Program-made: the position numbers and the translations under genes
Part shown: piece by piece, positions 1 to 64,000 of the stretch
Layout: every line of letters begins with the position of its first letter
Position numbering within the stretch: the first letter of the stretch is position 1
NCBI RefSeq assembly: GCF_003057875.1
Contig: NZ_PYXZ01000006.1
Location: 124,001-188,000 of the forward strand
Direction: 5' to 3'
Length of the DNA stretch: 64,000 bases
DNA from: Nocardioides currus
GTDB taxonomy: Bacteria; Actinomycetota; Actinomycetes; Propionibacteriales; Nocardioidaceae
Notes under the pieces: generated by a model
The model's input: the letters and a program-made list of their open reading frames with translations, nothing else
The model's database searches: none
Told to the model about the DNA's origin: nothing

Positions 1-175
1 GGCCCCGGGCGACCTGGTGGCGGTGCCCGGGACCGGCGCCTACTGCCGCTCGATGGCCTCCAACTACAACCATGCGCTGCGACCTCCGGTGATCGCTGTG
101 CGGGACGGGAAGATCTCCGTCGTGCTGCGCAGGGAGACTGAAGACGACCTGTTGGCTACTGACGTGGGTGCATGA
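1..175 (+). CDS. lysA: Diaminopimelate decarboxylase, C-terminal fragment
   Basis: The reading frame enters at base 2 and ends with TGA at 173-175. The visible tail contains [12 protein letters not shown], which matches the C-terminal PLP-proximal and dimer-interface segment of meso-diaminopimelate decarboxylase, the last enzyme of lysine synthesis. The 5' part lies outside the window. The stop is immediately followed by the hom start codon (TGAATG), so the two genes are probably cotranscribed. lysA-hom-thrC-thrB is the usual actinobacterial order, which supports the call. Only about 57 residues are visible, so integrity of the enzyme cannot be judged. Confidence 0.85.
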
Positions 176-1468
176 ATGGATGACAAGCGACTGAAGGTCG
201 CGGTGCTGGGCTGTGGATCGGTGGGCTCACAGGTGGTGCGCCTGCTCACGGAGCAGGCCGACGACCTCGCGGCTCGCGTCGGCGCGCCCGTCGAGCTGGT
301 CGGGGTGGCCGTGCGCCGCCTCGACGCCCAGCGGGAGGTCGACGTGCCCGCGGAGCTGCTGACGACCGACGCGGCCGGGCTGGTGGCCCGCGACGACGTC
401 GACCTGGTGGTCGAGGTCATCGGCGGCATCGAGCCCGCCCGCTCGCTGATCCTGGCGGCGCTCTCCGGCGGCGCCAGCGTGGTCACGGCCAACAAGGCCC
501 TGCTGGCCGAGGACGGCCCCACCCTGTTCGAGGCGGCGGCCAAGGCCGAGCGCGACCTCTACTACGAGGCCGCCGTGGCCGGCGCCATCCCGATCCTGCG
601 GCCGCTGCGCGAGTCGCTGGCCGGCGACAGGGTCACCCGCGTCCTCGGCATCGTCAACGGCACCACCAACTTCATCCTCGACAAGATGGACACCTCGGGC
701 GCCGGCTTCTCGGAGGCGCTCGAGGAGGCGCAGGACCTCGGCTTCGCCGAGGCCGACCCGACCGCCGACGTCGAGGGCTTCGACGCGGCGGCCAAGGCGG
801 CGATCCTGGCCAGCCTCGCGTTCCACTCGCGGGTCACGGCCTCCGACGTCTACCGCGAGGGCATCTCCGAGGTCACCGCCGCCGACGTCCAGTCGGCCCG
901 CGAGATGGACTCGGTCGTCAAGCTGCTCGCCATCTGCGAGCTGCGGGGAGACCAGGTCGCGGCCCGCGTGCACCCCGCGATGATCCCGCGCAGCCACCCG
1001 CTCGCCAGCGTGCGCGGCGCCTACAACGCCGTGTTCGTCGAGTCCGAGGCCGCCGGCCAGCTGATGTTCTACGGCCCCGGAGCAGGCGGCTCGCCCACGG
1101 CCAGCGCCGTGCTGGGCGACCTCGTGACGGTCGCCCGCAACCGGCTCAGCGACACCCGCGGCGCCGGCGAGTCGGCGTACGCCGATCGGGCCGTGCTGCC
1201 GATGGGGGAGACCCGCACCCGCTACCACGTGGCGCTCGACGTCGACGACCGCTCGGGCGTGCTCGCCGCCGTGGCCAACGCGTTCGCCGACAACGACGTC
1301 TCGATCCAGACCGTGCGCCAGGAGGGTCGCGGCGAGGACGCGCAGCTCGTCGTGGTCAGCCACGCCGCCACCGACGCCGCGCTCAGCGCGACCGTCGAGC
1401 ACCTGCGGACCATGGACATCGTGCGCGACGTCACCTCGGTGATGCGCGTCGAAGGGGGAGACGAATGA
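176..1468 (+). CDS. hom: Homoserine dehydrogenase
   Basis: NAD(P)-dependent reduction of aspartate semialdehyde to homoserine, at the branch to threonine and methionine. The 430-residue protein starts with a Rossmann motif (VAVLGCGSVGSQ, residues about 9-20). It has the family signature around GIVNGTTNFIL and the catalytic Asp/Lys pair at D203 and K207 (spacing as in the yeast enzyme). The C-terminus is an ACT domain (about 345-425, RYHVALDVDDRSGVLA), which in this family binds threonine for feedback inhibition. The ATG directly follows the lysA stop, and the last four bases overlap thrC as ATGA, indicating translational coupling. Length and domains are typical of actinobacterial monofunctional Hom. 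Confidence 0.97.
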   Translation: MDDKRLKVAVLGCGSVGSQVVRLLTEQADDLAARVGAPVELVGVAVRRLDAQREVDVPAELLTTDAAGLVARDDVDLVVEVIGGIEPARSLILAALSGGASVVTANKALLAEDGPTLFEAAAKAERDLYYEAAVAGAIPILRPLRESLAGDRVTRVLGIVNGTTNFILDKMDTSGAGFSEALEEAQDLGFAEADPTADVEGFDAAAKAAILASLAFHSRVTASDVYREGISEVTAADVQSAREMDSVVKLLAICELRGDQVAARVHPAMIPRSHPLASVRGAYNAVFVESEAAGQLMFYGPGAGGSPTASAVLGDLVTVARNRLSDTRGAGESAYADRAVLPMGETRTRYHVALDVDDRSGVLAAVANAFADNDVSIQTVRQEGRGEDAQLVVVSHAATDAALSATVEHLRTMDIVRDVTSVMRVEGGDE

Positions 1469-2547
1469 CCACCGGCCAGTGGCCCCGCCGTCAGTGGCGG
1501 GGCGTGATCGAGGAGTACCGCGACCTCCTCGACCTCCCGGAGGGCCTCGAGGCGGTCACCCTGCGCGAGGGCGGCACCCCGCTCGTGCACTCCGAGTGGC
1601 TCTCCGGTCTGACCGGCGGCCAGGTCTGGCTCAAGGTCGAGGCCAACAACCCGACCGGCTCGTTCAAGGACCGTGGCATGACCGCCGCCATCTCGGTCGC
1701 GAAGCACGAGGGATCCGAGGCGGTCGTGTGCGCCTCCACCGGCAACACGTCGGCGTCGATGGCGGCCTACGCCGCCAAGGCCGGGCTCAAGCCGCTCGTC
1801 CTCATCCCCGAGGGCAAGATCGCGGCCGGCAAGATGGCGCAGGCCGTCGTGCACGGCGCGCAGATCGTCATGGTCCGCGGCAACTTCGACCACTGCCTCG
1901 ACCTCGCGCGCGGGCTGGCCCGCGACTACCCGGTCGCACTGGTCAACTCGGTCAACCCGGTCCGCCTCCAGGGCCAGAAGACCGGCTCGTTCGAGATCTG
2001 CGACTTCCTCGGCGACGCCCCCGACTACCACCTGCTCCCGGTCGGCAACGCGGGCAACATCGCGGCCTACTGGCTGGGTTACCAGCAGTACGCCGAGCTC
2101 GGCCGCGCGACGAAGCTGCCCGTGATGCGCGGCTTCCAGGCCGAGGGAGCGGCGCCGCTCGTCACCGGCGAGCCGTTCCCCGACCCGGAGACCAAGGCGA
2201 CCGCGATCCGTGTGGGCAACCCGGCGTCCTGGCACCTCGCCGAGATGGCGGCCAAGGAGTCGGAGGGCCGCTTCGCCGCGCTCTCGGACGCGCAGATCCT
2301 CTCGGCTCAGGCCGAGCTCGCCCGCCGCGACGGCGTCTTCGTCGAGCCGGCGTCGGCGGCCGGGGTGGCGGGCATGCTCGCCGAGCTCGCCGCCGGCGAG
2401 AGCTACGCCGGGAAGACGGTCGCGATCACGGTCACCGGGCACGGGCTCAAGGACACCGCCACCGCGCTCGAGTCCTACACCGACATCGTCGACACCGTCA
2501 TCGATGCCGACGTGGCCGCGGCCGCCGCGGCTGCCGGTCTCGCCTGA
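1465..2547 (+). CDS. thrC: Threonine synthase
   Basis: PLP-dependent conversion of O-phosphohomoserine to threonine. The 360-residue protein carries the PLP-lysine motif NPTGSFKDRGM with the Schiff-base lysine at K68, the CASTGNTSASMAAYA phosphate-cradle segment and the late GHGLKD motif. It lacks the long N-terminal extension of plant and E. coli enzymes, as expected for the short actinobacterial class. It starts inside the hom stop (ATGA overlap) and is followed after 2 bp by thrB, so the three genes form one operon. Confidence 0.97.
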   Translation: MTTGQWPRRQWRGVIEEYRDLLDLPEGLEAVTLREGGTPLVHSEWLSGLTGGQVWLKVEANNPTGSFKDRGMTAAISVAKHEGSEAVVCASTGNTSASMAAYAAKAGLKPLVLIPEGKIAAGKMAQAVVHGAQIVMVRGNFDHCLDLARGLARDYPVALVNSVNPVRLQGQKTGSFEICDFLGDAPDYHLLPVGNAGNIAAYWLGYQQYAELGRATKLPVMRGFQAEGAAPLVTGEPFPDPETKATAIRVGNPASWHLAEMAAKESEGRFAALSDAQILSAQAELARRDGVFVEPASAAGVAGMLAELAAGESYAGKTVAITVTGHGLKDTATALESYTDIVDTVIDADVAAAAAAAGLA

Positions 2548-2549
2548 GC

Positions 2550-3449
2550 ATGGCGACCTTCGTCAGCGGCCCCGTGCGGGTCACGGTCCCCGCCACGTCG
2601 GCCAACCTCGGTCCGGGCTTCGACTCGCTCGGCCTCGCCCTGTCCCTGCGCGACACCCTGTCGGCCGAGGTCACGGGCGAGGGGCTCACGGTCGAGGTGA
2701 CGGGCGCCGGCGCCGACGACGTCCCCCTCGACGAGTCCCACCTCGTGGTCCGCTCCATGCGGGCGGCGTTCGCCGCGATGGACGCGGAGCCCTCCGGGCT
2801 GACCCTGCGCTGCACCAACGTCATCCCGCACGGTCGCGGGCTCGGGTCGTCCTCGGCCGCGATCGTCGGCGGCGTCACGCTCGCCCGTGCCCTCGTCGCC
2901 GGCGGGCAGCTGCTGCTCGACGACGAGTCCCTGTTCCGCCTCGCGGCCGACATCGAGGGCCACCCCGACAACGTCGCCCCGGCGTTCTACGGCGGTTTCG
3001 TCATCTCCGGGCGTGAGGACGACGATTGGTACGCCGTGCCCGCCGGCGTCGACCCGCGCGTCGGCGCCGTGGTCTACGTCCCGCCGACCCCGGTCGAGAC
3101 GAGGGTCGCCCGCGGTCTCCTGCCCGAGGTCGTGCCGCACGCCGACGCCGCGGCCAACAGCGGACGGGCCGCGCTGCTCGTCGCCGCCCTCGCCGGACGG
3201 CCGGAGCACCTGCTGGCCGCCACCCGCGACTACCTGCACCAGGAGCAGCGCGAGCCGGCCATGCCCGAGTCGCTGGCCCTGGTCCACGCGCTGAGGGCCG
3301 ACGGGATCGCCGCCGTGGTCAGCGGGGCAGGCCCCACCGTGCTGGCCTTCACGGCCGGCAACGACCGCGAGCTGGTCGCACGCGCCCCGCGGGGGTGGGC
3401 GTGCCACGCCCTGTCCGTCGAGGCGGCCGGCGCACTCGTCGGGGACTGA
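2550..3449 (+). CDS. thrB: Homoserine kinase
   Basis: GHMP-family kinase that phosphorylates homoserine to feed ThrC. The 299-residue product has the N-terminal VPATSANLGPGFD motif, the ATP-binding GRGLGSSSAA loop and the C-terminal SGAGPTVLAF glycine-rich motif, all in the expected order. I chose the ATG at 2550, two bases after the thrC stop. The open frame runs much further upstream, but only as an overlap with thrC in another frame. It is the last gene of the hom-thrC-thrB operon; a GC-rich hairpin follows the stop. Confidence 0.95.
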   Translation: MATFVSGPVRVTVPATSANLGPGFDSLGLALSLRDTLSAEVTGEGLTVEVTGAGADDVPLDESHLVVRSMRAAFAAMDAEPSGLTLRCTNVIPHGRGLGSSSAAIVGGVTLARALVAGGQLLLDDESLFRLAADIEGHPDNVAPAFYGGFVISGREDDDWYAVPAGVDPRVGAVVYVPPTPVETRVARGLLPEVVPHADAAANSGRAALLVAALAGRPEHLLAATRDYLHQEQREPAMPESLALVHALRADGIAAVVSGAGPTVLAFTAGNDRELVARAPRGWACHALSVEAAGALVGD

Positions 3450-3450
3450 C

Positions 3451-3474
3451 CGGTCCGGCCCCGAGGCCGGGTCG
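3451..3474 (+). terminator. Hairpin after thrB
   Basis: One base after the thrB stop lies a hairpin with a perfect CCGGCC/GGCCGG core (3455-3460 and 3465-3470, 4-nt loop). The stem extends outward with two G-T wobbles and two further pairs. There is no T-tract, so it may act as a weak or tract-less terminator separating the threonine operon from rho. Confidence 0.45.
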
Positions 3475-3482
3475 GCTGGTGC

Positions 3483-3488
3483 TAGCAT
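3483..3488 (+). promoter_or_regulatory. Putative -10 of the rho promoter and long leader
   Basis: TAGCAT matches the actinobacterial TANNNT -10 box. It lies about 147 nt before the rho GTG, so the transcript would carry a leader of roughly 140 nt. rho genes are commonly autoregulated through termination in their leader (known for E. coli), so the leader length is plausible. No clear -35 is visible. Inferred from sequence only. Confidence 0.4.
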
Positions 3489-3634
3489 CGCGCTGCGCCG
3501 TACGGCGTGAGCACCTCCGCAGCGGTTCGCCCGCAGGGTGCCGAGCTCGTCCCGGCCGTCTGGTTGCCGGGTTCCCGTCCTGACGACACGCGCCGCTCTT
3601 CTCGCCAGCGGCCCCACAACCGAGTTGGACCCAC

Positions 3635-5521
3635 GTGACTGAAACTCCTGACGCTCCCACCGCTGCGCCCGCCACGAAGCGCGCCAAGTCGGGTGGGGGA
3701 CTCAGCTCCATGCTCCTCGCCGACCTGAAGTCGATGGCGAGCGGGCTGGGCGTCCCCGGCGCCGGCTCGATGAAGAAGGCCCAGCTGGTCGATGCCATCA
3801 AGGCCGTCCAGTCCGGCGGGTCGAAGCCGGCCGACAAGCCGGCCGAGAAGCGTGCCGACAAGCCGGCTGAGAGGGCCGACAAGCCGGCCGAGAAGCCGGC
3901 CGAGAAGCCTGCCGGGAACACCGAGAGGGCCGAGCCCGCCGCGGACGCGCCGAGCACGCCCACCGTCCAGGTGACCACCCGCCAGCGCACCCGCAATCGC
4001 CAGCCGGAGAAGCAGGGCGGCCAGCAGGCCGAGAAGAAGCAGGACGCGCAGAAGCAGGCCGAGAAGCCCTCCTACAAGCCGTCGGACCGGCCCGCCGAGA
4101 AGCAGGCCGAGCAGAAGCAGGTCGAGCAGAAGCAGGCCGACCAGAAGCAGGCCGACCAGAAGCAGGACGAGAAGCCCGCCGAGCGGCAGGGCGGCCAGCG
4201 CCAGCAGGACCGCCAGCCGAACCAGAACCAGAACCAGCAGGGTCAGCAGGGTCCGCACCAGAACGAGGACACCGACGAGGACGGCGAGGGCGGCAGCCGC
4301 CGCAACCGCCGCCGCCGAGGTCGCGACCGCGACCGGCAGGCCAACCGTGCCCCGGGTGGTCGCAACGAGCCCGACACGACGGTGCTCGAGGACGACGTCC
4401 TCGTGCCGGCGGCTGGCATCCTCGACGTCCTGGACAACTACGCCTTCGTGCGGACCTCGGGCTACCTCCCGGGCACCGACGACGTCTACCTGTCGCTGTC
4501 GATGGTGCGTCGCTTCGGCCTGCGCCGCGGCGACGCCGTGGTCGGCCAGGTGCGCCAGCCCCGCGAGGGCGAGCGCAAGGAGAAGTTCAACCCGATGGTG
4601 CGCATCGACAGCGTCAACGGCGCCGACCCGGAGGCCGCCCGCGAGCGCACCGAGTTCGAGTCGTTCACGCCCGTGCACCCCACCGAGCGCCTGCGCCTCG
4701 AGACCGACGGCGCCAACCTGATCGGGCGGGTCATCGACATCGCCGCGCCGATCGGCAAGGGCCAGCGTGGCCTCGTCGTTGCGCCGCCGAAGACCGGTCG
4801 GACCACGCTCCTCCAGTCGGTCGCGCAGTCGATCTCCAAGAACAACCCCGAGGTCCACCTGATGGTGGTGCTCCTCGACGCCCGCCCCGAGGAGGTCACC
4901 GACTTCCAGCGCGCCGTGAAGGGCGAGGTCATCGCCTCGACCTTCGACCGGGCCGCCAGCGACCACACGATGCTCGCCGAGCTCGCGATCGAGCGCGCCA
5001 AGCGACTCGTCGAGCTCGGCCACGACGTGACGGTGCTGCTCGACTCGGTGACGAGCCTGGCCCGGGCCTACAACGTCTCCGCGCCCGCGACCGGCCGCAC
5101 GCTCGCCGGCGGCGTCGACGCCGGTGCCGTGCACCCGCCCAAGCAGCTCTTCGGCGCGGCCCGCAACGTCGAGGGCGGCGGCTCGCTGACCGTCCTCGCG
5201 ACGGTCGTCGTCGAGACCGGCTCGGCCACCGACGAGGTGATCTACGAGGAGCTCGGCGGCACCGCCAACATGGAGCTGCGGCTGCGTCGCGAGCTGGCCG
5301 AGGGCCTCACCTACCCCGCCGTCGACTTCGTGGCGTCGGGCACGCGCCACGAGGCGCTGCTCTCCAGCGACCAGGAGGCGGGGATCGTCGCGTCGCTGCG
5401 GCGCCGGATGTCCGCGGACCCGATCGAGTCCGTCGCGCCGGTGCTCGAGCAGATCCGGGGCGCGCAGAACAACATCGCGTTCCTCACCCACCTGCAGCCC
5501 GGCTCCGGCCGGGGCAAGTAG
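3635..5521 (+). CDS. rho: Transcription termination factor Rho, active-site variant
   Basis: Position between thrB and rpmE-prfA is the canonical actinobacterial rho locus. The 628-residue protein has a Rho_N helix-extension-helix (about 25-63), then a low-complexity Lys/Glu/Gln/Pro-rich insert with KPAEK-type repeats (about 64-245). The RNA-binding cold-shock-like domain follows (VLDNYAFVRTSGYLPG), then the RecA-like ATPase. The core aligns without gaps to E. coli residues 184-366 at an offset of 205, yet key residues differ. The Walker-A lysine is R389 (PPKTGRTT), the catalytic glutamate is A416 (DARPEEV), the arginine after Walker B is S474 (DSVTSLARAYN), and K336 is G541. D470, R417 and the arginine finger R571 are kept. 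The family call is sure; normal ATPase activity is in doubt. GTG start; no strong ribosome site is evident. Confidence 0.93.
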   Translation: MTETPDAPTAAPATKRAKSGGGLSSMLLADLKSMASGLGVPGAGSMKKAQLVDAIKAVQSGGSKPADKPAEKRADKPAERADKPAEKPAEKPAGNTERAEPAADAPSTPTVQVTTRQRTRNRQPEKQGGQQAEKKQDAQKQAEKPSYKPSDRPAEKQAEQKQVEQKQADQKQADQKQDEKPAERQGGQRQQDRQPNQNQNQQGQQGPHQNEDTDEDGEGGSRRNRRRRGRDRDRQANRAPGGRNEPDTTVLEDDVLVPAAGILDVLDNYAFVRTSGYLPGTDDVYLSLSMVRRFGLRRGDAVVGQVRQPREGERKEKFNPMVRIDSVNGADPEAARERTEFESFTPVHPTERLRLETDGANLIGRVIDIAAPIGKGQRGLVVAPPKTGRTTLLQSVAQSISKNNPEVHLMVVLLDARPEEVTDFQRAVKGEVIASTFDRAASDHTMLAELAIERAKRLVELGHDVTVLLDSVTSLARAYNVSAPATGRTLAGGVDAGAVHPPKQLFGAARNVEGGGSLTVLATVVVETGSATDEVIYEELGGTANMELRLRRELAEGLTYPAVDFVASGTRHEALLSSDQEAGIVASLRRRMSADPIESVAPVLEQIRGAQNNIAFLTHLQPGSGRGK

Positions 5522-5545
5522 CGCGGAACAGGTCGGGGGACCACC

Positions 5546-5917
5546 ATGGCGCGCATCCTGGTCGCGGACGACGATGTCGACATCCGCGAGCTCGTGGAGT
5601 TCAAGCTCACCTCGCTCGGGCACGAGGTGGTGGCCGTCGCCGACGGCATGGCCGCGGTCCGGGCGTGCCAGGAGCAGCGGCCCGACCTGGCCGTGCTGGA
5701 CGTGATGATGCCCGGGCTCTCGGGCCTGGACGCGGTCCGGCTGATCCGGGCCGAGACCGCCCTGGCGGACCTTCCCGTCATCCTGCTGACGGCCCGGGCG
5801 CAGGAGTCCGATGTGGAGACGGGCTTCGACTCGGGTGCCGACGACTACATCACCAAGCCCTTCAGTCCGCGCGAGCTCGCCCACCGGGTGGCGGCCCTGC
5901 TGGCCCGCGACGAGTGA
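5546..5917 (+). CDS. Stand-alone response-regulator receiver domain
   Basis: The 123-residue product is a single CheY-like receiver with no output domain. All phosphorylation-site residues are present: acidic pair D9/D10, phospho-acceptor D52 (LDVMMPG), switch T82 and K104 (ITKPFSPREL). A GGGGGA ribosome site precedes the ATG, and the gene begins 24 bp after the rho stop, so cotranscription with rho is likely. No histidine kinase is in the window. Such single receivers act through protein contacts or phosphorelays; the target here is unknown. Its insertion between rho and rpmE is unusual, as these two are normally adjacent. Confidence 0.9.
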   Translation: MARILVADDDVDIRELVEFKLTSLGHEVVAVADGMAAVRACQEQRPDLAVLDVMMPGLSGLDAVRLIRAETALADLPVILLTARAQESDVETGFDSGADDYITKPFSPRELAHRVAALLARDE

Positions 5918-6039
5918 GGGAATGCCCGGATTCGCACTGGCGTTGACCTCGGTGGCACACTTGTGCGCTGGTTCCGGTTCACGTCTCCTGCAACCGAGCA
6001 CTGACGACCCGGAACATCGACCGACAAGGACGACACCCC

Positions 6040-6285
6040 ATGAAGAAGGACATCCACCCGGACTACGTGGAGACCCAGGTCACCTGCACCTGTGGCGCGA
6101 AGTTCACCACCCGCAGCACCGCGACCTCCGGCTCGATCCACGCCGACGTCTGCTCGCAGTGCCACCCGTTCTACACCGGCAAGCAGAAGATCCTCGACAC
6201 CGGCGGCCGCGTGGCCCGCTTCGAGGCTCGCTACGCCAAGAAGGCCCCGGCCGGCGCCCCGGCCGAGAGCGCCGAGAGCAAGTAG
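6040..6285 (+). CDS. rpmE: 50S ribosomal protein L31, zinc-binding type
   Basis: The 81-residue protein has the CxC...CxxC zinc ligands at C16, C18, C38 and C41, so it is the C+ form of L31 and not the zinc-independent paralogue made under zinc starvation. The core [19 protein letters not shown] and the [13 protein letters not shown] segment are characteristic. The tail beyond residue 70 is Ala/Glu-rich and variable. No Zur-like operator was seen upstream. A strong intrinsic terminator follows directly. Confidence 0.96.
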
Positions 6286-6294
6286 CCCCTCTCC

Positions 6295-6329
6295 AGCGCC
6301 GACCTCCCGCAATGCGGGAGGTCGGCGCT
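6295..6329 (+). terminator. Intrinsic terminator after rpmE
   Basis: A perfect 16-bp stem (6295-6310 with 6314-6329, left arm AGCGCCGACCTCCCGC) closes a 3-nt AAT loop and is followed by GTTCATTTCC. It starts 10 bp after the rpmE stop and lies 59 bp before prfA, so it probably separates rho-rpmE transcripts from the prfA operon. Confidence 0.85.
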
Positions 6330-6388
6330 GTTCATTTCCTGCCGTCCCGCACCGCCACCCGCTCGCCACTTGCGCAAGGAGCCGACCC

Positions 6389-7462
6389 GTGTTCGAGGCC
6401 GTTGAAGGGCTCGTCGCCGAGCACGCCGACATCGAGGCCCGGCTCGCCGCGCCCGAGACCCACGCCGACCAGCGGCTGGCCAAGCAGCTCAACCAGCGCT
6501 ACGCGGAGCTGAGCGCGATCGTCTCGACCTGGCGGCACTGGCTCCAGCTGGCCGACGACATCGAGGCCGCCCGCGAGCTCGCGTCGGAGGACCCCGCCTT
6601 CGCCGACGAGGCGGCGCAGCTCACCGCCGAGCGCGAGACGACCCAGGAGCGGCTGCGTCACCTGCTCATCCCGCGCGACCCGGCCGACGCCAAGGACGCC
6701 CTCCTCGAGGTGAAGTCGGGCGAGGGCGGTGAGGAGTCGGCGCTGTTCGCCGGCGACCTGCTGCGGATGTACACCCGATTCGCGGACCAGCACGGCTGGA
6801 GCACCGAGGTGCTCGACGCCACCGAGTCCGACCTGGGCGGCTACAAGTCGGTCACGGTCGCGGTGAAGGCCAAGGGCACGCCGCAGCCCGGCGAGGCGCC
6901 GTACGCCCTCCTCAAGTTCGAGGGTGGCGTGCACCGGGTGCAGCGCGTCCCGGTCACCGAGTCGCAGGGCCGGGTGCACACCAGCGCCGCCGGCGTCCTG
7001 GTGATGCCCGAGGCCGAGCAGGTCGACGTCGAGATCGACGACAACGACCTGCGCATCGACGTCTACCGCTCGTCGGGCCCCGGAGGGCAGAGCGTCAACA
7101 CCACCGACTCGGCCGTCCGCATCACGCACCTGCCGACCGGGATCGTCGCCAGCTGCCAGAACGAGAAGAGCCAGCTCCAGAACAAGGAGTCGGCCATGCG
7201 GATCCTCCGCGCCCGGCTGCTCGCCGCCGCCGAGGAGGAGGCCAACGCCCAGGCCAGCGCCGCGCGCAAGAGCCAGATCCGCACCGTCGACCGCTCCGAG
7301 CGCATCCGCACCTACAACTTCCCGGAGAACCGCATCTCCGACCACCGCACCGGTTACAAGGCCTACAACCTCGACACCGTGCTCGACGGCGACCTCGGCC
7401 CGGTGCTCCAGTCCTGCGTCGAGGCCGACCTCGCCTCGCGGCTGGAGGGCCTGAACGAATGA
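6389..7462 (+). CDS. prfA: Peptide chain release factor 1
   Basis: Class I release factor reading UAA and UAG. The 357-residue protein has the catalytic GGQ at 232-234 ([16 protein letters not shown]) and the codon-recognition tripeptide PVT at 188-190. PxT marks RF1 rather than RF2 (SPF). The open frame extends far upstream through rpmE, but I chose GTG at 6389: AAGGAG lies 7 nt before it and the encoded N-terminus ([19 protein letters not shown]) fits the family. The gene overlaps prmC by ATGA, which couples the factor to the enzyme that methylates its GGQ glutamine. Confidence 0.96.
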
Positions 7463-8313
7463 CGTCCGTACGCCGCAGCGTGGCCTTGGCCTCGGCGGTC
7501 GGCCGGCTCCGTGCGGCCGGGGTCGCGAGCCCCGAGCACGACGCGGCCGAGCTCCTCGCCCACGTCCACGGCATGGAGCGGCGCGACCTGTTCCGGGTCG
7601 ACACCGTGGAGGGGGAGCGGGCGACGCGCTTCGAGTCCCTCGTCGCCCGGCGTGCGGCACGCGAGCCCCTCCAGCACCTGACCGGCGCCGCGTACTTCCG
7701 CCACGTCGAGCTCGCGGTGGGACCCGGCGTCTTCGTGCCGCGGCCCGAGACCGAGCTGCTGGCCGGCTGGGCGATCGAGCACGCGCAGGCCGTGGCCGGT
7801 CGCGCCCCGGTCGTCGTCGACCTGTGCACCGGGTCGGGCGCCATCGCCCGGGCGGTCGCCGACGAGGTGCCCGACGCGGAGGTGCACGCGGTCGAGCTGG
7901 ACGAGGACGCCCACGCCTGGGCGGAGCGCAACCTCGCCGGCACCGGGGTCGACCTGCGGCAGGGCGACATGGCCACGGCGTTCGACGACCTGCTCGGCAC
8001 CGTCGACGTGGTGGTGTGCAACCCGCCGTACATCCCGCTCGAGGCGTGGGAGTCGGTGGCTCGCGAGGCCCGCGACCACGACCCCCACCTCGCCCTCTTC
8101 TCCGGCGACGACGGCCTCGACGCCATCCGGGTCCTCGCCGTGCGCGCGGCCGGGCTGCTGCGGCCGGGGGGAGTGGTCGGCGCGGAGCACGCCGACGTCC
8201 AGGGCGACTCGGCGCCGGGCGTCTTCGCCGCCGCCGGTCGCTGGTCCGACGTCGTCGACCACCGCGACCTGGCAGGTCGTCCGCGCTTCACGACGGCCCG
8301 GCTGGCACGATAG
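7459..8313 (+). CDS. prmC: Release factor glutamine methyltransferase
   Basis: SAM-dependent N5-methylation of the GGQ glutamine of release factors. The 284-residue protein has an N-terminal helical substrate-binding part (1-85), a Rossmann SAM motif ([16 protein letters not shown], about 120-135) and the catalytic NPPY motif (VVCNPPYIP). It starts within the prfA stop (ATGA). The threonylcarbamoyl-AMP synthase gene follows after 4 bp. The prfA-prmC-sua5 order is widespread and supports all three calls. Confidence 0.95.
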
Positions 8314-8317
8314 GCAG

Positions 8318-8992
8318 GTGCAACGACTGACCGTGACGACCGACGACGAGCGCGAGGCGGCGATCGAGGCCGCCTCCCTGGCCATCCGCCGGGGGGAGCT
8401 GATCGTCCTGCCGACCGACACGGTCTACGGCATCGGCGCCGACGCGTTCTCCCCGGACGCGGTCCAGGCGCTGCTGGACGCCAAGGGACGCGGTCGCGAC
8501 ATGCCCCCGCCGGTCCTGGTCAGTGCCGCCACCACCCTCGACGCGCTCGCGATCGGCGTGCCGGACTACGCCCGCGCCCTGGTCGAGGAGTTCTGGCCGG
8601 GCGCCCTGACGATCGTGTGCCGCCAGCAGTCCTCCCTGCAGTGGGACCTCGGCGAGACGCGGGGGACCGTCGCCGTACGCATGCCGGACGACGAGGTCGC
8701 CCTGGCCATCCTGGAGCGGACGGGGCCGCTGGCCGTCAGCTCGGCCAACCTGTCCGGCCGCCCGGCCGCCCACACCGCCGACGAGGCGGAGCAGATGCTG
8801 GGGGAGTCGGTCGAGGTGATCGTCGACGCCGGCACCAGCCCGGGCGCCGCCGCCCACGGCCAGGCCTCGACCATCGTCGACTGCACCGGGCCCGAGGGCC
8901 GGATCCTGCGGCAGGGCGCACTGTCGGTGGAGCAGCTCAACGCCGTCCTCGAGCCGCTGGGCAGCCGGCTCACGGACGAGGGCCAGCCCTGA
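8318..8992 (+). CDS. tsaC: L-threonylcarbamoyladenylate synthase (YrdC/Sua5 family)
   Basis: Makes threonylcarbamoyl-AMP from threonine, bicarbonate and ATP, the first step of t6A modification of ANN-decoding tRNAs. The 224-residue protein is a single YrdC domain: GELIVLPTDTVYGIGAD near the N-terminus, FWPGALTIV in the middle and VSSANLSGRPA near the C-terminus. No separate Sua5 C-terminal domain is present, so the short TsaC-like form fits best. It starts with GTG four bases after prmC and is followed by wecA after 4 bp, so it belongs to the prfA operon. Confidence 0.93.
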   Translation: MQRLTVTTDDEREAAIEAASLAIRRGELIVLPTDTVYGIGADAFSPDAVQALLDAKGRGRDMPPPVLVSAATTLDALAIGVPDYARALVEEFWPGALTIVCRQQSSLQWDLGETRGTVAVRMPDDEVALAILERTGPLAVSSANLSGRPAAHTADEAEQMLGESVEVIVDAGTSPGAAAHGQASTIVDCTGPEGRILRQGALSVEQLNAVLEPLGSRLTDEGQP

Positions 8993-8996
8993 CCTC

Positions 8997-10148
8997 ATGC
9001 GCGAATACCTCCTCGTCTTCCTGGTCGCGGGCACCATCACCTACCTGCTGACCGTGATCGCGCGCGAGATCGCGCTGCGCACCGGCGCGACCGCGGCCGT
9101 GCGTGACCGGGACGTCCACACCGAGCCGATCCCCTACATGGGCGGGCTGGCGATGCTCGGCGGGTTGTGGGCGGCGTACCTCGTGGCGCGCGAGCTGCCG
9201 TTCCTGTCCACCAGCGGCTCCCTGGTCTTCCAGGACGCCGGGGTCGTGCTGCTCGCGGGCAGTCTGGTCTGCGCGGTCGGCGTGCTCGACGACATCTTCG
9301 AGCTCGACGCCCTGACCAAGTTCGGCGGGCAGGTGCTCGCCGCGTCGCTGCTCGTGGTCTTCGGGGTGCGCTTCTACTTCTTCCCGCAGCTGCCCGGCAT
9401 GGACGCCAACCAGTTCTCCCTCGACGAGGCGCAGGGGGCGTTGCTGAGCGTGGTGGTCGTGATCGCGACGATCAACGCGGTCAACTTCGTCGACGGCCTC
9501 GACGGGCTCGCGGCCGGCGTGGTCGGGATCGGTGCGGTCGCGTTCTTCTTCTTCTGCTACGTCCTGACGGCCGAGAAGGACCTCACGCTGGCCACCACGG
9601 GCGCCCTGCTCACCGCTGCTCTGGCCGGGGCGTGCGCGGGGTTCCTGCCCCACAACTTCCACCCGGCGCGCCTGTTCATGGGCGACTCCGGGTCGATGCT
9701 GATCGGCCTCGTGCTCTCCGCCAGCGCGCTCACCCTGACCGGGCAGTTCACCGGCACCGAGATCGCCTCCGACGGCAACAGCATCTTCGTCACCGTGCTG
9801 CCGGTGCTGCTGCCGGTCTCGATCCTGATGGTGCCGGTCGTCGACCTGGTGCTGGCGGTCGTACGCCGCACACGGGCCGGGCGGTCGCCGTTCGCGCCCG
9901 ACAAGCAGCACCTGCACCACCGGCTGCTCGAGATCGGCCACTCGCAGCGACGGGCGGTCTACATCATGTGGATGTGGGCCGCGCTGGTCGCGGGGGGATC
10001 GGTGCTGGTCAGCCTGCGCAGCGGGACCTCGACGTGGGTCGGGCTGGCCGCGATGTTCGTTGTCGTGGTTGTGATGACGTTCGTGCTTCCGAGTCTGCAC
10101 AAACCGGGCGCGAAGAGACCCGATTCGAACCCGGCCGAGACTTTGTGA
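8997..10148 (+). CDS. wecA: Undecaprenyl-phosphate GlcNAc-1-phosphate transferase, WecA/Rfe-like
   Basis: Polytopic membrane phosphoglycosyltransferase that loads a sugar-1-phosphate onto decaprenyl or undecaprenyl phosphate, starting arabinogalactan-linker or other cell-wall glycans in actinobacteria. The 383-residue protein has about 11 membrane segments, the Mg-binding VLDDIFELD motif, NAVNFVDGLDGLAAG, LFMGDSGSMLIG and the carbohydrate-recognition HLHHRLLE loop. These place it in the WecA group rather than MraY. It starts 4 bp after tsaC. The stop codon overlaps a CRP-like box that faces the ATP synthase operon. Confidence 0.9.
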   Translation: MREYLLVFLVAGTITYLLTVIAREIALRTGATAAVRDRDVHTEPIPYMGGLAMLGGLWAAYLVARELPFLSTSGSLVFQDAGVVLLAGSLVCAVGVLDDIFELDALTKFGGQVLAASLLVVFGVRFYFFPQLPGMDANQFSLDEAQGALLSVVVVIATINAVNFVDGLDGLAAGVVGIGAVAFFFFCYVLTAEKDLTLATTGALLTAALAGACAGFLPHNFHPARLFMGDSGSMLIGLVLSASALTLTGQFTGTEIASDGNSIFVTVLPVLLPVSILMVPVVDLVLAVVRRTRAGRSPFAPDKQHLHHRLLEIGHSQRRAVYIMWMWAALVAGGSVLVSLRSGTSTWVGLAAMFVVVVVMTFVLPSLHKPGAKRPDSNPAETL

Positions 10149-10159
10149 TAGTTTTCACG
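10144..10159 (+). promoter_or_regulatory. CRP/GlxR-like box before the ATP synthase operon
   Basis: TGTGATAGTTTTCACG matches the CRP-family consensus TGTGA-N6-TCACA at 9 of 10 fixed positions. It overlaps the wecA stop and lies 72 bp before the first atp-operon gene. GlxR, the CRP homologue of Corynebacterium, is reported to control energy-metabolism genes including atp (my recollection). The site contains TAGTTT, a possible -10, which would imply repression. Inferred. Confidence 0.5.
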
Positions 10160-10231
10160 AGCGTTCGAACGGGCCGCTCACCACGGTCCTCGAACATGGA
10201 TTTCTGAACCCTCCACAGGACGGCCGCCGCC

Positions 10232-10675
10232 ATGACGACCGAGTCGAAGCAGGACACCCGCCCGGGTGCAGCCGTGCTCCTCGGGGCGGCCGGTGCGGCC
10301 CTCGTGGCCGGGCTCCTGCTGGCGTTCGTCGCGTGGCTCGCGGCCGACGCGGCGGCCGTGCGCAGCGTCCTCGTCAGCACCGCGCTCGTGGTGCTGGTGA
10401 TCGGCTTCGGGGTCTACGTCCTCGACGTCGTCGCCTCGATCATGCCGAGGGCCACCGTGCTCGTCGCGCTGGTGACCTACGCCGTCCAGCTGGTCGTCCT
10501 GGCCGCCGTCGTGCTGGGCCTGGCGCGCAACGGCATGATGGACGACACCCTGGACCGACGGTGGTTCGGGGGAGCCGTCGCGGTCACCACGCTGGTGTGG
10601 ATGGTGGCCCAGATCATCGCCGCGATGCGGGCCCGGATCCCGGTCTACGACCTCCCGGAGGCGGGTGCGCGATGA
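10232..10675 (+). CDS. AtpI-like membrane protein of the ATP synthase operon
   Basis: A 147-residue protein with four predicted membrane helices (about 13-36, 44-68, 72-96 and 111-132), placed directly before the ATP synthase genes. Size, topology and position match the ATP synthase subunit I (UncI/AtpI) group, thought to help c-ring assembly. Sequence similarity is low in this family, so the call rests mainly on context. The best upstream ribosome-site candidate (AGGA) is rather distant, at 12 nt. The gene ends just before the AtpZ-type small protein. Confidence 0.7.
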   Translation: MTTESKQDTRPGAAVLLGAAGAALVAGLLLAFVAWLAADAAAVRSVLVSTALVVLVIGFGVYVLDVVASIMPRATVLVALVTYAVQLVVLAAVVLGLARNGMMDDTLDRRWFGGAVAVTTLVWMVAQIIAAMRARIPVYDLPEAGAR

Positions 10676-10689
10676 CCATCCACGCCTGC

Positions 10690-10695
10690 TATTGT
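10690..10695 (+). promoter_or_regulatory. Possible internal -10 of the atp operon
   Basis: TATTGT fits the TANNNT -10 consensus and lies 10 nt before the ATG at 10706. Transcription would start about 3 nt before the start codon, giving a nearly leaderless internal message for the small AtpZ-like gene and atpB onward. No -35 hexamer is obvious. Confidence 0.4.
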
Positions 10696-10705
10696 CCGGA
10701 CCGCG

Positions 10706-10948
10706 ATGGCTCAGCAGCAGCCCCCTTCGGAGCATCCCGACGAACCCACGTATGCCGACCCCTGGTTGGCGTTCTCCTACCTCGTCTCGGGTGCAACGAT
10801 CTACGGGTTGGTCGGCTGGGGTCTCGATCGATGGCTGGGCACCAGGTTCCTCGTCGTCATCGGCATCCTGCTCGGCGTTGCGCTGGCGATCTACATGACT
10901 TTCGGACGGTTCGGCGGGCTCGCCTCGCGGCAGGACAAGCAGACTTGA
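10706..10948 (+). CDS. AtpZ/AtpI-type small membrane protein
   Basis: An 80-residue protein with a hydrophilic N-terminus and two membrane helices. The segment YLVSGATIYGLVGWGLDRWLGT followed by a second helix is characteristic of the AtpZ/AtpI superfamily (small proteins before atpB). Members are linked to Mg or Ca uptake or to c-ring assembly, but the role in actinobacteria is not settled. It lies 13 bp before atpB. Both AtpI-like and AtpZ-like genes are present, the two-gene arrangement seen in many Gram-positive bacteria. Confidence 0.75.
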   Translation: MAQQQPPSEHPDEPTYADPWLAFSYLVSGATIYGLVGWGLDRWLGTRFLVVIGILLGVALAIYMTFGRFGGLASRQDKQT

Positions 10949-10961
10949 GGCAGGAGACACA

Positions 10962-11774
10962 GTGAGCTTCCACCAGAGCCTGGGTTCGGGCATCGTCGCA
11001 GCAGAGGGCGGTGGCTTCCACGCCCCCGGTCCCGGCAGCTTCGAGCTGCCGCCGGTCTTCGAGCTCGGTGGCTTCGGCGTCACCAAGCCCATGCTGCTGC
11101 TGGTCCTCTCGGCCGTGCTGATCCTCGGCTTCACGATCGCCGCCTCGCGCAACGCCCAGCTCGTCCCGGGCCGCCTGCAGTTCGCCGGCGAGGCCGTCTA
11201 CGGCTTCGTCCGCAACAACCTGGCGCGCGACAACATCGGCAGCGAGCACTACATGAAGTTCGTGCCGTACCTCTTCTCGCTGTTCCTGTTCATCCTCGTG
11301 AACAACTACTACGGCATCTTCCCGCTGCTGCAGTTCCCGAGCTTCTCGCGCATCGGCTTCGTCATCCCGCTGGCGATCATCTCGTGGCTCGTCTACGTCG
11401 GCACCGGCGTCTGGAAGCACGGGCCGCTCGGCTACCTCAAGCACGCCACGATGCCCTCGGGCGTCGGCGGGCCGATCCTGCTCCTGCTGGTCCCGCTGGA
11501 GTTCTTCTCCAACATCCTGGTCCGACCGGTCACGCTCACCTTGCGTCTGTTCGGCAACATGTTCGCCGGCCACCTGCTCCTGATCCTGTTCGCGACCGGT
11601 GGCGCCGCGCTCCTGACCAGCGGCAACCTGCTGTACGGCGGCGTGGGCATCTTGTCCTTCGCCCTCGGGATCGGCGTCAGCTTCCTGGAGATGCTGGTGA
11701 TGTTCCTGCAGGCCTACGTCTTCACCCTGCTCAGCTCGATGTACATCGGGGAAGCGCTCGCGGACGAGCACTGA
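10962..11774 (+). CDS. atpB: F1Fo ATP synthase subunit a
   Basis: Membrane subunit a forms the two proton half-channels beside the c-ring. The 270-residue protein starts with GTG preceded by AGGAG. The essential arginine is in the conserved helix segment [12 protein letters not shown], followed by the last helix pair with [23 protein letters not shown]. It has five to six membrane spans. It heads the structural atpBEFHAGDC series. Confidence 0.97.
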
Positions 11775-11839
11775 TCCACCCCTCACAAGTTTCGCCAAAC
11801 AGCGGCGCGATGGACGCGTCGCCGACGAAAGGAAAAGCC

Positions 11840-12049
11840 GTGGAAGGCTCCATCAACATGATCGGCCTCGGCCTCTCCGCCATCGGTCCCGGTGTCGGTA
11901 TCGGCCTCATCTTCGCCGCGTTCATCAGTGGCGTGGCCCGTCAGCCCGAGGCCCAGAGCCGCCTGCAGTCGATCGCCATCCTTGGCTTCGTTCTCGCCGA
12001 GGCGCTCTTCATCATCACCGTCGCGCTCGCGTTCGTCCTGCCCATCTGA
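11840..12049 (+). CDS. atpE: F1Fo ATP synthase subunit c
   Basis: Proteolipid of the rotor ring. I chose GTG at 11840 because AAAGGAA precedes it and the resulting 69-residue protein fits the family; the longer open frame upstream overlaps atpB. Helix 1 has the glycine repeat (GPGVGIG, residues 16-22), the polar loop is R34-Q35-P36, and the proton-binding carboxylate in helix 2 is E54 (LAEALF). No sodium-binding residue set is evident, so proton coupling is likely. E54 is the residue type targeted by diarylquinolines in mycobacteria. Confidence 0.95.
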
Positions 12050-12066
12050 CGACCGTCCCGGCATAA

Positions 12067-12638
<572 letters not shown>

Positions 12639-12639
<1 letters not shown>

Positions 12640-13454
12640 TGACCATCGCCTTGCGTGGTGCGTCGGCCGACGCCCTGGCCGAGCTCTCCAGCGAGCTGGA
12701 GAGCAAGCTCGGGGGAGGGGCGGACGCGAGCCGCATCGGTGACGACCTGTTCCGGGTCTCCACGCTGCTGCGCACCGAGCCCGGCCTTCGCCGTGTGGCC
12801 ACCGACGTCTCCGTCGACAGCGCGGCCAAGGCGAGCCTGGTCACCGAGATCTTCGGTGGCAAGGTCGACCCGGTCTCCCTGGAGATCCTGGTCTCGGCCG
12901 TCGGTCGTCGCTGGACCGTGTCGCGCAACCTCGGCGACGTGCTCGAGCACCTCAGCGAGGTGGCGATCGTCCGCTCCGCGGGTGGCGACTCGGGCCGGCT
13001 GGCCGACGAGCTCCACTCCTACGCCCAGACCGTGAACGACAACGCCGCCCTGCGCGACGCCCTGTCGGACCCGGCCCGGTCCGTGGACGACAAGGCAGCG
13101 CTCGTGCGCGGGCTCCTGGACGGCAAGGCCCTGCCGGCGACCGTCACCCTGGCCCAGCAGGCGCTGGCCGGCACCTACCGCACGGTGGCGGTCGCCCTGG
13201 CGACCTACCAGCAGGTCGCCGCGCAGGTGCACGGCCAGGGCGTCGCGACCGTCCGGGTCGCCCACCCGCTCGGCGACGCCGAGCGGCAGCGACTCGGTGA
13301 CGCGCTGGCGCGGCAGTACGACCGGCCGATCCACCTCAACGTGGTGGTCGACCCCGACGTGATCGGCGGCATCCGGGTCGAGGTCGGTGACGACGTCATC
13401 GACGGCACGGTCGCCACCCGCATCGACGAGGCCCGCCGCAAGCTGGCCGGCTGA
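12639..13454 (+). CDS. atpH: F1Fo ATP synthase subunit delta
   Basis: Joins the peripheral stalk to the alpha3-beta3 head. The 271-residue length is typical of the long actinobacterial form, with an N-terminal extension before the usual OSCP domain. The C-terminal signature is visible near [20 protein letters not shown]. Start overlaps the atpF stop by one base. 67 bp separate it from atpA. Confidence 0.94.
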
Positions 13455-13521
13455 CGGCCCCGCGGCCGACCGCCACCCATTCATACTTTCGAGCAGCAGA
13501 TTTGAAGACGAGGAAGAGGAA

Positions 13522-15162
13522 ATGACGGAGCTTTCGATTCGTCCGGACGAGATCCGGGACGCGCTTCAGCGTTTCGTGTCCGACTACAAGCCCGAAGCGG
13601 CGAGCAAGGAAGAGGTCGGCACGGTGGCCGAGGCGGCCGACGGCATCGCCCGCGTCAGCGGCCTGCCCTCGGTGATGGCCAACGAGCTCCTCGAGTTCGA
13701 GGACGGCACGCTCGGCATCGCCCTCAACCTCGACACCCGCGAGATCGGTGTCGTCGTGCTCGGCGACTTCGACAAGATCGAGGAGGGGCAGTCCGTGCGT
13801 CGTACGGGCGAGATCCTCTCGGTCCCCGTGGGCGAGGGCTACCTCGGCCGCGTCGTCGACCCGCTCGGCACCCCGATCGACGGCCTCGGCGAGATCGCCT
13901 CCGACGAGCGCCGCGCCCTCGAGCTCCAGGCGCCCGGCGTCATGGTCCGCAAGTCGGTGCACGAGCCGCTCGCCACCGGCATCAAGGCCATCGACGCCCT
14001 GACGCCGATCGGCCGCGGCCAGCGCCAGCTCATCATCGGCGACCGCGCGACCGGCAAGACCACGATCGCGATCGACACGATCATCAACCAGAAGGCCAAC
14101 TGGGAGTCGGGCGACCCCGACAAGCAGGTGCGCTGCATCTACGTCGCCATCGGCCAGAAGGGCTCGACCATCGCCTCCGTGCGTGGCGCCCTCGAGGAGG
14201 CCGGCGCGCTGGAGTACACCACGATCGTGGCGTCCCCGGCCTCCGACTCCGCCGGCTTCAAGTACCTCGCGCCCTACACCGGCTCGGCCATCGGCCAGCA
14301 CTGGATGTACGCCGGCAAGCACGTCCTGATCGTCTTCGACGACCTGACCAAGCAGGCCGAGGCCTACCGCGCCGTGTCGCTGCTGCTGCGTCGTCCCCCG
14401 GGCCGTGAGGCCTACCCCGGCGACGTGTTCTACCTCCACAGCCGGCTGCTCGAGCGCTGCGCCAAGCTCTCCGACGACATGGGCAAGGGCTCGATGACGG
14501 GCCTGCCGATCATCGAGACGAAGGCCAACGACGTCTCGGCGTTCATCCCGACCAACGTCATCTCGATCACCGACGGCCAGATCTTCCTGCAGTCCGACCT
14601 GTTCGCGGCCAACCAGCGCCCCGCCATCGACGTGGGTGTCTCGGTCTCGCGCGTGGGTGGCTCGGCGATGACGAAGGCCATGAAGGCGGTCACCGGATCG
14701 CTCAAGGTCGACCTGGCCCAGTTCCGCGCCATGGAGGCCTTCGCGATGTTCGCCTCCGACCTCGACGCCGCCTCGCGCCAGCAGCTCGACCGTGGCCAGC
14801 GCCTGATGGCGCTGCTGCGGCAGCCGCAGTACTCGCCGTACCCCGTCGAGGAGATGACCGTCTCCCTGTGGACCGGCACCTCGGGCCGCCTGGACAAGGT
14901 CCCCACCGAGGACGTCCTGCGCTTCGAGAACGAGTTCCTCGACTACCTGCGCCGCAGCCACGAGGGCATCCTCGCCGGCATCCGCGAGTCGCAGAAGTTC
15001 GAGGACTCGACCGAGGTCGAGCTCACCAAGGCCTACGACTCCTTCCTCGACCAGTTCGAGACCTCTGACGGCCAGAGCATCAAGGCCGGCAAGGAGGAGC
15101 ACGTCGCTCTCGAGGACGCCGACGTCGAGCAGGAGCAGATCGTCAAGCAGAAGCGGGGCTGA
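13522..15162 (+). CDS. atpA: F1Fo ATP synthase subunit alpha
   Basis: Non-catalytic nucleotide-binding subunit of F1. The 546-residue protein has the Walker A GDRATGKT (173-180), [15 protein letters not shown] (Walker B region) and [18 protein letters not shown] chose the ATG at 13522, after a GGAAGAGGA purine run, over in-frame upstream codons that lie in atpH. The C-terminus is extended and acidic (EDADVEQEQ), as in several actinobacteria. Confidence 0.97.
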
Positions 15163-15165
15163 GTC

Positions 15166-17563
<2,398 letters not shown>

Positions 17564-17564
<1 letters not shown>

Positions 17565-17962
17565 TGGCTTCCTCTGACACCCTCCAGGTCGAGCTGGTCG
17601 CCGCCGACCGACTCGTGTGGTCGGGCGAGGCCAAGATGGTCATCGCCCGCACCACCGAGGGTGACGTCGGCATCCTGGTCGGTCACGCGCCCCTGCTGTC
17701 GGTCATCATCGAGGGCGTGGTCGACGTGCAGACCGTCGAGGGCGAGACCTGGGTCGCGGCCGTCGACGCCGGCTTCATGTCGGTGGCCAACAACCGCGTC
17801 TCGATCCTCTCCGAGCACGTCGAGATGTCGCACGAGATCGACCTCGAGAAGGCCCGTCAGGACCTCGAGCGGGCCAAGGCCTCGGGCGAGAACGACGACG
17901 AGGCCGAGGAAGCCGTACGCCGCGCGGAGGCGCGCATCCGCGCCGTCGAGCGGGCTTCCTGA
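17564..17962 (+). CDS. atpC: F1Fo ATP synthase subunit epsilon
   Basis: Rotor subunit that can inhibit ATP hydrolysis. The 132-residue protein has the N-terminal beta sandwich (LQVELVAADRLVWSGEA, VGHAPLLSVI) and a C-terminal helical hairpin rich in Glu/Arg (about 88-131). It is the last structural gene of the operon and is followed by a perfect palindrome with terminator character. Confidence 0.95.
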
Positions 17963-17988
17963 CAGTCGTCAAGCAGCGCCCGATAGGG

Positions 17989-18020
17989 TGAGCGCACGAA
18001 CCGGCCGGTTCGTGCGCTCA
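17989..18020 (+). terminator. Perfect 32-bp palindrome after the atp operon
   Basis: The two halves (TGAGCGCACGAACCGG and its exact complement) meet without a spacer, giving a hairpin of about 14 bp with a 4-nt loop. TCTCATTTC follows on the + strand. It lies 27 bp after atpC and 31 bp before the DUF2550 gene. Terminator of the atp operon is the simplest reading. A TAGGGT box (17984-17989) abuts its left edge, so it could also be an operator for the next gene. Confidence 0.65.
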
Positions 18021-18051
18021 TCTCATTTCACCCACCCCAGCAGGAGAGTGG

Positions 18052-18504
18052 ATGCCCGTCTGGCAATGGCTCCTCGAGTCTGCTGGCGTGCTCCTGCTCC
18101 TTCCCCTGCTGTACGGCGCCGCGCTGATCGTGCGCCGTCGGGTGCTCTCGCGCAACGGCGGGACCTTCGAGCTGAGCTGTCGCCTCCACACCGCGCACGC
18201 GGGGCGCGGCTGGCTCCTCGGCCTGGGCCGCTACAGCGGCGAGGACCTCGAGTGGTTCCGGATCTTCTCGCTCTCCCCGAGCCCCCGGCGGGTGTGGTCG
18301 CGCAGCCGCCTGACCTACGCCGCGCGCCGGGAGGCGGCCGGCCCCGAGTCGATGTCGCTCTACGCCGGGCACGTCATCGTGGAGTGCCAGACTCCCGACG
18401 GGCCGGTCGAGCTGGCGATGAGCGAGGCCTCGCTGACGGGCTTCGCGTCGTGGCTCGAGGCGGGTCCACCCGGTGCCGACTGGGACCGGCACCGCTCGCT
18501 CTGA
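18052..18504 (+). CDS. DUF2550 membrane-anchored protein
   Basis: A 150-residue protein with one N-terminal membrane helix (about 8-26) followed by a cytoplasmic beta-rich domain with conserved WLLGLGRYSGEDLEWFRIFSL-like core residues. DUF2550 genes sit directly after atpC across actinobacteria (Rv1312 in M. tuberculosis by recollection), and the position here fits. AGGAGAG lies 4 nt before the ATG. Function unknown. Confidence 0.85.
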   Translation: MPVWQWLLESAGVLLLLPLLYGAALIVRRRVLSRNGGTFELSCRLHTAHAGRGWLLGLGRYSGEDLEWFRIFSLSPSPRRVWSRSRLTYAARREAAGPESMSLYAGHVIVECQTPDGPVELAMSEASLTGFASWLEAGPPGADWDRHRSL

Positions 18505-18510
18505 GGCTGC

Positions 18511-18531
18511 CCGGCCCCGACCTCAGGCCGG
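18511..18531. terminator. Short GC hairpin between convergent genes
   Basis: CCGGCC (18511-18516) pairs with GGCCGG (18526-18531) across a 9-nt loop. It lies just after the DUF2550 stop and over the last codons of the convergent lacI-type gene. It could serve as a weak bidirectional terminator; no T-tract. Confidence 0.3.
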
Positions 18532-19494
18532 ACCGGTCGAGCTGCCCACCCGCAGGGTCACCGGCAGCAGGACGTCCTCGACGTCGTCGCCCTCGATCCG
18601 GGCGAGTGCGGCTCGGGCGACGGCCCGGCCCTTGTCGCCCAACGGCTGGGCGATCGTCGTCAGCTCGAGGTCGAGCCACGGCGTCGGGACCCCGTCGAAG
18701 CCGGCCACGCTGAGGTCGCCGGGCACCGAGAGGCCGCGGCGACGAGCCTCGACGACGACCGCGGCGGCCTGCACGTCGCTCTGGCACACGAGGACGGTGG
18801 CGTCGGGGGAGCTGTCGAACCAGTCGGACGCCAGCTGCTGGGCGGCGCCGTGGTCGCTCGCGCAGGCACCGATCACCACGGCGTCGGGGAAGACGTCACG
18901 CAGCCCGGCCTCGCGCTGGCGCTGCGGGTGCGACGGCTCCAGGGTCAGCACGGCCACCCGGCGGTGGCCGAGGTCGTGCAGGTGGCGGGCCAGGGCCGCG
19001 CTGCCACCGCGGTGGTCGATGTCGACGAAGGTGGTGCCCGGCCAGGTCGGTCCCTCGACGACGACCAGCGGGATGCCGCGGGCCACGAACGCGTCGTACG
19101 CCGCCCAGGTCTCGCGCCCGCAGATGTCGTAGATGACGGCATCGAGGGGCAGCCGCGCATGGTCGTCCTCGTCGCCCATCAGCAGCAGGCCCAGGCCCGC
19201 CGCGCCGAGCACCTCCGAGACCGCGTCGAGCATGGGCAGCGCGGCGGGGTCGCGGAACGCGGTGCTGAGCTGACCGACCGCGATCCCGACCACCCCGCTG
19301 CGGCCCTGCCGCAGGTTGCGGGCCAGCGGGTTGGGGCCGGTGTAGCCGAGGGACTCGGCGGCGCCCAGCACCCGTTGGCGGGTCGCGTCGGAGACCGGCT
19401 TGTTGCCGGAGAAGGCCAGCGAGGCCGTCGACAGCGAGACCCCGGCGGCGTCCGCCACGTCGGCGAGGGTCGGACTGCGAGTTGGACCGGACAC
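18523..19494 (-). CDS. LacI-family transcriptional regulator
   Basis: The 323-residue protein has the LacI helix-turn-helix at the N-terminus (PTLADVADAAGVSLSTASLAFSG; hinge helix near NPLARNLRQGRSGVVG) and a periplasmic-binding-like effector domain ending in SVAGFDGVPTPWLDLELTTIAQP. The effector is probably a sugar, but cannot be named. It is divergent from an MFS transporter, and the 56-bp gap holds two tandem operators, so it very likely represses the transporter and itself. GTG start. Confidence 0.93.
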   Translation of the reverse strand: MSGPTRSPTLADVADAAGVSLSTASLAFSGNKPVSDATRQRVLGAAESLGYTGPNPLARNLRQGRSGVVGIAVGQLSTAFRDPAALPMLDAVSEVLGAAGLGLLLMGDEDDHARLPLDAVIYDICGRETWAAYDAFVARGIPLVVVEGPTWPGTTFVDIDHRGGSAALARHLHDLGHRRVAVLTLEPSHPQRQREAGLRDVFPDAVVIGACASDHGAAQQLASDWFDSSPDATVLVCQSDVQAAAVVVEARRRGLSVPGDLSVAGFDGVPTPWLDLELTTIAQPLGDKGRAVARAALARIEGDDVEDVLLPVTLRVGSSTGPA

Positions 19495-19511
19495 GGGGCA
19501 GAGGCTAGCAT

Positions 19512-19537
19512 CGAAACGATTCGATCGAAACGTTTCG
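19512..19537. promoter_or_regulatory. Tandem LacI operators
   Basis: CGAAACGTTTCG (19526-19537) is a perfect 12-bp palindrome and CGAAACGATTCG (19512-19523) is the same with one half changed. They are centred 14 bp apart in the gap between the divergent lacI-type and MFS genes. The CG centre and AAACG half sites are typical of LacI-family sites (CcpA/CytR/PurR-type GAAACGNTTTC). Binding to both genes is inferred. Confidence 0.75.
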
Positions 19538-19550
19538 CCCAGGAGATCCC

Positions 19551-20714
19551 GTGCCCCAGCTGACCGCCGCCCGCAACGCCGTCGGGTTCGCCTTCTTCCT
19601 CAACGGGCTGGTCTTCGCCAGCTGGGTCTCGCGCATCCCCGAGGTCCGCTCCAGCTTCGAGCTGAGCAACGGACGCCTCGGCCTCGTTCTGCTCTCCATC
19701 GCCCTGGGCTCGGTGCTGGCGCTGCCGAGCACGGGAGCGGCGATCAACGCCTGGGGCACGGTCAGGGTCGTGCGTCTCGGTGCCACGGCCGCGTCCGTCG
19801 GGATGGTCTCCGCCGCGCTCGGGCTGGGCCACACGCTGCCGCTGACCGTCGTGGGCCTCTTCGTCTACGGCCTCGGCATCGGGGTGTGGGACGTCGCGAT
19901 GAACGTCGAGGGTGCGGAGGTCGAGCGCGGGCTCGGCCGCACGATCATGCCGCGCTTCCACGCCGGCTTCAGCGGCGGCACGGTGGTCGGGGCACTCCTC
20001 GGCGCCCTGCTCATCGAGCTCTCGGTCCCGGCCGCGGTCCACCTCGTCACGGTCGTCGTCGTCTCGATGCTCGTCGTCTGGAGGACCTCGCCGGCCTTCC
20101 TGCCGATCGTCGAGGTGCACGAGGAGCACCGCACCTCGGCGGCCCGTGCCTGGCTGGAGCCGCGCACGCTGCTGATCGGGGTCATGGTGCTCGCGCTGGC
20201 CATGACGGAGGGCACCGCCAACGACTGGCTCGCCGTGGCGCTCGTGGACGGCCACGACGTCTCGCACGCCGTCGGCGTCGCGGGGTTCGCCGTGTTCGTG
20301 CTGGCCATGACGGTCGGCCGCGTCGCCGGCACGGGGCTCATCGACCGCTTCGGGCGGGTGGCCGTGCTCTGGGGGACCATGGTCCTCGCGGGGGCGGGGG
20401 TCCTCCTCATCGTCTTCGCCGACCAGCCCGTCCTCGTCGTCATCGGCATCGTCCTGTGGGGTGTCGGCGCCTCGCTCGGGTTCCCGGTCGGCATGAGCGC
20501 CGCCGCCGACGACCCGGTCCGTGCCGCGTCGCGGGTCAGTGTGGTCTCCACGATCGGGTACGCCGCGTTCCTCGCGGGTCCGCCCCTGCTCGGCTTCGTC
20601 GGGGACGAGGTCGGCACCCTCAAGGCGCTGCTGGTCGTCGCCGTCCTCCTGATGCCGGCCGCGCTGGTGGTGCCGTCGGCGCGCGAGACCGGCCGCACGC
20701 GCGTCAGCGCCTGA
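19551..20714 (+). CDS. MFS transporter
   Basis: A 387-residue protein with 12 predicted membrane helices and an MFS-type loop after helix 2-3. The central FHAGFSGGTVVGALLGAL segment resembles the YbjJ/FucP-like group of MFS proteins. GTG start, AGGAG 5 nt upstream. Probably controlled by the adjacent LacI-type regulator, hence a sugar or sugar-derivative substrate is likely; direction of transport is unknown. Confidence 0.85.
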   Translation: MPQLTAARNAVGFAFFLNGLVFASWVSRIPEVRSSFELSNGRLGLVLLSIALGSVLALPSTGAAINAWGTVRVVRLGATAASVGMVSAALGLGHTLPLTVVGLFVYGLGIGVWDVAMNVEGAEVERGLGRTIMPRFHAGFSGGTVVGALLGALLIELSVPAAVHLVTVVVVSMLVVWRTSPAFLPIVEVHEEHRTSAARAWLEPRTLLIGVMVLALAMTEGTANDWLAVALVDGHDVSHAVGVAGFAVFVLAMTVGRVAGTGLIDRFGRVAVLWGTMVLAGAGVLLIVFADQPVLVVIGIVLWGVGASLGFPVGMSAAADDPVRAASRVSVVSTIGYAAFLAGPPLLGFVGDEVGTLKALLVVAVLLMPAALVVPSARETGRTRVSA

Positions 20715-20736
20715 CGCGGGGGCTACCGTCGGCGGC

Positions 20737-21339
20737 GTGAACCGTCCCGATCGCCTCCGCCCGCTGCTGGTGGCCCTGCCGGGCTTGGCGCTGGCGGGCG
20801 CCGGCCTCCTCCATCCACACTCGCTCACGGCGTCGTCGGCCGGTCGGTGGACCTTCCTGCACGTGGCAGGACTGTTCGTGTTCCCCCTGGTGGGACTGGC
20901 ACTGGTGACCCTCGTGCGCGCGCGTCTCGACCCGCTGTCCTGGGGCGTGCGGCTGGCGGCGTACGTCTATGCGACCGCCTACACCGCCCTCGACGTCATC
21001 AGCGGGATCGGGGCCGGCTGGGTGACGCGAGAGCTGGGGGAGGGCGTGCCCCGGCCCGACGAGGTGCGCCACCTGTTCGCGATCGGCGGGAGGATCGGCG
21101 AGGTCGGCTCGTGGGCACTGATCGTGTGCACCGTCCTGGTCGCCGCGGACGCGCTCCGGCGGCGGCGGTCGATCGCGCTGCCGGGCCTCGCCCTGGTCGT
21201 GGGTGCCGCCCTCGTGCACCGCGAGCACATCTTCGCCCCCACCGGCGCGGCGGGGATGGCCCTGATCGGGCTGGCCACGGGCTGGCTGGCGCTGCTCGAG
21301 CGCGGTCGCCCCGAGGTCAGGTCAGGATCCGCCTCATGA
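20737..21339 (+). CDS. Polytopic membrane protein of unknown function
   Basis: A 200-residue protein with about six hydrophobic segments and no recognised motif. TACCGT (20724-20729) lies 7 nt before the GTG, so the gene is probably transcribed leaderless from its own promoter. The last 23 bp overlap the 3' end of the convergent acetyltransferase gene. I do not recognise a family. Confidence 0.7.
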   Translation: MNRPDRLRPLLVALPGLALAGAGLLHPHSLTASSAGRWTFLHVAGLFVFPLVGLALVTLVRARLDPLSWGVRLAAYVYATAYTALDVISGIGAGWVTRELGEGVPRPDEVRHLFAIGGRIGEVGSWALIVCTVLVAADALRRRRSIALPGLALVVGAALVHREHIFAPTGAAGMALIGLATGWLALLERGRPEVRSGSAS

Positions 21340-21904
21340 CGAGCCGCGGCATCTTGCTGGCCACCGCGTCGGTCCGGCCGACCACCTCGAACCCGCAGGC
21401 CTCGAACATCGCGCGGGTGCCGACGAAGGCCATCGTCAGGTCCATCCGGCCCTGTGGGTCGACGGGATAGGTCTCGACCGCAGGCGCACCCCGCGAGGCG
21501 GCGTACGCGACGGCTCCCTCGATGAGGTGCCGGGTCACGCCCTGCCGACGGCGTCCCGAGCGCACGACGGTGCAGATGATGCTCCAGACGGCCACCTCGT
21601 CGATCGGGCGGATCAGCGTGGAGGCGGCCAGCCGCGAGATCTCCGCCCGCGGCGCGACGTGGCACCACCCGACCGGCTCGTCGTCGCGGTAGGTCACGAC
21701 GCCGAAGCTGCCGCGCCGCGCGGCGAGGGCCCGCGCCGCGCTCTCCCGACTGCCGTCGCCGAGCTCGTCGATCTCCGTCGCCTGCAACCGGTGCGACAGG
21801 CACCAGCAATGGGTGCTGCGCCGGCGGGGGTTGATGACGTCGGCGAAGTCGTCGAAGCGCTTCTCGGTGACCGGGTGCGTGGCCCAGCGGTGGTCGTCGG
21901 CCAT
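21317..21904 (-). CDS. GNAT-family N-acetyltransferase
   Basis: A 195-residue protein with a GNAT core: SFGVVTYRDDEPVGWCHVAPR (beta4 region) and the acetyl-CoA loop SGRRRQGVTRHLIEGA (motif A, R/Q-x-x-G-x-x). The N-terminal part with CWCLSHRLQ and the C-terminal FEACGF segment match uncharacterised actinobacterial acetyltransferases. It starts 3 bp after the ArsR-SRPBCC gene, so both form an operon. Substrate unknown. Confidence 0.82.
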   Translation of the reverse strand: MADDHRWATHPVTEKRFDDFADVINPRRRSTHCWCLSHRLQATEIDELGDGSRESAARALAARRGSFGVVTYRDDEPVGWCHVAPRAEISRLAASTLIRPIDEVAVWSIICTVVRSGRRRQGVTRHLIEGAVAYAASRGAPAVETYPVDPQGRMDLTMAFVGTRAMFEACGFEVVGRTDAVASKMPRLVMRRILT

Positions 21905-21907
21905 GCC

Positions 21908-22714
21908 CTACGAGTACATCAGCGACCCGGGGGTGTCGAGCGGCTCGCCGGTCTCGATGAGGGTCTTGAGGCCGGAGAGGATCATCGGCCATCCGCCGTA
22001 CAGCTCGGGGTTGGCCTGCGCGGGCAGCCCGTCGTGGATGACGGTCAGGCGGCACGACGTGCCGACCGGGACGATCTGCCACGTGACGCGGGTGGTGCCC
22101 TGGGCCTTCACCTCGTCGCTCCACAACGCGTCGAAGGTCTGCACGAGCAGGCGCGGCGGGTCGACGACGACGTTGGTGCCCGACGAGATGTCGACGACCC
22201 CGGGCACGGCCGCGGTGTAGTCGGACCCGGTGGTCCACTCGCTCTGCGTCTGGACGCCGAAGCTGTAGATCGCGCGCTGTGCGGGATCGGTGATCGCCTC
22301 CCAGAGTCGCTCGGGCGTCGTCTTGATGAACACCTCGAACACCGCGGTGCCCTCGGCGACGGGCGCCGTGCCCTCTTCCCACGAAACGGTCCTGACGTCG
22401 GTCATGTCCTCGTCCTCCAGATAGGTCTTGAGCCCGCTGAGCGTCGCGGCCCAGGGCTCGGCGTACTTGCTCACCCACCGGTCGTGGACGAGCCTGATGG
22501 GGACGGGGTTGAGGAAGTGCAGCTTCTCGCGGCCTTGCCTGCGCGTCGTGACGACGCCCGCCTCCTCGAGCACCTTCAGGTGCTTCATCACGCCGAAGCG
22601 GGTCATCGCCAGGCGTCCCTCGAGGGCCGACAGGGTCTGCCCGTCCTCGCGGAAGAGCTCGTCGAGCAGGGCCCGACGGGTCGGGTCGGCCAGCGCCTTG
22701 AACACCTCGTCCAT
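21908..22714 (-). CDS. ArsR-type HTH fused to an AHSA1/SRPBCC domain
   Basis: The 268-residue protein joins an N-terminal winged helix (about 1-90; FKALADPTRRALLDELF, TRFGVMKHLKVLEEAGVV) to a C-terminal START-like AHSA1 domain (about 115-265; VFEVFIKTTPERLWEAITDP). No ArsR metal-binding cysteines are visible, so the lipid-pocket domain is the likely sensor. In many genomes the two domains are separate neighbouring genes. A palindrome 14 bp before the start suggests autoregulation. It probably heads an operon with the GNAT gene. Confidence 0.85.
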   Translation of the reverse strand: MDEVFKALADPTRRALLDELFREDGQTLSALEGRLAMTRFGVMKHLKVLEEAGVVTTRRQGREKLHFLNPVPIRLVHDRWVSKYAEPWAATLSGLKTYLEDEDMTDVRTVSWEEGTAPVAEGTAVFEVFIKTTPERLWEAITDPAQRAIYSFGVQTQSEWTTGSDYTAAVPGVVDISSGTNVVVDPPRLLVQTFDALWSDEVKAQGTTRVTWQIVPVGTSCRLTVIHDGLPAQANPELYGGWPMILSGLKTLIETGEPLDTPGSLMYS

Positions 22715-22727
22715 GGCGCGACATTAG

Positions 22728-22743
22728 GTGACCATTTGGTCAC
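22728..22743. promoter_or_regulatory. Palindromic operator before the ArsR-SRPBCC gene
   Basis: GTGACCATTTGGTCAC has perfect 6-bp arms around ATTT. It is 14-29 bp before the ATG of the ArsR-type gene, in the region of the promoter, where winged-helix repressors of this family bind. Autoregulation is inferred. Confidence 0.55.
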
Positions 22744-22753
22744 ATGTCAACGA

Positions 22754-23335
22754 TCAGTCCGCGGAGCGCTCGCCGCCGGGCACCCAGAGCACGTCGCCCT
22801 GCTCGCGGTTGGCGTGGCGGGCCAGGATGAAGACGAGGTCGGAGAGGCGGTTGAGGTAGGTGATGGCGATCTTGTTCATCGACTCGCCGTGCTCGGCGTA
22901 CGCCGCCCAGGCCGACCGCTCCGCCCGCCGGACGACCGTGCGCGCGACGTGGAGGTGGGCCGCGCCGAGCGTGCCGCCGTTGAGGATGAACGAGCGGAGC
23001 GCGGGGAGGTCCTCGTTGTAGCGGTCGCACCACCCCTCGAGCCGGTCGACGTAGTCCTGCTCGATGCGCAGGGGCGGGAACTCGGGGTCGGGCACGACCG
23101 GGGTGCAGAAATCGGCGCCGACGTCGAAGAGGTCGTTCTGGACGTGCGTGAGGACGGCGACGACGTCGTCGTCCAGCCCACCCTGGGCCAGCGCCAGCCC
23201 GATCGTGGCGTTGGCCTCGTCGACGTCCGCGTAGGCCTGGAGTCGCAGGTCGACCTTCGTGGTCTCGCTCATGTCGCCGAGCCGGGTGGTGCCGGCGTCG
23301 CCGGTGCGGGTGTAGATGCGCGTCAGGTTGACCAT
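22754..23335 (-). CDS. Cob(I)yrinic acid a,c-diamide / cobalamin adenosyltransferase, PduO type
   Basis: Transfers adenosyl from ATP to cob(I)alamin to form coenzyme B12, the cofactor of the mutase encoded 0.5 kb away. The 193-residue protein begins with the ATP loop TRIYTRTGDAGTTRLGD and has the conserved FILNGGTLGAAHLHVARTVVRRAER helix region with the RxxER-type arginines. The longer open frame upstream is spurious: ATG 23335 gives the family N-terminus. A TACGCT box lies 7 nt before this ATG, indicating a leaderless message. Confidence 0.92.
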   Translation of the reverse strand: MVNLTRIYTRTGDAGTTRLGDMSETTKVDLRLQAYADVDEANATIGLALAQGGLDDDVVAVLTHVQNDLFDVGADFCTPVVPDPEFPPLRIEQDYVDRLEGWCDRYNEDLPALRSFILNGGTLGAAHLHVARTVVRRAERSAWAAYAEHGESMNKIAITYLNRLSDLVFILARHANREQGDVLWVPGGERSAD

Positions 23336-23359
23336 GGCGGTGAGCGTAGCCGGGGGTGA

Positions 23360-23381
23360 CACGCCAAAAAGGTGTGGCGTG
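23360..23381. promoter_or_regulatory. Inverted repeat upstream of the adenosyltransferase
   Basis: CACGCCA (23360-23366) and TGGCGTG (23375-23381) form a 7-bp inverted repeat with an 8-nt spacer. It lies just upstream of the TACGCT -10 box of the minus-strand adenosyltransferase gene, over the -35 position. It is a candidate repressor or activator site; it does not resemble a cobalamin riboswitch. Confidence 0.4.
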
Positions 23382-23488
23382 GATGCAACGCGTCGGGGTA
23401 CGACTGCGTCATAGTCGGTGACGGCGGTCACTTCCGCAGCACGGCTCCGGGAGCGGCCATCTGGTCTCGGGACACAGGGGGCAACACC

Positions 23489-23809
23489 ATGAGCAACACG
23501 CTGGACATCACGTTCGACGGCACGACGCTGGTCCTGCACGGCGACTTCGACGTGCGCAGCACGTTCGCGGTGCGCACCGCTCTCTACGAGCGCCTCGAGG
23601 GCTTCGAGCAGGACATCGTCGTCGACATGGCGGACGTCGACACCATCGACGTCACCGCGCTGCGGGTCCTCGCCGTGGCCACCCGCCGCGCCACCAGCGC
23701 CGGTCACCACCTCACGCTGCGCAACTGCGGTCCGTCGGTGCGACGGATGATGCACCTCTCCCGCCTGGCCCACTCGTTCTACGTCGAGCGCGAGGCCGCC
23801 ACCGCCTGA
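23489..23809 (+). CDS. STAS-domain protein (anti-sigma factor antagonist-like)
   Basis: The 106-residue protein is a single STAS domain (TLVLHGDFDVRSTFAVRTAL; DMADVDTIDVTALRVL). At the usual phospho-serine position of SpoIIAA-like proteins (DSSG), this protein has D-V-T-A, so threonine could be phosphorylated. I chose ATG 23489, preceded by AGGGGG, over an upstream in-frame start that lacks a ribosome site. No anti-sigma kinase or sigma factor is adjacent, so the partner is unknown. Confidence 0.82.
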   Translation: MSNTLDITFDGTTLVLHGDFDVRSTFAVRTALYERLEGFEQDIVVDMADVDTIDVTALRVLAVATRRATSAGHHLTLRNCGPSVRRMMHLSRLAHSFYVEREAATA

Positions 23810-23873
23810 CGGGTGGGGTTCGCCACACCCGGACCCGGTGACTCGGCGGTAACCCCGGCCCTACCCTGTGGCC

Positions 23874-25913
23874 ATGACGGACACGCCGGTCGACTCCCCG
23901 CTGGACGCTCCACGCGCCGAGGCCCCGCGCCCCGCGAAGGACAAGCCGTGGGTGATGCGGACCTACGCCGGTCACTCGACCGCGGCCGCCTCCAACGCGC
24001 TCTACCGCACCAACCTCGCCAAGGGCCAGACCGGCCTGAGCGTCGCCTTCGACCTGCCGACCCAGACCGGCTACGACCCCGACAGCCCCCTCTCGCGCGG
24101 TGAGGTCGGCAAGGTCGGCGTCCCCGTGCCGCACCTCGGCGAGATGCGCCGGCTCTTCCAGGACATCCCGCTCACCGAGATGAACACCTCGATGACCATC
24201 AACGCGGTCGCGATGTGGATGCTCGCGATGTACCAGGTGGTCGCCGAGGAGCAGAACCCCGACCTGTCGCCCGAGGAGGTGGCGGCCCAGCTCGCGGGCA
24301 CCACGCAGAACGACATCATCAAGGAGTACCTCTCGCGCGGGACGTACGCCTTCCCGCCCGAGGCCTCCATGCGGCTGATCGCCGACATGATCGCCTACAC
24401 GGTGCACCAGATCCCCAAGTGGAACCCGATCAACATCTGCAGCTACCACCTGCAGGAGGCGGGAGCGACGCCGACGCAGGAGCTGGCCTACGCGCTCAGC
24501 ACCGCCATCGCCGTCCTCGACGAGGTGAAGAACGCCGGACAGGTCTCCGAGGACGACTTCGAGCAGGTCGTCGGTCGCATCTCGTTCTTCGTCAACGCCG
24601 GGGTCCGCTTCATCGAGGAGACCTGCAAGATGCGGGCCTTCGTCCGGCTCTGGGACGAGATCACCCGCGAGCGCTACGGCGTCACCGACCCGAAGATGCG
24701 GCGCTTCCGCTACGGCGTGCAGGTCAACTCGCTGGGGCTCACCGAGGCCCAGCCCGAGAACAACGTCCAGCGGATCGTGCTCGAGATGCTCGGCGTCACG
24801 CTGTCGAAGAACGCCCGCGCCCGCGCCGTCCAGCTGCCCGCGTGGAACGAGGCGCTCGGGCTCCCGCGACCCTGGGACCAGCAGTGGTCGCTGCGCCTCC
24901 AGCAGGTGCTCGCCTTCGAGTCCGACCTGCTGGAGTACGACGACATCTTCGAGGGCTCGCACGTCATCGAGGCCAAGGTCGCCGAGCTGGTCGCCGGCGC
25001 CAAGGAGGAGATCGACCGCGTGCAGGCCATGGGCGGCGCGATCTCCGCGGTCGACTACATGAAGTCGCAGCTGGTGTCCTCGCACGCCGCCCGGCGTGCG
25101 CGCATCGAGACCGGCGAGGAGAAGATCGTGGGCGTCAACGCCTACGAGACCACCGAGCCGTCGCCGCTCACCGCCGACCTCGACGGCGCGATCATGGCCG
25201 CCGACCCGGAGGCCGAGAAGACCGCCCGGGCCAGCGTCGAGGCGTGGAAGGCGCAGCGCGACGAGGCCGAGGTCACCGAGGCGCTCGCCGCCGTGACCGA
25301 GGCGGCGAGGTCCGAGACGAACCTGATGGGACCGACGCTGGCCGCGGCCCGCGCGGGGGCCACGACGGGGGAGTGGGCCGCCACGCTGCGCGAGGTGTTC
25401 GGCGAGTACCGCGGCCCGACCGGAGTCAGCGGCGCCGTCGTCGCCGAGGCCGGGGAGGAGCTGCGGGAGGTCCGCGAGCGGGTGCGCTCCACCGGGGCCG
25501 AGCTCGGCGGGCGGCTGCGGCTGCTCGTCGGCAAGCCCGGTCTGGACGGCCACTCCAACGGCGCGGAGCAGGTCGCCGTACGCGCTCGTGACGCGGGCTT
25601 CGAGGTCGTCTACCAGGGCATCCGGCTCACGCCGCAGCAGATCGTCGCCGCGGCCGTCGCCGAGGACGTGCACTGCATCGGCCTCTCGATCCTCTCCGGC
25701 TCCCACATGGAGCTGGTGCCGGACGTCCTCGAAGGCCTGGCCGCGGCGGGCGTGGGCGACATCCCGGTTATCGTCGGCGGGATCATCCCCGACTCCGACG
25801 GACGCAAGCTGCGCGAGCTCGGGGTCGCGGCCGTCTACACGCCGAAGGACTACGGGCTCACCGCGATCATGGGAGGCATCGTCGACGTGATCCGGGCCGC
25901 CAACGATCTGTGA
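23874..25913 (+). CDS. ecm: Ethylmalonyl-CoA mutase (coenzyme B12-dependent)
   Basis: Rearranges (2R)-ethylmalonyl-CoA to (2S)-methylsuccinyl-CoA in the ethylmalonyl-CoA pathway. The protein has the TIM-barrel mutase domain (about 20-500) and a C-terminal B12-binding domain with DGHSNG, whose His ligates cobalt. It is not methylmalonyl-CoA mutase: it has [36 protein letters not shown] and [12 protein letters not shown] where MCM has YAGFSTA, DLPTHRGYD, SMTMNG and SGYHMQEAGA. These are the MeaA/Ecm-clade forms. I chose ATG 23874 because TACCCT lies 6 nt upstream (leaderless); GTG 23868 is an alternative. ccr, epimerase and meaB occur 17-21 kb downstream. Confidence 0.92.
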
Positions 25914-25957
25914 CGCCCTGGGCGGACTCCACCCACGGTGATCCGGGCCGCCAACGA
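25887..25957 (+). repeat. Direct repeat of the ecm 3' end
   Basis: A 20-bp sequence encoding the C-terminal VIRAAND of Ecm (25887-25906) recurs exactly at 25938-25957, offset by 51 bp and so in the same frame but beyond the stop codon. The second copy lies in the short gap before the convergent DUF427 gene. It looks like a local duplication that left a non-coding remnant; stop read-through would add about 18 residues ending in a second copy of the tail. Confidence 0.8.
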
Positions 25958-25967
25958 CCTTCCCTGA

Positions 25968-26465
25968 TCACCAGCCCCAGCTGCCCGGGCCGCCCTTGAA
26001 CGGCCCGACCACCCGGTCGGTGATCCAGCCGCCGTAGAACCCGCCCTCCTGCGCGCGCACGACCTCGCCGTCGACGAGGCACGCGTCGACGGACGCCGGC
26101 ATGACGGAGACGTGGTCGCGGATGGCCTCGAAGCCGGCCGTCGGGTCGGGGTAGGTCCATGCCGCACGTGGGGCCGTTGCGGTGTCGGTCGCGAGGTCGA
26201 AGTAGCTGGCCGCGCCCTTCCACTCGCAGAACGTGCTGCCGGTGACCGGACGCAGCACGCCGGGGGCGAACGCCGCGAGCGGGAGGTAGTAGGCCGGCGG
26301 GTGGCTGGTCTCCAGCACTCGCAGCGACGAGCTGGTGCGGGCGACCACCCCGCCGCCGAGGCGGACCTCGACGGTCTCCGAGCTCGGCTCGACGCGGGGC
26401 GGACGGGGGTAGTCCCACACGGACTCCTGGCCGGGACCGGGGACCTCGGGGACGATGCGTGCCAT
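25968..26465 (-). CDS. DUF427 domain protein
   Basis: The 165-residue protein matches DUF427: an N-terminal ESVWDYPRPPRVE segment, CEWKGAASYFD in the middle, and a C-terminal FYGGWITDRVVGPFKG tail. DUF427 proteins are small beta-barrel proteins common in actinobacteria with no established function. I chose ATG 26465 because TAGATT lies exactly 6 nt upstream, predicting a leaderless message; GTG 26471 is the in-frame alternative. It is divergent from a phosphatase with an overlapping promoter. Confidence 0.85.
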   Translation of the reverse strand: MARIVPEVPGPGQESVWDYPRPPRVEPSSETVEVRLGGGVVARTSSSLRVLETSHPPAYYLPLAAFAPGVLRPVTGSTFCEWKGAASYFDLATDTATAPRAAWTYPDPTAGFEAIRDHVSVMPASVDACLVDGEVVRAQEGGFYGGWITDRVVGPFKGGPGSWGW

Positions 26466-26471
26466 ACCCAC

Positions 26472-26481
26472 AATCTAGGCT
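26472..26481. promoter_or_regulatory. Overlapping divergent leaderless promoters
   Basis: AATCTAGGCT contains a minus-strand -10 (TAGATT, 26477-26472) and a plus-strand -10 (TAGGCT, 26476-26481) sharing two bases. Each box is exactly 6 nt from the ATG of its gene (26465 minus, 26488 plus). Both transcripts would begin at their start codons, and polymerase could occupy only one -10 at a time. Confidence 0.6.
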
Positions 26482-26487
26482 CGCCGC

Positions 26488-27099
26488 ATGAGCGACCTCC
26501 AGTGCGCCGTCCGGCTCCTCGTGGCCCGGCACGGCGAGGCGGACTACGAGACCGACCTGCTGGCCGACGACGGCGGCAGCCTGAGCCCACTCGGTCGCTC
26601 GCAGTCCGCGGCGCTCGCGGAGTCGCTGGCGGGGGAGAGGATCGCCCACGTCGTCACCAGCTCGCTGTCGCGCGCCGTGCAGACCGGGGAGATCGTCGCG
26701 GCCGCCCTCGGCGTCGGTGTGACGGTGCGCGAGGGCCTGCGCGAGTTCTCGGTCGGCTCCTTCGCCGGGCAGGCCACCGACCCCGACCCGTTCCGCGCGA
26801 CCTTCGACGCCTGGCTGGACGGCCGGCTCGACGAGCGCATCCCGGGCGGTGAGACCGGCAGCGAGGTCGTCGCCCGCGTCGAGGCCGTCCTCGAGGAGGT
26901 GCGCGACCGGTTCCGCGGGGAGTCCGTCCTGGTCGTCTCCCACGGCGGCGCGATCTGCACGGCCGTGCCCAACCTCGCCCGCAACGTCGACCGCCGGCAC
27001 CCGGTCGGCCGGTCGCTGCCCAACACGGGCGTCGTCGAGCTGGACGGCGACGCCGACGGCTGGGTCGTACGCCGCTGGGTGGGCGAGCCCGTCGACTGA
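26488..27099 (+). CDS. Histidine phosphatase (phosphoglycerate-mutase superfamily)
   Basis: A 203-residue protein with the catalytic RHGEADYET motif (about 14-22), the second conserved Arg in SSLSRAVQTGEI, the acid Glu near GLREFSVGSF and the second His in VVSHGGAICT. These are the four pocket residues of the branch-1 histidine phosphatases. The substrate is not evident; acid phosphatase or cofactor-phosphatase roles are possible. The start is fixed by TAGGCT 6 nt upstream, shared with the divergent DUF427 promoter. Confidence 0.88.
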   Translation: MSDLQCAVRLLVARHGEADYETDLLADDGGSLSPLGRSQSAALAESLAGERIAHVVTSSLSRAVQTGEIVAAALGVGVTVREGLREFSVGSFAGQATDPDPFRATFDAWLDGRLDERIPGGETGSEVVARVEAVLEEVRDRFRGESVLVVSHGGAICTAVPNLARNVDRRHPVGRSLPNTGVVELDGDADGWVVRRWVGEPVD

Positions 27100-27116
27100 T
27101 CCCGGTCGGGGACAGG

Positions 27117-27149
27117 TCAGGTTAGGCAAGCCTTCGCGTCGGGTACCCT
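27117..27149 (+). promoter_or_regulatory. DtxR/IdeR iron box and -10 of the small Cys/Lys-rich gene
   Basis: 27117-27135 (TCAGGTTAGGCAAGCCTTC) matches the IdeR/DtxR consensus TTAGGTTAGGCTAACCTAA at 14 of 19 positions, with an intact AGGTTAGGC left half. A TACCCT -10 lies 8 bp downstream (27144-27149), 7 nt before the ATG. The box covers the -35 area, the usual place for iron-dependent repression. Prediction from sequence only. Confidence 0.6.
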
Positions 27150-27156
27150 CGCCCGC

Positions 27157-27351
27157 ATGGGCAAGGGCAAGCGCACCAAGGTCGCGAAGCTCCCGAAGAA
27201 GGAGTGCTGCGTCTCGAGGACGAAGTGCAACCGCTGCCCGCTGCGCATGCTCAAGGAGGGCACGCTGCCCGAGGGCTACACGGTCCACAAGCGCAAGCTG
27301 GTGAAGGTGAAGAAGTCCAAGGTCAAGAAGGCGGGCAAGAAGGCCGCCTGA
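27157..27351 (+). CDS. Small Lys-rich protein with a CC-x5-C-x2-C cluster
   Basis: A 64-residue, very basic protein (23 Lys/Arg) with four cysteines at C17, C18, C24 and C27 (KKECCVSRTKCNRCPLR), spaced like a small metal-binding knuckle, and a KVKKSKVKK tail that could bind nucleic acid. The ATG is set by a TACCCT box 7 nt upstream; no ribosome site is needed. An iron box overlaps the promoter, so expression on iron limitation is predicted. Similar short CC...CxxCP proteins exist in actinobacteria as uncharacterised proteins (my recollection). Function unknown. Confidence 0.75.
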   Translation: MGKGKRTKVAKLPKKECCVSRTKCNRCPLRMLKEGTLPEGYTVHKRKLVKVKKSKVKKAGKKAA

Positions 27352-27358
27352 TCAGGCT

Positions 27359-27400
27359 CGCCGCCTCAGGACCGCCGCCTCAGGACCGTCGCCTCAGCAC
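27359..27400. repeat. Three tandem 14-bp repeats
   Basis: Units at 27359-27372 and 27373-27386 are identical (CGCCGCCTCAGGAC); a third at 27387-27400 differs at two positions. The repeat covers the last codons and stop of the minus-strand DUF952 gene and the gap to the small Cys-rich gene, consistent with slippage duplication at the 3' end. Confidence 0.8.
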
Positions 27401-27901
27401 CACGACCATCAGCGCCAGCCCCAGCACGAGCCCGACGACTGCGCCCGCCAGCGGGGCCGACTCGGCGTCCGACGCCGCATCGGCCAGGGCCGAGACGGCG
27501 AACGAGACGAGCATCGCCAGGAACAGCAGGCCGACCCGCAGCGCCATCTCGCGGCCGAAGATCGCGAAGAACGACTCCGTGCCCCCGCGCCGGTCGAGCG
27601 GCAGCGCGTCGACGACCGCACCCCGGTTGATCGGGCCGTAGATGTGCGGGTAGGTGTCGTCGCCGACCGGCTCGACCCGCACCTCCGACTCGAGCCGGTC
27701 GGGATCGATGACCAGCAGCACCAGCGGCTCGCCGGCGTCGCGGTAGTAGCGGGAGAAGACGCCCTCCACCTGCTCGCGCCGCGAGGCGTGGATGAAGCCC
27801 TCGTCCTGGAGGCTCCGCCCGGCCGTGGACGTCGTGTAGGTGCCGGTGCGACGGAGCTCGAGCCACTCGGCCCGCGTCGCGATGTGGAAGATGCGCTCCA
27901 C
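27380..27901 (-). CDS. DUF952 domain protein with two C-terminal membrane helices
   Basis: Residues 1-110 match DUF952: HIATRAEWLELRRTGTYT at the start, DEGFIHASRREQVEGV and DTYPHIYGPINRGAVV. The domain is a putative enzyme or binding fold of unknown function. Two hydrophobic segments follow (about 128-145 and 150-168), which are not part of the basic domain. The GTG start shares its G with the nucS stop (TAGTG), so the two genes are coupled. The C-terminus VLRRRS lies in a tandem repeat. Confidence 0.82.
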   Translation of the reverse strand: MERIFHIATRAEWLELRRTGTYTTSTAGRSLQDEGFIHASRREQVEGVFSRYYRDAGEPLVLLVIDPDRLESEVRVEPVGDDTYPHIYGPINRGAVVDALPLDRRGGTESFFAIFGREMALRVGLLFLAMLVSFAVSALADAASDAESAPLAGAVVGLVLGLALMVVVLRRRS

Positions 27902-28587
27902 TAGAAGAGGCGGCTCTCGGTGTCGTCCATGCCACGCAGCGCGTCGTAGTCCACCAGGGCGCAGGCGATGCCCCGGTCGGTGGCGAGCACGCGGGCCTGC
28001 GGCTTGATCTCCTGGGCGGCGAAGATGCCGCGGACCGGACCCTTGGCGTTGAGCAGGGGATCGCGGTTGAGGAGCTCGAGGTAGCGCGTGAGCTGCTCGA
28101 CGCCGTCGATCTCGCCGCGTCGCTTGATCTCGACCGCCACGCTCAGGCCGGCCTCGTCGCGGCACATCAGGTCGACCGGACCGATCGCGGTGGGGAACTC
28201 GCGGCGCACGAGCGTCAGCCCGTCGGCCAGGCTGGCGGGGTGCTCCGCGAGCAGCTTCTGGAGGTGCTTCTCGACGCCGTCCTTCTGCAGGCCGGGGTCG
28301 ACGCCGAGGTCGTGGCTGGAGTCGGCGTGGATCTCCTCGATCAGGATGCGCAGCGTGTCGTCGGTCTTGGCCGCCGTCACCGTCCACTCGACCTGCCCGT
28401 CCTCGGTCGCGCCCTCGCGGAAGGTCGCCGGGGGCGACATCCAGTTGAGCGGCTTGTAGGAGCCCCCGTCGGAGTGCACGAGCACCGACCCGTCGGCCTT
28501 GATCATCAGCACCCGCGTCGCCATCGGCAGGTGGGCGGTCAGCCGCCCCGCGTAGTCGACCTGGCAGCGCGCAACGACGATCCTCAC
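27901..28587 (-). CDS. nucS: Mismatch-specific endonuclease NucS/EndoMS
   Basis: Cuts both strands at certain mismatches and supplies the non-canonical mismatch repair of actinobacteria, which lack MutS/MutL. The 228-residue protein has an N-terminal dimerisation and DNA-binding domain (1-115) and a RecB-like nuclease domain with D139 (IGPVDL), E153-I-K155 ([10 protein letters not shown]) and Q165. The C-terminal ESRLF is the beta-clamp-binding motif. GTG start; TAGATT lies 8 nt upstream. Coupled to the downstream DUF952 gene. Confidence 0.96.
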
Positions 28588-28629
28588 GGGGCGGGAATCT
28601 ACCGTGCCCGACGAGCGTGAGCGACGTCA

Positions 28630-28643
28630 CTACCGGTCGGTAG
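28630..28643. promoter_or_regulatory. Palindrome before the hydroxyacyl-CoA dehydrogenase gene
   Basis: CTACCGGTCGGTAG has perfect 6-bp arms around GT. It lies 25 bp before the ATG and just upstream of a possible -10 (CACACT, 28654-28659). The ACCG/CGGT half sites resemble operators of TetR-type regulators of acyl-CoA metabolism. The regulator is not identified. Confidence 0.5.
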
Positions 28644-28667
28644 CCGCGAGTGCCACACTCAGGCCCC

Positions 28668-30473
28668 ATGACGGATGCCGCAGCTGAGCGAACCTCTCGT
28701 ACCTTCACCACCATCGGGGTGATCGGCCTCGGCACCATGGGTGCGGGCATCGCCGAGGTGTTCGCCCGCAACGGCTTCACCGTCGTCGGGGTCGAGGTGA
28801 GCGACGAGGCCGTCGAGCGCGGTCGCGGTCACCTCACGCACTCGACCGGGCGTGCCGTCGCCCGCGGCAAGATGTCGGAGGCGGACCAGGCCGAGATCCT
28901 CGGTCGCATCAGCTTCGCCACCGACCTCGCCGCGCTGGCCCAGGCCGACTTCGTGGTCGAGGCGGTCGTGGAGTCCCTCGAGGTCAAGAAGGACATCTTC
29001 CGGCGGCTCGACGACATCGTGCGGTCCGACGCGATCCTGGCCACCAACACCTCGTCGCTGCCCGTCACCGAGATCTCCACGGCCAACTCCCGCCCGGGCC
29101 GGGTCGTCGGCGTCCACTTCTTCAACCCCGCTCCGGTGCAGAACCTCGTCGAGATCGTGCGCACCGTCGTCACCGAGCCGGGCGTGCTCGCCGACGTCGA
29201 GGGGCTGGTCGGCACGCTGGGCAAGAACCCGGTCGTGTGCGGCGACAAGGCGGGCTTCATCGCCAACACCCTGCTCTTCGGCTACCTCAACCACGCCGCC
29301 TCGATGCTCGAGACGAAGTACGCCACCCGCGAGGACATCGACGCCGCGATGCGGTTCGGCTGCGGCTACCCGATGGGCCCGCTGGCGCTGCTGGACCTGA
29401 TCGGGCTCGACACGGCGTACGAGATCCTCGACACGATGTACAAGCAGGGTCGCGACCGGCTGCACGCACCGGTGCCGATCCTCAAGCAGATGGTCACCGC
29501 CGGCCTGCTGGGCCGCAAGAGCGGTCGGGGCTTCTACACCTACGACGGGGTCGACAGCTCCGCCGTCGTCGCCGACGCCCACACCCCGTCGGCCGACTCG
29601 GTGCCGCAGCTGCGCCGACCGGTGCGGACCGTCGGTGTCGTCGGCACCGGCACCATGGCCGCCGGCATCGTCGAGGTCTTCGCCAAGAGCGGCCTCGACG
29701 TGGTGTACGTCGGTCGCTCGGCCGACAAGGTCGAGGGCGTGCGCGCCACCATCGAGAAGTCGCTCGACAAGGCCATCCAGCGCGGCAAGCTCGAGGAGGC
29801 CACGAAGGCCGAGGTGCTCGGGCGGCTCAGCGGCACCACGTCGCTCGACGACCTCGGGCAGGTCGACCTCGTCGTCGAGGCGATCGCCGAGGACCTGCGG
29901 ATCAAGACGACGCTCTTCGAGAACCTCGACGAGATCTGCAAGCCCGGCGCGATCCTGGCGACCACCACGTCCTCGCTGCCCGTCATCGCCCTGGCGAAGG
30001 TGACCACCCGTCCGCAGGACGTCATCGGCGTGCACTTCTTCAACCCCGCGCCGATCATGAAGCTGGTCGAGGTCGTGTCGACGGTGGCGACCGCCGAGGA
30101 CGTCGCGGAGACCGTGCGCGCGCTGTGCGACCAGGTCGGCAAGGTCGCGGTCTCCTGCGGGGACCGGGCCGGCTTCATCGTCAACGCGCTGCTGTTCCCC
30201 TATCTCAACGACGCGGTGAAGATGCTCGAGGCGCACTACGCGACGGCCGACGACATCGACACGGCGATGAAGCAGGGCTGCGCCCTGCCGATGGGACCGT
30301 TCGAGCTGCTCGACGTGGTCGGCAACGACGTGTCCCTGGCCATCCAGCGCGAGCTCTACCTCGAGTTCCGCGAGCCGGGGTTCGCGCCGGCCCCGCTGCT
30401 CGAGCACCTCGTCACGGCCGGCTACCTCGGTCGCAAGACGCAGCGCGGGTTCCGCGACCACAGCCAGCGCTGA
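28668..30473 (+). CDS. 3-hydroxyacyl-CoA dehydrogenase, two complete copies in one protein
   Basis: NAD(P)-dependent oxidoreductase acting between acetoacetyl-CoA and 3-hydroxybutyryl-CoA or longer chains. The 601-residue protein holds two full HCDH units (about 10-300 and 317-600). Each has a Rossmann motif (GVIGLGTMGAGI; GVVGTGTMAAGI), the catalytic-His motif VHFFNPAP, and a C-terminal helical domain. Copy 1 has the usual TNTSSLPVT; copy 2 has TTTSSLPVI, losing the Asn but keeping the Ser. Both look active. No hydratase or thiolase domain is fused. I chose ATG 28668 over GTG 28650. It could supply the 3-hydroxybutyryl-CoA step of the ethylmalonyl-CoA route or beta-oxidation. Confidence 0.9.
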   Translation: MTDAAAERTSRTFTTIGVIGLGTMGAGIAEVFARNGFTVVGVEVSDEAVERGRGHLTHSTGRAVARGKMSEADQAEILGRISFATDLAALAQADFVVEAVVESLEVKKDIFRRLDDIVRSDAILATNTSSLPVTEISTANSRPGRVVGVHFFNPAPVQNLVEIVRTVVTEPGVLADVEGLVGTLGKNPVVCGDKAGFIANTLLFGYLNHAASMLETKYATREDIDAAMRFGCGYPMGPLALLDLIGLDTAYEILDTMYKQGRDRLHAPVPILKQMVTAGLLGRKSGRGFYTYDGVDSSAVVADAHTPSADSVPQLRRPVRTVGVVGTGTMAAGIVEVFAKSGLDVVYVGRSADKVEGVRATIEKSLDKAIQRGKLEEATKAEVLGRLSGTTSLDDLGQVDLVVEAIAEDLRIKTTLFENLDEICKPGAILATTTSSLPVIALAKVTTRPQDVIGVHFFNPAPIMKLVEVVSTVATAEDVAETVRALCDQVGKVAVSCGDRAGFIVNALLFPYLNDAVKMLEAHYATADDIDTAMKQGCALPMGPFELLDVVGNDVSLAIQRELYLEFREPGFAPAPLLEHLVTAGYLGRKTQRGFRDHSQR

Positions 30474-30507
30474 GGGAGACGCCGCTCAGCGAGCCCCGCC
30501 ACCCGGG

Positions 30508-30577
30508 GGTAACGCCAACTCACATGCACTCCCGCCACCACCGGTGATGGCGGAAGTGCTCAGATCCTGGCGTTACC
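30508..30577. repeat. 70-nt nested inverted repeat
   Basis: Outer arms GGTAACGCCA (30508-30517) and TGGCGTTACC (30568-30577) are exact complements. Inside lies a second near-perfect hairpin: CACT...CCGCCA and CACC on the left pair with GGTG, TGGCGG and AGTG on the right. The element is 34 bp after the dehydrogenase stop and ends 10 bp before the 22-bp repeats. It may be a bidirectional terminator or a short dispersed structured repeat. Confidence 0.7.
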
Positions 30578-30586
30578 GGAGGGAGG

Positions 30587-30696
30587 GCACTCGGTTCGCG
30601 CCGACTCGGCACTCGGTTCGCGCCGACTCGGCACTCGGTTCGCGCCGACTCGGCACTCGGTTCGCGCCGACTCGGCACTCGGTTCGCGCCGACTCG
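30587..30696. repeat. Minisatellite: five perfect 22-bp tandem copies
   Basis: Units start at 30587, 30609, 30631, 30653 and 30675 and are identical, with no spacers. Each unit begins GCACTCGGTTCGCG and ends CCGACTCG; each junction forms the small palindrome GCCGACTCGGC. The array ends two bases before the stop codon of the minus-strand LuxR-type gene. Perfect identity indicates recent expansion. It is not a CRISPR array because nothing separates the units. Confidence 0.95.
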
Positions 30697-30698
30697 GC

Positions 30699-33122
30699 TC
30701 AGCGCGCGTCGACGACGAGGGCGGCGAGCTTCGCGCGCGTGGTGATGTCGAGCTTGCGGTAGATGTGCGTGAGGTGGGCGTCGACCGTGCGCGGCGAGAT
30801 GAACAGCTCGGCGGCGATCTGGCGGCTGGTGAGTCCCTGGGCCACCCGGTCGGCGACCTGGCGCTCGGCGTTGCTCAGCCGGCCGAGGACGCTGCCGGTG
30901 TCGGGGCTGGTGACGCCCGAGAAGAGGCCGACCACGGCTTCGACGCCGGCGCGGGTGAACTCGTCGTCCACGACCCACTCGCCCGGGAACGACCGGCCCA
31001 CGACGATCGGCCGGTCGGCGGCGTACCCCCACGCCGCCGCCTGACGGGGAGCCCGGAGCGCGGCGCTCGCGGCGGCCAGCGCGCGGGCGTCGCGCAGGTC
31101 GCCGTGCTGCCCGATCCAGGCGAGGCCGTCGAGCGCGTCGGCGACCCGGAGTGGCATCGGCATCTCGCTGGCCCGGTCGAGGGCGGCCAGGAACGTGGTG
31201 GTCGCCTGCGCCCGGTCGCCGCCCGCGAGCAGGGCGCGGGCGAGCAGGAGGCGCCCCTCGACCGCGTCGCGGCCCAGGCCGGTGCTGTCGGCGAGGACGA
31301 CCACGTCGGCCGCCAGGCCGGCGGCGCGCTGCTGGTCGCCGTCGCGCAGGAGGTCACGGGCGTCCTGGGCCAGCACCGGGATCCGGACCGCCCAGGGCAG
31401 GCTGTCGCGATCCAGCGGCGCCGGGGTGAAGCCGGGGTCGAGGTGGCGCAGCAGCGTCTCGGCGAGCAGCGCCACCCGGTCCTCGGCGAGGGCGCGGGCG
31501 TCGTTGACCACGGCGCGCGCAGCGGAGGCGGCCTCGGTGGGCCGCCCCTGCTCGAGGGCGATCCTGGCCAGCAGGGTCCGCGCCGACAACGAGATCCATC
31601 TCTCGTCCTTGTGGTCGCGCGCGGCGAGCAGCTGGCCCAGGGTCGCGGCGGCGTCGCGGAAGGCACCGCGCGAGACCTGGACGTCGGCCAGCGTGCGGGC
31701 GGCCTGCCGGGTGATCTCGCTCGCCGTGCCCAGCTCGATGGCTCGTCGCGCGTCCACCTCCGACTGCACGAGCGCACCCGCGTCGAGGTGCATCTCGGCC
31801 CGGATCGAGGCGTTCTTGGCGAGCTCCTCGTCGGGGTCGGGCGAGCTGAGCGCGTGCTCGTCGGCGCGGTCGAGCAGCCACTGGCCCTCGTAGGTCCCGC
31901 GCACCTCGGAGGCGGCGATCCCGGCGCGCCGGGCGACCTGGGCGCCGATCTCCGGCGGGCCGTCGCCGCTGACGAGGGTGGCCTCGAGGATCTCCACCGC
32001 GTCGCGCGCGCGCATCGAGGTGTAGAGCGAGGAGAAGACGCGGTTGGCCAGGGCGTAGCCGAGGCCGCGGGTGCCGGCGTCGGCGCAGGCCGCGGCGATC
32101 GCGCTCTTCATCACCGCGAGGTCGCCGAGCCAGGCCTCGTCAGCCGCACCGGTGTTGAAGTCGGCGGGGGCGACGCGGTCGGCCCAGGTGAGCAGCGCCT
32201 GCCGGGTGAGGTCGCGGTCGTCGGTGGAGGCGGTGAGGAAGTGGCCGTGCCGGCGGATCGGGCTGAGCATGTCGAAGCGGCCGTCGGGCAGGAGCTCCAG
32301 CAGGCTGCGGCGTACGAGACCGCCGGCGATCGCGGCGGCCTCGTCGCGGCTCACGCCGGTGATCTCGGCGAGCACGTCGATCGAGACCGGCGACGTCATC
32401 TGCGACATGCGGCGGAAGCAGCGCTGCTGGTCGGCGTCGAGCAGCTCGTAGGAGCCGTGGACCGCCTCCGAGAGCGAGGCCGTCGGCACCACGTTGGTGA
32501 CGCCGACGAGCGCGATCTGGACGGCGATCTGCTCGATGAGGAGCGGGAGCCCGCCGGTGGCGTTGAGCAGGCGGCGTACGTCGCTCGCGTGGGCCTGGAG
32601 GTCGACCGGGTGTCCGCCGGCGGCCTCCACGCGGTGCAGGAACAGCTCGACGGCCGGACCGGCGAGGGGCTCGTGGTCGCGCGGGACGATGAAGGGCGCG
32701 ACGCGGACGACGCGCTCGGCCGGCTGCCCGGCCATGGTCAGCGAGGTCACCGCCAGCCGGGCCTCGCTGGTCGCCGCCATCAGCTGCTGGAAGGTGGGCC
32801 CGAGCGCGGACGGGTCGAGGTCGAGGCCGTCGACGACCAACAGCGTGTCGGTGCCGTCCATCGCGCGGCACAGCGCGCCCTCCGCGGAGTCGCCGGGCGT
32901 CGGAGGCACGTCGAGCGCGTCGAGGCAGGCCGAGAGGACGTCCTCGGCGTCCTGCAGCCCGCGCGCATTGACCCAGGTGCTCTCGCCGTCGGGCGCCGCG
33001 TGCCGGGCGAGCAGCGTCTTCCCACTGCCGGGAGGGCCGACGATGCTGACCCAGCGCGACGAGGCCAGCGCCGTGGCGAGGCGGGCCTGGGTCTGCTCGC
33101 GACCGAGACAAGGGGTGAGCAC
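30699..33122 (-). CDS. Large ATPase/LuxR-type transcriptional regulator
   Basis: The 807-residue protein has an N-terminal AAA/STAND ATPase (Walker A IVGPPGSGKTLLARH, about 28-42; Walker B-like TLLVVDGLDLD), a long alpha-helical repeat region likely made of TPR-like units (about 350-700), and a C-terminal LuxR helix-turn-helix (LSNAERQVADRVAQGLTSRQIAAELFISPRTVDAHL). This is the LAL or MalT-like layout, somewhat shorter than the usual 900. The inducing ligand is unknown. No operon partner lies on its strand. GTG start; a GGTAG/CTACC palindrome is 45 bp upstream. Confidence 0.9.
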   Translation of the reverse strand: MLTPCLGREQTQARLATALASSRWVSIVGPPGSGKTLLARHAAPDGESTWVNARGLQDAEDVLSACLDALDVPPTPGDSAEGALCRAMDGTDTLLVVDGLDLDPSALGPTFQQLMAATSEARLAVTSLTMAGQPAERVVRVAPFIVPRDHEPLAGPAVELFLHRVEAAGGHPVDLQAHASDVRRLLNATGGLPLLIEQIAVQIALVGVTNVVPTASLSEAVHGSYELLDADQQRCFRRMSQMTSPVSIDVLAEITGVSRDEAAAIAGGLVRRSLLELLPDGRFDMLSPIRRHGHFLTASTDDRDLTRQALLTWADRVAPADFNTGAADEAWLGDLAVMKSAIAAACADAGTRGLGYALANRVFSSLYTSMRARDAVEILEATLVSGDGPPEIGAQVARRAGIAASEVRGTYEGQWLLDRADEHALSSPDPDEELAKNASIRAEMHLDAGALVQSEVDARRAIELGTASEITRQAARTLADVQVSRGAFRDAAATLGQLLAARDHKDERWISLSARTLLARIALEQGRPTEAASAARAVVNDARALAEDRVALLAETLLRHLDPGFTPAPLDRDSLPWAVRIPVLAQDARDLLRDGDQQRAAGLAADVVVLADSTGLGRDAVEGRLLLARALLAGGDRAQATTTFLAALDRASEMPMPLRVADALDGLAWIGQHGDLRDARALAAASAALRAPRQAAAWGYAADRPIVVGRSFPGEWVVDDEFTRAGVEAVVGLFSGVTSPDTGSVLGRLSNAERQVADRVAQGLTSRQIAAELFISPRTVDAHLTHIYRKLDITTRAKLAALVVDAR

Positions 33123-33166
33123 GGGACGAACCTATCGGTCCCCGGAGGCTGCTGGCGCCGGGTTTA

Positions 33167-33178
33167 GGTAGGACTACC
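33167..33178. promoter_or_regulatory. Small palindrome upstream of the LuxR-type gene
   Basis: GGTAGGACTACC has 5-bp arms around GA and lies 45-56 bp before the regulator's GTG. The position fits a dimer site for autoregulation, but short palindromes occur by chance in GC-rich DNA. Confidence 0.3.
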
Positions 33179-33265
33179 GATGCCGCCACCCCCGTGATCG
33201 CGAGAACGTGGTCCTGTCGCCGAGGCGCGTGGACCGAACAGGGGACAGTCCAACGCCGGCGCCGA

Positions 33266-33365
33266 TCAGCAGGCCGCGGGATTCGCGGGGGTGAACCCGC
33301 GGCCTGCTGACGCATCGGGGCAGTCGAGGGCGGCCGGCCGGCCGGGGGGCCACCAGGGCCGGCCG
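33266..33365 (-). terminator. Two hairpins downstream of the VOC gene
   Basis: On the minus strand the VOC gene is followed first by a 9-bp GC stem (33357-33365 with 33331-33339) and then by a perfect 15-bp stem (33296-33310 with 33266-33280, arm TCAGCAGGCCGCGGG, 15-nt loop). Neither has a T-tract. Together they probably end VOC transcription; they fill most of the 260-bp gap, which shows no gene. Confidence 0.6.
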
Positions 33366-33382
33366 TCCTCAGTCCGCGCCGA

Positions 33383-33844
33383 TCAATCCAGGCAGAACTC
33401 GTTGCCCTCGGGGTCGAGCATCACGATGAAGCCGGCGCTCATGGCGCCGTCGGGCTCGGCGCGTCGCTGCCGCGTGGCCCCGAGCGCGACGAGCCGCTCG
33501 CAGGCCGACTCGAGGACCGCCATCCGCTCCCCGCCCGCCAGTCCGGGAGCCGCGCGCACGTCGAGGTGGACCCGGTTCTTGACCACCTTGTCCTCGGGCA
33601 CCTGCTGGAAGAAGACCCGCGGCCCACGACCGTCGGGGTCGATGATGGCGAAGGCCGAGTTGTGCTTCTCCGCGGGGACGCCGACGCGGGTGAGGAACTC
33701 CAGCCACGCGTCGGCCGTCTCGATCGGGTCGCCGACCTCACCGCCGGGTGGCGGGTCGACCGCGTAGTCGAGCACCTCGCGCCAGAACAGGCCGAGCGCG
33801 CGTGGGTCGTGGGCGTCGAAGGTCACCTGGATCTCTGTAGCCAT
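33383..33844 (-). CDS. VOC-fold (glyoxalase/bleomycin-resistance-like) protein
   Basis: A 153-residue protein with two beta-alpha-beta-beta-beta units: VTFDAHDPRALGLFWREVLDY at the start and VMLDPEGNEFCLD at the end, the typical last strand with its metal-ligand Glu. Related actinobacterial proteins are annotated as glyoxalase-like; substrate is unknown. ATG 33844 gives the family N-terminus (MATEIQVTFDA); the longer upstream frame is spurious. It is divergent from a WYL-type regulator across a 61-bp gap with a palindromic site, so it is the likely target of that regulator. Confidence 0.83.
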   Translation of the reverse strand: MATEIQVTFDAHDPRALGLFWREVLDYAVDPPPGGEVGDPIETADAWLEFLTRVGVPAEKHNSAFAIIDPDGRGPRVFFQQVPEDKVVKNRVHLDVRAAPGLAGGERMAVLESACERLVALGATRQRRAEPDGAMSAGFIVMLDPEGNEFCLD

Positions 33845-33867
33845 GGAGACACCATGGACCTCGTCGC

Positions 33868-33882
33868 GGACAGGACCTGTCC
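33868..33882. promoter_or_regulatory. Palindrome between the VOC and WYL-regulator genes
   Basis: GGACAGGACCTGTCC is a perfect 7+1+7 palindrome. It lies 24 bp before both the VOC start (33844) and the WYL-regulator start (33906), almost centred between them. A shared operator for the divergent pair is the natural reading. Confidence 0.65.
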
Positions 33883-33905
33883 GCTGGGTCTGCGACGCTT
33901 GCGCC

Positions 33906-34871
33906 ATGAGTGACACCACGCAGCGCGTCCTGAGCCTGCTGTCCCTGCTCCAGCAGCGCCCGGTGTGGACCGGCCCGGAGCTGGCGGAGCGCCTCGGCGT
34001 GACCACGCGCAGCATCCGGCGCGACGTGGAGCGCCTGCGCGGCCTCGGCTACCCCGTGCTGGCGACGCAGGGCCTCGGCGGCGGCTACCAGCTCGGCCGC
34101 GGCAAGGACCTGCCCCCGTTGCTCCTCGACGACTCCGAGGCCGTGGCGATCGCGGTCTCGCTGCGCCTGGCTGCCGGCGGCACCGTGACCGGCGCCAGCG
34201 AGGCCGCGCTGAGCACCCTGGCCAAGCTCGACCAGGTGATGCCGCCGCGGCTCCGCTCGGAGGTCAAGGCGATCCACGACGCGACCGAGACGCTCAGCAG
34301 CAACAGCGACCTCGTCGACGGCGACGCCCTGCTGACCCTGGCCAAGGCCTGCCGCGACCTGCTCCGGGTGCGGTTCGGGTACGACGCCCGCGACGGCGTC
34401 GCCACCGAGCGGTGGGTCGAGCCCGTGCGGCTCGTCGCGACGGGGCGTCGGTGGTACCTCATGGCGTGGGACGTCGACCGCGAGGACTGGCGGACCTTCC
34501 GGCTCGACCGGATGCGCGAGGTCAGTCCATCGACGTGGCGCTTCAAGCCGCGTGAGCATCCCGACCCGGCGGAGTACGTGCAGGGCTCGATCAGCCGGGC
34601 GCCGTACAGCAACCATGCCCAGGTGCGGGTGCACGCCTCCGTCGAGGACGTCTCCGAGCGGATCGACACCCGCTGGGTCACGCTCACCGCGATCGACGGC
34701 TCCACCACGTTGCTGGAGGCCAGCGCGGACTCGCTGGAGCACCTCGCGTTCTACTGCGTGATGACCGGGCTGGAGTGCGAGTTCCTCCAGCCCCCCGAGC
34801 TCGCGGAGATCGCGACCGGTCTGGGGGAGCGGCTTCAGCGAGCCTCGGCCGGTGCCGAGGGACGCGGGTAG
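33906..34871 (+). CDS. YafY-type HTH/WYL-domain transcriptional regulator
   Basis: The 321-residue protein has an N-terminal HTH_11 (RVLSLLSLLQQRPVWTGPELAERLGVTTRSIRRDVERLR), a linker, a WYL domain around VEPVRLVATGRRWYLMAWD (ligand-binding Sm-like fold) and a C-terminal WCX extension. It is the one-component regulator type common next to VOC genes in actinobacteria. ATG 33906 was chosen since it gives the family N-terminus. Its last 37 bp overlap the 3' end of the convergent SRPBCC gene. Confidence 0.9.
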   Translation: MSDTTQRVLSLLSLLQQRPVWTGPELAERLGVTTRSIRRDVERLRGLGYPVLATQGLGGGYQLGRGKDLPPLLLDDSEAVAIAVSLRLAAGGTVTGASEAALSTLAKLDQVMPPRLRSEVKAIHDATETLSSNSDLVDGDALLTLAKACRDLLRVRFGYDARDGVATERWVEPVRLVATGRRWYLMAWDVDREDWRTFRLDRMREVSPSTWRFKPREHPDPAEYVQGSISRAPYSNHAQVRVHASVEDVSERIDTRWVTLTAIDGSTTLLEASADSLEHLAFYCVMTGLECEFLQPPELAEIATGLGERLQRASAGAEGRG

Positions 34872-35338
34872 CCGCGGCGGACGGTGCGCTCGAGGATGCC
34901 CAGCGTGGCCTTGAGGTTGGCCTCGGAGATGACCGGGAAGATGCCGGCGTCGCGCCACTCCGGCGCGATGTCGGACCAGTCGTAGTAGGACGTGACCAGG
35001 CTGCCGTGGTCGGTCGGCTCGATGCGGTAGCCGTAGACGTGCCCGATCTGCGGCCGCACCCGGCCGAGGATCTTCCACGCGATCTCGCGGTCGGCCTCGA
35101 AGGTGGAGATGGTGACCGTGACGTCGTACCTCCCCATGTCGAGGTCGCCGAGGGACTCGCGGTCCATGTGCACGACGAACGAGTCACCGACCGCCGTGAC
35201 CCGCTCGCCGTCGGCGTCCTGCAGCATCCCGGAGGCGTCGATCGCGACGTGGCCCTGCGGGTCGCAGAGGACGGCGAACACCTCGGCGGGGGCGACGGGG
35301 AACGGGCGGGAGACCTCGATGCGCTCGGCGGTGGACAT
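34835..35338 (-). CDS. SRPBCC (START-like) family protein
   Basis: A 167-residue protein of the polyketide-cyclase/dehydrase-like SRPBCC group: PFPVAPAEVFAVLCDPQGH at the start, a beta-rich middle with IAWKILGRV, and a long C-terminal helix (SEANLKATLGILERTV) that closes the hydrophobic pocket. Ligand unknown. It is convergent with, and overlaps, the WYL-regulator gene. Confidence 0.82.
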   Translation of the reverse strand: MSTAERIEVSRPFPVAPAEVFAVLCDPQGHVAIDASGMLQDADGERVTAVGDSFVVHMDRESLGDLDMGRYDVTVTISTFEADREIAWKILGRVRPQIGHVYGYRIEPTDHGSLVTSYYDWSDIAPEWRDAGIFPVISEANLKATLGILERTVRRGYPRPSAPAEAR

Positions 35339-35398
35339 GCGAGCAGTCTCGCAGGACGCTCACAGCCGGTTCGTGGGGAGCCCCCGTACGCTGGACGC

Positions 35399-36163
35399 AT
35401 GACGGGAATGGTGCTGCTGCTCGTGCTCCTCGGCGGTCTCGTCGCGGTGGCGGTGCTGGCAGGCCAGAGCGCGAAGAACCGTCAGCTGGCCAAGGCCGAG
35501 GCCGAGCTCGAGCCGGTGAAGAAGCTGGCCGAGGAGGACGTCACCGCGCTCGGCGTCGAGCTCCAGGAGCTCGACATCGACATGGCCGGCAAGGACCTCG
35601 GCGCCGGTGAGAACGCCGACTACCAGCGGGCGCTCGACGCCTACGAGTCGTCCAAGTCCGCGGTCACCCGGATGAGCAAGCCCGACGACATCCGCCACGT
35701 CACCGAGATCCTCGAGGACGGGCGCTACGCGATGGCCTGCGTGCGGGCGCGCGTCGACGGGCTGCCGCTGCCGACCCGCCGTCCGCCGTGCTTCTTCGAC
35801 CCGCGCCACGGCATGTCCGTGGCCGACGTGCCCTACACCCCGCCGGGCGGCACGCAGCGCGACGTCCCGGCCTGCCAGCTCGACGCCGAGCGCGTCCGGG
35901 CCGGCGCCGAGCCCGACATCCGCAAGGTCATGGTCGGCTCGCGACGGGTGCCCTACTGGCAGGGCGGGCGCGCCTACCAGCCCTACGCCCAGGGCTACTT
36001 CGGCGGCTTCGGCCCGATGGACTGGATGTTCATGGGCATGCTCTTCAGCGGCGGCTTCGACGGCCTCGGCGAGGGCATCGGCGCGATCGGCGAGGGCATC
36101 GGCGACATGTTCGGCGGCATCGGCGACGGCATCGGCGACATGTTCGACGGGTTCGACTTCTAG
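35399..36163 (+). CDS. Membrane-anchored actinobacterial protein with Gly-rich repeat tail
   Basis: The 254-residue protein has an N-terminal membrane helix (about 3-22) and a charged, probably coiled segment (about 26-100). A conserved central part follows with RRPPCFFDPRHG, PPGGTQRDVPAC (two cysteines) and RRVPYWQGGRAY. The C-terminal tail of about 30 residues is built of GEGIG/GDMF-type repeats. The central motif recurs in other actinobacterial proteins of unknown function (recollection). The start is set by TACGCT 6 nt upstream (leaderless). Confidence 0.75.
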   Translation: MTGMVLLLVLLGGLVAVAVLAGQSAKNRQLAKAEAELEPVKKLAEEDVTALGVELQELDIDMAGKDLGAGENADYQRALDAYESSKSAVTRMSKPDDIRHVTEILEDGRYAMACVRARVDGLPLPTRRPPCFFDPRHGMSVADVPYTPPGGTQRDVPACQLDAERVRAGAEPDIRKVMVGSRRVPYWQGGRAYQPYAQGYFGGFGPMDWMFMGMLFSGGFDGLGEGIGAIGEGIGDMFGGIGDGIGDMFDGFDF

Positions 36164-36193
36164 ACCCGATCGGGCCCCTGACACACTGGCCGG

Positions 36194-36973
36194 GTGAGCG
36201 AGCCGCAGCTGAACGTGACCCGTCTCGGCGAGGAGGGGCCGCTCATCGCGTTCTGCCACGGCCTCTTCGGGCAGGGCAAGAACTGGACGCAGGTCGCCAA
36301 GGCGTTCTCGGCCGACCACCGCACGCTGCTCGTCGACATGCCCAACCACGGGCGCTCGGAGTGGACCGAGGGCTTCGCCTACGACGACCTCGCCGACCGC
36401 GTCGCGACGCTCTTCAGTGCCGACGACCCCGTCACCCTGGTGGGGCACTCGATGGGCGGCAAGATCGCGATGGCGCTCGCCCTGCGCCACCCCGAGCTCG
36501 TCGAGCGGCTGGTCGTCGTCGACGTCTCGCCGGTCGCCTACTCCTCGGCGCGCGAGTTCCTCGGCTACATCGACACCATGCGCGCGCTCGACCTCGCCAC
36601 CCTGGAGCGACGTGACCAGGCCGACGAGGCGCTGCGCAGCGCCGTACCCGACGACGTCGTGCGCAGCTTCCTGCTCCAGAACCTGCGCCGCGAGGGAGAC
36701 GGCTGGCGCTGGATGCCCAACCTCGACCTGCTCTCGGCGCACATGCCCGAGCTCGCGGGGTGGCCGGCCGAGCGGTTCGAGGGGAGGTCGTACGGCGGAC
36801 CGGTGCTGTGGATCGGCGGTGCCCGCTCGGGCTACGTCAGCGACGAGTTCGCGCCGGCCATGGAGGCGCTGTTCCCGCGCGTGCGCCGGGTGACCGTGAA
36901 GGGGGCCGGGCACTGGGTGCACTCCGAGCAGCCGGCGGTGTTCATCGAGGTGCTGCGCCGGTTCGTGAGCTAG
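36194..36973 (+). CDS. Alpha/beta-hydrolase
   Basis: A 259-residue hydrolase with the oxyanion motif FCHGLFGQGKNW, nucleophile Ser in VGHSMGGKIA and catalytic His in KGAGHWVHSEQP, with the acid near the WIGGARSGYV strand. Overall order resembles the YbfF/ABHD11 esterase group. Natural substrate unknown. GTG start; CACACT lies 6 nt upstream and may be its -10. Confidence 0.86.
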   Translation: MSEPQLNVTRLGEEGPLIAFCHGLFGQGKNWTQVAKAFSADHRTLLVDMPNHGRSEWTEGFAYDDLADRVATLFSADDPVTLVGHSMGGKIAMALALRHPELVERLVVVDVSPVAYSSAREFLGYIDTMRALDLATLERRDQADEALRSAVPDDVVRSFLLQNLRREGDGWRWMPNLDLLSAHMPELAGWPAERFEGRSYGGPVLWIGGARSGYVSDEFAPAMEALFPRVRRVTVKGAGHWVHSEQPAVFIEVLRRFVS

Positions 36974-37001
36974 CCGGTTCGTCGGCTGACGGGTCGCTGC
37001 G

Positions 37002-37535
37002 TCAGGCCTTCTGGCGGGCGCGGTAGGCGGCGACCGCCTCCCGGTTGCCGCACGCCGTGGAGCAGTAGCGTCGCGAGCGGTTGCGCGAGAGGTCGAGCAC
37101 CAGGCCGTTGCACTCGTCGGCCGCGCACACGTCGAGCCGGTTGAGCTCGTCGGCGCGGATCACGTCGATCATCGCCATCGCCGTCTCGACCATCACCCGC
37201 TCGGCGAGCGGCGCCTCGTCGTCGATCGCATGGATGTGCCAGTCGAGCCGGTCGTGGCGGACCAGCCGGGGGACGGCAGTGGCCTCGGCGAGGATCGAGT
37301 TGACCAGCGTGACGGCGGTGTCGCGGTCGGCCTCCAGCAGCTCGCGAAGGGCGCCGCGCACGGACCGCACGGCCTCGAGCTCGGTGGCGTCCTGGCGGTG
37401 GCCGCCGGAGTACTCGTGCTCGGCGTAGAACTCCGACAGCGCCTGCACGGTGGTCAGGGTGTCGGGCTCGAGCGCGGTGTTCGCGAGCGCGACCGCGGCT
37501 TGCAGCGACGCCGCCGTGTCATGGGTGAAAGTCAC
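37002..37535 (-). CDS. CGNR zinc-finger (ABATE-domain) regulator
   Basis: The 177-residue protein has an N-terminal ABATE domain and a C-terminal CGNR zinc finger with C-x4-C and C-x3-C ligands (VCAADECNGL, YCSTACGNREAVAAYR). Such proteins are presumed DNA-binding stress regulators. GTG start with TAAGGT exactly 6 nt upstream, so leaderless. It is divergent from an EamA transporter, which it probably controls. Confidence 0.88.
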   Translation of the reverse strand: MTFTHDTAASLQAAVALANTALEPDTLTTVQALSEFYAEHEYSGGHRQDATELEAVRSVRGALRELLEADRDTAVTLVNSILAEATAVPRLVRHDRLDWHIHAIDDEAPLAERVMVETAMAMIDVIRADELNRLDVCAADECNGLVLDLSRNRSRRYCSTACGNREAVAAYRARQKA

Positions 37536-37541
37536 GTTGAC

Positions 37542-37566
37542 ACCTTACCAAGGTCGCCGGTAGCGT
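37542..37566. promoter_or_regulatory. Divergent promoters and inverted repeat, CGNR/EamA
   Basis: ACCTTACCAAGGT (37542-37554) is an inverted repeat of 5-bp arms that contains the minus-strand -10 of the CGNR gene (TAAGGT). The plus-strand -10 TAGCGT is at 37561-37566, 8 nt before the EamA ATG. A bound regulator would cover one promoter and touch the other. Confidence 0.45.
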
Positions 37567-37574
37567 CATGACCC

Positions 37575-38570
37575 ATGGCGACGATGACTCATGACAGGCC
37601 GGTGGGGCGGCGGTCCAGCACCACGACCGGCCTGGCCTTCGCCATCGCCTCCGCGGTGTCCTTCGGCCTCTCCGGCGCCCTCGGGCGCGGGCTGATCGAC
37701 TCGGGCTGGACGGCCGGATCGGCCGTGGCGGTCCGCGTCACCATCGCGGCGCTCGTGCTCGTGGTCCCGGGCGTCCTCGCCCTGCGTGGTCGCTGGCACC
37801 TGCTGGCCCGGAACGGGCTGACGGTGGCCGTCTACGGTGTGGCCGCGGTGGCCGGCGCACAGCTGTGCTACTTCTACGCCGTCACCTACATGCAGGTCGG
37901 CGTGGCCCTGCTGATCGAGTACACCGCACCCGTCGCGGTCGTCGTCTGGCTCTGGCTGCGCCACGGCCACCGGCCCAACCGGCTCACCGTGCTGGGGGCG
38001 GTCATCGCCTCGGTCGGCCTCGCACTCGTGCTCGACGTGGTCTCGGGGGCTGACCTCAGTGCCACCGGGGTGCTGTGGGCCCTGGGAGCGATGGTGGGCG
38101 TGTCGACGTACTTCGTGATCAGTGCCGACACCGACAACGGGCTGCCGCCCATCAGCCTGGCCGCCGCCGGGCTCGTGGTCGGGGGGACGGTGCTGGTGGT
38201 CGCCGGCCTGGTCGGCGTGCTGCCGATGAGCGCATCGACGGCGGACGTGAGCTACGACGGCCACGTCGTGGCGTGGTGGATCCCGATGCTCGTGCTCGGC
38301 CTGGTCACCGCGGCGTTCGCCTACGTCACCGGCATCGAGGCGGGCCGCCGCCTCGGGCCCCGCCTGACGTCCTTCGTGGCCCTGCTCGAGGTGCTGATGG
38401 CCCTCGTGTTCGCCTGGCTGCTGCTGGGCGAGCTGCCGCGCGCGATCCAGCTCCTCGGCGGGCTGCTCGTGCTGGCCGGCGTCGTCGTGGTGAAGCTGGG
38501 GGAGGGGCCGAGCGCGGTGACCGTCGAGCCGTTGCCCGAGCAGGACCTCAGCGAGCGTCCTGCCGCTTGA
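37575..38570 (+). CDS. EamA/DMT-family transporter
   Basis: A 331-residue membrane protein with ten predicted helices in two EamA repeats (about 17-150 and 160-300; ALLIEYTAPVAVVVWLWL and SFVALLEVLMALVFAWLLLGE are the helix-4 type motifs). This group includes RhtA-like amino-acid exporters. Substrate unknown. It is divergent from the CGNR regulator, and its last 23 bp overlap the 3' end of the convergent AI-2E gene. Confidence 0.87.
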   Translation: MATMTHDRPVGRRSSTTTGLAFAIASAVSFGLSGALGRGLIDSGWTAGSAVAVRVTIAALVLVVPGVLALRGRWHLLARNGLTVAVYGVAAVAGAQLCYFYAVTYMQVGVALLIEYTAPVAVVVWLWLRHGHRPNRLTVLGAVIASVGLALVLDVVSGADLSATGVLWALGAMVGVSTYFVISADTDNGLPPISLAAAGLVVGGTVLVVAGLVGVLPMSASTADVSYDGHVVAWWIPMLVLGLVTAAFAYVTGIEAGRRLGPRLTSFVALLEVLMALVFAWLLLGELPRAIQLLGGLLVLAGVVVVKLGEGPSAVTVEPLPEQDLSERPAA

Positions 38571-39858
38571 GGAACACCTCGCGGTGCAGGAGCAGCAGCG
38601 CCGCCGCGACGGGTACGGCGAGGAGCGCGCCGATGATGCCCATCAGGCTGCCGCCCAGCAGGGCCGCGATCACGGTGACCGCACCGGGGATGTCGACGGC
38701 GCGCGCCATGATCTTCGGCGAGATGAAGTAGGACTCCACCTGCTGGTAGGCGACGTAGTAGATGGCAGCGACGACCGCGACGGTCGGTGAGACCGTCAGC
38801 GCGAGCAGGGTGATGATCACGCCGGACACGACCGCGCCGACGACCGGGATCAGGGACAGCAGCCCGACGATGAACGCCAGCGCGAAGCTGTAGTCGCGCA
38901 GCCCGGCGAAGAACGTGAACACCAGGGTGCTGATGCCGGCGCAGATCGACACGAGGAAGGCGCCGGAGACGTAGGCGCCGGTGGACCGGATGATCTTGTC
39001 GCCCAGCTCGCTGACGCGGCCCCGCTTCGAGGCGGGCGCCAGGCTGTAGGCCGCGTGCTTGATGCTCGGCAGGGAGATCAGGAAGTAGATCGTCAGGACC
39101 AGCACGATGAACGCGTTGGCCACGGCCGAGAGGACCGCGAGGCCGAAGCCGAGCGCGCCGCCGAAGACCTGCTGGCCGAAGTCGCCCTGGGTGACGTAGT
39201 CCTGGACCTTGTCGATCACCGAGAAGCGCTCGTCGAGCTGCTGGATCGTCTCGTTGCGCTGCAGGTCCTGCAGCCAGCCGGGCGCGTTCTCGGTGATCTG
39301 CGCGATCTGCTCGCTGATGACCGGGGCGACCGTGAGCACGAACAGCGTGAGCACGGCGAGCACGACGACCAGCACCAGGAGCACGGCGATCCCGCGGCGC
39401 ATCCCGCGGCGCATGAACCACTCCACCGAGGGGCTCAGGCCGACGGCGAGGAACATCGCGAGCACCAGCAGCACGAGCACCGACGAGATGCCCATGAGCT
39501 GCTGCCCGAGGAAGAGGGCGACGAGCGCGCCGAGGGCGCCGAAGAACCCGATGTTGAAGGGGGAGTGGCGCAGCAGCGACGGGGCGGGGGTCGCGGTCGA
39601 CGGTGGAGCGAAGGCCTCGGTGTGCGTGTCCTCGGCGACCAGCTCGGTCGCGTTGTCGATGCGCTCGGCGACCGCGGTCGAGGCCTCGGCGGACTCACGG
39701 GCCTCCTCGGCGGCGTCGTCGGCGCGGTCGGCAGCCGCCTCGGCCCGGTCGGCCTGGACCTCGACGTGGTCGACGACCTCCTCGAGCGCGTCGGGGTCGA
39801 CCGAGCGGGGCTCCTCCGACCCCGGCGCGACCGCGCGCAGGCGGTCGAGCCAGCTCAG
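38548..39858 (-). CDS. AI-2E family membrane protein, apparent CTG start
   Basis: A polytopic protein of the AI-2E/TqsA-PerM family (transport or export; exact substrate unproven). The first ATG in frame (39495) falls inside the hydrophobic core and would remove membrane helix 1 (FNIGFFGALGALVALFLGQQ). The frame stays open upstream to 39891 with typical codon use, but contains no ATG, GTG or TTG. CTG at 39858 overlaps the TGA of the preceding gene (CTGA) and has GAGGA 6 nt before it, so I take it as the start: 436 residues. The added N-terminus is Ala/Glu/Asp-rich and probably coiled (about 20-90). Confidence 0.75.
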   Translation of the reverse strand: MSWLDRLRAVAPGSEEPRSVDPDALEEVVDHVEVQADRAEAAADRADDAAEEARESAEASTAVAERIDNATELVAEDTHTEAFAPPSTATPAPSLLRHSPFNIGFFGALGALVALFLGQQLMGISSVLVLLVLAMFLAVGLSPSVEWFMRRGMRRGIAVLLVLVVVLAVLTLFVLTVAPVISEQIAQITENAPGWLQDLQRNETIQQLDERFSVIDKVQDYVTQGDFGQQVFGGALGFGLAVLSAVANAFIVLVLTIYFLISLPSIKHAAYSLAPASKRGRVSELGDKIIRSTGAYVSGAFLVSICAGISTLVFTFFAGLRDYSFALAFIVGLLSLIPVVGAVVSGVIITLLALTVSPTVAVVAAIYYVAYQQVESYFISPKIMARAVDIPGAVTVIAALLGGSLMGIIGALLAVPVAAALLLLHREVFLKRQDAR

Positions 39859-41228
39859 GACTCGTCCTCGGCGAACCCGGCCACGACGTCACGCAGGGCG
39901 CCCAGCTGGGCGGCGACGGCGTCGCGCCGCTTGGTCATCCGCTCGACCTCGGCCTGCACGGCGGCCAGCTCACGCTCGGCGTCGGCGGTGCCGCTCGCGG
40001 CGATCGACTCGGCCTGGGTCGTGGCGGACGCGACGATCTGCTCGGCCTCACGCCGGGCGCGGCTGAGCAGCCCCTCGGCCTCGCTCTGGGCCTGCTGCCG
40101 GTGGGCGGTGGCCTGGCTGGTCGCCTCGCGGGCGCGCTGCTCGGCGGCGTTGGCCCGCTCCTCGGCCTCCTGCACGAGGCGCTGCGTCTCGGCGGTGGCG
40201 CTGGCGTGGTGGTCGGTGGCCTCGCGGGCGAGCCGCTCCTTCTCCACCGCCAGGGTGCGCCGCGCCTCCTGCACCTCGCGGTCGGCCGCCGCGCGGGACT
40301 GCTCTGCCTCACGCTTGGCGGTCGTGCGCAGCTCGTTGGTCTCCTGCTGGGCGGCCAGCCGGACCTGGTCGGCCTCGCGGCGAGCGGCCGCGAGCAGGTC
40401 GGCGGCCTGGCCCTCGGCCAGGGTGCGCTCCTGCTCGGCGTCGGCGGTCAGCCGGGCGCGCATCTCGTCGAGCTCCTTGAGCTGGACCAGGCGCATGTCG
40501 TCGGCCTCGCGGGCGGCCTCGGCGCGCACGGCCTTGGCGTCGCGGTTGGCCTGCAGGCGGATCTCCTCGGCGTCACGGTTGGCCGCCTCCCGCACGTCGC
40601 TGGCCTCGTCCTCGGCCAGCTTGAGCATCGAGGTGGCCCGACCGCCGAGACCGGCGTAGGACGGGTTCTTGTTCTCCGCCAGCTCGGCCCGCAGCGTCTC
40701 CATCTCCGCCTCGAGCGCGATCACGCGCTGCTCGGAGGCGCCGAGGCTGCTGCTGAGCCCCGACTTCTCGCTGGTGAGCTGCGAGATCCGCTGGTCGACC
40801 GCCAGCTTGTCGTAGCCGCCGCGGCGCACGACCGGCAGGGCCACAGCGGGCGTCGGCTGGCTGGCGGCGGACGGTGCGGGCGCCGTGGGTGCGGCGGGTG
40901 CTGGGGCGGGGGCGGGCTGGGCGGCCGGGCGCGCAGCCGGCATGGAGGCCGACTGCGTGACCGGCTGGGCGGGCGGGGTCGGGGCTGGAGTCGCGGGCAG
41001 GGTCGCGGCTGGGGTCGTCTTCATGGGCTGCGTGGTCTCGCCGGCCGCCGCTCCGGCGCGGGTGCCCGCCCGGTCGGCCGGCGGCACGACCGGCATCACC
41101 TGGGTCTCGGTGCTGTCCGCGGGCTCGCCCGAGCCCGAGGCGGCGGTCGGGGTCGAGGCCTCCGCGTCGAGGTCGGTGTCGGACTCCGGCTCCTCGTCGA
41201 AGATCGACAGGCCCTGATCGCTGCTCAT
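39855..41228 (-). CDS. Coiled-coil cytoskeletal-type protein (DivIVA/FilP-like)
   Basis: The 457-residue protein has an acidic N-terminus, a Pro/Ala/Thr-rich linker (about 45-130), and then an almost unbroken coiled coil of Ala, Glu, Arg and Gln heptads (about 135-450). The segment NPSYAGLGGRATSMLKLAED at the coil start is shared with actinobacterial DivIVA-like and FilP/cellulose-binding-type coiled-coil proteins. A role in cell shape or polar growth is inferred. The downstream AI-2E gene starts within its stop codon, so the two are made together. Confidence 0.78.
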   Translation of the reverse strand: MSSDQGLSIFDEEPESDTDLDAEASTPTAASGSGEPADSTETQVMPVVPPADRAGTRAGAAAGETTQPMKTTPAATLPATPAPTPPAQPVTQSASMPAARPAAQPAPAPAPAAPTAPAPSAASQPTPAVALPVVRRGGYDKLAVDQRISQLTSEKSGLSSSLGASEQRVIALEAEMETLRAELAENKNPSYAGLGGRATSMLKLAEDEASDVREAANRDAEEIRLQANRDAKAVRAEAAREADDMRLVQLKELDEMRARLTADAEQERTLAEGQAADLLAAARREADQVRLAAQQETNELRTTAKREAEQSRAAADREVQEARRTLAVEKERLAREATDHHASATAETQRLVQEAEERANAAEQRAREATSQATAHRQQAQSEAEGLLSRARREAEQIVASATTQAESIAASGTADAERELAAVQAEVERMTKRRDAVAAQLGALRDVVAGFAEDES

Positions 41229-41319
41229 GGTCGAGCACCCACTCTCTGCGTTGTCCTACGTCGTCCTGACGCCTCGGTCGACGGCGTCCGGACCAGTCTC
41301 TCTGACCGCTCCGGACAAA

Positions 41320-41358
41320 CACACCCCGGCTCGCGGACGAATCGCGAGCCGGGGTGTG
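41320..41358 (-). terminator. Intrinsic terminator after ccr
   Basis: A perfect 16-bp stem (41320-41335 with 41343-41358, arm CACACCCCGGCTCGCG) with a 7-nt loop. Read on the minus strand, after the ccr stop, it is followed by TTTGTCC. It isolates ccr from the downstream coiled-coil gene. Confidence 0.85.
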
Positions 41359-41392
41359 AAAGATGCGTGTCAGGCGGGTGTCGAGGTCCCGG

Positions 41393-42733
41393 TCAGACGC
41401 CGCGGAAGCGGTTGATCGCGGTCTCGTGCTTCGCCCGCAGGTCGGTGTCGAGCACGCCCAGGCCCTCCTCGGGCGCGAGGCACAGCACGCCGACCTTGCC
41501 CTGGTGGGCGTTCTGGTGCACGTCGAGCGACGCCTGGCCGACCTCGTCGAGGGTGTAGGTCCTCGACAGGGTGGGGTGGATCTTGCCCTTGGCGATGAGG
41601 CGGTTGGCCTCCCACGACTCGCGGTAGTTGGCGAAGTGGCTGGAGATGATCCGCTTGAGGTTCATCCACAGGTAGCGGTTGTCGTACTCGTGCATGTAGC
41701 CCGAGGTCGAGGCGCAGGTGGTGATGGTGCCGCCCTTGCGGGTGACGAACACGGAGGCGCCGAACGTCTCCCGGCCCGGGTGCTCGAAGACGATGTCGAT
41801 GTCCTCGCCGCCGGTGAGCTCGCGGATCCTGGCCCCGAAGCGCTTCCACTCCTTCGGGTCCTGCTGCGTGCCCTCGTCGTTCCAGAACTTGTAGCCCTCC
41901 TCGGAGCGGTTGATGATCAGCTCCGCACCCATGCTGCGGGCGATCTTTGCCTTCTCCTCGTTGGAGACCACGCACACCGGGGTGGCGCCGCCGTTGAGGG
42001 CGTACTGCGTGGCGAAGCCGCCGAGGCCACCGGAGGCGCCCCAGATGAGGACGTTGTCGCCCTGCTTCATGTCGCCGCCGTTCTTCGACACGAGCTGGCG
42101 GTACGCCGTGCAGTTGACCAGGCCGGGGGAGGCGGCCTCCTCCCAGGTCAGGTGCTCGGGCTTGGGCATCAGCTGGTTGGCCTTGACCATCGCGACGTCG
42201 GCCAGGCCGCCGAAGTTGGTCTCGAAGCCCCAGATCCGCTGCTCGGTGTCGAGCATCGTGTCGTTGTGGCCGTCGGGCCCCTCGAGCTCGACCGAGAGGC
42301 AGTGCGCCACGACGCGGTCGCCCGGCTTCCACTTGGTGACGCCCGGGCCGGTCTTCAGCACGACTCCGGAGAGATCGGAGCCCACCACGTGGTAGGGCAG
42401 GTCGTGGCGCTTGGTGAGCTCGCTGTTGCGGCCGTAGCGCTCGAGGAAGCCGAAGGTGGACACGGGCTCGAAGATCGAGGTCCAGACGGTGTTGTAGTTG
42501 ATGGCCGAGGCCATCACGGCCACGAAGGCCTCACCGGGGCCGAGCTCGGGGAGGGCGACGTCGTCGACGTGCAGCGACCTGCGCGGGTCCTTCTCCTTGG
42601 CGGTCATCCCCTCGAACATGTCCACCTCGTCCTTCTTCACGAAGGCGGCGCGGTAGTGGTCGGGGAGCTCGAGGTTGGCGAAGTCGTCGGACGTCGCGTT
42701 CCCGCTCTGGATGGCGTCGAGGATGTTCTGCAC
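41393..42733 (-). CDS. ccr: Crotonyl-CoA carboxylase/reductase
   Basis: NADPH-dependent reductive carboxylation of crotonyl-CoA to ethylmalonyl-CoA, the key step of the ethylmalonyl-CoA pathway. The 446-residue protein is a medium-chain reductase: INYNTVWTSIFEP (the CO2-pocket Asn region), GFETNFGG (Phe-Glu pair), the nucleotide loop IWGASGGLGGFA, and SHFANYRESWEANRL (pocket His). These correspond to the CO2-binding residues N81, F170, E171 and H365 of Kitasatospora Ccr (from memory). GTG 42733 was chosen: AGGAG lies 6 nt upstream and VQNILDAIQ fits the family. A strong terminator follows. Confidence 0.96.
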   Translation of the reverse strand: MQNILDAIQSGNATSDDFANLELPDHYRAAFVKKDEVDMFEGMTAKEKDPRRSLHVDDVALPELGPGEAFVAVMASAINYNTVWTSIFEPVSTFGFLERYGRNSELTKRHDLPYHVVGSDLSGVVLKTGPGVTKWKPGDRVVAHCLSVELEGPDGHNDTMLDTEQRIWGFETNFGGLADVAMVKANQLMPKPEHLTWEEAASPGLVNCTAYRQLVSKNGGDMKQGDNVLIWGASGGLGGFATQYALNGGATPVCVVSNEEKAKIARSMGAELIINRSEEGYKFWNDEGTQQDPKEWKRFGARIRELTGGEDIDIVFEHPGRETFGASVFVTRKGGTITTCASTSGYMHEYDNRYLWMNLKRIISSHFANYRESWEANRLIAKGKIHPTLSRTYTLDEVGQASLDVHQNAHQGKVGVLCLAPEEGLGVLDTDLRAKHETAINRFRGV

Positions 42734-42846
42734 GTGTGTCTCCTGGTGAGGCAGTTGTGGCTCGAGAATTGGGGTGAAGGTACCGGTGGGTAGTGCTGAG
42801 TGGGTCGTGGTGTGACGTACTTCCCACCGCCGGTCCGCCCCCGCCC

Positions 42847-43308
42847 TCAGTGGCCCGGCGAACCTGCCGGTTCGACCAGCTCGACGAGCACGCCACCGGC
42901 GTCCTTGGGGTGGATGAAGTTGACCCGGCTGTCGGACGTGCCGCGCTTCGGGGCGTCGTACAGCAGGCGGACGCCGCGCTCGCGCAGGATCGCGGAGACC
43001 GCCTCGACGTCGGTGACGCGGTAGGCCAGCTGCTGCATGCCGGGCCCGGACCGGTCGAGGAACTTCGCGATGGTCGAGCTCTCGTCCAGCGGGGCCAGCA
43101 GCTGGATGTGCGAGCCTGAGTCGCCGACGGCGAGCATCGCCTCCCGCACGCCCTGCTCCTCGTTGGTCTCCTCGTGGGCGACCAGCAGGCCGAACGTGTC
43201 GCGGTAGTGGGCGATGGCCTCGTCCAGGTCGGGCACGGCGATCCCCACGTGGTCGATGGCGGTGAACAGGTGCTGCGGGATGTCGAGGTCGGATGTCATG
43301 GGGGACAT
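42847..43308 (-). CDS. mce: Methylmalonyl-CoA/ethylmalonyl-CoA epimerase
   Basis: Interconverts 2R and 2S methylmalonyl-CoA; the enzyme also acts on ethylmalonyl-CoA in organisms with the Ecm pathway. The 153-residue VOC-fold protein has the metal ligands in AIDHVGIAVPDLDEAI (His), SHIQLLAPLDESS (Gln), GMQQLAYRV (catalytic region) and GGVLVELVEP (Glu). ATG 43308 and ATG 43299 are both possible starts. It precedes ccr on the same strand and is divergent from the thiolase. Confidence 0.94.
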   Translation of the reverse strand: MSPMTSDLDIPQHLFTAIDHVGIAVPDLDEAIAHYRDTFGLLVAHEETNEEQGVREAMLAVGDSGSHIQLLAPLDESSTIAKFLDRSGPGMQQLAYRVTDVEAVSAILRERGVRLLYDAPKRGTSDSRVNFIHPKDAGGVLVELVEPAGSPGH

Positions 43309-43411
43309 GGTCGTCCGTCACATCTCGTGGACCCGTGCAGGGGGCGCATGGTGAGATGCCCGGCGGTATCGTCCGAAGAGACGTCAACCCCCATCACCTG
43401 GAGGCAGCACC

Positions 43412-44599
43412 ATGTCCACTTCCGTCATCGTCGCCGGCGCTCGCACCCCGATCGGTCGCCTCCTCGGCGGTCTCAAGGACCAGTCCGCGGCGGACCTCGG
43501 CGGGGTGGCCATCGCCGGCGCGCTGGAGAAGGCCGGGGTCTCGGGCGACCAGGTCGACTACGTGATCATGGGCCAGGTCATCCAGGCCGGCGCGGGGCAG
43601 AACGCGTCGCGCACGGCTGCCGTCAAGGGCGGCATCCCGATGAGCGTCCCGACCATCACGATCAACAAGGTGTGCCTCTCGGGCATCAACGCGATCGCGA
43701 TGGCCGACCAGCTCATCCGCGCCGGTGAGCACGAGATCGTCGTGGCGGGCGGCATGGAGTCGATGACCCAGGCGCCGCACCTGCTGCCGAAGAGCCGGGA
43801 GGGCTTCAAGTACGGCGACACCACGCTGGTCGACTCCATGGCCTACGACGCGCTCTACGACCAGACGACCGGCCAGGCGATGATCAACCTGACCGACGGC
43901 TACAACGCCGCGTCGAGCAAGCAGCTGACCCGTGAGGAGCAGGACGCCTTCTCCGCGCAGTCGCACCAGCGTGCCGCGCTGGCCTGGAAGAACGGCATCT
44001 TCGACGACGAGGTCGTGCCGGTCACGATCACCTCCCGCAAGGGCGACGTCGTGGTCAGCCAGGACGAGGGGGTGCGTGGCGACACCACCGTCGAGTCCCT
44101 CGCGGGCCTGCGCCCGGTCTCCAAGGACGGGACCATCACCGCCGGCTCGGCCTCCCAGATCTCCGACGGCGCCGCCGCGGTGGTCGTGATGAGCAAGGCC
44201 AAGGCCGAGGAGCTCGGTCTCACCTGGCTCGCCGAGATCGGCGCCTCCGGCCAGGTCGCCGGCCCCGACTCGACGCTGCAGCTCCAGCCGGCCAACGCGA
44301 TCGCCAAGGCTGCCGAGAAGGAGGGCATCGAGATCTCCGACATCGACCTCTTCGAGCTCAACGAGGCCTTCGCGGCCGTCGGCATCGAGTCGGCCCGCCA
44401 GCTCGGCGTCTCCGAGGACAAGGTCAACGTCAACGGCGGTGCGATCGCCCTCGGCCACCCGGTCGGCATGTCCGGCACCCGGATCGTGCTCCACCTCGCC
44501 CACGAGCTGAGGCGTCGTGGCGGCGGCACCGGTGCGGCCGCCCTCTGCGGCGGCGGCGGCCAGGGCGACGCCCTGATCATCCGCGTCCCGCAGGCGTGA
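43412..44599 (+). CDS. Acetyl-CoA C-acetyltransferase (thiolase)
   Basis: Condenses two acetyl-CoA to acetoacetyl-CoA, or the reverse. The 395-residue protein has the nucleophile C88 ([10 protein letters not shown]), H349 ([10 protein letters not shown]) and C379 ([10 protein letters not shown]). C88-H349-C379 is the complete thiolase triad, and the spacing is that of biosynthetic thiolases. GGAGG lies 7 nt before the ATG. Divergent from mce-ccr and followed after 7 bp by meaB, it fits entry into the ethylmalonyl-CoA route. Confidence 0.95.
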
Positions 44600-44606
44600 C
44601 CCGGGC

Positions 44607-45611
44607 GTGACGCAGCCCCACTCGAGCACGGGCGGGGGCCGGCGCCGCGGCGCGGTGTCGGTCCCCGATCTCGTCTCCGGGGCCCGCGACGGTGATCCCC
44701 GCGCCGTCGGCCGACTGATCTCGCTGGTCGAGGACGAGTCGCCGCTGCTGCGCGAGGTGATGGCCGCGCTGGCGCCGTACGCCCGGACAGCGCGGCGCGC
44801 GCACGTCGTCGGGATCACGGGCTCGCCGGGCGTCGGCAAGTCGACCTCGACCAACGCCCTCGTCACCGAGCTGCGCCGGGCCGGCAAGCGGGTGGCGGTG
44901 CTGGCCGTCGACCCCTCCTCACCGTTCTCCGGCGGCGCGCTGCTCGGCGACCGTGTGCGCATGCAGGACCACGCCCTCGACCCGGGCGTCTTCATCCGCT
45001 CGATGGCCTCGCGCGGTCACCTCGGCGGACTGGCCTGGACGACGCCGCAGGCGCTGCGCGTGCTCGACGCCGCCGGCTGCGACGTGATCCTGGTCGAGAC
45101 CGTGGGCGTGGGGCAGAGCGAGGTCGAGGTCGCCGGGCTCGCGGACACCACGCTCGTGCTGCTCGCCCCGGGCATGGGCGACGGCATCCAGGCGGCCAAG
45201 GCCGGCATCCTCGAGATCGGCGACCTCTTCGTCGTCAACAAGGCCGACCGCGACGGCGCCGACGAGGTCCGCCGCCACCTGCGCACCATGCTGGCGCTGG
45301 CCGACCGCGGCGAGGGCGCGTGGAAAGCGCCCATCGTGAAGACGGTGGCCGCGACCGGCGACGGCGTGGCCGAGGTGGCGGCCGAGATCGAGCGTCACCT
45401 CGGGTGGCTCGAGGAGTCCGGGGAGCTGGTCCGTCGGCGCACGCGCCGGGCCCGCGACGAGATCGAGTCGATCGCGCTGACCCGGATGCGGGCCAGGTGG
45501 GGTGACGTGCACGGGCGCTCCGAGCTCGACGAGCTGGCCGACGCGGTCGTGGCGGGGGAGAGCGACCCCTACACGGCCGCCGACCGCCTGCTCGACGTCC
45601 TCGGCGCCTGA
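44607..45611 (+). CDS. meaB: MeaB-type G-protein chaperone of acyl-CoA mutases
   Basis: GTPase that loads and protects B12-dependent acyl-CoA mutases. The 334-residue protein has the P-loop GITGSPGVGKST, the switch segment VDPSSPFSGGALLGDRVRM, the VETVGVGQSEVEVAGLAD motif and NKAD for base recognition, with a C-terminal dimerisation arm. GTG start 7 bp after the thiolase, so cotranscribed. Client here may be Ecm as well as methylmalonyl-CoA mutase, if present elsewhere. Confidence 0.94.
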   Translation: MTQPHSSTGGGRRRGAVSVPDLVSGARDGDPRAVGRLISLVEDESPLLREVMAALAPYARTARRAHVVGITGSPGVGKSTSTNALVTELRRAGKRVAVLAVDPSSPFSGGALLGDRVRMQDHALDPGVFIRSMASRGHLGGLAWTTPQALRVLDAAGCDVILVETVGVGQSEVEVAGLADTTLVLLAPGMGDGIQAAKAGILEIGDLFVVNKADRDGADEVRRHLRTMLALADRGEGAWKAPIVKTVAATGDGVAEVAAEIERHLGWLEESGELVRRRTRRARDEIESIALTRMRARWGDVHGRSELDELADAVVAGESDPYTAADRLLDVLGA

Positions 45612-45666
45612 GGCGGATTTCGCCAAAGCACCCGAGCGGGCGGCGATCCGTTCCTAGGGTTGGACC

Positions 45667-47298
45667 ATGAGGATCCTCCACCCGGCGATCGCGTTGACGA
45701 TCGGAGCCGTGGCGCTGTCGCTGGCCCCGGCCGCCTCGTCGACCGCGTCGTCGAGCGCGTCGTCGAGCGCGTCGTCGACCGCGTCCTCCACCGCGCCCGC
45801 GTCGTCACGGGTCGCGGGCGGCTCGCTGTCCTACTCGCCGCAGGCGTACGTCGGTGGGCAGGAGATCAGGTTCAGCGGCCGGCTCGGGGTGAGCGGGGTC
45901 CGCACCATCACGATGCAGCAGCACATGAACCGTCCCGGCGACCAGTGGTTCGCCGTGCGTGGCTTCACCGGAACCACCGCGGCCGACGGCAGCTTCAGCT
46001 TCGCGTTCCCGGCGCCCGCGGCGCGCGGGATCCGCTTCCGTGTCGTGGCCCGGAAGGCCAAGCGGCTGGTGGCGACCGCACCGGTCGTGTTCAACGCCAA
46101 GTCGCAGGACCTCACCCTGTGGGTCGCCGGTCCCGACCCCTCGGGCCGCGCCCACGGGTCGGCGGTCGCGGGCGAGCCGTTCACCATCGCCGTCGACACC
46201 ACGCCCGACCTGTTCCGCCGCCCCGAGACGATCGGGCTGCCGGTCTTCGCCGGACGTCCCCTCACGCTCCAGCGCCGGATCAGCGGGGACAGCTGGGAGA
46301 CCCTCGCGACCTCCACCGTCCAGGCCGACGGCATGGGCTGGTTCCCGGGGATCACGGCGTCCGCCGGCACGGTGGTCTACCGCGTCCGCCAGGAGGAGAT
46401 CGTCTCCGGCGCCAACCGCATCGGCTGGATGCAGACCTTCCCGACCTACGTCACCGTCCGCGAGCCCGGCGCCCCCACCACCGTCGCCGGCCTGCTGGGC
46501 CGCCCCCACCGACCGGTCGCAGCGCGACCGGACGCCCGGGTCTCCGGTGCGGCCTCCGCCACCGCGAGCAGCAGGTTCGGCTGGTATCCCTCGCTGTGGG
46601 ACTACTCGTGGGAGGCCGGCCAGTCGCTCACCAGCCCGCCCGACGTCGGCAGCGTCCGCACGGGCACGTGGTCCGACTACGCCGACGGCGGCGGCCGGGT
46701 CAGTCGCCAGAACGGCGGGCTCTACCTCGACAGCCAGCGCAACAACGGCGGGGGCGCGGGCGACTTCGGCACCACCCGCGCGACGCTGGTCGGAGCAGCG
46801 CGGCCCTACGGTCGCTGGGAGACGCGGCTGCGGCTGCGCAGCGCGGAGGCCAACGCCACCGACTTCCGCGTGCGGGTCGAGCTCGTCCCCGAGAACCCCG
46901 CCGACAACGCGTGCGGCAGGCGCACCATCACCCTGGCCGAGGTCGCCGCGCACAGCGGCACGATGAGGTACGGCGCCAGGATGGACACCACCGAGTGGTC
47001 GGCCACCCGGCAGGTCCCTAGCCTGATCCACTCCTCGCCCGCGCTGGCCGTCGAGGTCGCGCCCGACCACATCACCTGGTTCTTCGACGGCGTGGCCATC
47101 GGCTCGGTGAAGAGCGGGGACGCCGTCTCCGACGTGCCGATGACCCTGCGGTTCAGCCTGGTCGGCGACCAGGTCACCGAGCGCAACCAGACCGGGATCG
47201 TCTCGGACTGGCAGCGAGGGTTCCCGCTGACGAGCGGGAAGCAGGTGGTCGCGAAGACCCGGCTGGCCGCCGCGCCGCTGACGGCCTGCGAGTCCTGA
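45667..47298 (+). CDS. Secreted protein with a GH16-like beta-sandwich domain
   Basis: The 543-residue protein has a signal peptide (MRILHPAIALTIGAVALSLA), a Ser/Ala repeat linker (about 24-48) and an Ig-like or bacterial surface domain (about 50-270). The C-terminal part (about 295-535), with FGWYPSLWDYSWEAG, YGRWETRLRLRSA and DHITWFFDGVAIG, resembles the concanavalin-type fold of GH16 or laminarinase-like proteins. The GH16 catalytic ExDxxE is not visible: the expected strand reads RTITLAEVA. It is therefore probably a carbohydrate-binding or inactive member. TAGGGT lies 6 nt before the ATG (leaderless). Confidence 0.7.
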   Translation: MRILHPAIALTIGAVALSLAPAASSTASSSASSSASSTASSTAPASSRVAGGSLSYSPQAYVGGQEIRFSGRLGVSGVRTITMQQHMNRPGDQWFAVRGFTGTTAADGSFSFAFPAPAARGIRFRVVARKAKRLVATAPVVFNAKSQDLTLWVAGPDPSGRAHGSAVAGEPFTIAVDTTPDLFRRPETIGLPVFAGRPLTLQRRISGDSWETLATSTVQADGMGWFPGITASAGTVVYRVRQEEIVSGANRIGWMQTFPTYVTVREPGAPTTVAGLLGRPHRPVAARPDARVSGAASATASSRFGWYPSLWDYSWEAGQSLTSPPDVGSVRTGTWSDYADGGGRVSRQNGGLYLDSQRNNGGGAGDFGTTRATLVGAARPYGRWETRLRLRSAEANATDFRVRVELVPENPADNACGRRTITLAEVAAHSGTMRYGARMDTTEWSATRQVPSLIHSSPALAVEVAPDHITWFFDGVAIGSVKSGDAVSDVPMTLRFSLVGDQVTERNQTGIVSDWQRGFPLTSGKQVVAKTRLAAAPLTACES

Positions 47299-47379
47299 GG
47301 CTGGCGCGCCTCCGCGGTCGGGGCGCGCGGTGCTGGTAGAGATGGTGCCGTCCTGTGCACTGCATCTCGAGGAGTCCCG

Positions 47380-47550
47380 ATGAACGTCAAGAAGCTCGCC
47401 CTCGTCGTGGGCGTGGTGTTCCTGGGGTTCTGGATGTTCACCGACCCCAACGGCCTCGCCGATGCGGCGAAGGCCAGTGCCGACCAGGGCTGGACCCTGG
47501 CCCAGCAGCTGTTCACCGCGCTCATCGACTTCGTCGGCGCACTGTCCTGA
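47380..47550 (+). CDS. Small membrane-anchored protein
   Basis: A 56-residue protein with one hydrophobic helix (about 6-20, LALVVGVVFLGFWMF) and an amphipathic tail ending DFVGALS. GAGGAG lies 5 nt before the ATG, a strong ribosome site, and codon use is typical. It precedes the PH-domain gene by 21 bp on the same strand and may be cotranscribed with it. No family recognised. Confidence 0.7.
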   Translation: MNVKKLALVVGVVFLGFWMFTDPNGLADAAKASADQGWTLAQQLFTALIDFVGALS

Positions 47551-47571
47551 GCCCCGGCTGAGGGGGCGAGC

Positions 47572-48090
47572 ATGCTGCGAGGAGTCTTCGACCCCGACAT
47601 CCGGCGTCACCTGCTCCGCGAGGAGGGTGAGGTGATCGTCGACGAGGTCCGCCACCACGGGATCGTCTACGTGCTTCCCGTGCTCGAGGTCGTCGTCGCA
47701 CTGGCGCTGGTCGTGGCCGTGCCCTTCGTCGACCTGGACCTGGCGTGGTTCCCCTTCGCGCTGGCGCTCGCGATCCTGCTGCACGCCGCGTGGCGCGCGC
47801 TGACGGAGCACATGGACCGGTTCGTGATCACCAACATGCGCGTGTTCCGCGTCCACGGGGTGCTCTCCCAGCAGCTCGCCACGATGCCGCTGTCGCGGAT
47901 CCTCGACATCACCGTCAAGAAGCCGCTCCACGGCCGGCTGCTCGGCTTCGGACACTTCGTCTTCGAGTCCGCCGCGCAGGAGCAGGGGCTGCGCGACATC
48001 CGCTTCGTCGGTCGTCCCGACGACCGCGACCTCGCGATCCAGCGCGTCGTGCAGCGCTCGGGCCTGCGCGGTCCGCGCGTGAGCAACTAG
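47572..48090 (+). CDS. Bacterial PH-domain membrane protein
   Basis: The 172-residue protein has two membrane helices (about 32-52 and 55-75) followed by a bPH_2 domain (FVITNMRVFRVHGVLSQQLATMPLSRILDITVK...). This is the YdbS/YdbT-like or single-domain actinobacterial layout, function unproven. It is followed after 13 bp by the alkyltransferase-like gene. Confidence 0.82.
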   Translation: MLRGVFDPDIRRHLLREEGEVIVDEVRHHGIVYVLPVLEVVVALALVVAVPFVDLDLAWFPFALALAILLHAAWRALTEHMDRFVITNMRVFRVHGVLSQQLATMPLSRILDITVKKPLHGRLLGFGHFVFESAAQEQGLRDIRFVGRPDDRDLAIQRVVQRSGLRGPRVSN

Positions 48091-48103
48091 CCCGGCCGAG
48101 ACC

Positions 48104-48436
48104 ATGGACGAGCGCCTGGTCGAGATGGTGCTGCGGGCGGTCGACCTGATCCCGCGCGGTCGCGTCGCGGCGTACGGCGACCTCGGTCGCATCGTCGGCA
48201 TCGGTCCGCGGCAGGTGGGTGCCGTGATGAGCCGTTATGGCGACGGGGTGACGTGGTGGCGGGTCACCAACGCCTCGGGCGGCTTCGCCCCCGACCTCCT
48301 CGAGCGTGCGCGCCCGCACTGGCTCGAGGAGGGGATCCTCGTGCGACCCGGCGGGGGCGGCTGCCGGATCGAGGACCACCGTGCCGACCTCGACGTGCTC
48401 GAGCGCGAGTGGCGCAGGGCGGTCGCCGACCTCTAG
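48104..48436 (+). CDS. Alkyltransferase-like protein (ATL; MGMT DNA-binding domain)
   Basis: A 110-residue protein matching only the DNA-binding domain of O6-methylguanine-DNA methyltransferase: IPRGRVAAYGDLGRIVG (HTH wing), GPRQVGAVMSR (recognition helix) and WLEEGILV. In place of the PCHR active site it reads TWWRV, so the acceptor cysteine is replaced by Trp. ATLs with Trp at this position bind O6-alkylguanine and recruit nucleotide excision repair instead of repairing directly. The full-length methyltransferase domain is absent. Confidence 0.88.
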   Translation: MDERLVEMVLRAVDLIPRGRVAAYGDLGRIVGIGPRQVGAVMSRYGDGVTWWRVTNASGGFAPDLLERARPHWLEEGILVRPGGGGCRIEDHRADLDVLEREWRRAVADL

Positions 48437-48467
48437 TTTGCACGGCAGTGCAAAATTGCCCTACAGT
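48437..48467 (+). promoter_or_regulatory. TetR operator and -10 of the tetR-MMPL operon
   Basis: TTTGCAC (48437-48443) and GTGCAAA (48448-48454) form a perfect 7-bp inverted repeat with a 4-nt spacer. TACAGT (48462-48467) is a -10 box 6 nt before the TetR ATG. The repeat occupies the -35 area, so binding by the encoded TetR protein would block its own operon. Confidence 0.7.
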
Positions 48468-48473
48468 GCAGGT

Positions 48474-49130
48474 ATGACCCTCGACCTCGCCGTGTGCGGC
48501 TTGCGCGCCACCAAGAAGGAACGCACCCGTCAGGCACTGAGCGCGGCGGCCGTGCGGATCGTGGCCGCCGACGGGATCGACGCCCTGACCGCCGATCGGA
48601 TCGCCGCCGAGGCGGGGGTGTCGCGACGCACGCTGTTCAACTACTTCGCCCGCGTCGAGGACGTGCTCACGGCGTCGATGGACGAGGCCATGCAAGGGGC
48701 CCTGACCGTCTTCGCCGCCCGACCCGACGACGAGCCGCTCCGCACCTCGATCACCGCCGTGCTGGCCGGCCTGCTCGACCATCAGGTCTTCGAGCAGGCG
48801 ATCACGCTCGAGCGGGCCGCCAGCGGGTCGCCGGCCACGCGCCACTTCCTGCGCGAGTACGACGACCGGGTCGTCGACATGATCGAGACCGGGCTCCACG
48901 AGAGGATCGGCGAGGCCGCCGACCCGATGTACGTCGCCGGGCTGGCGGGCTCCGTCACCGCGGTGCTGACGCGCACCACCCGCCTCGTCGTCGAGCAGCA
49001 CCCCGATCTCGCGCCGGTGGACCTCACCGCGCGACTTCACGAGGCCCTCGCCACCGCCTTCGACCTCCTCTTCTCCGGCTTCGACGAGGCCGGCGCCGTC
49101 TCGACCAGCACCCTCGGACAGGACAACTGA
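48474..49130 (+). CDS. TetR-family regulator of the MMPL exporter
   Basis: A 218-residue protein with the TetR helix-turn-helix near residues 30-60 (DGIDALTADRIAAEAGVSRRTLFNYFARVEDVL) and an all-helical ligand domain. The ATG is fixed by TACAGT 6 nt upstream. The MMPL gene follows after 1 bp, so the regulator and the exporter share one message. A 7+4+7 palindrome overlaps the promoter. Ligand unknown, probably lipophilic. Confidence 0.9.
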   Translation: MTLDLAVCGLRATKKERTRQALSAAAVRIVAADGIDALTADRIAAEAGVSRRTLFNYFARVEDVLTASMDEAMQGALTVFAARPDDEPLRTSITAVLAGLLDHQVFEQAITLERAASGSPATRHFLREYDDRVVDMIETGLHERIGEAADPMYVAGLAGSVTAVLTRTTRLVVEQHPDLAPVDLTARLHEALATAFDLLFSGFDEAGAVSTSTLGQDN

Positions 49131-49131
49131 C

Positions 49132-51666
49132 ATGGCCTCCCTCCTCTACCGTCTCGGACTCGGTGCGGCCCGCCGCCCGATCGCCGTCCTGATCACCTGG
49201 CTGCTGCTCCTCGGTGCCGTGGCCACCGCGATGGTGTCGTTCCAGCGACCGCTGACCAACGAGTTCGAGCTGCCCGACAGCGAGTTCGCCGCCGTCCTCG
49301 ACGACCTCGGCGACCAGATCCCCGAGATCGCCGGCGGCACCGGCACCGTGGTGCTCCACAGCGAGGGTGGCTTCACCCCCGCCCAGCGCCGGGCGATCGA
49401 CGACACGATGGCGACGTGGCGCACGCTGCCGCACGTCACCGACACCGTGGACCCGTTCGAGACCCAGGAGCAGCTCGACCGCAGCGCCCAGCAGGTCGCC
49501 GACGGCGGCAAGCAGCTCGCGCAGGGGCGCGCGGAGTACGAGGACGGCGCCCACCAGCTGCTGCGGCTCGAGTGGCTGATCGGCGAGGGCCGGCGCGACA
49601 TCGCCCGCCTGCAGCGGACCGACCCGGGGAATGCCACCCTCCCCGCTCGTGTCTCCGGCCAGGCCGACCTCGAGGAGCGGTACGCCGACGGTCAGCGCCA
49701 GCTGGCCGATGCTCGGGCGCAGCTCGACGCGGGGGCCGAGAAGTACGACGACGGGGCCCGGCTGCGCGCCCTCGGTGACGGGGTGCGACTGGTGAGCGAG
49801 GACGGCACCACCGCGCTCGTGCAGGTGCGGTTCGACGCCGGCATGCAGGAGATCTCGCCCGACGACCTCGCGCTCGTGCCGGAGGCCGGCGAGCAGCTGG
49901 CCGACGCCGGTGTCGACGTCGACTACGGCCAGGAGCTCGTCCTCACCACCGAGGTGGGTGGCATCGGCGAGGTCATCGGCGTCGCGGTCGCCGCGGTCGT
50001 GCTGCTGGTCATGCTCGGCTCCTTCGTGATGGCCGGCCTGCCGCTGGCCATCGCCTTCACCGGCGTCGGGGTCAGCCTGGTCGGCGCGATGGCACTGACG
50101 CACTGGCTCGACATCCAGCAGCTGGCGCCCGTGCTCGGCGCGATGCTCGGGCTGGCGGTCGGCATCGACTACGCCCTGTTCATCGTCAACCGGCACCGCC
50201 GCCAGCTCGCCGACGTGGTGCGCTCGGGCGACGAGGCCAACCGCGACGAGATCCGCCACAGCATCGGGCTGGCGACCGGCACGGCCGGCACGGCGGTCGT
50301 CGTCGCCGGGGCCACGGTGGTGATCGCCCTGGCCGCGCTGCTGGTCTCCGGCATCCCCACGCTGATCCAGATGGGCCTGCTCGCCGCGGCGACGGTCACC
50401 GTCACCGTCCTGGTCGCGCTGACGCTCACGCCGGCGCTGCTGTCGCTGGCCGGCACCCGCGCCGTGCCCCGCAACGCGGCGAAGGCGTCCGCGCCCCACC
50501 GCGACGGCTGGCCCGAGAAGTGGGTCGACGCGGTCACCCGTCGTGCCCCGGCCGCGATCGCCGCCGTCGTGGTCGTGATGGCCACGCTCGCCCTGCCGGC
50601 GCTGTCGCTGCGCCTCGGCCTGCCCGACGGTGGCTCCGAGAGCAAGGACTCCACCGCCTTCCGGGCCTACGAGCGGGTGGCCGACGCCTTCGGCCCCGGT
50701 GCCAACGGCCCGATCCTCGTCTCGGCCGGTGTCGACGAGCCGATCGCGCAGGCCGACCTGGTCGGGGAGCAGGCGCGCATCGGCGAGGTGATCGCGACGG
50801 CCGACGGCGTCAGCGACGTGCTGCCCATCGGGGTCAGCGAGGACCGGCGCACGGTCGCGTTCCAGGTCGTGTCGCAGGAGGGGCCGTCGGCGGAGACGAC
50901 GGTCGAGCTGGTCCACCAGCTCCGGGGCACCGTCAGCGACGAGCTCGCGGACGAGGGGGTCGAGGTCGGGGTCACCGGCCAGGCCGTCGCCAACATCGAG
51001 GTCTCGGAGCGGCTGGCCGGGGCGCTGCCGCTCTACATCGCGCTCGTGATCGGGCTCTCACTGGTGCTGCTGACGATCGTGTTCCGCTCCGTCCTGGTCC
51101 CCGTCCTGGCGACGGCCGGCTTCCTGCTGTCGGTGGGGGCCAGCTTCGGCGTCGTGGTCGCGGTCTACCAGTGGGGCTGGCTCGGCGGCGTCTTCGATGT
51201 CCACAACCCCAGCGCGGTGATGAGCTTCATGCCGACCCTGCTGATCGGCATCCTGTTCGGCCTCGCGATGGACTACCAGATGTTCCTCGTCTCGGGCATG
51301 CGCGAGTCCTACGTCCACGGCCAGCGTGCCCGCGAGGCGGTGCGCAGCGGCTTCGCCTCCGGCGCCCGGGTGGTCGCGGCCGCCGCGCTGATCATGGTCG
51401 CGGTGTTCTCCGGCTTCGTGTTCTCGCACATGACGATGGCTCGCCCGATCGGGCTCGGGCTCGCGGTGGGCGTGCTGCTCGACGCGTTCCTGGTGCGCAT
51501 GACGCTGACGCCCGCGGTGATGTCGCTCCTCGGCGACCGCATCTGGTGGATGCCGGTGTGGCTCGACCGGTTGCTGCCGCACCTCGACGTCGAGGGCTCG
51601 GCCCTCGTCGACAAGCAGCGCCCGTCGCGGGTCGGGGCCGAGGAGCGCGAGGACGCGCTGGTCTAG
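49132..51666 (+). CDS. MMPL-family RND transporter
   Basis: An 844-residue membrane protein with about 12 helices and two large periplasmic domains. The conserved Asp-Tyr pairs of MmpL-type proton relay are present in helix 4 (GIDYALFIVNRHRR) and helix 10 (GLAMDYQMFLVSGMRE). MMPL proteins export lipids, siderophores or drugs. It is cotranscribed with the TetR gene. The stop codon TAG lies inside a -10 box (TAGCCT) for the next gene. Confidence 0.93.
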   Translation: MASLLYRLGLGAARRPIAVLITWLLLLGAVATAMVSFQRPLTNEFELPDSEFAAVLDDLGDQIPEIAGGTGTVVLHSEGGFTPAQRRAIDDTMATWRTLPHVTDTVDPFETQEQLDRSAQQVADGGKQLAQGRAEYEDGAHQLLRLEWLIGEGRRDIARLQRTDPGNATLPARVSGQADLEERYADGQRQLADARAQLDAGAEKYDDGARLRALGDGVRLVSEDGTTALVQVRFDAGMQEISPDDLALVPEAGEQLADAGVDVDYGQELVLTTEVGGIGEVIGVAVAAVVLLVMLGSFVMAGLPLAIAFTGVGVSLVGAMALTHWLDIQQLAPVLGAMLGLAVGIDYALFIVNRHRRQLADVVRSGDEANRDEIRHSIGLATGTAGTAVVVAGATVVIALAALLVSGIPTLIQMGLLAAATVTVTVLVALTLTPALLSLAGTRAVPRNAAKASAPHRDGWPEKWVDAVTRRAPAAIAAVVVVMATLALPALSLRLGLPDGGSESKDSTAFRAYERVADAFGPGANGPILVSAGVDEPIAQADLVGEQARIGEVIATADGVSDVLPIGVSEDRRTVAFQVVSQEGPSAETTVELVHQLRGTVSDELADEGVEVGVTGQAVANIEVSERLAGALPLYIALVIGLSLVLLTIVFRSVLVPVLATAGFLLSVGASFGVVVAVYQWGWLGGVFDVHNPSAVMSFMPTLLIGILFGLAMDYQMFLVSGMRESYVHGQRAREAVRSGFASGARVVAAAALIMVAVFSGFVFSHMTMARPIGLGLAVGVLLDAFLVRMTLTPAVMSLLGDRIWWMPVWLDRLLPHLDVEGSALVDKQRPSRVGAEEREDALV

Positions 51667-51676
51667 CCTGCGGAGG

Positions 51677-52225
51677 GTGGTCACCTCCGACGACGTACGT
51701 CGCGTGCTGGCTCCGCTGACGCGCAGCCACGAGGTCGAGGTGCGCGGGCGCTGGAAGTTCCGCGTCGGGCAGATCGTGTACGTCGCGTTCTCACCCGACG
51801 AGCAGGAGATGGGCTTCGGCTACCCCAAGGAGGGTCGGGACGGGCTGATCGACTCGGCGCCCGACACCTTCTTCCTGCCGCCGGCCTCCGACCTGCGCTT
51901 CGGGTGGGTGTGCGCCCGACTGCCGCGCCTCGACCACGACGAGATGTGCGAGCTGGTGCTGGACGCCTGGCGGATGTGCACGCCGAAGATGCTGCACGAC
52001 CTCCCCGAGCTGCCCGCCCCGGCGATGGCCGCGTGGGACGCGATCGACCGCTCGGAGTGGGGGGAGGTGTCGCCGCTGCTGCACCCCCACCTGCACTGGG
52101 ACGACCGGGACGTGTCGTTGCGCGGGCGCTCGACGGTGCTGTCGCACCTGCGGTCGGTCCCGACGCCGCGACCACCGAGGTCGGTCGAGGTGCGGGACGG
52201 GCAGGTCTACCGCTGGGTGCGCTGA
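51677..52225 (+). CDS. MmcQ/YjbR-like domain protein with a C-terminal extension
   Basis: Residues about 5-108 match the MmcQ/YjbR cyanobacterial-type DNA-binding fold (IVYVAFSPDEQEMGFGYPKE, FGWVCARL, LVLDAWRMCTPKML). The C-terminal 70 residues with LLHPHLHWDDRDVSLRGR look like a shortened SnoaL-type pocket. Function unknown. GTG start; TAGCCT lies 7 nt upstream (leaderless). Confidence 0.72.
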   Translation: MVTSDDVRRVLAPLTRSHEVEVRGRWKFRVGQIVYVAFSPDEQEMGFGYPKEGRDGLIDSAPDTFFLPPASDLRFGWVCARLPRLDHDEMCELVLDAWRMCTPKMLHDLPELPAPAMAAWDAIDRSEWGEVSPLLHPHLHWDDRDVSLRGRSTVLSHLRSVPTPRPPRSVEVRDGQVYRWVR

Positions 52226-52241
52226 GGCTCCGGTGCAGGCG

Positions 52242-52748
52242 TCACTCGGGGATCGGCGGTCCGACGACCTGCAGGCCGTAGCGGGGCCCGACCTCGGCCC
52301 AGCGCGCGATCTCGACCTCCGGCGACTGCCCGTCGGCTCCGGGCAGTCTCCGCTCCGCCGCCGGGATCCCCACCTCGTCGTACAGCCCCATCAGGCCACC
52401 GGGGACCGTCAACGCCAGCAGCCGCGCCGGCTCGTCGCCGCGGATCCGGAAGGCGTGCGGGACCCCGCGTGGAAGGTGCACGAAGCAGCCGTCGGTCAGC
52501 TCCCACGTCTCGTCACCGCCCCGGTAGGTGACGTGGCCGGAGAGGACGTAGAAGGCCTCCGCCTCGTGCGTGTGCTGGTGCAACGGGGTGGCGACGCCGG
52601 GCGGCTGCGTCACGAGCGAGACGCCGAGCAGGCCCTCGGTGTCGCCGGGGCCGACGAGGTGCTCGAAGAGCGAGCCCATGGCCCAGGTCATCGGAGCCTC
52701 GCCCGGTCGGCGGACCACGACCCCGGTGGTGGCGGCTGGATCGGTCAT
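52242..52748 (-). CDS. Cupin-domain protein
   Basis: The 168-residue protein has the two cupin motifs: PLHQHTHEAEAFYVLSG (His, His, Glu metal ligands) and HLPRGVPHAFRI (third His). Similar proteins include quercetinase-like dioxygenases, but catalytic activity is not assured. AGGAGG precedes the ATG. It is divergent from a TetR gene, which probably controls it. Confidence 0.85.
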   Translation of the reverse strand: MTDPAATTGVVVRRPGEAPMTWAMGSLFEHLVGPGDTEGLLGVSLVTQPPGVATPLHQHTHEAEAFYVLSGHVTYRGGDETWELTDGCFVHLPRGVPHAFRIRGDEPARLLALTVPGGLMGLYDEVGIPAAERRLPGADGQSPEVEIARWAEVGPRYGLQVVGPPIPE

Positions 52749-52770
52749 GGGTCCTCCTCGGGGCGGCAAA

Positions 52771-52807
52771 TTGACCAGAAGTGTGTTCGGATCAATATTG
52801 CTAAGGT
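52771..52807 (+). promoter_or_regulatory. Divergent promoter region, cupin/TetR
   Basis: TTGACC (52771-52776) and AATATT, 17 nt apart, give a sigma-70-type promoter toward the TetR gene. A second -10 TAAGGT (52802-52807) lies 7 nt before its GTG. Partial complementarity between TTGACC and GGATCAA around the spacer could be the TetR operator. Confidence 0.4.
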
Positions 52808-52814
52808 AGGCCGC

Positions 52815-53465
52815 GTGGCAGAGGGGGTCAAGAGGCAGTACCGCTCGGTCGTCCGCAGCGAGCGGGCGGCGGCGACGCGACGCTCGGTCCTGGCGGCCGC
52901 CCAGCTGCTCTTCACCGACGTGGGTTACGCCCAGACCTCGGTGGCCGACGTCGCCGAGCGCGCCGGCGTCAGCGTCGACACCGTCTACACGTCCGTCGGG
53001 CGCAAGCCCCACCTGCTGCTGGCGGTCCTCGACATGACACTCGGCTCCGCGACCGAGCCGGTGCCGGCGGAGCAGCGAGACTACGTCGTGGCCATCCGCG
53101 AGGCGGACGGTGCCCACGCCAAGATCGGGGTGTACGCCGCCGCGCTGGGCCGACTGATGCCGAGGGTGGTCCCGCTCCTCGAGGCGCTGGCCGAGGCGGC
53201 CGCGACCGACGAGGAGTGCGCGCGGATGCGCGACCTCATCGCCGATCGGCGTGCGGCCAACATGCGGCTGTTCGCCGCCGACCTGCGCGTCACGGGCGAG
53301 CTGCGAGCGGACCTGTCCGACGACGACGTGGGCGACCTCGTGTGGGCGACGAACTCCCCGCAGTACTTCGCACTGCTGCGCCAGCGCGGCTGGTCGGCCA
53401 CGGCCTACGCCGACCACCTGGCCGACCTGTGGGCCCGCCTCCTGCTCGCGCCCGGGCGCGCGTGA
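52815..53465 (+). CDS. TetR-family regulator
   Basis: A 216-residue protein with an N-terminal helix-turn-helix (RSVLAAAQLLFTDVGYAQTSVADVAERAGVSVDTVYTSVGRK) and a ligand domain resembling TetR_C-type helices. GTG 52815 was chosen: TAAGGT lies 7 nt upstream. Divergent from the cupin gene, suggesting that it represses that gene. Ligand unknown. Confidence 0.88.
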   Translation: MAEGVKRQYRSVVRSERAAATRRSVLAAAQLLFTDVGYAQTSVADVAERAGVSVDTVYTSVGRKPHLLLAVLDMTLGSATEPVPAEQRDYVVAIREADGAHAKIGVYAAALGRLMPRVVPLLEALAEAAATDEECARMRDLIADRRAANMRLFAADLRVTGELRADLSDDDVGDLVWATNSPQYFALLRQRGWSATAYADHLADLWARLLLAPGRA

Positions 53466-53474
53466 GGTCCGGGC

Positions 53475-54068
53475 TCAGGACTCGGGCGTGGACGCCGCGG
53501 TCTCGTCGCCCAGCAGCTCGGCGTGGATCGGGTCACCGAGCTCCTGGTGGTGCGTGCGCACCGCGGCGAAGGTCCAGAGCTTGTTGATGACGAACGACAG
53601 CGGCGTCACCACGGCGATGACGATCAGCTGGGCCCAGTAGAGCCGGGTGCGGAAGCCGTTCGAGTCGTCGAGGACCGACGTGGGCAGGCTCAGCAGCGAG
53701 TGCGGGTGGAGCAGGCTGGTCAGCAGGGCGAGGCCGATCGCCTGTCCGGCCAGCCCGACCGCGAGGAAGGGGAGGTACTCCTTCCACCACGCGGCGTGGC
53801 CGGCGCTGCGAAAGGTCCAGCTGCGGTTGAGCTGGAAGTTCCAGAGGTTGGCGACGAAGAACGCGATCGTCGAGTAGACGTGGTACCACCGCAGGTTGAA
53901 CTCGCCGACCGGGAGGCCGAGCACGGCCTCGTCGAAACCCGGGCCGAGCCGCTTGACCAGGATCAGCGTGAGCAGGTTGACCAGCACGCCGGACGCGCCG
54001 ACGACCCCGAAGCGCACGAGCAGCACGACGTTGTGTCGGTGTCGTTCGACCAGGGCGGAGGAGGGCAC
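53475..54068 (-). CDS. GtrA-family membrane protein
   Basis: A 197-residue protein with four membrane helices and the GtrA signatures FGVVGASGVLVNL, FFVANLWNFQLNRSWTF and SFVINKLWTF. GtrA proteins help move polyprenyl-linked sugars across the membrane or sit beside glycosyltransferases. GTG start with TAGCCT exactly 6 nt upstream (leaderless). No glycosyltransferase is adjacent. Confidence 0.88.
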   Translation of the reverse strand: MPSSALVERHRHNVVLLVRFGVVGASGVLVNLLTLILVKRLGPGFDEAVLGLPVGEFNLRWYHVYSTIAFFVANLWNFQLNRSWTFRSAGHAAWWKEYLPFLAVGLAGQAIGLALLTSLLHPHSLLSLPTSVLDDSNGFRTRLYWAQLIVIAVVTPLSFVINKLWTFAAVRTHHQELGDPIHAELLGDETAASTPES

Positions 54069-54142
54069 CCGGCGAGGCTACCGGGCGTCCGCCGCCCGGG
54101 GTGCATTCGTCGTGGCTGGCGCGACACGGAACAATGGGGCCC

Positions 54143-55105
54143 ATGACGCAGCAGCCGTTCTCCCGTCCCGGTGCGATCGACCTCTCGGCCCTCCGGCGCC
54201 CCGCGCCCTCCTCCGCCCCGCCGGCCCAGCCGCCGGCCGGCGACGCCCCCCGGCCCGCGTCGGCGTCGTCGGGGACCGTCCACTCGGCGTACTCCCTCGA
54301 CGTCACCGAGGAGAACTTCCAGCAGGTCCTCGAGTCGTCGATGACGGCCCCGGTGCTGCTCGTGTTCTTCTCGCGCTCCCGGATGCCCGAGAGCGCCGAC
54401 CTGGCCGAGGACATGGCGACCGTCTCGGGCGAGTTCGACGGTCGCTACCTCGTCGGCCTCGTCGACATCGACGCGGTCCCGCAGATCGCGCAGGCCATGC
54501 AGATCCCCTCGATCCCGCTCGTCGTCGCGGTCGTCGACGGTCGGCCGATGCCGCTGCTCCAGGACGTCGTCCCGATCGAGGAGCTGCGCACCGCCCTGAC
54601 GCAGGTCGGCCAGCAGCTCACCACCCAGGGCATCACCGGTCGTCACCAGCCGCGCGGCGTCGCACCGGCCGAGGACGGCGAGGAGGAGCAGGTCGACCCG
54701 AGGTACGCCGCGGCGCAGGACGCCCTCGGCGAGGGCGACATCGACCTCGCCGTCGCGGAGTACCAGAAGCTCGTGGACGCCAACCCGGCCGACAGCGAGG
54801 CCGCCGCCGGCCTGGCGATGGCGAAGGTGCTCCAGCGCACGCAGGGCGTCGACCTGAACGAGGCTCGCGCCGCGGCGGCCGCCGCGCCCACCGACGTGGA
54901 CGCGCAGACGATGGTCGCCGACCTCGACCTCCTCGGCGGGCACGTCGAGGACGCGTTCAACCGGCTCGTCCGGCTGGTCGCGGCGAGCGCGGACGCCGAC
55001 CGCACCCGCGCCCGCGACCACCTGCTCGGCCTCTTCGCCGCCGTCGGCAACGACGACGAGCGGGTGCTGGCCGGTCGCCGCAACCTGGCGTCCGCACTGT
55101 TCTGA
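54143..55105 (+). CDS. YbbN-like thioredoxin-fold protein with TPR tail
   Basis: The 320-residue protein has a Pro/Ala-rich N-terminus (1-50), a thioredoxin fold (about 52-165) and a C-terminal TPR_20-type repeat region (about 190-315). The CxxC is missing: the active-site loop reads FFSRSRMPESADL, so it cannot act as a disulfide reductase. This layout is that of YbbN/CnoX-like holdases or co-chaperones. ATG 54143 was chosen over upstream frames. Confidence 0.86.
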   Translation: MTQQPFSRPGAIDLSALRRPAPSSAPPAQPPAGDAPRPASASSGTVHSAYSLDVTEENFQQVLESSMTAPVLLVFFSRSRMPESADLAEDMATVSGEFDGRYLVGLVDIDAVPQIAQAMQIPSIPLVVAVVDGRPMPLLQDVVPIEELRTALTQVGQQLTTQGITGRHQPRGVAPAEDGEEEQVDPRYAAAQDALGEGDIDLAVAEYQKLVDANPADSEAAAGLAMAKVLQRTQGVDLNEARAAAAAAPTDVDAQTMVADLDLLGGHVEDAFNRLVRLVAASADADRTRARDHLLGLFAAVGNDDERVLAGRRNLASALF

Positions 55106-55118
55106 GCGACGCCGGGGG

Positions 55119-56147
55119 CTAGTCCTCGCCCGGGATCCGATCGGCGAGCAGCGGCAGGGCCGGGTCCCACGAGGTGCCGTCACGCTCGTCGCGGCGCTTG
55201 CGGGCGATGGCCGACAGCGCCTCGAGCACCACCCGGTTGGCCAGTGCGGCGGTGATGTCGGCATGGTCGTACGGCGGACTGACCTCGACCACGTCGACGC
55301 CGACGACGGGCAGCTCGAGGCAGATGCGGCGCACCGCGTCGAGCAGCTCGCGCGCCGAGAGGCCGCCGGGCTCCGGGGTGCCGGTGCCGGGCGCGTGCCC
55401 GGGGTCGCAGACGTCGATGTCGACCGAGAGGAACACGCCCTCGCACTCGTCGGTGGCGATCGTGAACGCCTCGGTCAGGCACTCGCCCAGGCCGCGGTGC
55501 ACGATCTCGGTCATCTCGTAGGAGCGCATCTGCTGCCCGGCCATCCAGTCGAGCGTCTCGGGCTCGGGCCAGTAGCCGCGCAGGCCGATCTGGAGGAAGC
55601 GGTCGCCGCGCAGCGCTCCCGACTCGATGAGGCGGCGCATCGGCTGCCCGTGTCCCCACAGCGAGCCGAACTCGATGTCGCCGGTGTCGGCGTGGGCGTC
55701 GAAGTGGATCATCGAGACCCGGCCGTGCCCGAGCACGTTGGCCACGCCCTTCGCGTCGGGGAAGGCGATCGAGTGGTCGCCGCCGAGGACCACCGGGATC
55801 GCCCCGGCGCGGGTGACCTTCTCCACCGCTGCCTCGAGGGTGGCAAGGGCACGCTCGATGTCGCCGGAGTACATCTCCACGTCGCCCGCGTCCTTGACCC
55901 CGAGCTCGACGAGCCCGTCGGTGCGCAGCGCGAGGCTGGGCCGCGAACCGTCGTGCGGGAGGTAGTCCTGCATCCGGATCGCCATCGGCCCGAACCGTGC
56001 GCCGGGCCGGTGCGAGGTGCCCCCGTCGAACGGTGCGCCGAGGATGACGACCGCCGCATCGGCGTACGACGACGGATCGTCGAGGTCGCACATCGGGACG
56101 CCGAGGAACGTGAAGTCGGGGCCGAACTGCTGTCCCATGCGGGTCAT
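55119..56147 (-). CDS. speB: Agmatinase / ureohydrolase
   Basis: Arginase-fold Mn-dependent hydrolase, most likely agmatine to putrescine and urea. The 342-residue protein has the metal motifs GGDHSIAF, HFDAHADT and SVDIDVCDPGHAPG. The closing EVSPPYD motif and the N-terminal GAPFDGGTSHRPGARFGP also match. Guanidinobutyrase cannot be excluded. The ATG lies inside the lysR stop (ATGA), so speB is expressed from the lysR transcript. Confidence 0.9.
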   Translation of the reverse strand: MTRMGQQFGPDFTFLGVPMCDLDDPSSYADAAVVILGAPFDGGTSHRPGARFGPMAIRMQDYLPHDGSRPSLALRTDGLVELGVKDAGDVEMYSGDIERALATLEAAVEKVTRAGAIPVVLGGDHSIAFPDAKGVANVLGHGRVSMIHFDAHADTGDIEFGSLWGHGQPMRRLIESGALRGDRFLQIGLRGYWPEPETLDWMAGQQMRSYEMTEIVHRGLGECLTEAFTIATDECEGVFLSVDIDVCDPGHAPGTGTPEPGGLSARELLDAVRRICLELPVVGVDVVEVSPPYDHADITAALANRVVLEALSAIARKRRDERDGTSWDPALPLLADRIPGED

Positions 56148-57058
56148 GACCGCAGTGTGGCACGCCCGCTGGCCGACGACAGGGCGTCGACCACCGACCT
56201 GACGGCGGGGGAGTCCACCATCGAGGCCCGGTGCAGCACCGTGATCTCCCGGGTCGGGACAGGGTCGTGGACCGCGACGGTGACCACGTCGTCGGACAGG
56301 GGCGCCCGCCCGAGGCGGGGGATGAGGGCGATGCCGAGGCCGGCACCGACCAGGGCCAGGTGGGAGTCGAACTCCATGGCCACGTGCGCGATCCGGGGCG
56401 CACGGCCCGTGCCGTCGTACATCCGCAGCAGCCACTGCCGGCAGATCGTCCCGTCGGGCGTGGCGATCCACGCCTCCTCGACGAGGTCGCGCGGTGACAC
56501 GCGGGTGCGCCCGGCGAGACGGTGGCCGCGCGGCACGATCACGTCGGCGACGTCCCGGGCGATCCGGACGCCGACGAGGTGGTCGGGGACGTGGAGCGGC
56601 ACGTCGCCCCAGCTGTGCACGATGCCGAGGTCCTGCTGCCCGCTGGCGACGAGGTCGACGGTGTCCCAGGGCTCGCGCTCGGCGAGGGCCAGGACGAGGT
56701 CGGGGTGCTCGTCGAGGAGGGCGCGCACGACCGGTGCGACCAACCCGCGCATGGCCGTGGAGAAGGCGGCCATCCGGAGCCGCCCGGAGACCCGACCGGC
56801 GTTGCGGTGCAGTCCCGACTCCAGCTCCTCCAGGTCGGCGAGGAGGCGCGATCCGTCGGTGACGAGGCGGCGTCCATGGTCGGTGAGCATGACGCCGCGA
56901 CCCACCCGCTCGAGCAGGGCGACGCCGGCCTGCTTCTCCAGCCGCTTGACCTGCTGGGAGATCGCGCTGGGCGTGAAGCCCAGGGCGTCGGCGGCGGCGA
57001 CCACCGAGCCATGGGTCTCGACGGCGCGGAGGCTGGTCAGGGCGGCCAGATCGATCAT
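56144..57058 (-). CDS. LysR-family transcriptional regulator
   Basis: A 304-residue protein with an N-terminal LysR helix-turn-helix (TSLRAVETHGSVVAAADALGFTPSAISQQVKRLE) and a periplasmic-binding-like effector domain. It is coupled by ATGA to speB and divergent from an EamA transporter, an arrangement suggesting control of polyamine or amino-acid export and agmatine use. The effector is not known. Confidence 0.92.
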   Translation of the reverse strand: MIDLAALTSLRAVETHGSVVAAADALGFTPSAISQQVKRLEKQAGVALLERVGRGVMLTDHGRRLVTDGSRLLADLEELESGLHRNAGRVSGRLRMAAFSTAMRGLVAPVVRALLDEHPDLVLALAEREPWDTVDLVASGQQDLGIVHSWGDVPLHVPDHLVGVRIARDVADVIVPRGHRLAGRTRVSPRDLVEEAWIATPDGTICRQWLLRMYDGTGRAPRIAHVAMEFDSHLALVGAGLGIALIPRLGRAPLSDDVVTVAVHDPVPTREITVLHRASMVDSPAVRSVVDALSSASGRATLRS

Positions 57059-57060
57059 GA

Positions 57061-57096
57061 AGCGATGCTACCGGGTTTGATGCAACATGGATCGCT
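57061..57096. promoter_or_regulatory. LysR-type site between lysR and eamA
   Basis: AGCGAT (57061-57066) and ATCGCT (57091-57096) are exact complements at the edges, and TGATGCAACAT lies between them, with ATG/CAT as small inner arms. The 73-bp gap is otherwise featureless. LysR proteins bind loosely symmetric sites of this size in such gaps. Confidence 0.45.
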
Positions 57097-58010
57097 GGTG
57101 CTTCACGGTCGCGACGCCCAGACTGGAGCCCATGACCACCCGGGACTCGCTGCTCGCCGCCCTCGTGGCGACGATCTGGGGCTTCAACTTCGTCGTGATC
57201 GACTGGGGCATGGCCGACGTGCCGCCCCTGCTCTTCGTGGCGCTCCGCTTCGCCGTCGTCGTCGTGCCGGCCGTCCTCCTGGTGCCTCGCCCGGATGCTC
57301 CGTGGCGCAGCATCCTGGCCGTCGGTGCCTTCATGTCACTCGGGCAGTTCGGCTTCCTGTACGTCGCGATGTCGGCCGGGATGCCGCCCGGGCTGGCCGC
57401 CCTGGTGCTCCAGGCGCAGGTCGTCTTCACGATCGCGATCGCCGCCGGGGTGCTGCGCGAGGTGCCGACCCGCGCGCAGGCGGTCGGCGTCGCCGTCGGG
57501 GTGGTCGGCCTGGCGATCGTGGGGGTGGGTCGCGGCGGCCACGTCCCGTTGGTCGCGCTCGTGCTGTGCCTGCTCGCGGCCCTGTCGTGGGGGATCGGCA
57601 ACGTGGTGGCGAGGGCGGCCCGGGTGCCGGGCGGACTCGGGCTGACCGTGTGGTCGGCGATCGTCGTGCCGGTGCCGCTCCTCGCGCTGTCGCTGGTGGT
57701 CGACGGCCCGTCGGCCGTGACCGGTGCCCTGGCCGGGTTCGGCTGGCAGGCCGGGGTCTCGACGCTCTACACCGCCGTGCTGGCCTCGCTGGTCGGCTAC
57801 GGGATCTTCAACAGCCTCCTCGCGCGCTGGCCCTCGAGTGCCGTCGTGCCGTGGGTGCTGCTCGCCCCGGTGGTCGCGATGGCCTCGGCGTGGGCGCTGC
57901 TCGGCCAGCGTCCCAACGCGGCCGAGGCCGGTGGGGGCGTGCTGCTGCTGGTCGGGGTCCTGGTGGCGCTGCGCTCGCGCAGCGTCGTACGTCCCGCGGC
58001 TGTCGACCCC

Positions 58011-60680
<2,670 letters not shown>

Positions 60681-60740
60681 GATGCCCGTGTCGCGACGAT
60701 TTGGGCAGGGGGTCGTGCCGCTGGGCGGCCGGTTGCCGGC

Positions 60741-61496
60741 TCAGTGCCCCGATTCGGTGTACGTCGCTGCGCCGGTCGTCGCGCCGAGCAGCGCCGCCGC
60801 GACCCGTCGGGCGGTGAAGTCGGTGGCCCGCTCCTCGACCTCGGCGGGCGTGCAGAACCGGGCGTCGCGGATCTCGCGCTCCTGCTTCACGATCCGCTCG
60901 ACCAGTGACGCGTCGTGCTCGCCGCCGTCGAAGACCAGGCAGATCGCGTCGTCCCAACCGCCCCACGGCGGCAGCCAGTCGGTGAGCACGAGGTCGCCCG
61001 CCGCGATCGTCAGGCCGAGCTCCTCCTCGACCTCCCGGCCGACGGCGACGCGCGGCGACTCGCCGACCTCGACCACCCCGCCCGGCAGGTCCCAGTCCTT
61101 CTTGTACGTCAGCTGGCACAGCAGCACGCGACCCGCCCCGTCGCGGATCAGCATCTGGCCGATCGCGCGCTTGCGGGGCAGGAACGAGTTGAGCAGCGAG
61201 CGGAACCCACCCGGCTCGTCGAGCGGAGTGTCGGTGCTGAGCCGCGCGTAGACGATCCGGTCCACGGCCTCGTCGTCGACCGTGACGCCGCGCATCACGC
61301 CCTCGCGGTGCATGCCCGACCAGGTCGCCATCCGCTGCGCGGTGCTGTCGTCGGGGTCGACCCAGGCCTCCACCCGCGCGTGCTCGTCGAGCGCCGCGGC
61401 CACCACGCGGCGTACGTCCTCGATCGAGTGGTCCCGGCCCCACGCCAGCCGGGCGATGCCCGCGGCCACGGTCGTCACGTCGATCGGCTCGGTCAC
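60741..61496 (-). CDS. NUDIX hydrolase with a GNAT-like N-terminal part
   Basis: Residues about 115-240 form a NUDIX domain with the complete box G-x5-E-x7-REVEEELGL (GGVVEVGESPRVAVGREVEEE). The first 100 residues look like the C-terminal half of a GNAT acetyltransferase (WVDPDDSTAQRMATWSGMHREGV; RIVYARLS) without the acetyl-CoA loop, hence probably a binding module only. Substrate unknown. GTG start; TAGGGT lies 6 nt upstream (leaderless). Confidence 0.82.
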   Translation of the reverse strand: MTEPIDVTTVAAGIARLAWGRDHSIEDVRRVVAAALDEHARVEAWVDPDDSTAQRMATWSGMHREGVMRGVTVDDEAVDRIVYARLSTDTPLDEPGGFRSLLNSFLPRKRAIGQMLIRDGAGRVLLCQLTYKKDWDLPGGVVEVGESPRVAVGREVEEELGLTIAAGDLVLTDWLPPWGGWDDAICLVFDGGEHDASLVERIVKQEREIRDARFCTPAEVEERATDFTARRVAAALLGATTGAATYTESGH

Positions 61497-61524
61497 CCCG
61501 CAACCCTAGCGAGCGCCCCCCGGC

Positions 61525-63384
61525 TCAGCGCACGACGTCGAAGCGCGCCATCATCCCGTGGTCCTCGTGGTCGAGCATGTGGCAGTGGATCATGAAGGAG
61601 CCGGTGTAGTCCTCGAAGCGGGCGGCGACCTCGACGACCTCCCCGGGCTCGAGGCGCCAGGTGTCCTCGAGGCCCTGCTCCCACGGCGGCGGTGGCTTGC
61701 CGTCGCGCAGCACGGTGCGCCACTGCTCGGCGTGGATGTGGACGTAGTGGGTCACGTCGCTGACGTTGCGCAGCCGCCACCGCTCGACCGTGCCCAGCCG
61801 CGCCCGGTGGTCGACGCGCTCGGGGTCGAAGGCGCGCCCGTTGACCGACCAGAACGAGCCGGCGTGGTGCCCATGGGTCTCGCCCAGCCCGAACGTCCAG
61901 GTCTTCGAGACGGTCTTCGGCACGTCCACGAGGTCGGGGGAGGGCAGGCGGGCGGGCAGCCGTGAGCGGTCGGGTGCCTCGGCGCCGACGCGGAACTGCA
62001 TCAGCGCCGCCTGCCGCGCGTCGTCCCCGGTCGCCCCGGCGGCGTTGGGCACTGAGTCGAGCACGAGGTCGCGGCCCGTCGCCCCGTGGAAGTCCACGAT
62101 CACGTCGGCGCGCTGCGCCGGGCCCAGCAGCACCCGGTCGCGCACCACGGGCTTCCTCAGCAGGCCGTTGCCGGTGCCGATCTGGAGCAGCGGGCGCCCG
62201 TCGGAGAGCCCGATCGAGTAGGACGAGAAGTGGGATGCGTTGAGGAGGCGGAGCCGGTAGCGCGTCGCGCTCACCGGGAGGTACGGCGCATAGCGGCCGT
62301 TGACGAGGACGTGCGTGCCGACCGTGGCGTCGTCGGGGGGCGCGTGCGGTCCCGTCCAGGCCATCGAGCCGTGGTGGCCGACCATCGTCGGCCCGTGCGC
62401 GAAGGGGTTGGTCAGCTCGTTGTCGCTGCGGAAGGAGCGGTCGGCGAGCATCAGCGGCACGTCGCGACGGCCCGTCGGGAGCTGCAGCGACGACTCCGAG
62501 GGGTCCTTGACGACGAACATCCCCTGCAGCCCGCGCCAGTTGTTGCGGGCGGTGTGGTCCATCCGGTGGTCGTGGTAGAAGAAGAACGAGCTCGGCTCGG
62601 GCAGCCCGCCGTAGGTGAGCGGGTACTCGTAGACGCGCGAGCGACCCGGCCGCACGAGCTGCGTGGTCGGCTGGCCGTCGTGCTCGGCCGCGTGGTGGTC
62701 GCCGTGCAGGTGGACCGTGAGCGCCCCGACCTTCCGCGGCAGCTGGTGGATGAACCGCACCCGCGTCTCCCGCCCCGCGGGACGGACGATCGTGGGACCC
62801 GGGTAGCTCCCGCCGTACGTCCACATCCGGGTCCGCGGACCGGTGGGCAGCATCCGGACCCTCGCCTGTCGCATCGGGATGGTGACCAGCGGGCCGGTGA
62901 GCCTGCGGGGCACGACGAGCCGCTGCTCGAACGCCGGCAGCTCGGGCGTGACGGTGCCGTCGCCGCCCTCGACCGAGAGGACCCCGCGCATCTGCGGGTG
63001 CAGCTTGCAGAAGAACGCGTAGGAGCCCTCGGCCAGCGCCTCGACGCCGGTGATCGTCGCGCTGGTGCCCGCGGGCACCCGCACGTCGAAGAGCGGTGTG
63101 CCCTCCGCGTCGGTGGCGACCGAGGTGACGGTGTGGTCGAAGGTGTCGAGGTTGACCAGGGTGAGCGTGCCGCCGCCACGCAGGCTGACGGTGCTGGGCG
63201 TGAACGACAGCGAGCCCCGGTCGACCACGAGGGTCGCGGAGCCCGGTGCCGCGGCGGCGGACGCGCTCGTGCCGGCGGACCGGACGGACGGCGCCGAGGG
63301 GGCGAGCGCCAGCGCGACAGCGAGCAACAGCCCGGCCACCAGCCAGGCCACGGGTGCCCGCGCGCGGCTCTTCCCCCAGGTCAT
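61525..63384 (-). CDS. Secreted multicopper oxidase with N-terminal cupredoxin domain
   Basis: The 619-residue protein has a signal sequence (about 10-40) and then a plastocyanin-like domain whose loop FFCKLHPQMRG supplies a type-1 copper Cys, His and Met. The multicopper oxidase core follows: VHLHGDHHAAEHDG and FFYHDHRMDHTA (type 2/3), THYVHIHAEQW, and the final HCHMLDHEDHGMM with type-1 and type-3 ligands. All copper sites look intact. ATG 63384 gives the expected signal peptide; earlier starts lack it. Divergent from a secreted protein. Laccase-like or metal-oxidising activity is likely. Confidence 0.88.
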   Translation of the reverse strand: MTWGKSRARAPVAWLVAGLLLAVALALAPSAPSVRSAGTSASAAAAPGSATLVVDRGSLSFTPSTVSLRGGGTLTLVNLDTFDHTVTSVATDAEGTPLFDVRVPAGTSATITGVEALAEGSYAFFCKLHPQMRGVLSVEGGDGTVTPELPAFEQRLVVPRRLTGPLVTIPMRQARVRMLPTGPRTRMWTYGGSYPGPTIVRPAGRETRVRFIHQLPRKVGALTVHLHGDHHAAEHDGQPTTQLVRPGRSRVYEYPLTYGGLPEPSSFFFYHDHRMDHTARNNWRGLQGMFVVKDPSESSLQLPTGRRDVPLMLADRSFRSDNELTNPFAHGPTMVGHHGSMAWTGPHAPPDDATVGTHVLVNGRYAPYLPVSATRYRLRLLNASHFSSYSIGLSDGRPLLQIGTGNGLLRKPVVRDRVLLGPAQRADVIVDFHGATGRDLVLDSVPNAAGATGDDARQAALMQFRVGAEAPDRSRLPARLPSPDLVDVPKTVSKTWTFGLGETHGHHAGSFWSVNGRAFDPERVDHRARLGTVERWRLRNVSDVTHYVHIHAEQWRTVLRDGKPPPPWEQGLEDTWRLEPGEVVEVAARFEDYTGSFMIHCHMLDHEDHGMMARFDVVR

Positions 63385-63522
63385 CAGCCCACCCTGCGCG
63401 ACGGCAGGCCCGCTCGGCATCCCCAGCACGGTGGATTTCTTTACCTCGTTCGGGCGACGACGCCGACCCCGCCGGAGGAGAAGAGTCGATCGGGTCCATC
63501 GTCCAGATCGAGGGAGAGCCAC

Positions 63523-64000
63523 ATGGGGTTGCTCAGGACTTTACGCAGGACCGTCGCGGTTGCGTGTGCGGTCACTCTCGGAGCGGCACCGCTCCTGGTA
63601 CACACGACGGCGACGGCCAGCTCATCACGAGCCCAGTCCGCCGAGGCCGCCACGCAGTCCATCACCGTCAAGGTCGCCAAGAAGTCGATCAAGGTCATCG
63701 GGGCCAAGGGCCTGCGCTCGGGTCGCGTCGAGGTGGCGATGAAGGGCGGGTCGGCCGAGATCGTCATGTTCAAGGGCGACTACGACGCCCGGGACCTCGC
63801 CAAGGACGTCGCCGCCAGCGACAAGGGTGACATCAAGGCCCTCAAGCGGGCGCTGGCCAACACCACGTTCCTCGGCGGCTTCGAGAAGAACGGCACGGGA
63901 ACCGTGGTCCTGCCGAAGGCCGGGGACTACTCGGTGTTCTCCTTCGAGTCCAAGGGGACGGCCGAGTTCAGCGCGGGCGCGATGAAGATGGCGCGGACGC
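63523..64000 (+). CDS. Secreted protein of unknown function, 3' end outside the window
   Basis: The first 159 codons are visible. A signal peptide (MGLLRTLRRTVAVACAVTLG, cleavage near the Ala-Ser-rich residues 35-45) precedes a Lys/Gly-rich beta-type region with SITVKVAKKSIKVIGAKGL, FLGGFEKNGTGTVVLPKAG and YSVFSFESKGTAEF. AGGGAG lies 6 nt before the ATG. It is divergent from the multicopper oxidase, so a shared regulator is possible. I do not recognise the family, and no stop is reached. Confidence 0.75.
   Translation, partial: MGLLRTLRRTVAVACAVTLGAAPLLVHTTATASSSRAQSAEAATQSITVKVAKKSIKVIGAKGLRSGRVEVAMKGGSAEIVMFKGDYDARDLAKDVAASDKGDIKALKRALANTTFLGGFEKNGTGTVVLPKAGDYSVFSFESKGTAEFSAGAMKMART

Follow-up and report, generated by a model that had tools for sequence, protein, structure and literature searches.

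Hairpin and array at the window locus

The window (the whole stretch of DNA analyzed, 64,000 nucleotides) contains, between the ends of two convergent genes, a nested hairpin and an array of 22-bp units. The features of this locus are the following:

28650-30473, + strand: convergent neighbor gene, 607 aa, with two 3HCDH_N and two 3HCDH stretches
30508-30577, no strand given: nested 70-nt hairpin, that is, a 68-nt GTAACGCCA...TGGCGTTAC element plus one G-C pair
30509-30518/30567-30576: outer stem of the hairpin, its last pair mismatched in the window copy
30526-30540/30545-30559: inner stem of the hairpin
30588-30697, - strand: array of five identical 22-bp units (gene-sense unit GCCGAGTCGGCGCGAACCGAGT), after the LuxR-type stop
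Starts at 30600, 30622, 30644, 30666 and 30688, + strand: array core GCCGACTC
30699-30701, - strand: TGA stop of the LuxR-type gene, with one to two bases between it and the array
30699-33122, - strand: LuxR-type regulator gene, 807 aa, with a GerE domain at 749-801

According to its domain content, the product of 28650-30473 is a double 3-hydroxyacyl-CoA dehydrogenase. A NucS endonuclease gene (window 27901-28587, both NucS Pfam domains) lies beyond the dehydrogenase gene as seen from the hairpin. The hairpin begins 34 bp past the end of the dehydrogenase gene (30473), and its sequence runs GGTAACGCCA ... TGGCGTTACC (30508-30577). Ten bases separate it from the array, and the stops of the two convergent genes bracket both elements. 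The original prediction of a nested 70-nt hairpin accompanied by five identical 22-bp units was confirmed by folding and by TRF, and the coordinates agree with its further claims that the two lie within 10 bp of each other and that the array ends just before the LuxR-type stop.

TRF reported the array at 30586-30698 (period 22, 5.1 copies, 100% matches), with the top score among the 28 rows of the window. Other tandem repeats were reported at 3823-4171 and 36058-36150; most of these other periods are multiples of three (12, 15, 21, 24, 30, 33), and the repeats concerned are possibly coding. The region of the hairpin (30495-30590) folds at -50.2 kcal/mol on the + strand and -57.5 kcal/mol on the - strand (z -4.6 and -5.0), and none of 200 shuffles folded as well. 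The array also folds strongly on the LuxR strand (z -6.8; two units alone, z -4.2), because the core of the unit is a near-palindrome (GCCGA-C-TCGGC) that allows one direct unit to pair with the next. A protein-coding array was rejected, because a period of 22 is not divisible by three and the ORFs that overlap the array are mechanical. The whole 22-bp window unit repeats identically, without the unique spacers of a CRISPR. A search of Rfam over 30300-30900 gave a single match, at 19.7 bits vs a gathering score of 83 bits, which was taken as chance.

Two dispersed families in the host genome

When the genome of the host, a soil bacterium, was searched (4.53 Mb) with the 241-bp region as DNA query, the 57 matches fell into two sets, namely 22-bp arrays at 12 other places and copies of the hairpin elsewhere. 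No 22-bp pair of the array core was found near any of the other 15 hairpin copies (L020-L033). The array and the hairpin are thus members of two separate families, unrelated in sequence.

Including that of the window, 17 oriented arrays were delimited, with 2-30 units each and 105 units in total. An exact core CGCCGACTCG is present in 95 of the 105 units, and 83 of 84 close spacings are of 22 bp. The genome has 132 occurrences of the core 11-mer CGCCGACTCGG, vs 8 of the reversed pattern. Over the 105 units, the difference between units of the same array averages 2.7 of 22 positions (mean of 17 arrays; median 2.1), compared with 6.1 of 22 between array consensuses (array L019a being out of register). 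Some arrays do not follow this rule: the internal mix of L016 is as large as the differences between arrays, and the internal differences of the two-unit arrays L013a and L014b exceed the between-array level. Identical 22-mers are common to three pairs of arrays at different places (L009a/L017, L010/L011a, L010/L019b), which suggests copying between loci. The expansion originally read from the identical units of the window is consistent with the 2-30 copies seen elsewhere, yet wholly identical units are found in only 2 of the 17 arrays, those of the window and of L012.

The longest array (30 units) lies at L010:3963-4609, where the TGA stop of the preceding gene, as placed by our own gene call, falls inside the first unit. 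Presence and absence were compared at two places, this one and the window locus. The LuxR-type protein of the window has a match in 14 of 59 Nocardioides genomes, the closest being in G005 (85% identity). The gap between the LuxR-type and dehydrogenase genes holds a 289-codon ORF in G005 and a 1023-bp ORF in G049, so that both relatives carry a gene where the host genome has the hairpin and the array (window 30474-30698). At the place of the 30-unit array, the G005 flanks are 85-86% identical to those of the host and lie 12 bp apart, vs 657 bp in the host genome, and G005 has no exact 22-bp pair anywhere. The direction of change at this place is not polarised, as the G049 flanks lie apart.

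The hairpin family counts 16 copies, and the length from GTAACGCCA to TGGCGTTAC is exactly 68 nt in every one. Once aligned, 15 begin with GTAAC and one with CTCAC, and all 16 end with GTTAC. Locus L034 keeps the inner stem without the outer arms. Searched as an exact pattern in the 59 genus genomes, the 68-nt hairpin was found in the host genome only (1/59). Within the family, 95.3% of the cells are paired (92.6 in shuffles) and covariation reaches 0.080, vs 0.041 in shuffles, none of 500 being as high. This covariation comes mainly from one pair, A-U in 8 copies and C-G in 8, which provides 8 of the 10 double-change cells and is perhaps a single event; three pairs have double changes, which is unexceptional (156/500 shuffles). 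TTT follows the inner stem on 11 of 32 sides, compared with 5 of 2240 flank 10-mers and 6 of 772 10-mers from other intergenic gaps. The window copy departs from this, as neither side of its inner stem is followed by TTT. After the outer stem, no T tract was found in any of the 16 copies (0-2 T in 10 nt).

The array core across the genus

The direct pair GCCGACTC-N14-GCCGACTC is present in 12 of the 59 Nocardioides genomes (host included), with species-specific linkers; the reversed-pattern control gave one match in each of 2 genomes. A three-unit pattern searched over the genome collection returned 13 stretches, all from Nocardioides, in a search from which near relatives of the window were possibly left out. 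Facing pairs (GAGTCGGC-N-GCCGACTC) are more widespread: 38 of the 59 genomes have them, with a maximum of 80 in one genome (no more than 2 in the control), and 21 have none. Outside the genus, an order-wide sample of 97 genomes gave 0-3 facing pairs per genome, equal to the control. The core is kept across species while the linkers drift.

With free spacing, searched in 20 chosen genomes, G001 gave at least 143 matches, most of those listed being 31 bp apart; 84 of its 86 close spacings are of 31 bp. Its dialect before the core is GTCAGRACGA. Among the matches listed for G054, a second class at 31-32 bp stands beside the 22-bp pairs. All 40 G001 loci fetched, which were chosen for having direct repeats, show a facing pair 20 bp apart that forms a hairpin, with further arms at 31 bp, and at one of these loci ten arms, mostly identical, line up on one side. 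The inner stem of the 40 loci shows paired changes at centre positions 1 and 5 (p 0.0008 and <0.0002) and, uncorrected, at positions 2-4 outward (p 0.0065, 0.023 and 0.0105). The pair at centre position 5 would close a loop of 2 nt, which is impossible for RNA, so that DNA symmetry may share in the pairing there. No paired changes were found in the 31-bp outer arms and linkers of G001, the outer arms being conserved as plain sequence. TTT follows the inner stem on 30 of 80 sides, giving a T-rich tract on both strands, compared with 15 of 1760 flank 10-mers and 95 of 3472 10-mers from other intergenic gaps.

The loci of G054, G037, G035, G002, G008, G013 and G014 were chosen with the 22-bp pattern, and the strictness of the 22-bp period in these seven genomes is therefore partly selection. 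Two-unit arrays of G054, G037 and G035 showed no clear gain in folding over shuffles (z -1.0, -1.5 and +1.0). G054 has a 26-bp perfect palindrome of the array core with other outer arms. Around these palindromes, several G054 loci (L188-L199) show the outer arms CCTGTGGA...TCCACAGG. The actinobacterial DnaA box is TTGTCCACA, and the resemblance of these arms to it may be more than chance. At the G035 loci L041 and L063, right of position 1530 (gene sense), a second type of 22-bp repeat, built on CGACTCGAGCG or CGATTCGACC, lies beside the GAGTCGGC pair. The G002 loci L051 and L061 contain longer degenerate arrays with a period of about 22 and CGASTCGG and GGAA motifs, which by eye are apparently old and decayed.

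Gene ends and candidate explanations

The position of the elements was analyzed in 94 clusters from 9 genomes, with gene ends taken from a simple codon-position GC caller and not from annotation. This set takes 40 G001 loci from among the matches listed and one of three G013 places, and it omits the window itself, G018 (most matches, 187), G036, G043 and G009. The clusters lie in 44 convergent, 39 tandem, 6 divergent and 5 unclear contexts, compared with 26 convergent, 70 tandem and 40 divergent among 136 background gaps (convergent vs divergent, Fisher p 1e-7). For 73 of the 94 clusters, the distance to a stop-side gene end is at most 30 nt, and 18 are near a start-side end. For the 58 clusters with arms in one orientation, a co-oriented stop precedes the arms in 40 (45% expected from the background gaps, p 0.0003), and such a stop is missing from the expected side in the other 18. 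The convergent junction noted for the window is accordingly a recurrent setting of these elements (44/94 vs 26/136). Regarding the roles first proposed, a boundary, an attenuator or a mobile short repeat, the boundary and the mobile repeat are partly supported; the attenuator is not, since most elements come after a stop codon and just 6 of the 94 clusters occupy divergent gaps. The picture of a dispersed, mobile-like short repeat is reinforced by the 12 other array places, the 16 hairpins, the shared 22-mers and the 12-bp site in a relative. Compared between loci and species, the unit number was not constant, and second loci were present.

We consider it probable that the array and the hairpin belong to two REPIN-like families of palindromes at gene 3' ends, which most likely act as two-way terminators or 3'-end barriers. 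The GAGTCGGC family would be made of core arms, set as facing pairs (hairpin) and as direct repeats of fixed period, and the window array would be one such arm tandemly amplified after the LuxR-type stop. The 68-nt family would follow the same plan: its inner stem is paired, both strands carry T-rich tracts, and the outer arms are conserved. That two unrelated families share this plan best fits, as far as sequence can tell, hairpins that stop transcription from both directions or act as mRNA 3'-end barriers, be it between convergent genes or between tandem transcription units. Amplification of an arm would add structure 3' of the stop codon, because the near-palindromic core lets neighboring direct copies of the host fold together. 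Tandem copies would arise by slippage or unequal recombination, and the elements would spread by copying between loci.

The evidence on the U-tract of an intrinsic terminator is divided: T enrichment after the inner stem is seen at the level of the families, the window copy has no TTT, the 22-bp unit of the host has no T tract in its sequence, and a terminator scan of the region gave 0 sites. The mycobacterial polymerase reportedly needs a U-tract. Base pairing alone does not explain the outer arms, because they are kept as sequence without paired changes, and the conserved core and outer arms perhaps need something more, a recognizing protein or a copying mechanism. A more speculative extension, which we put forward tentatively and with less confidence than the two-way terminators or barriers, is a genus-wide REPIN-like family devoid of RAYT, with species dialects around a fixed GAGTCGGC core, to which arms would be added in steps of two or three helical turns. 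Its spread would be due to an enzyme yet to be found or to template switching at replication, and the core would imply a recognizing factor awaiting discovery.

A DNA-binding array, in which the core would be a protein site repeated at two or three helical turns so that proteins bind on one face and form a boundary or loop, appears unlikely. The very strict spacing (22 bp in the host, 31 bp in G001) agrees with it, as do the core kept over species while linkers drift, the outer arms conserved without paired changes, and the near-palindromic core, whose symmetry in G001 reaches the very centre of the palindrome. However, RNA hairpins are indicated by the paired changes of the inner stem and by the T tracts that flank it on either side, species sharing the core do not all share the period, and in the seven genomes chosen by pattern the strictness is partly selection.

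We regard as improbable that a MITE, or a RAYT-driven REP family, was moved by a resident transposase. The dispersed inverted repeats, their patchy occurrence and the absence of the array from one place in a relative agree with it, but Y1_Tnp (PF01797), the only domain covered by the transposase check, was found in none of the 59 genus genomes, while 5 of 14 control genomes were positive. The check for a resident insertion sequence covered the exact 10-mer GGTAACGCCA of the 68-nt family only, and 28 of its 28 occurrences in the genome are at hairpin places, leaving no resident element with these exact ends.

Neisseriaceae uptake sequences (DUS) come in dialects that share a core, and they form inverted pairs at the ends of genes. 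The Nocardioides elements resemble them in these respects, and the core could be conceived as a signal for uptake or recombination in a species-specific dialect; nevertheless, we judge such a watermark highly improbable. Uptake sequences are reported to be present in hundreds to thousands of copies (PMC2346458), whereas the Nocardioides copies number tens to a few hundred, most exact cores of the host sit in a few arrays, and facing pairs are absent from 21 of the 59 genus genomes. The 8-mer core of G001 is about twofold over the reversed control (34 vs 14 in 184 kb around elements), an excess that may be codon usage.

Finally, an ordinary local minisatellite, with slippage in a hairpin-prone 3' region and chance similarity elsewhere, fits the identical window units and the unit number that varies between loci, and slippage is the simplest source of tandem copies and the likely cause of copy number, but as a complete explanation it is refuted by the second loci, the same core and period recurring at 12 other places in the host genome and in 11 of 58 other genus genomes with a control near zero, and we give it hardly any credence.

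Comparison with known systems

Bidirectional intrinsic terminators have a GC-rich stem with a T tract on both strands and lie between convergent stops. The elements described here are similar in their GC-rich stem, their T enrichment on both strands and their location in the gap between convergent stops, and they differ by the conserved outer arms and core, the tandem arms and a window copy without a clear T tract. Canonical terminators are reportedly scarce in M. tuberculosis, another actinobacterium (PMC10937400).

A search of titles and abstract openings, with subscription papers and preprints outside its scope, found no published description of these families. The closest likeness is to REP, REPIN and BIME elements (PMC3733652, PMC3116915): short extragenic palindromes whose facing pairs fold into hairpins, located near gene 3' ends between convergent and co-directional genes, with species-specific sequences and occasional evenly spaced tandem arrays. 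The Nocardioides elements are likewise short dispersed palindromes, mostly outside genes and set as facing pairs. GTAG or CTAC was found in none of the 105 units of the host and in none of the 40 G001 elements within 12 nt of the inner palindrome. With no GTAG in the elements checked and no Y1_Tnp in the 59 genomes, these elements behave like REPINs but are not members of the RAYT-associated class.

Another class, the CGTC-tagged REPs, has no dedicated transposase known and consists mostly of head-to-head dimers with an unpaired tag (PMC3733652). G001 similarly has CGYC beside the core, although its CGYC is paired with GRCG of the other arm, whereas the tag is unpaired in that published text. 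No CCA tail of the CGTC-REP kind was noticed by eye, and the ends of the 16 hairpins bear no CGTC tag.

The REP paper places REP-like repeats mostly in Proteobacteria, and its main text does not contain the word "actinobacterium", which describes the Nocardioides host (PMC3733652). The usual explanation of REP spread is the RAYT transposase. A comparable RAYT-less system in Nocardioides, in which stems are paired, arms are added at fixed steps, species have their dialects and a close relative lacks one of the arrays, would make it possible to ask directly what copies such elements and what reads them, and an actinobacterial genus would gain defined candidates for two-way signals at gene ends.
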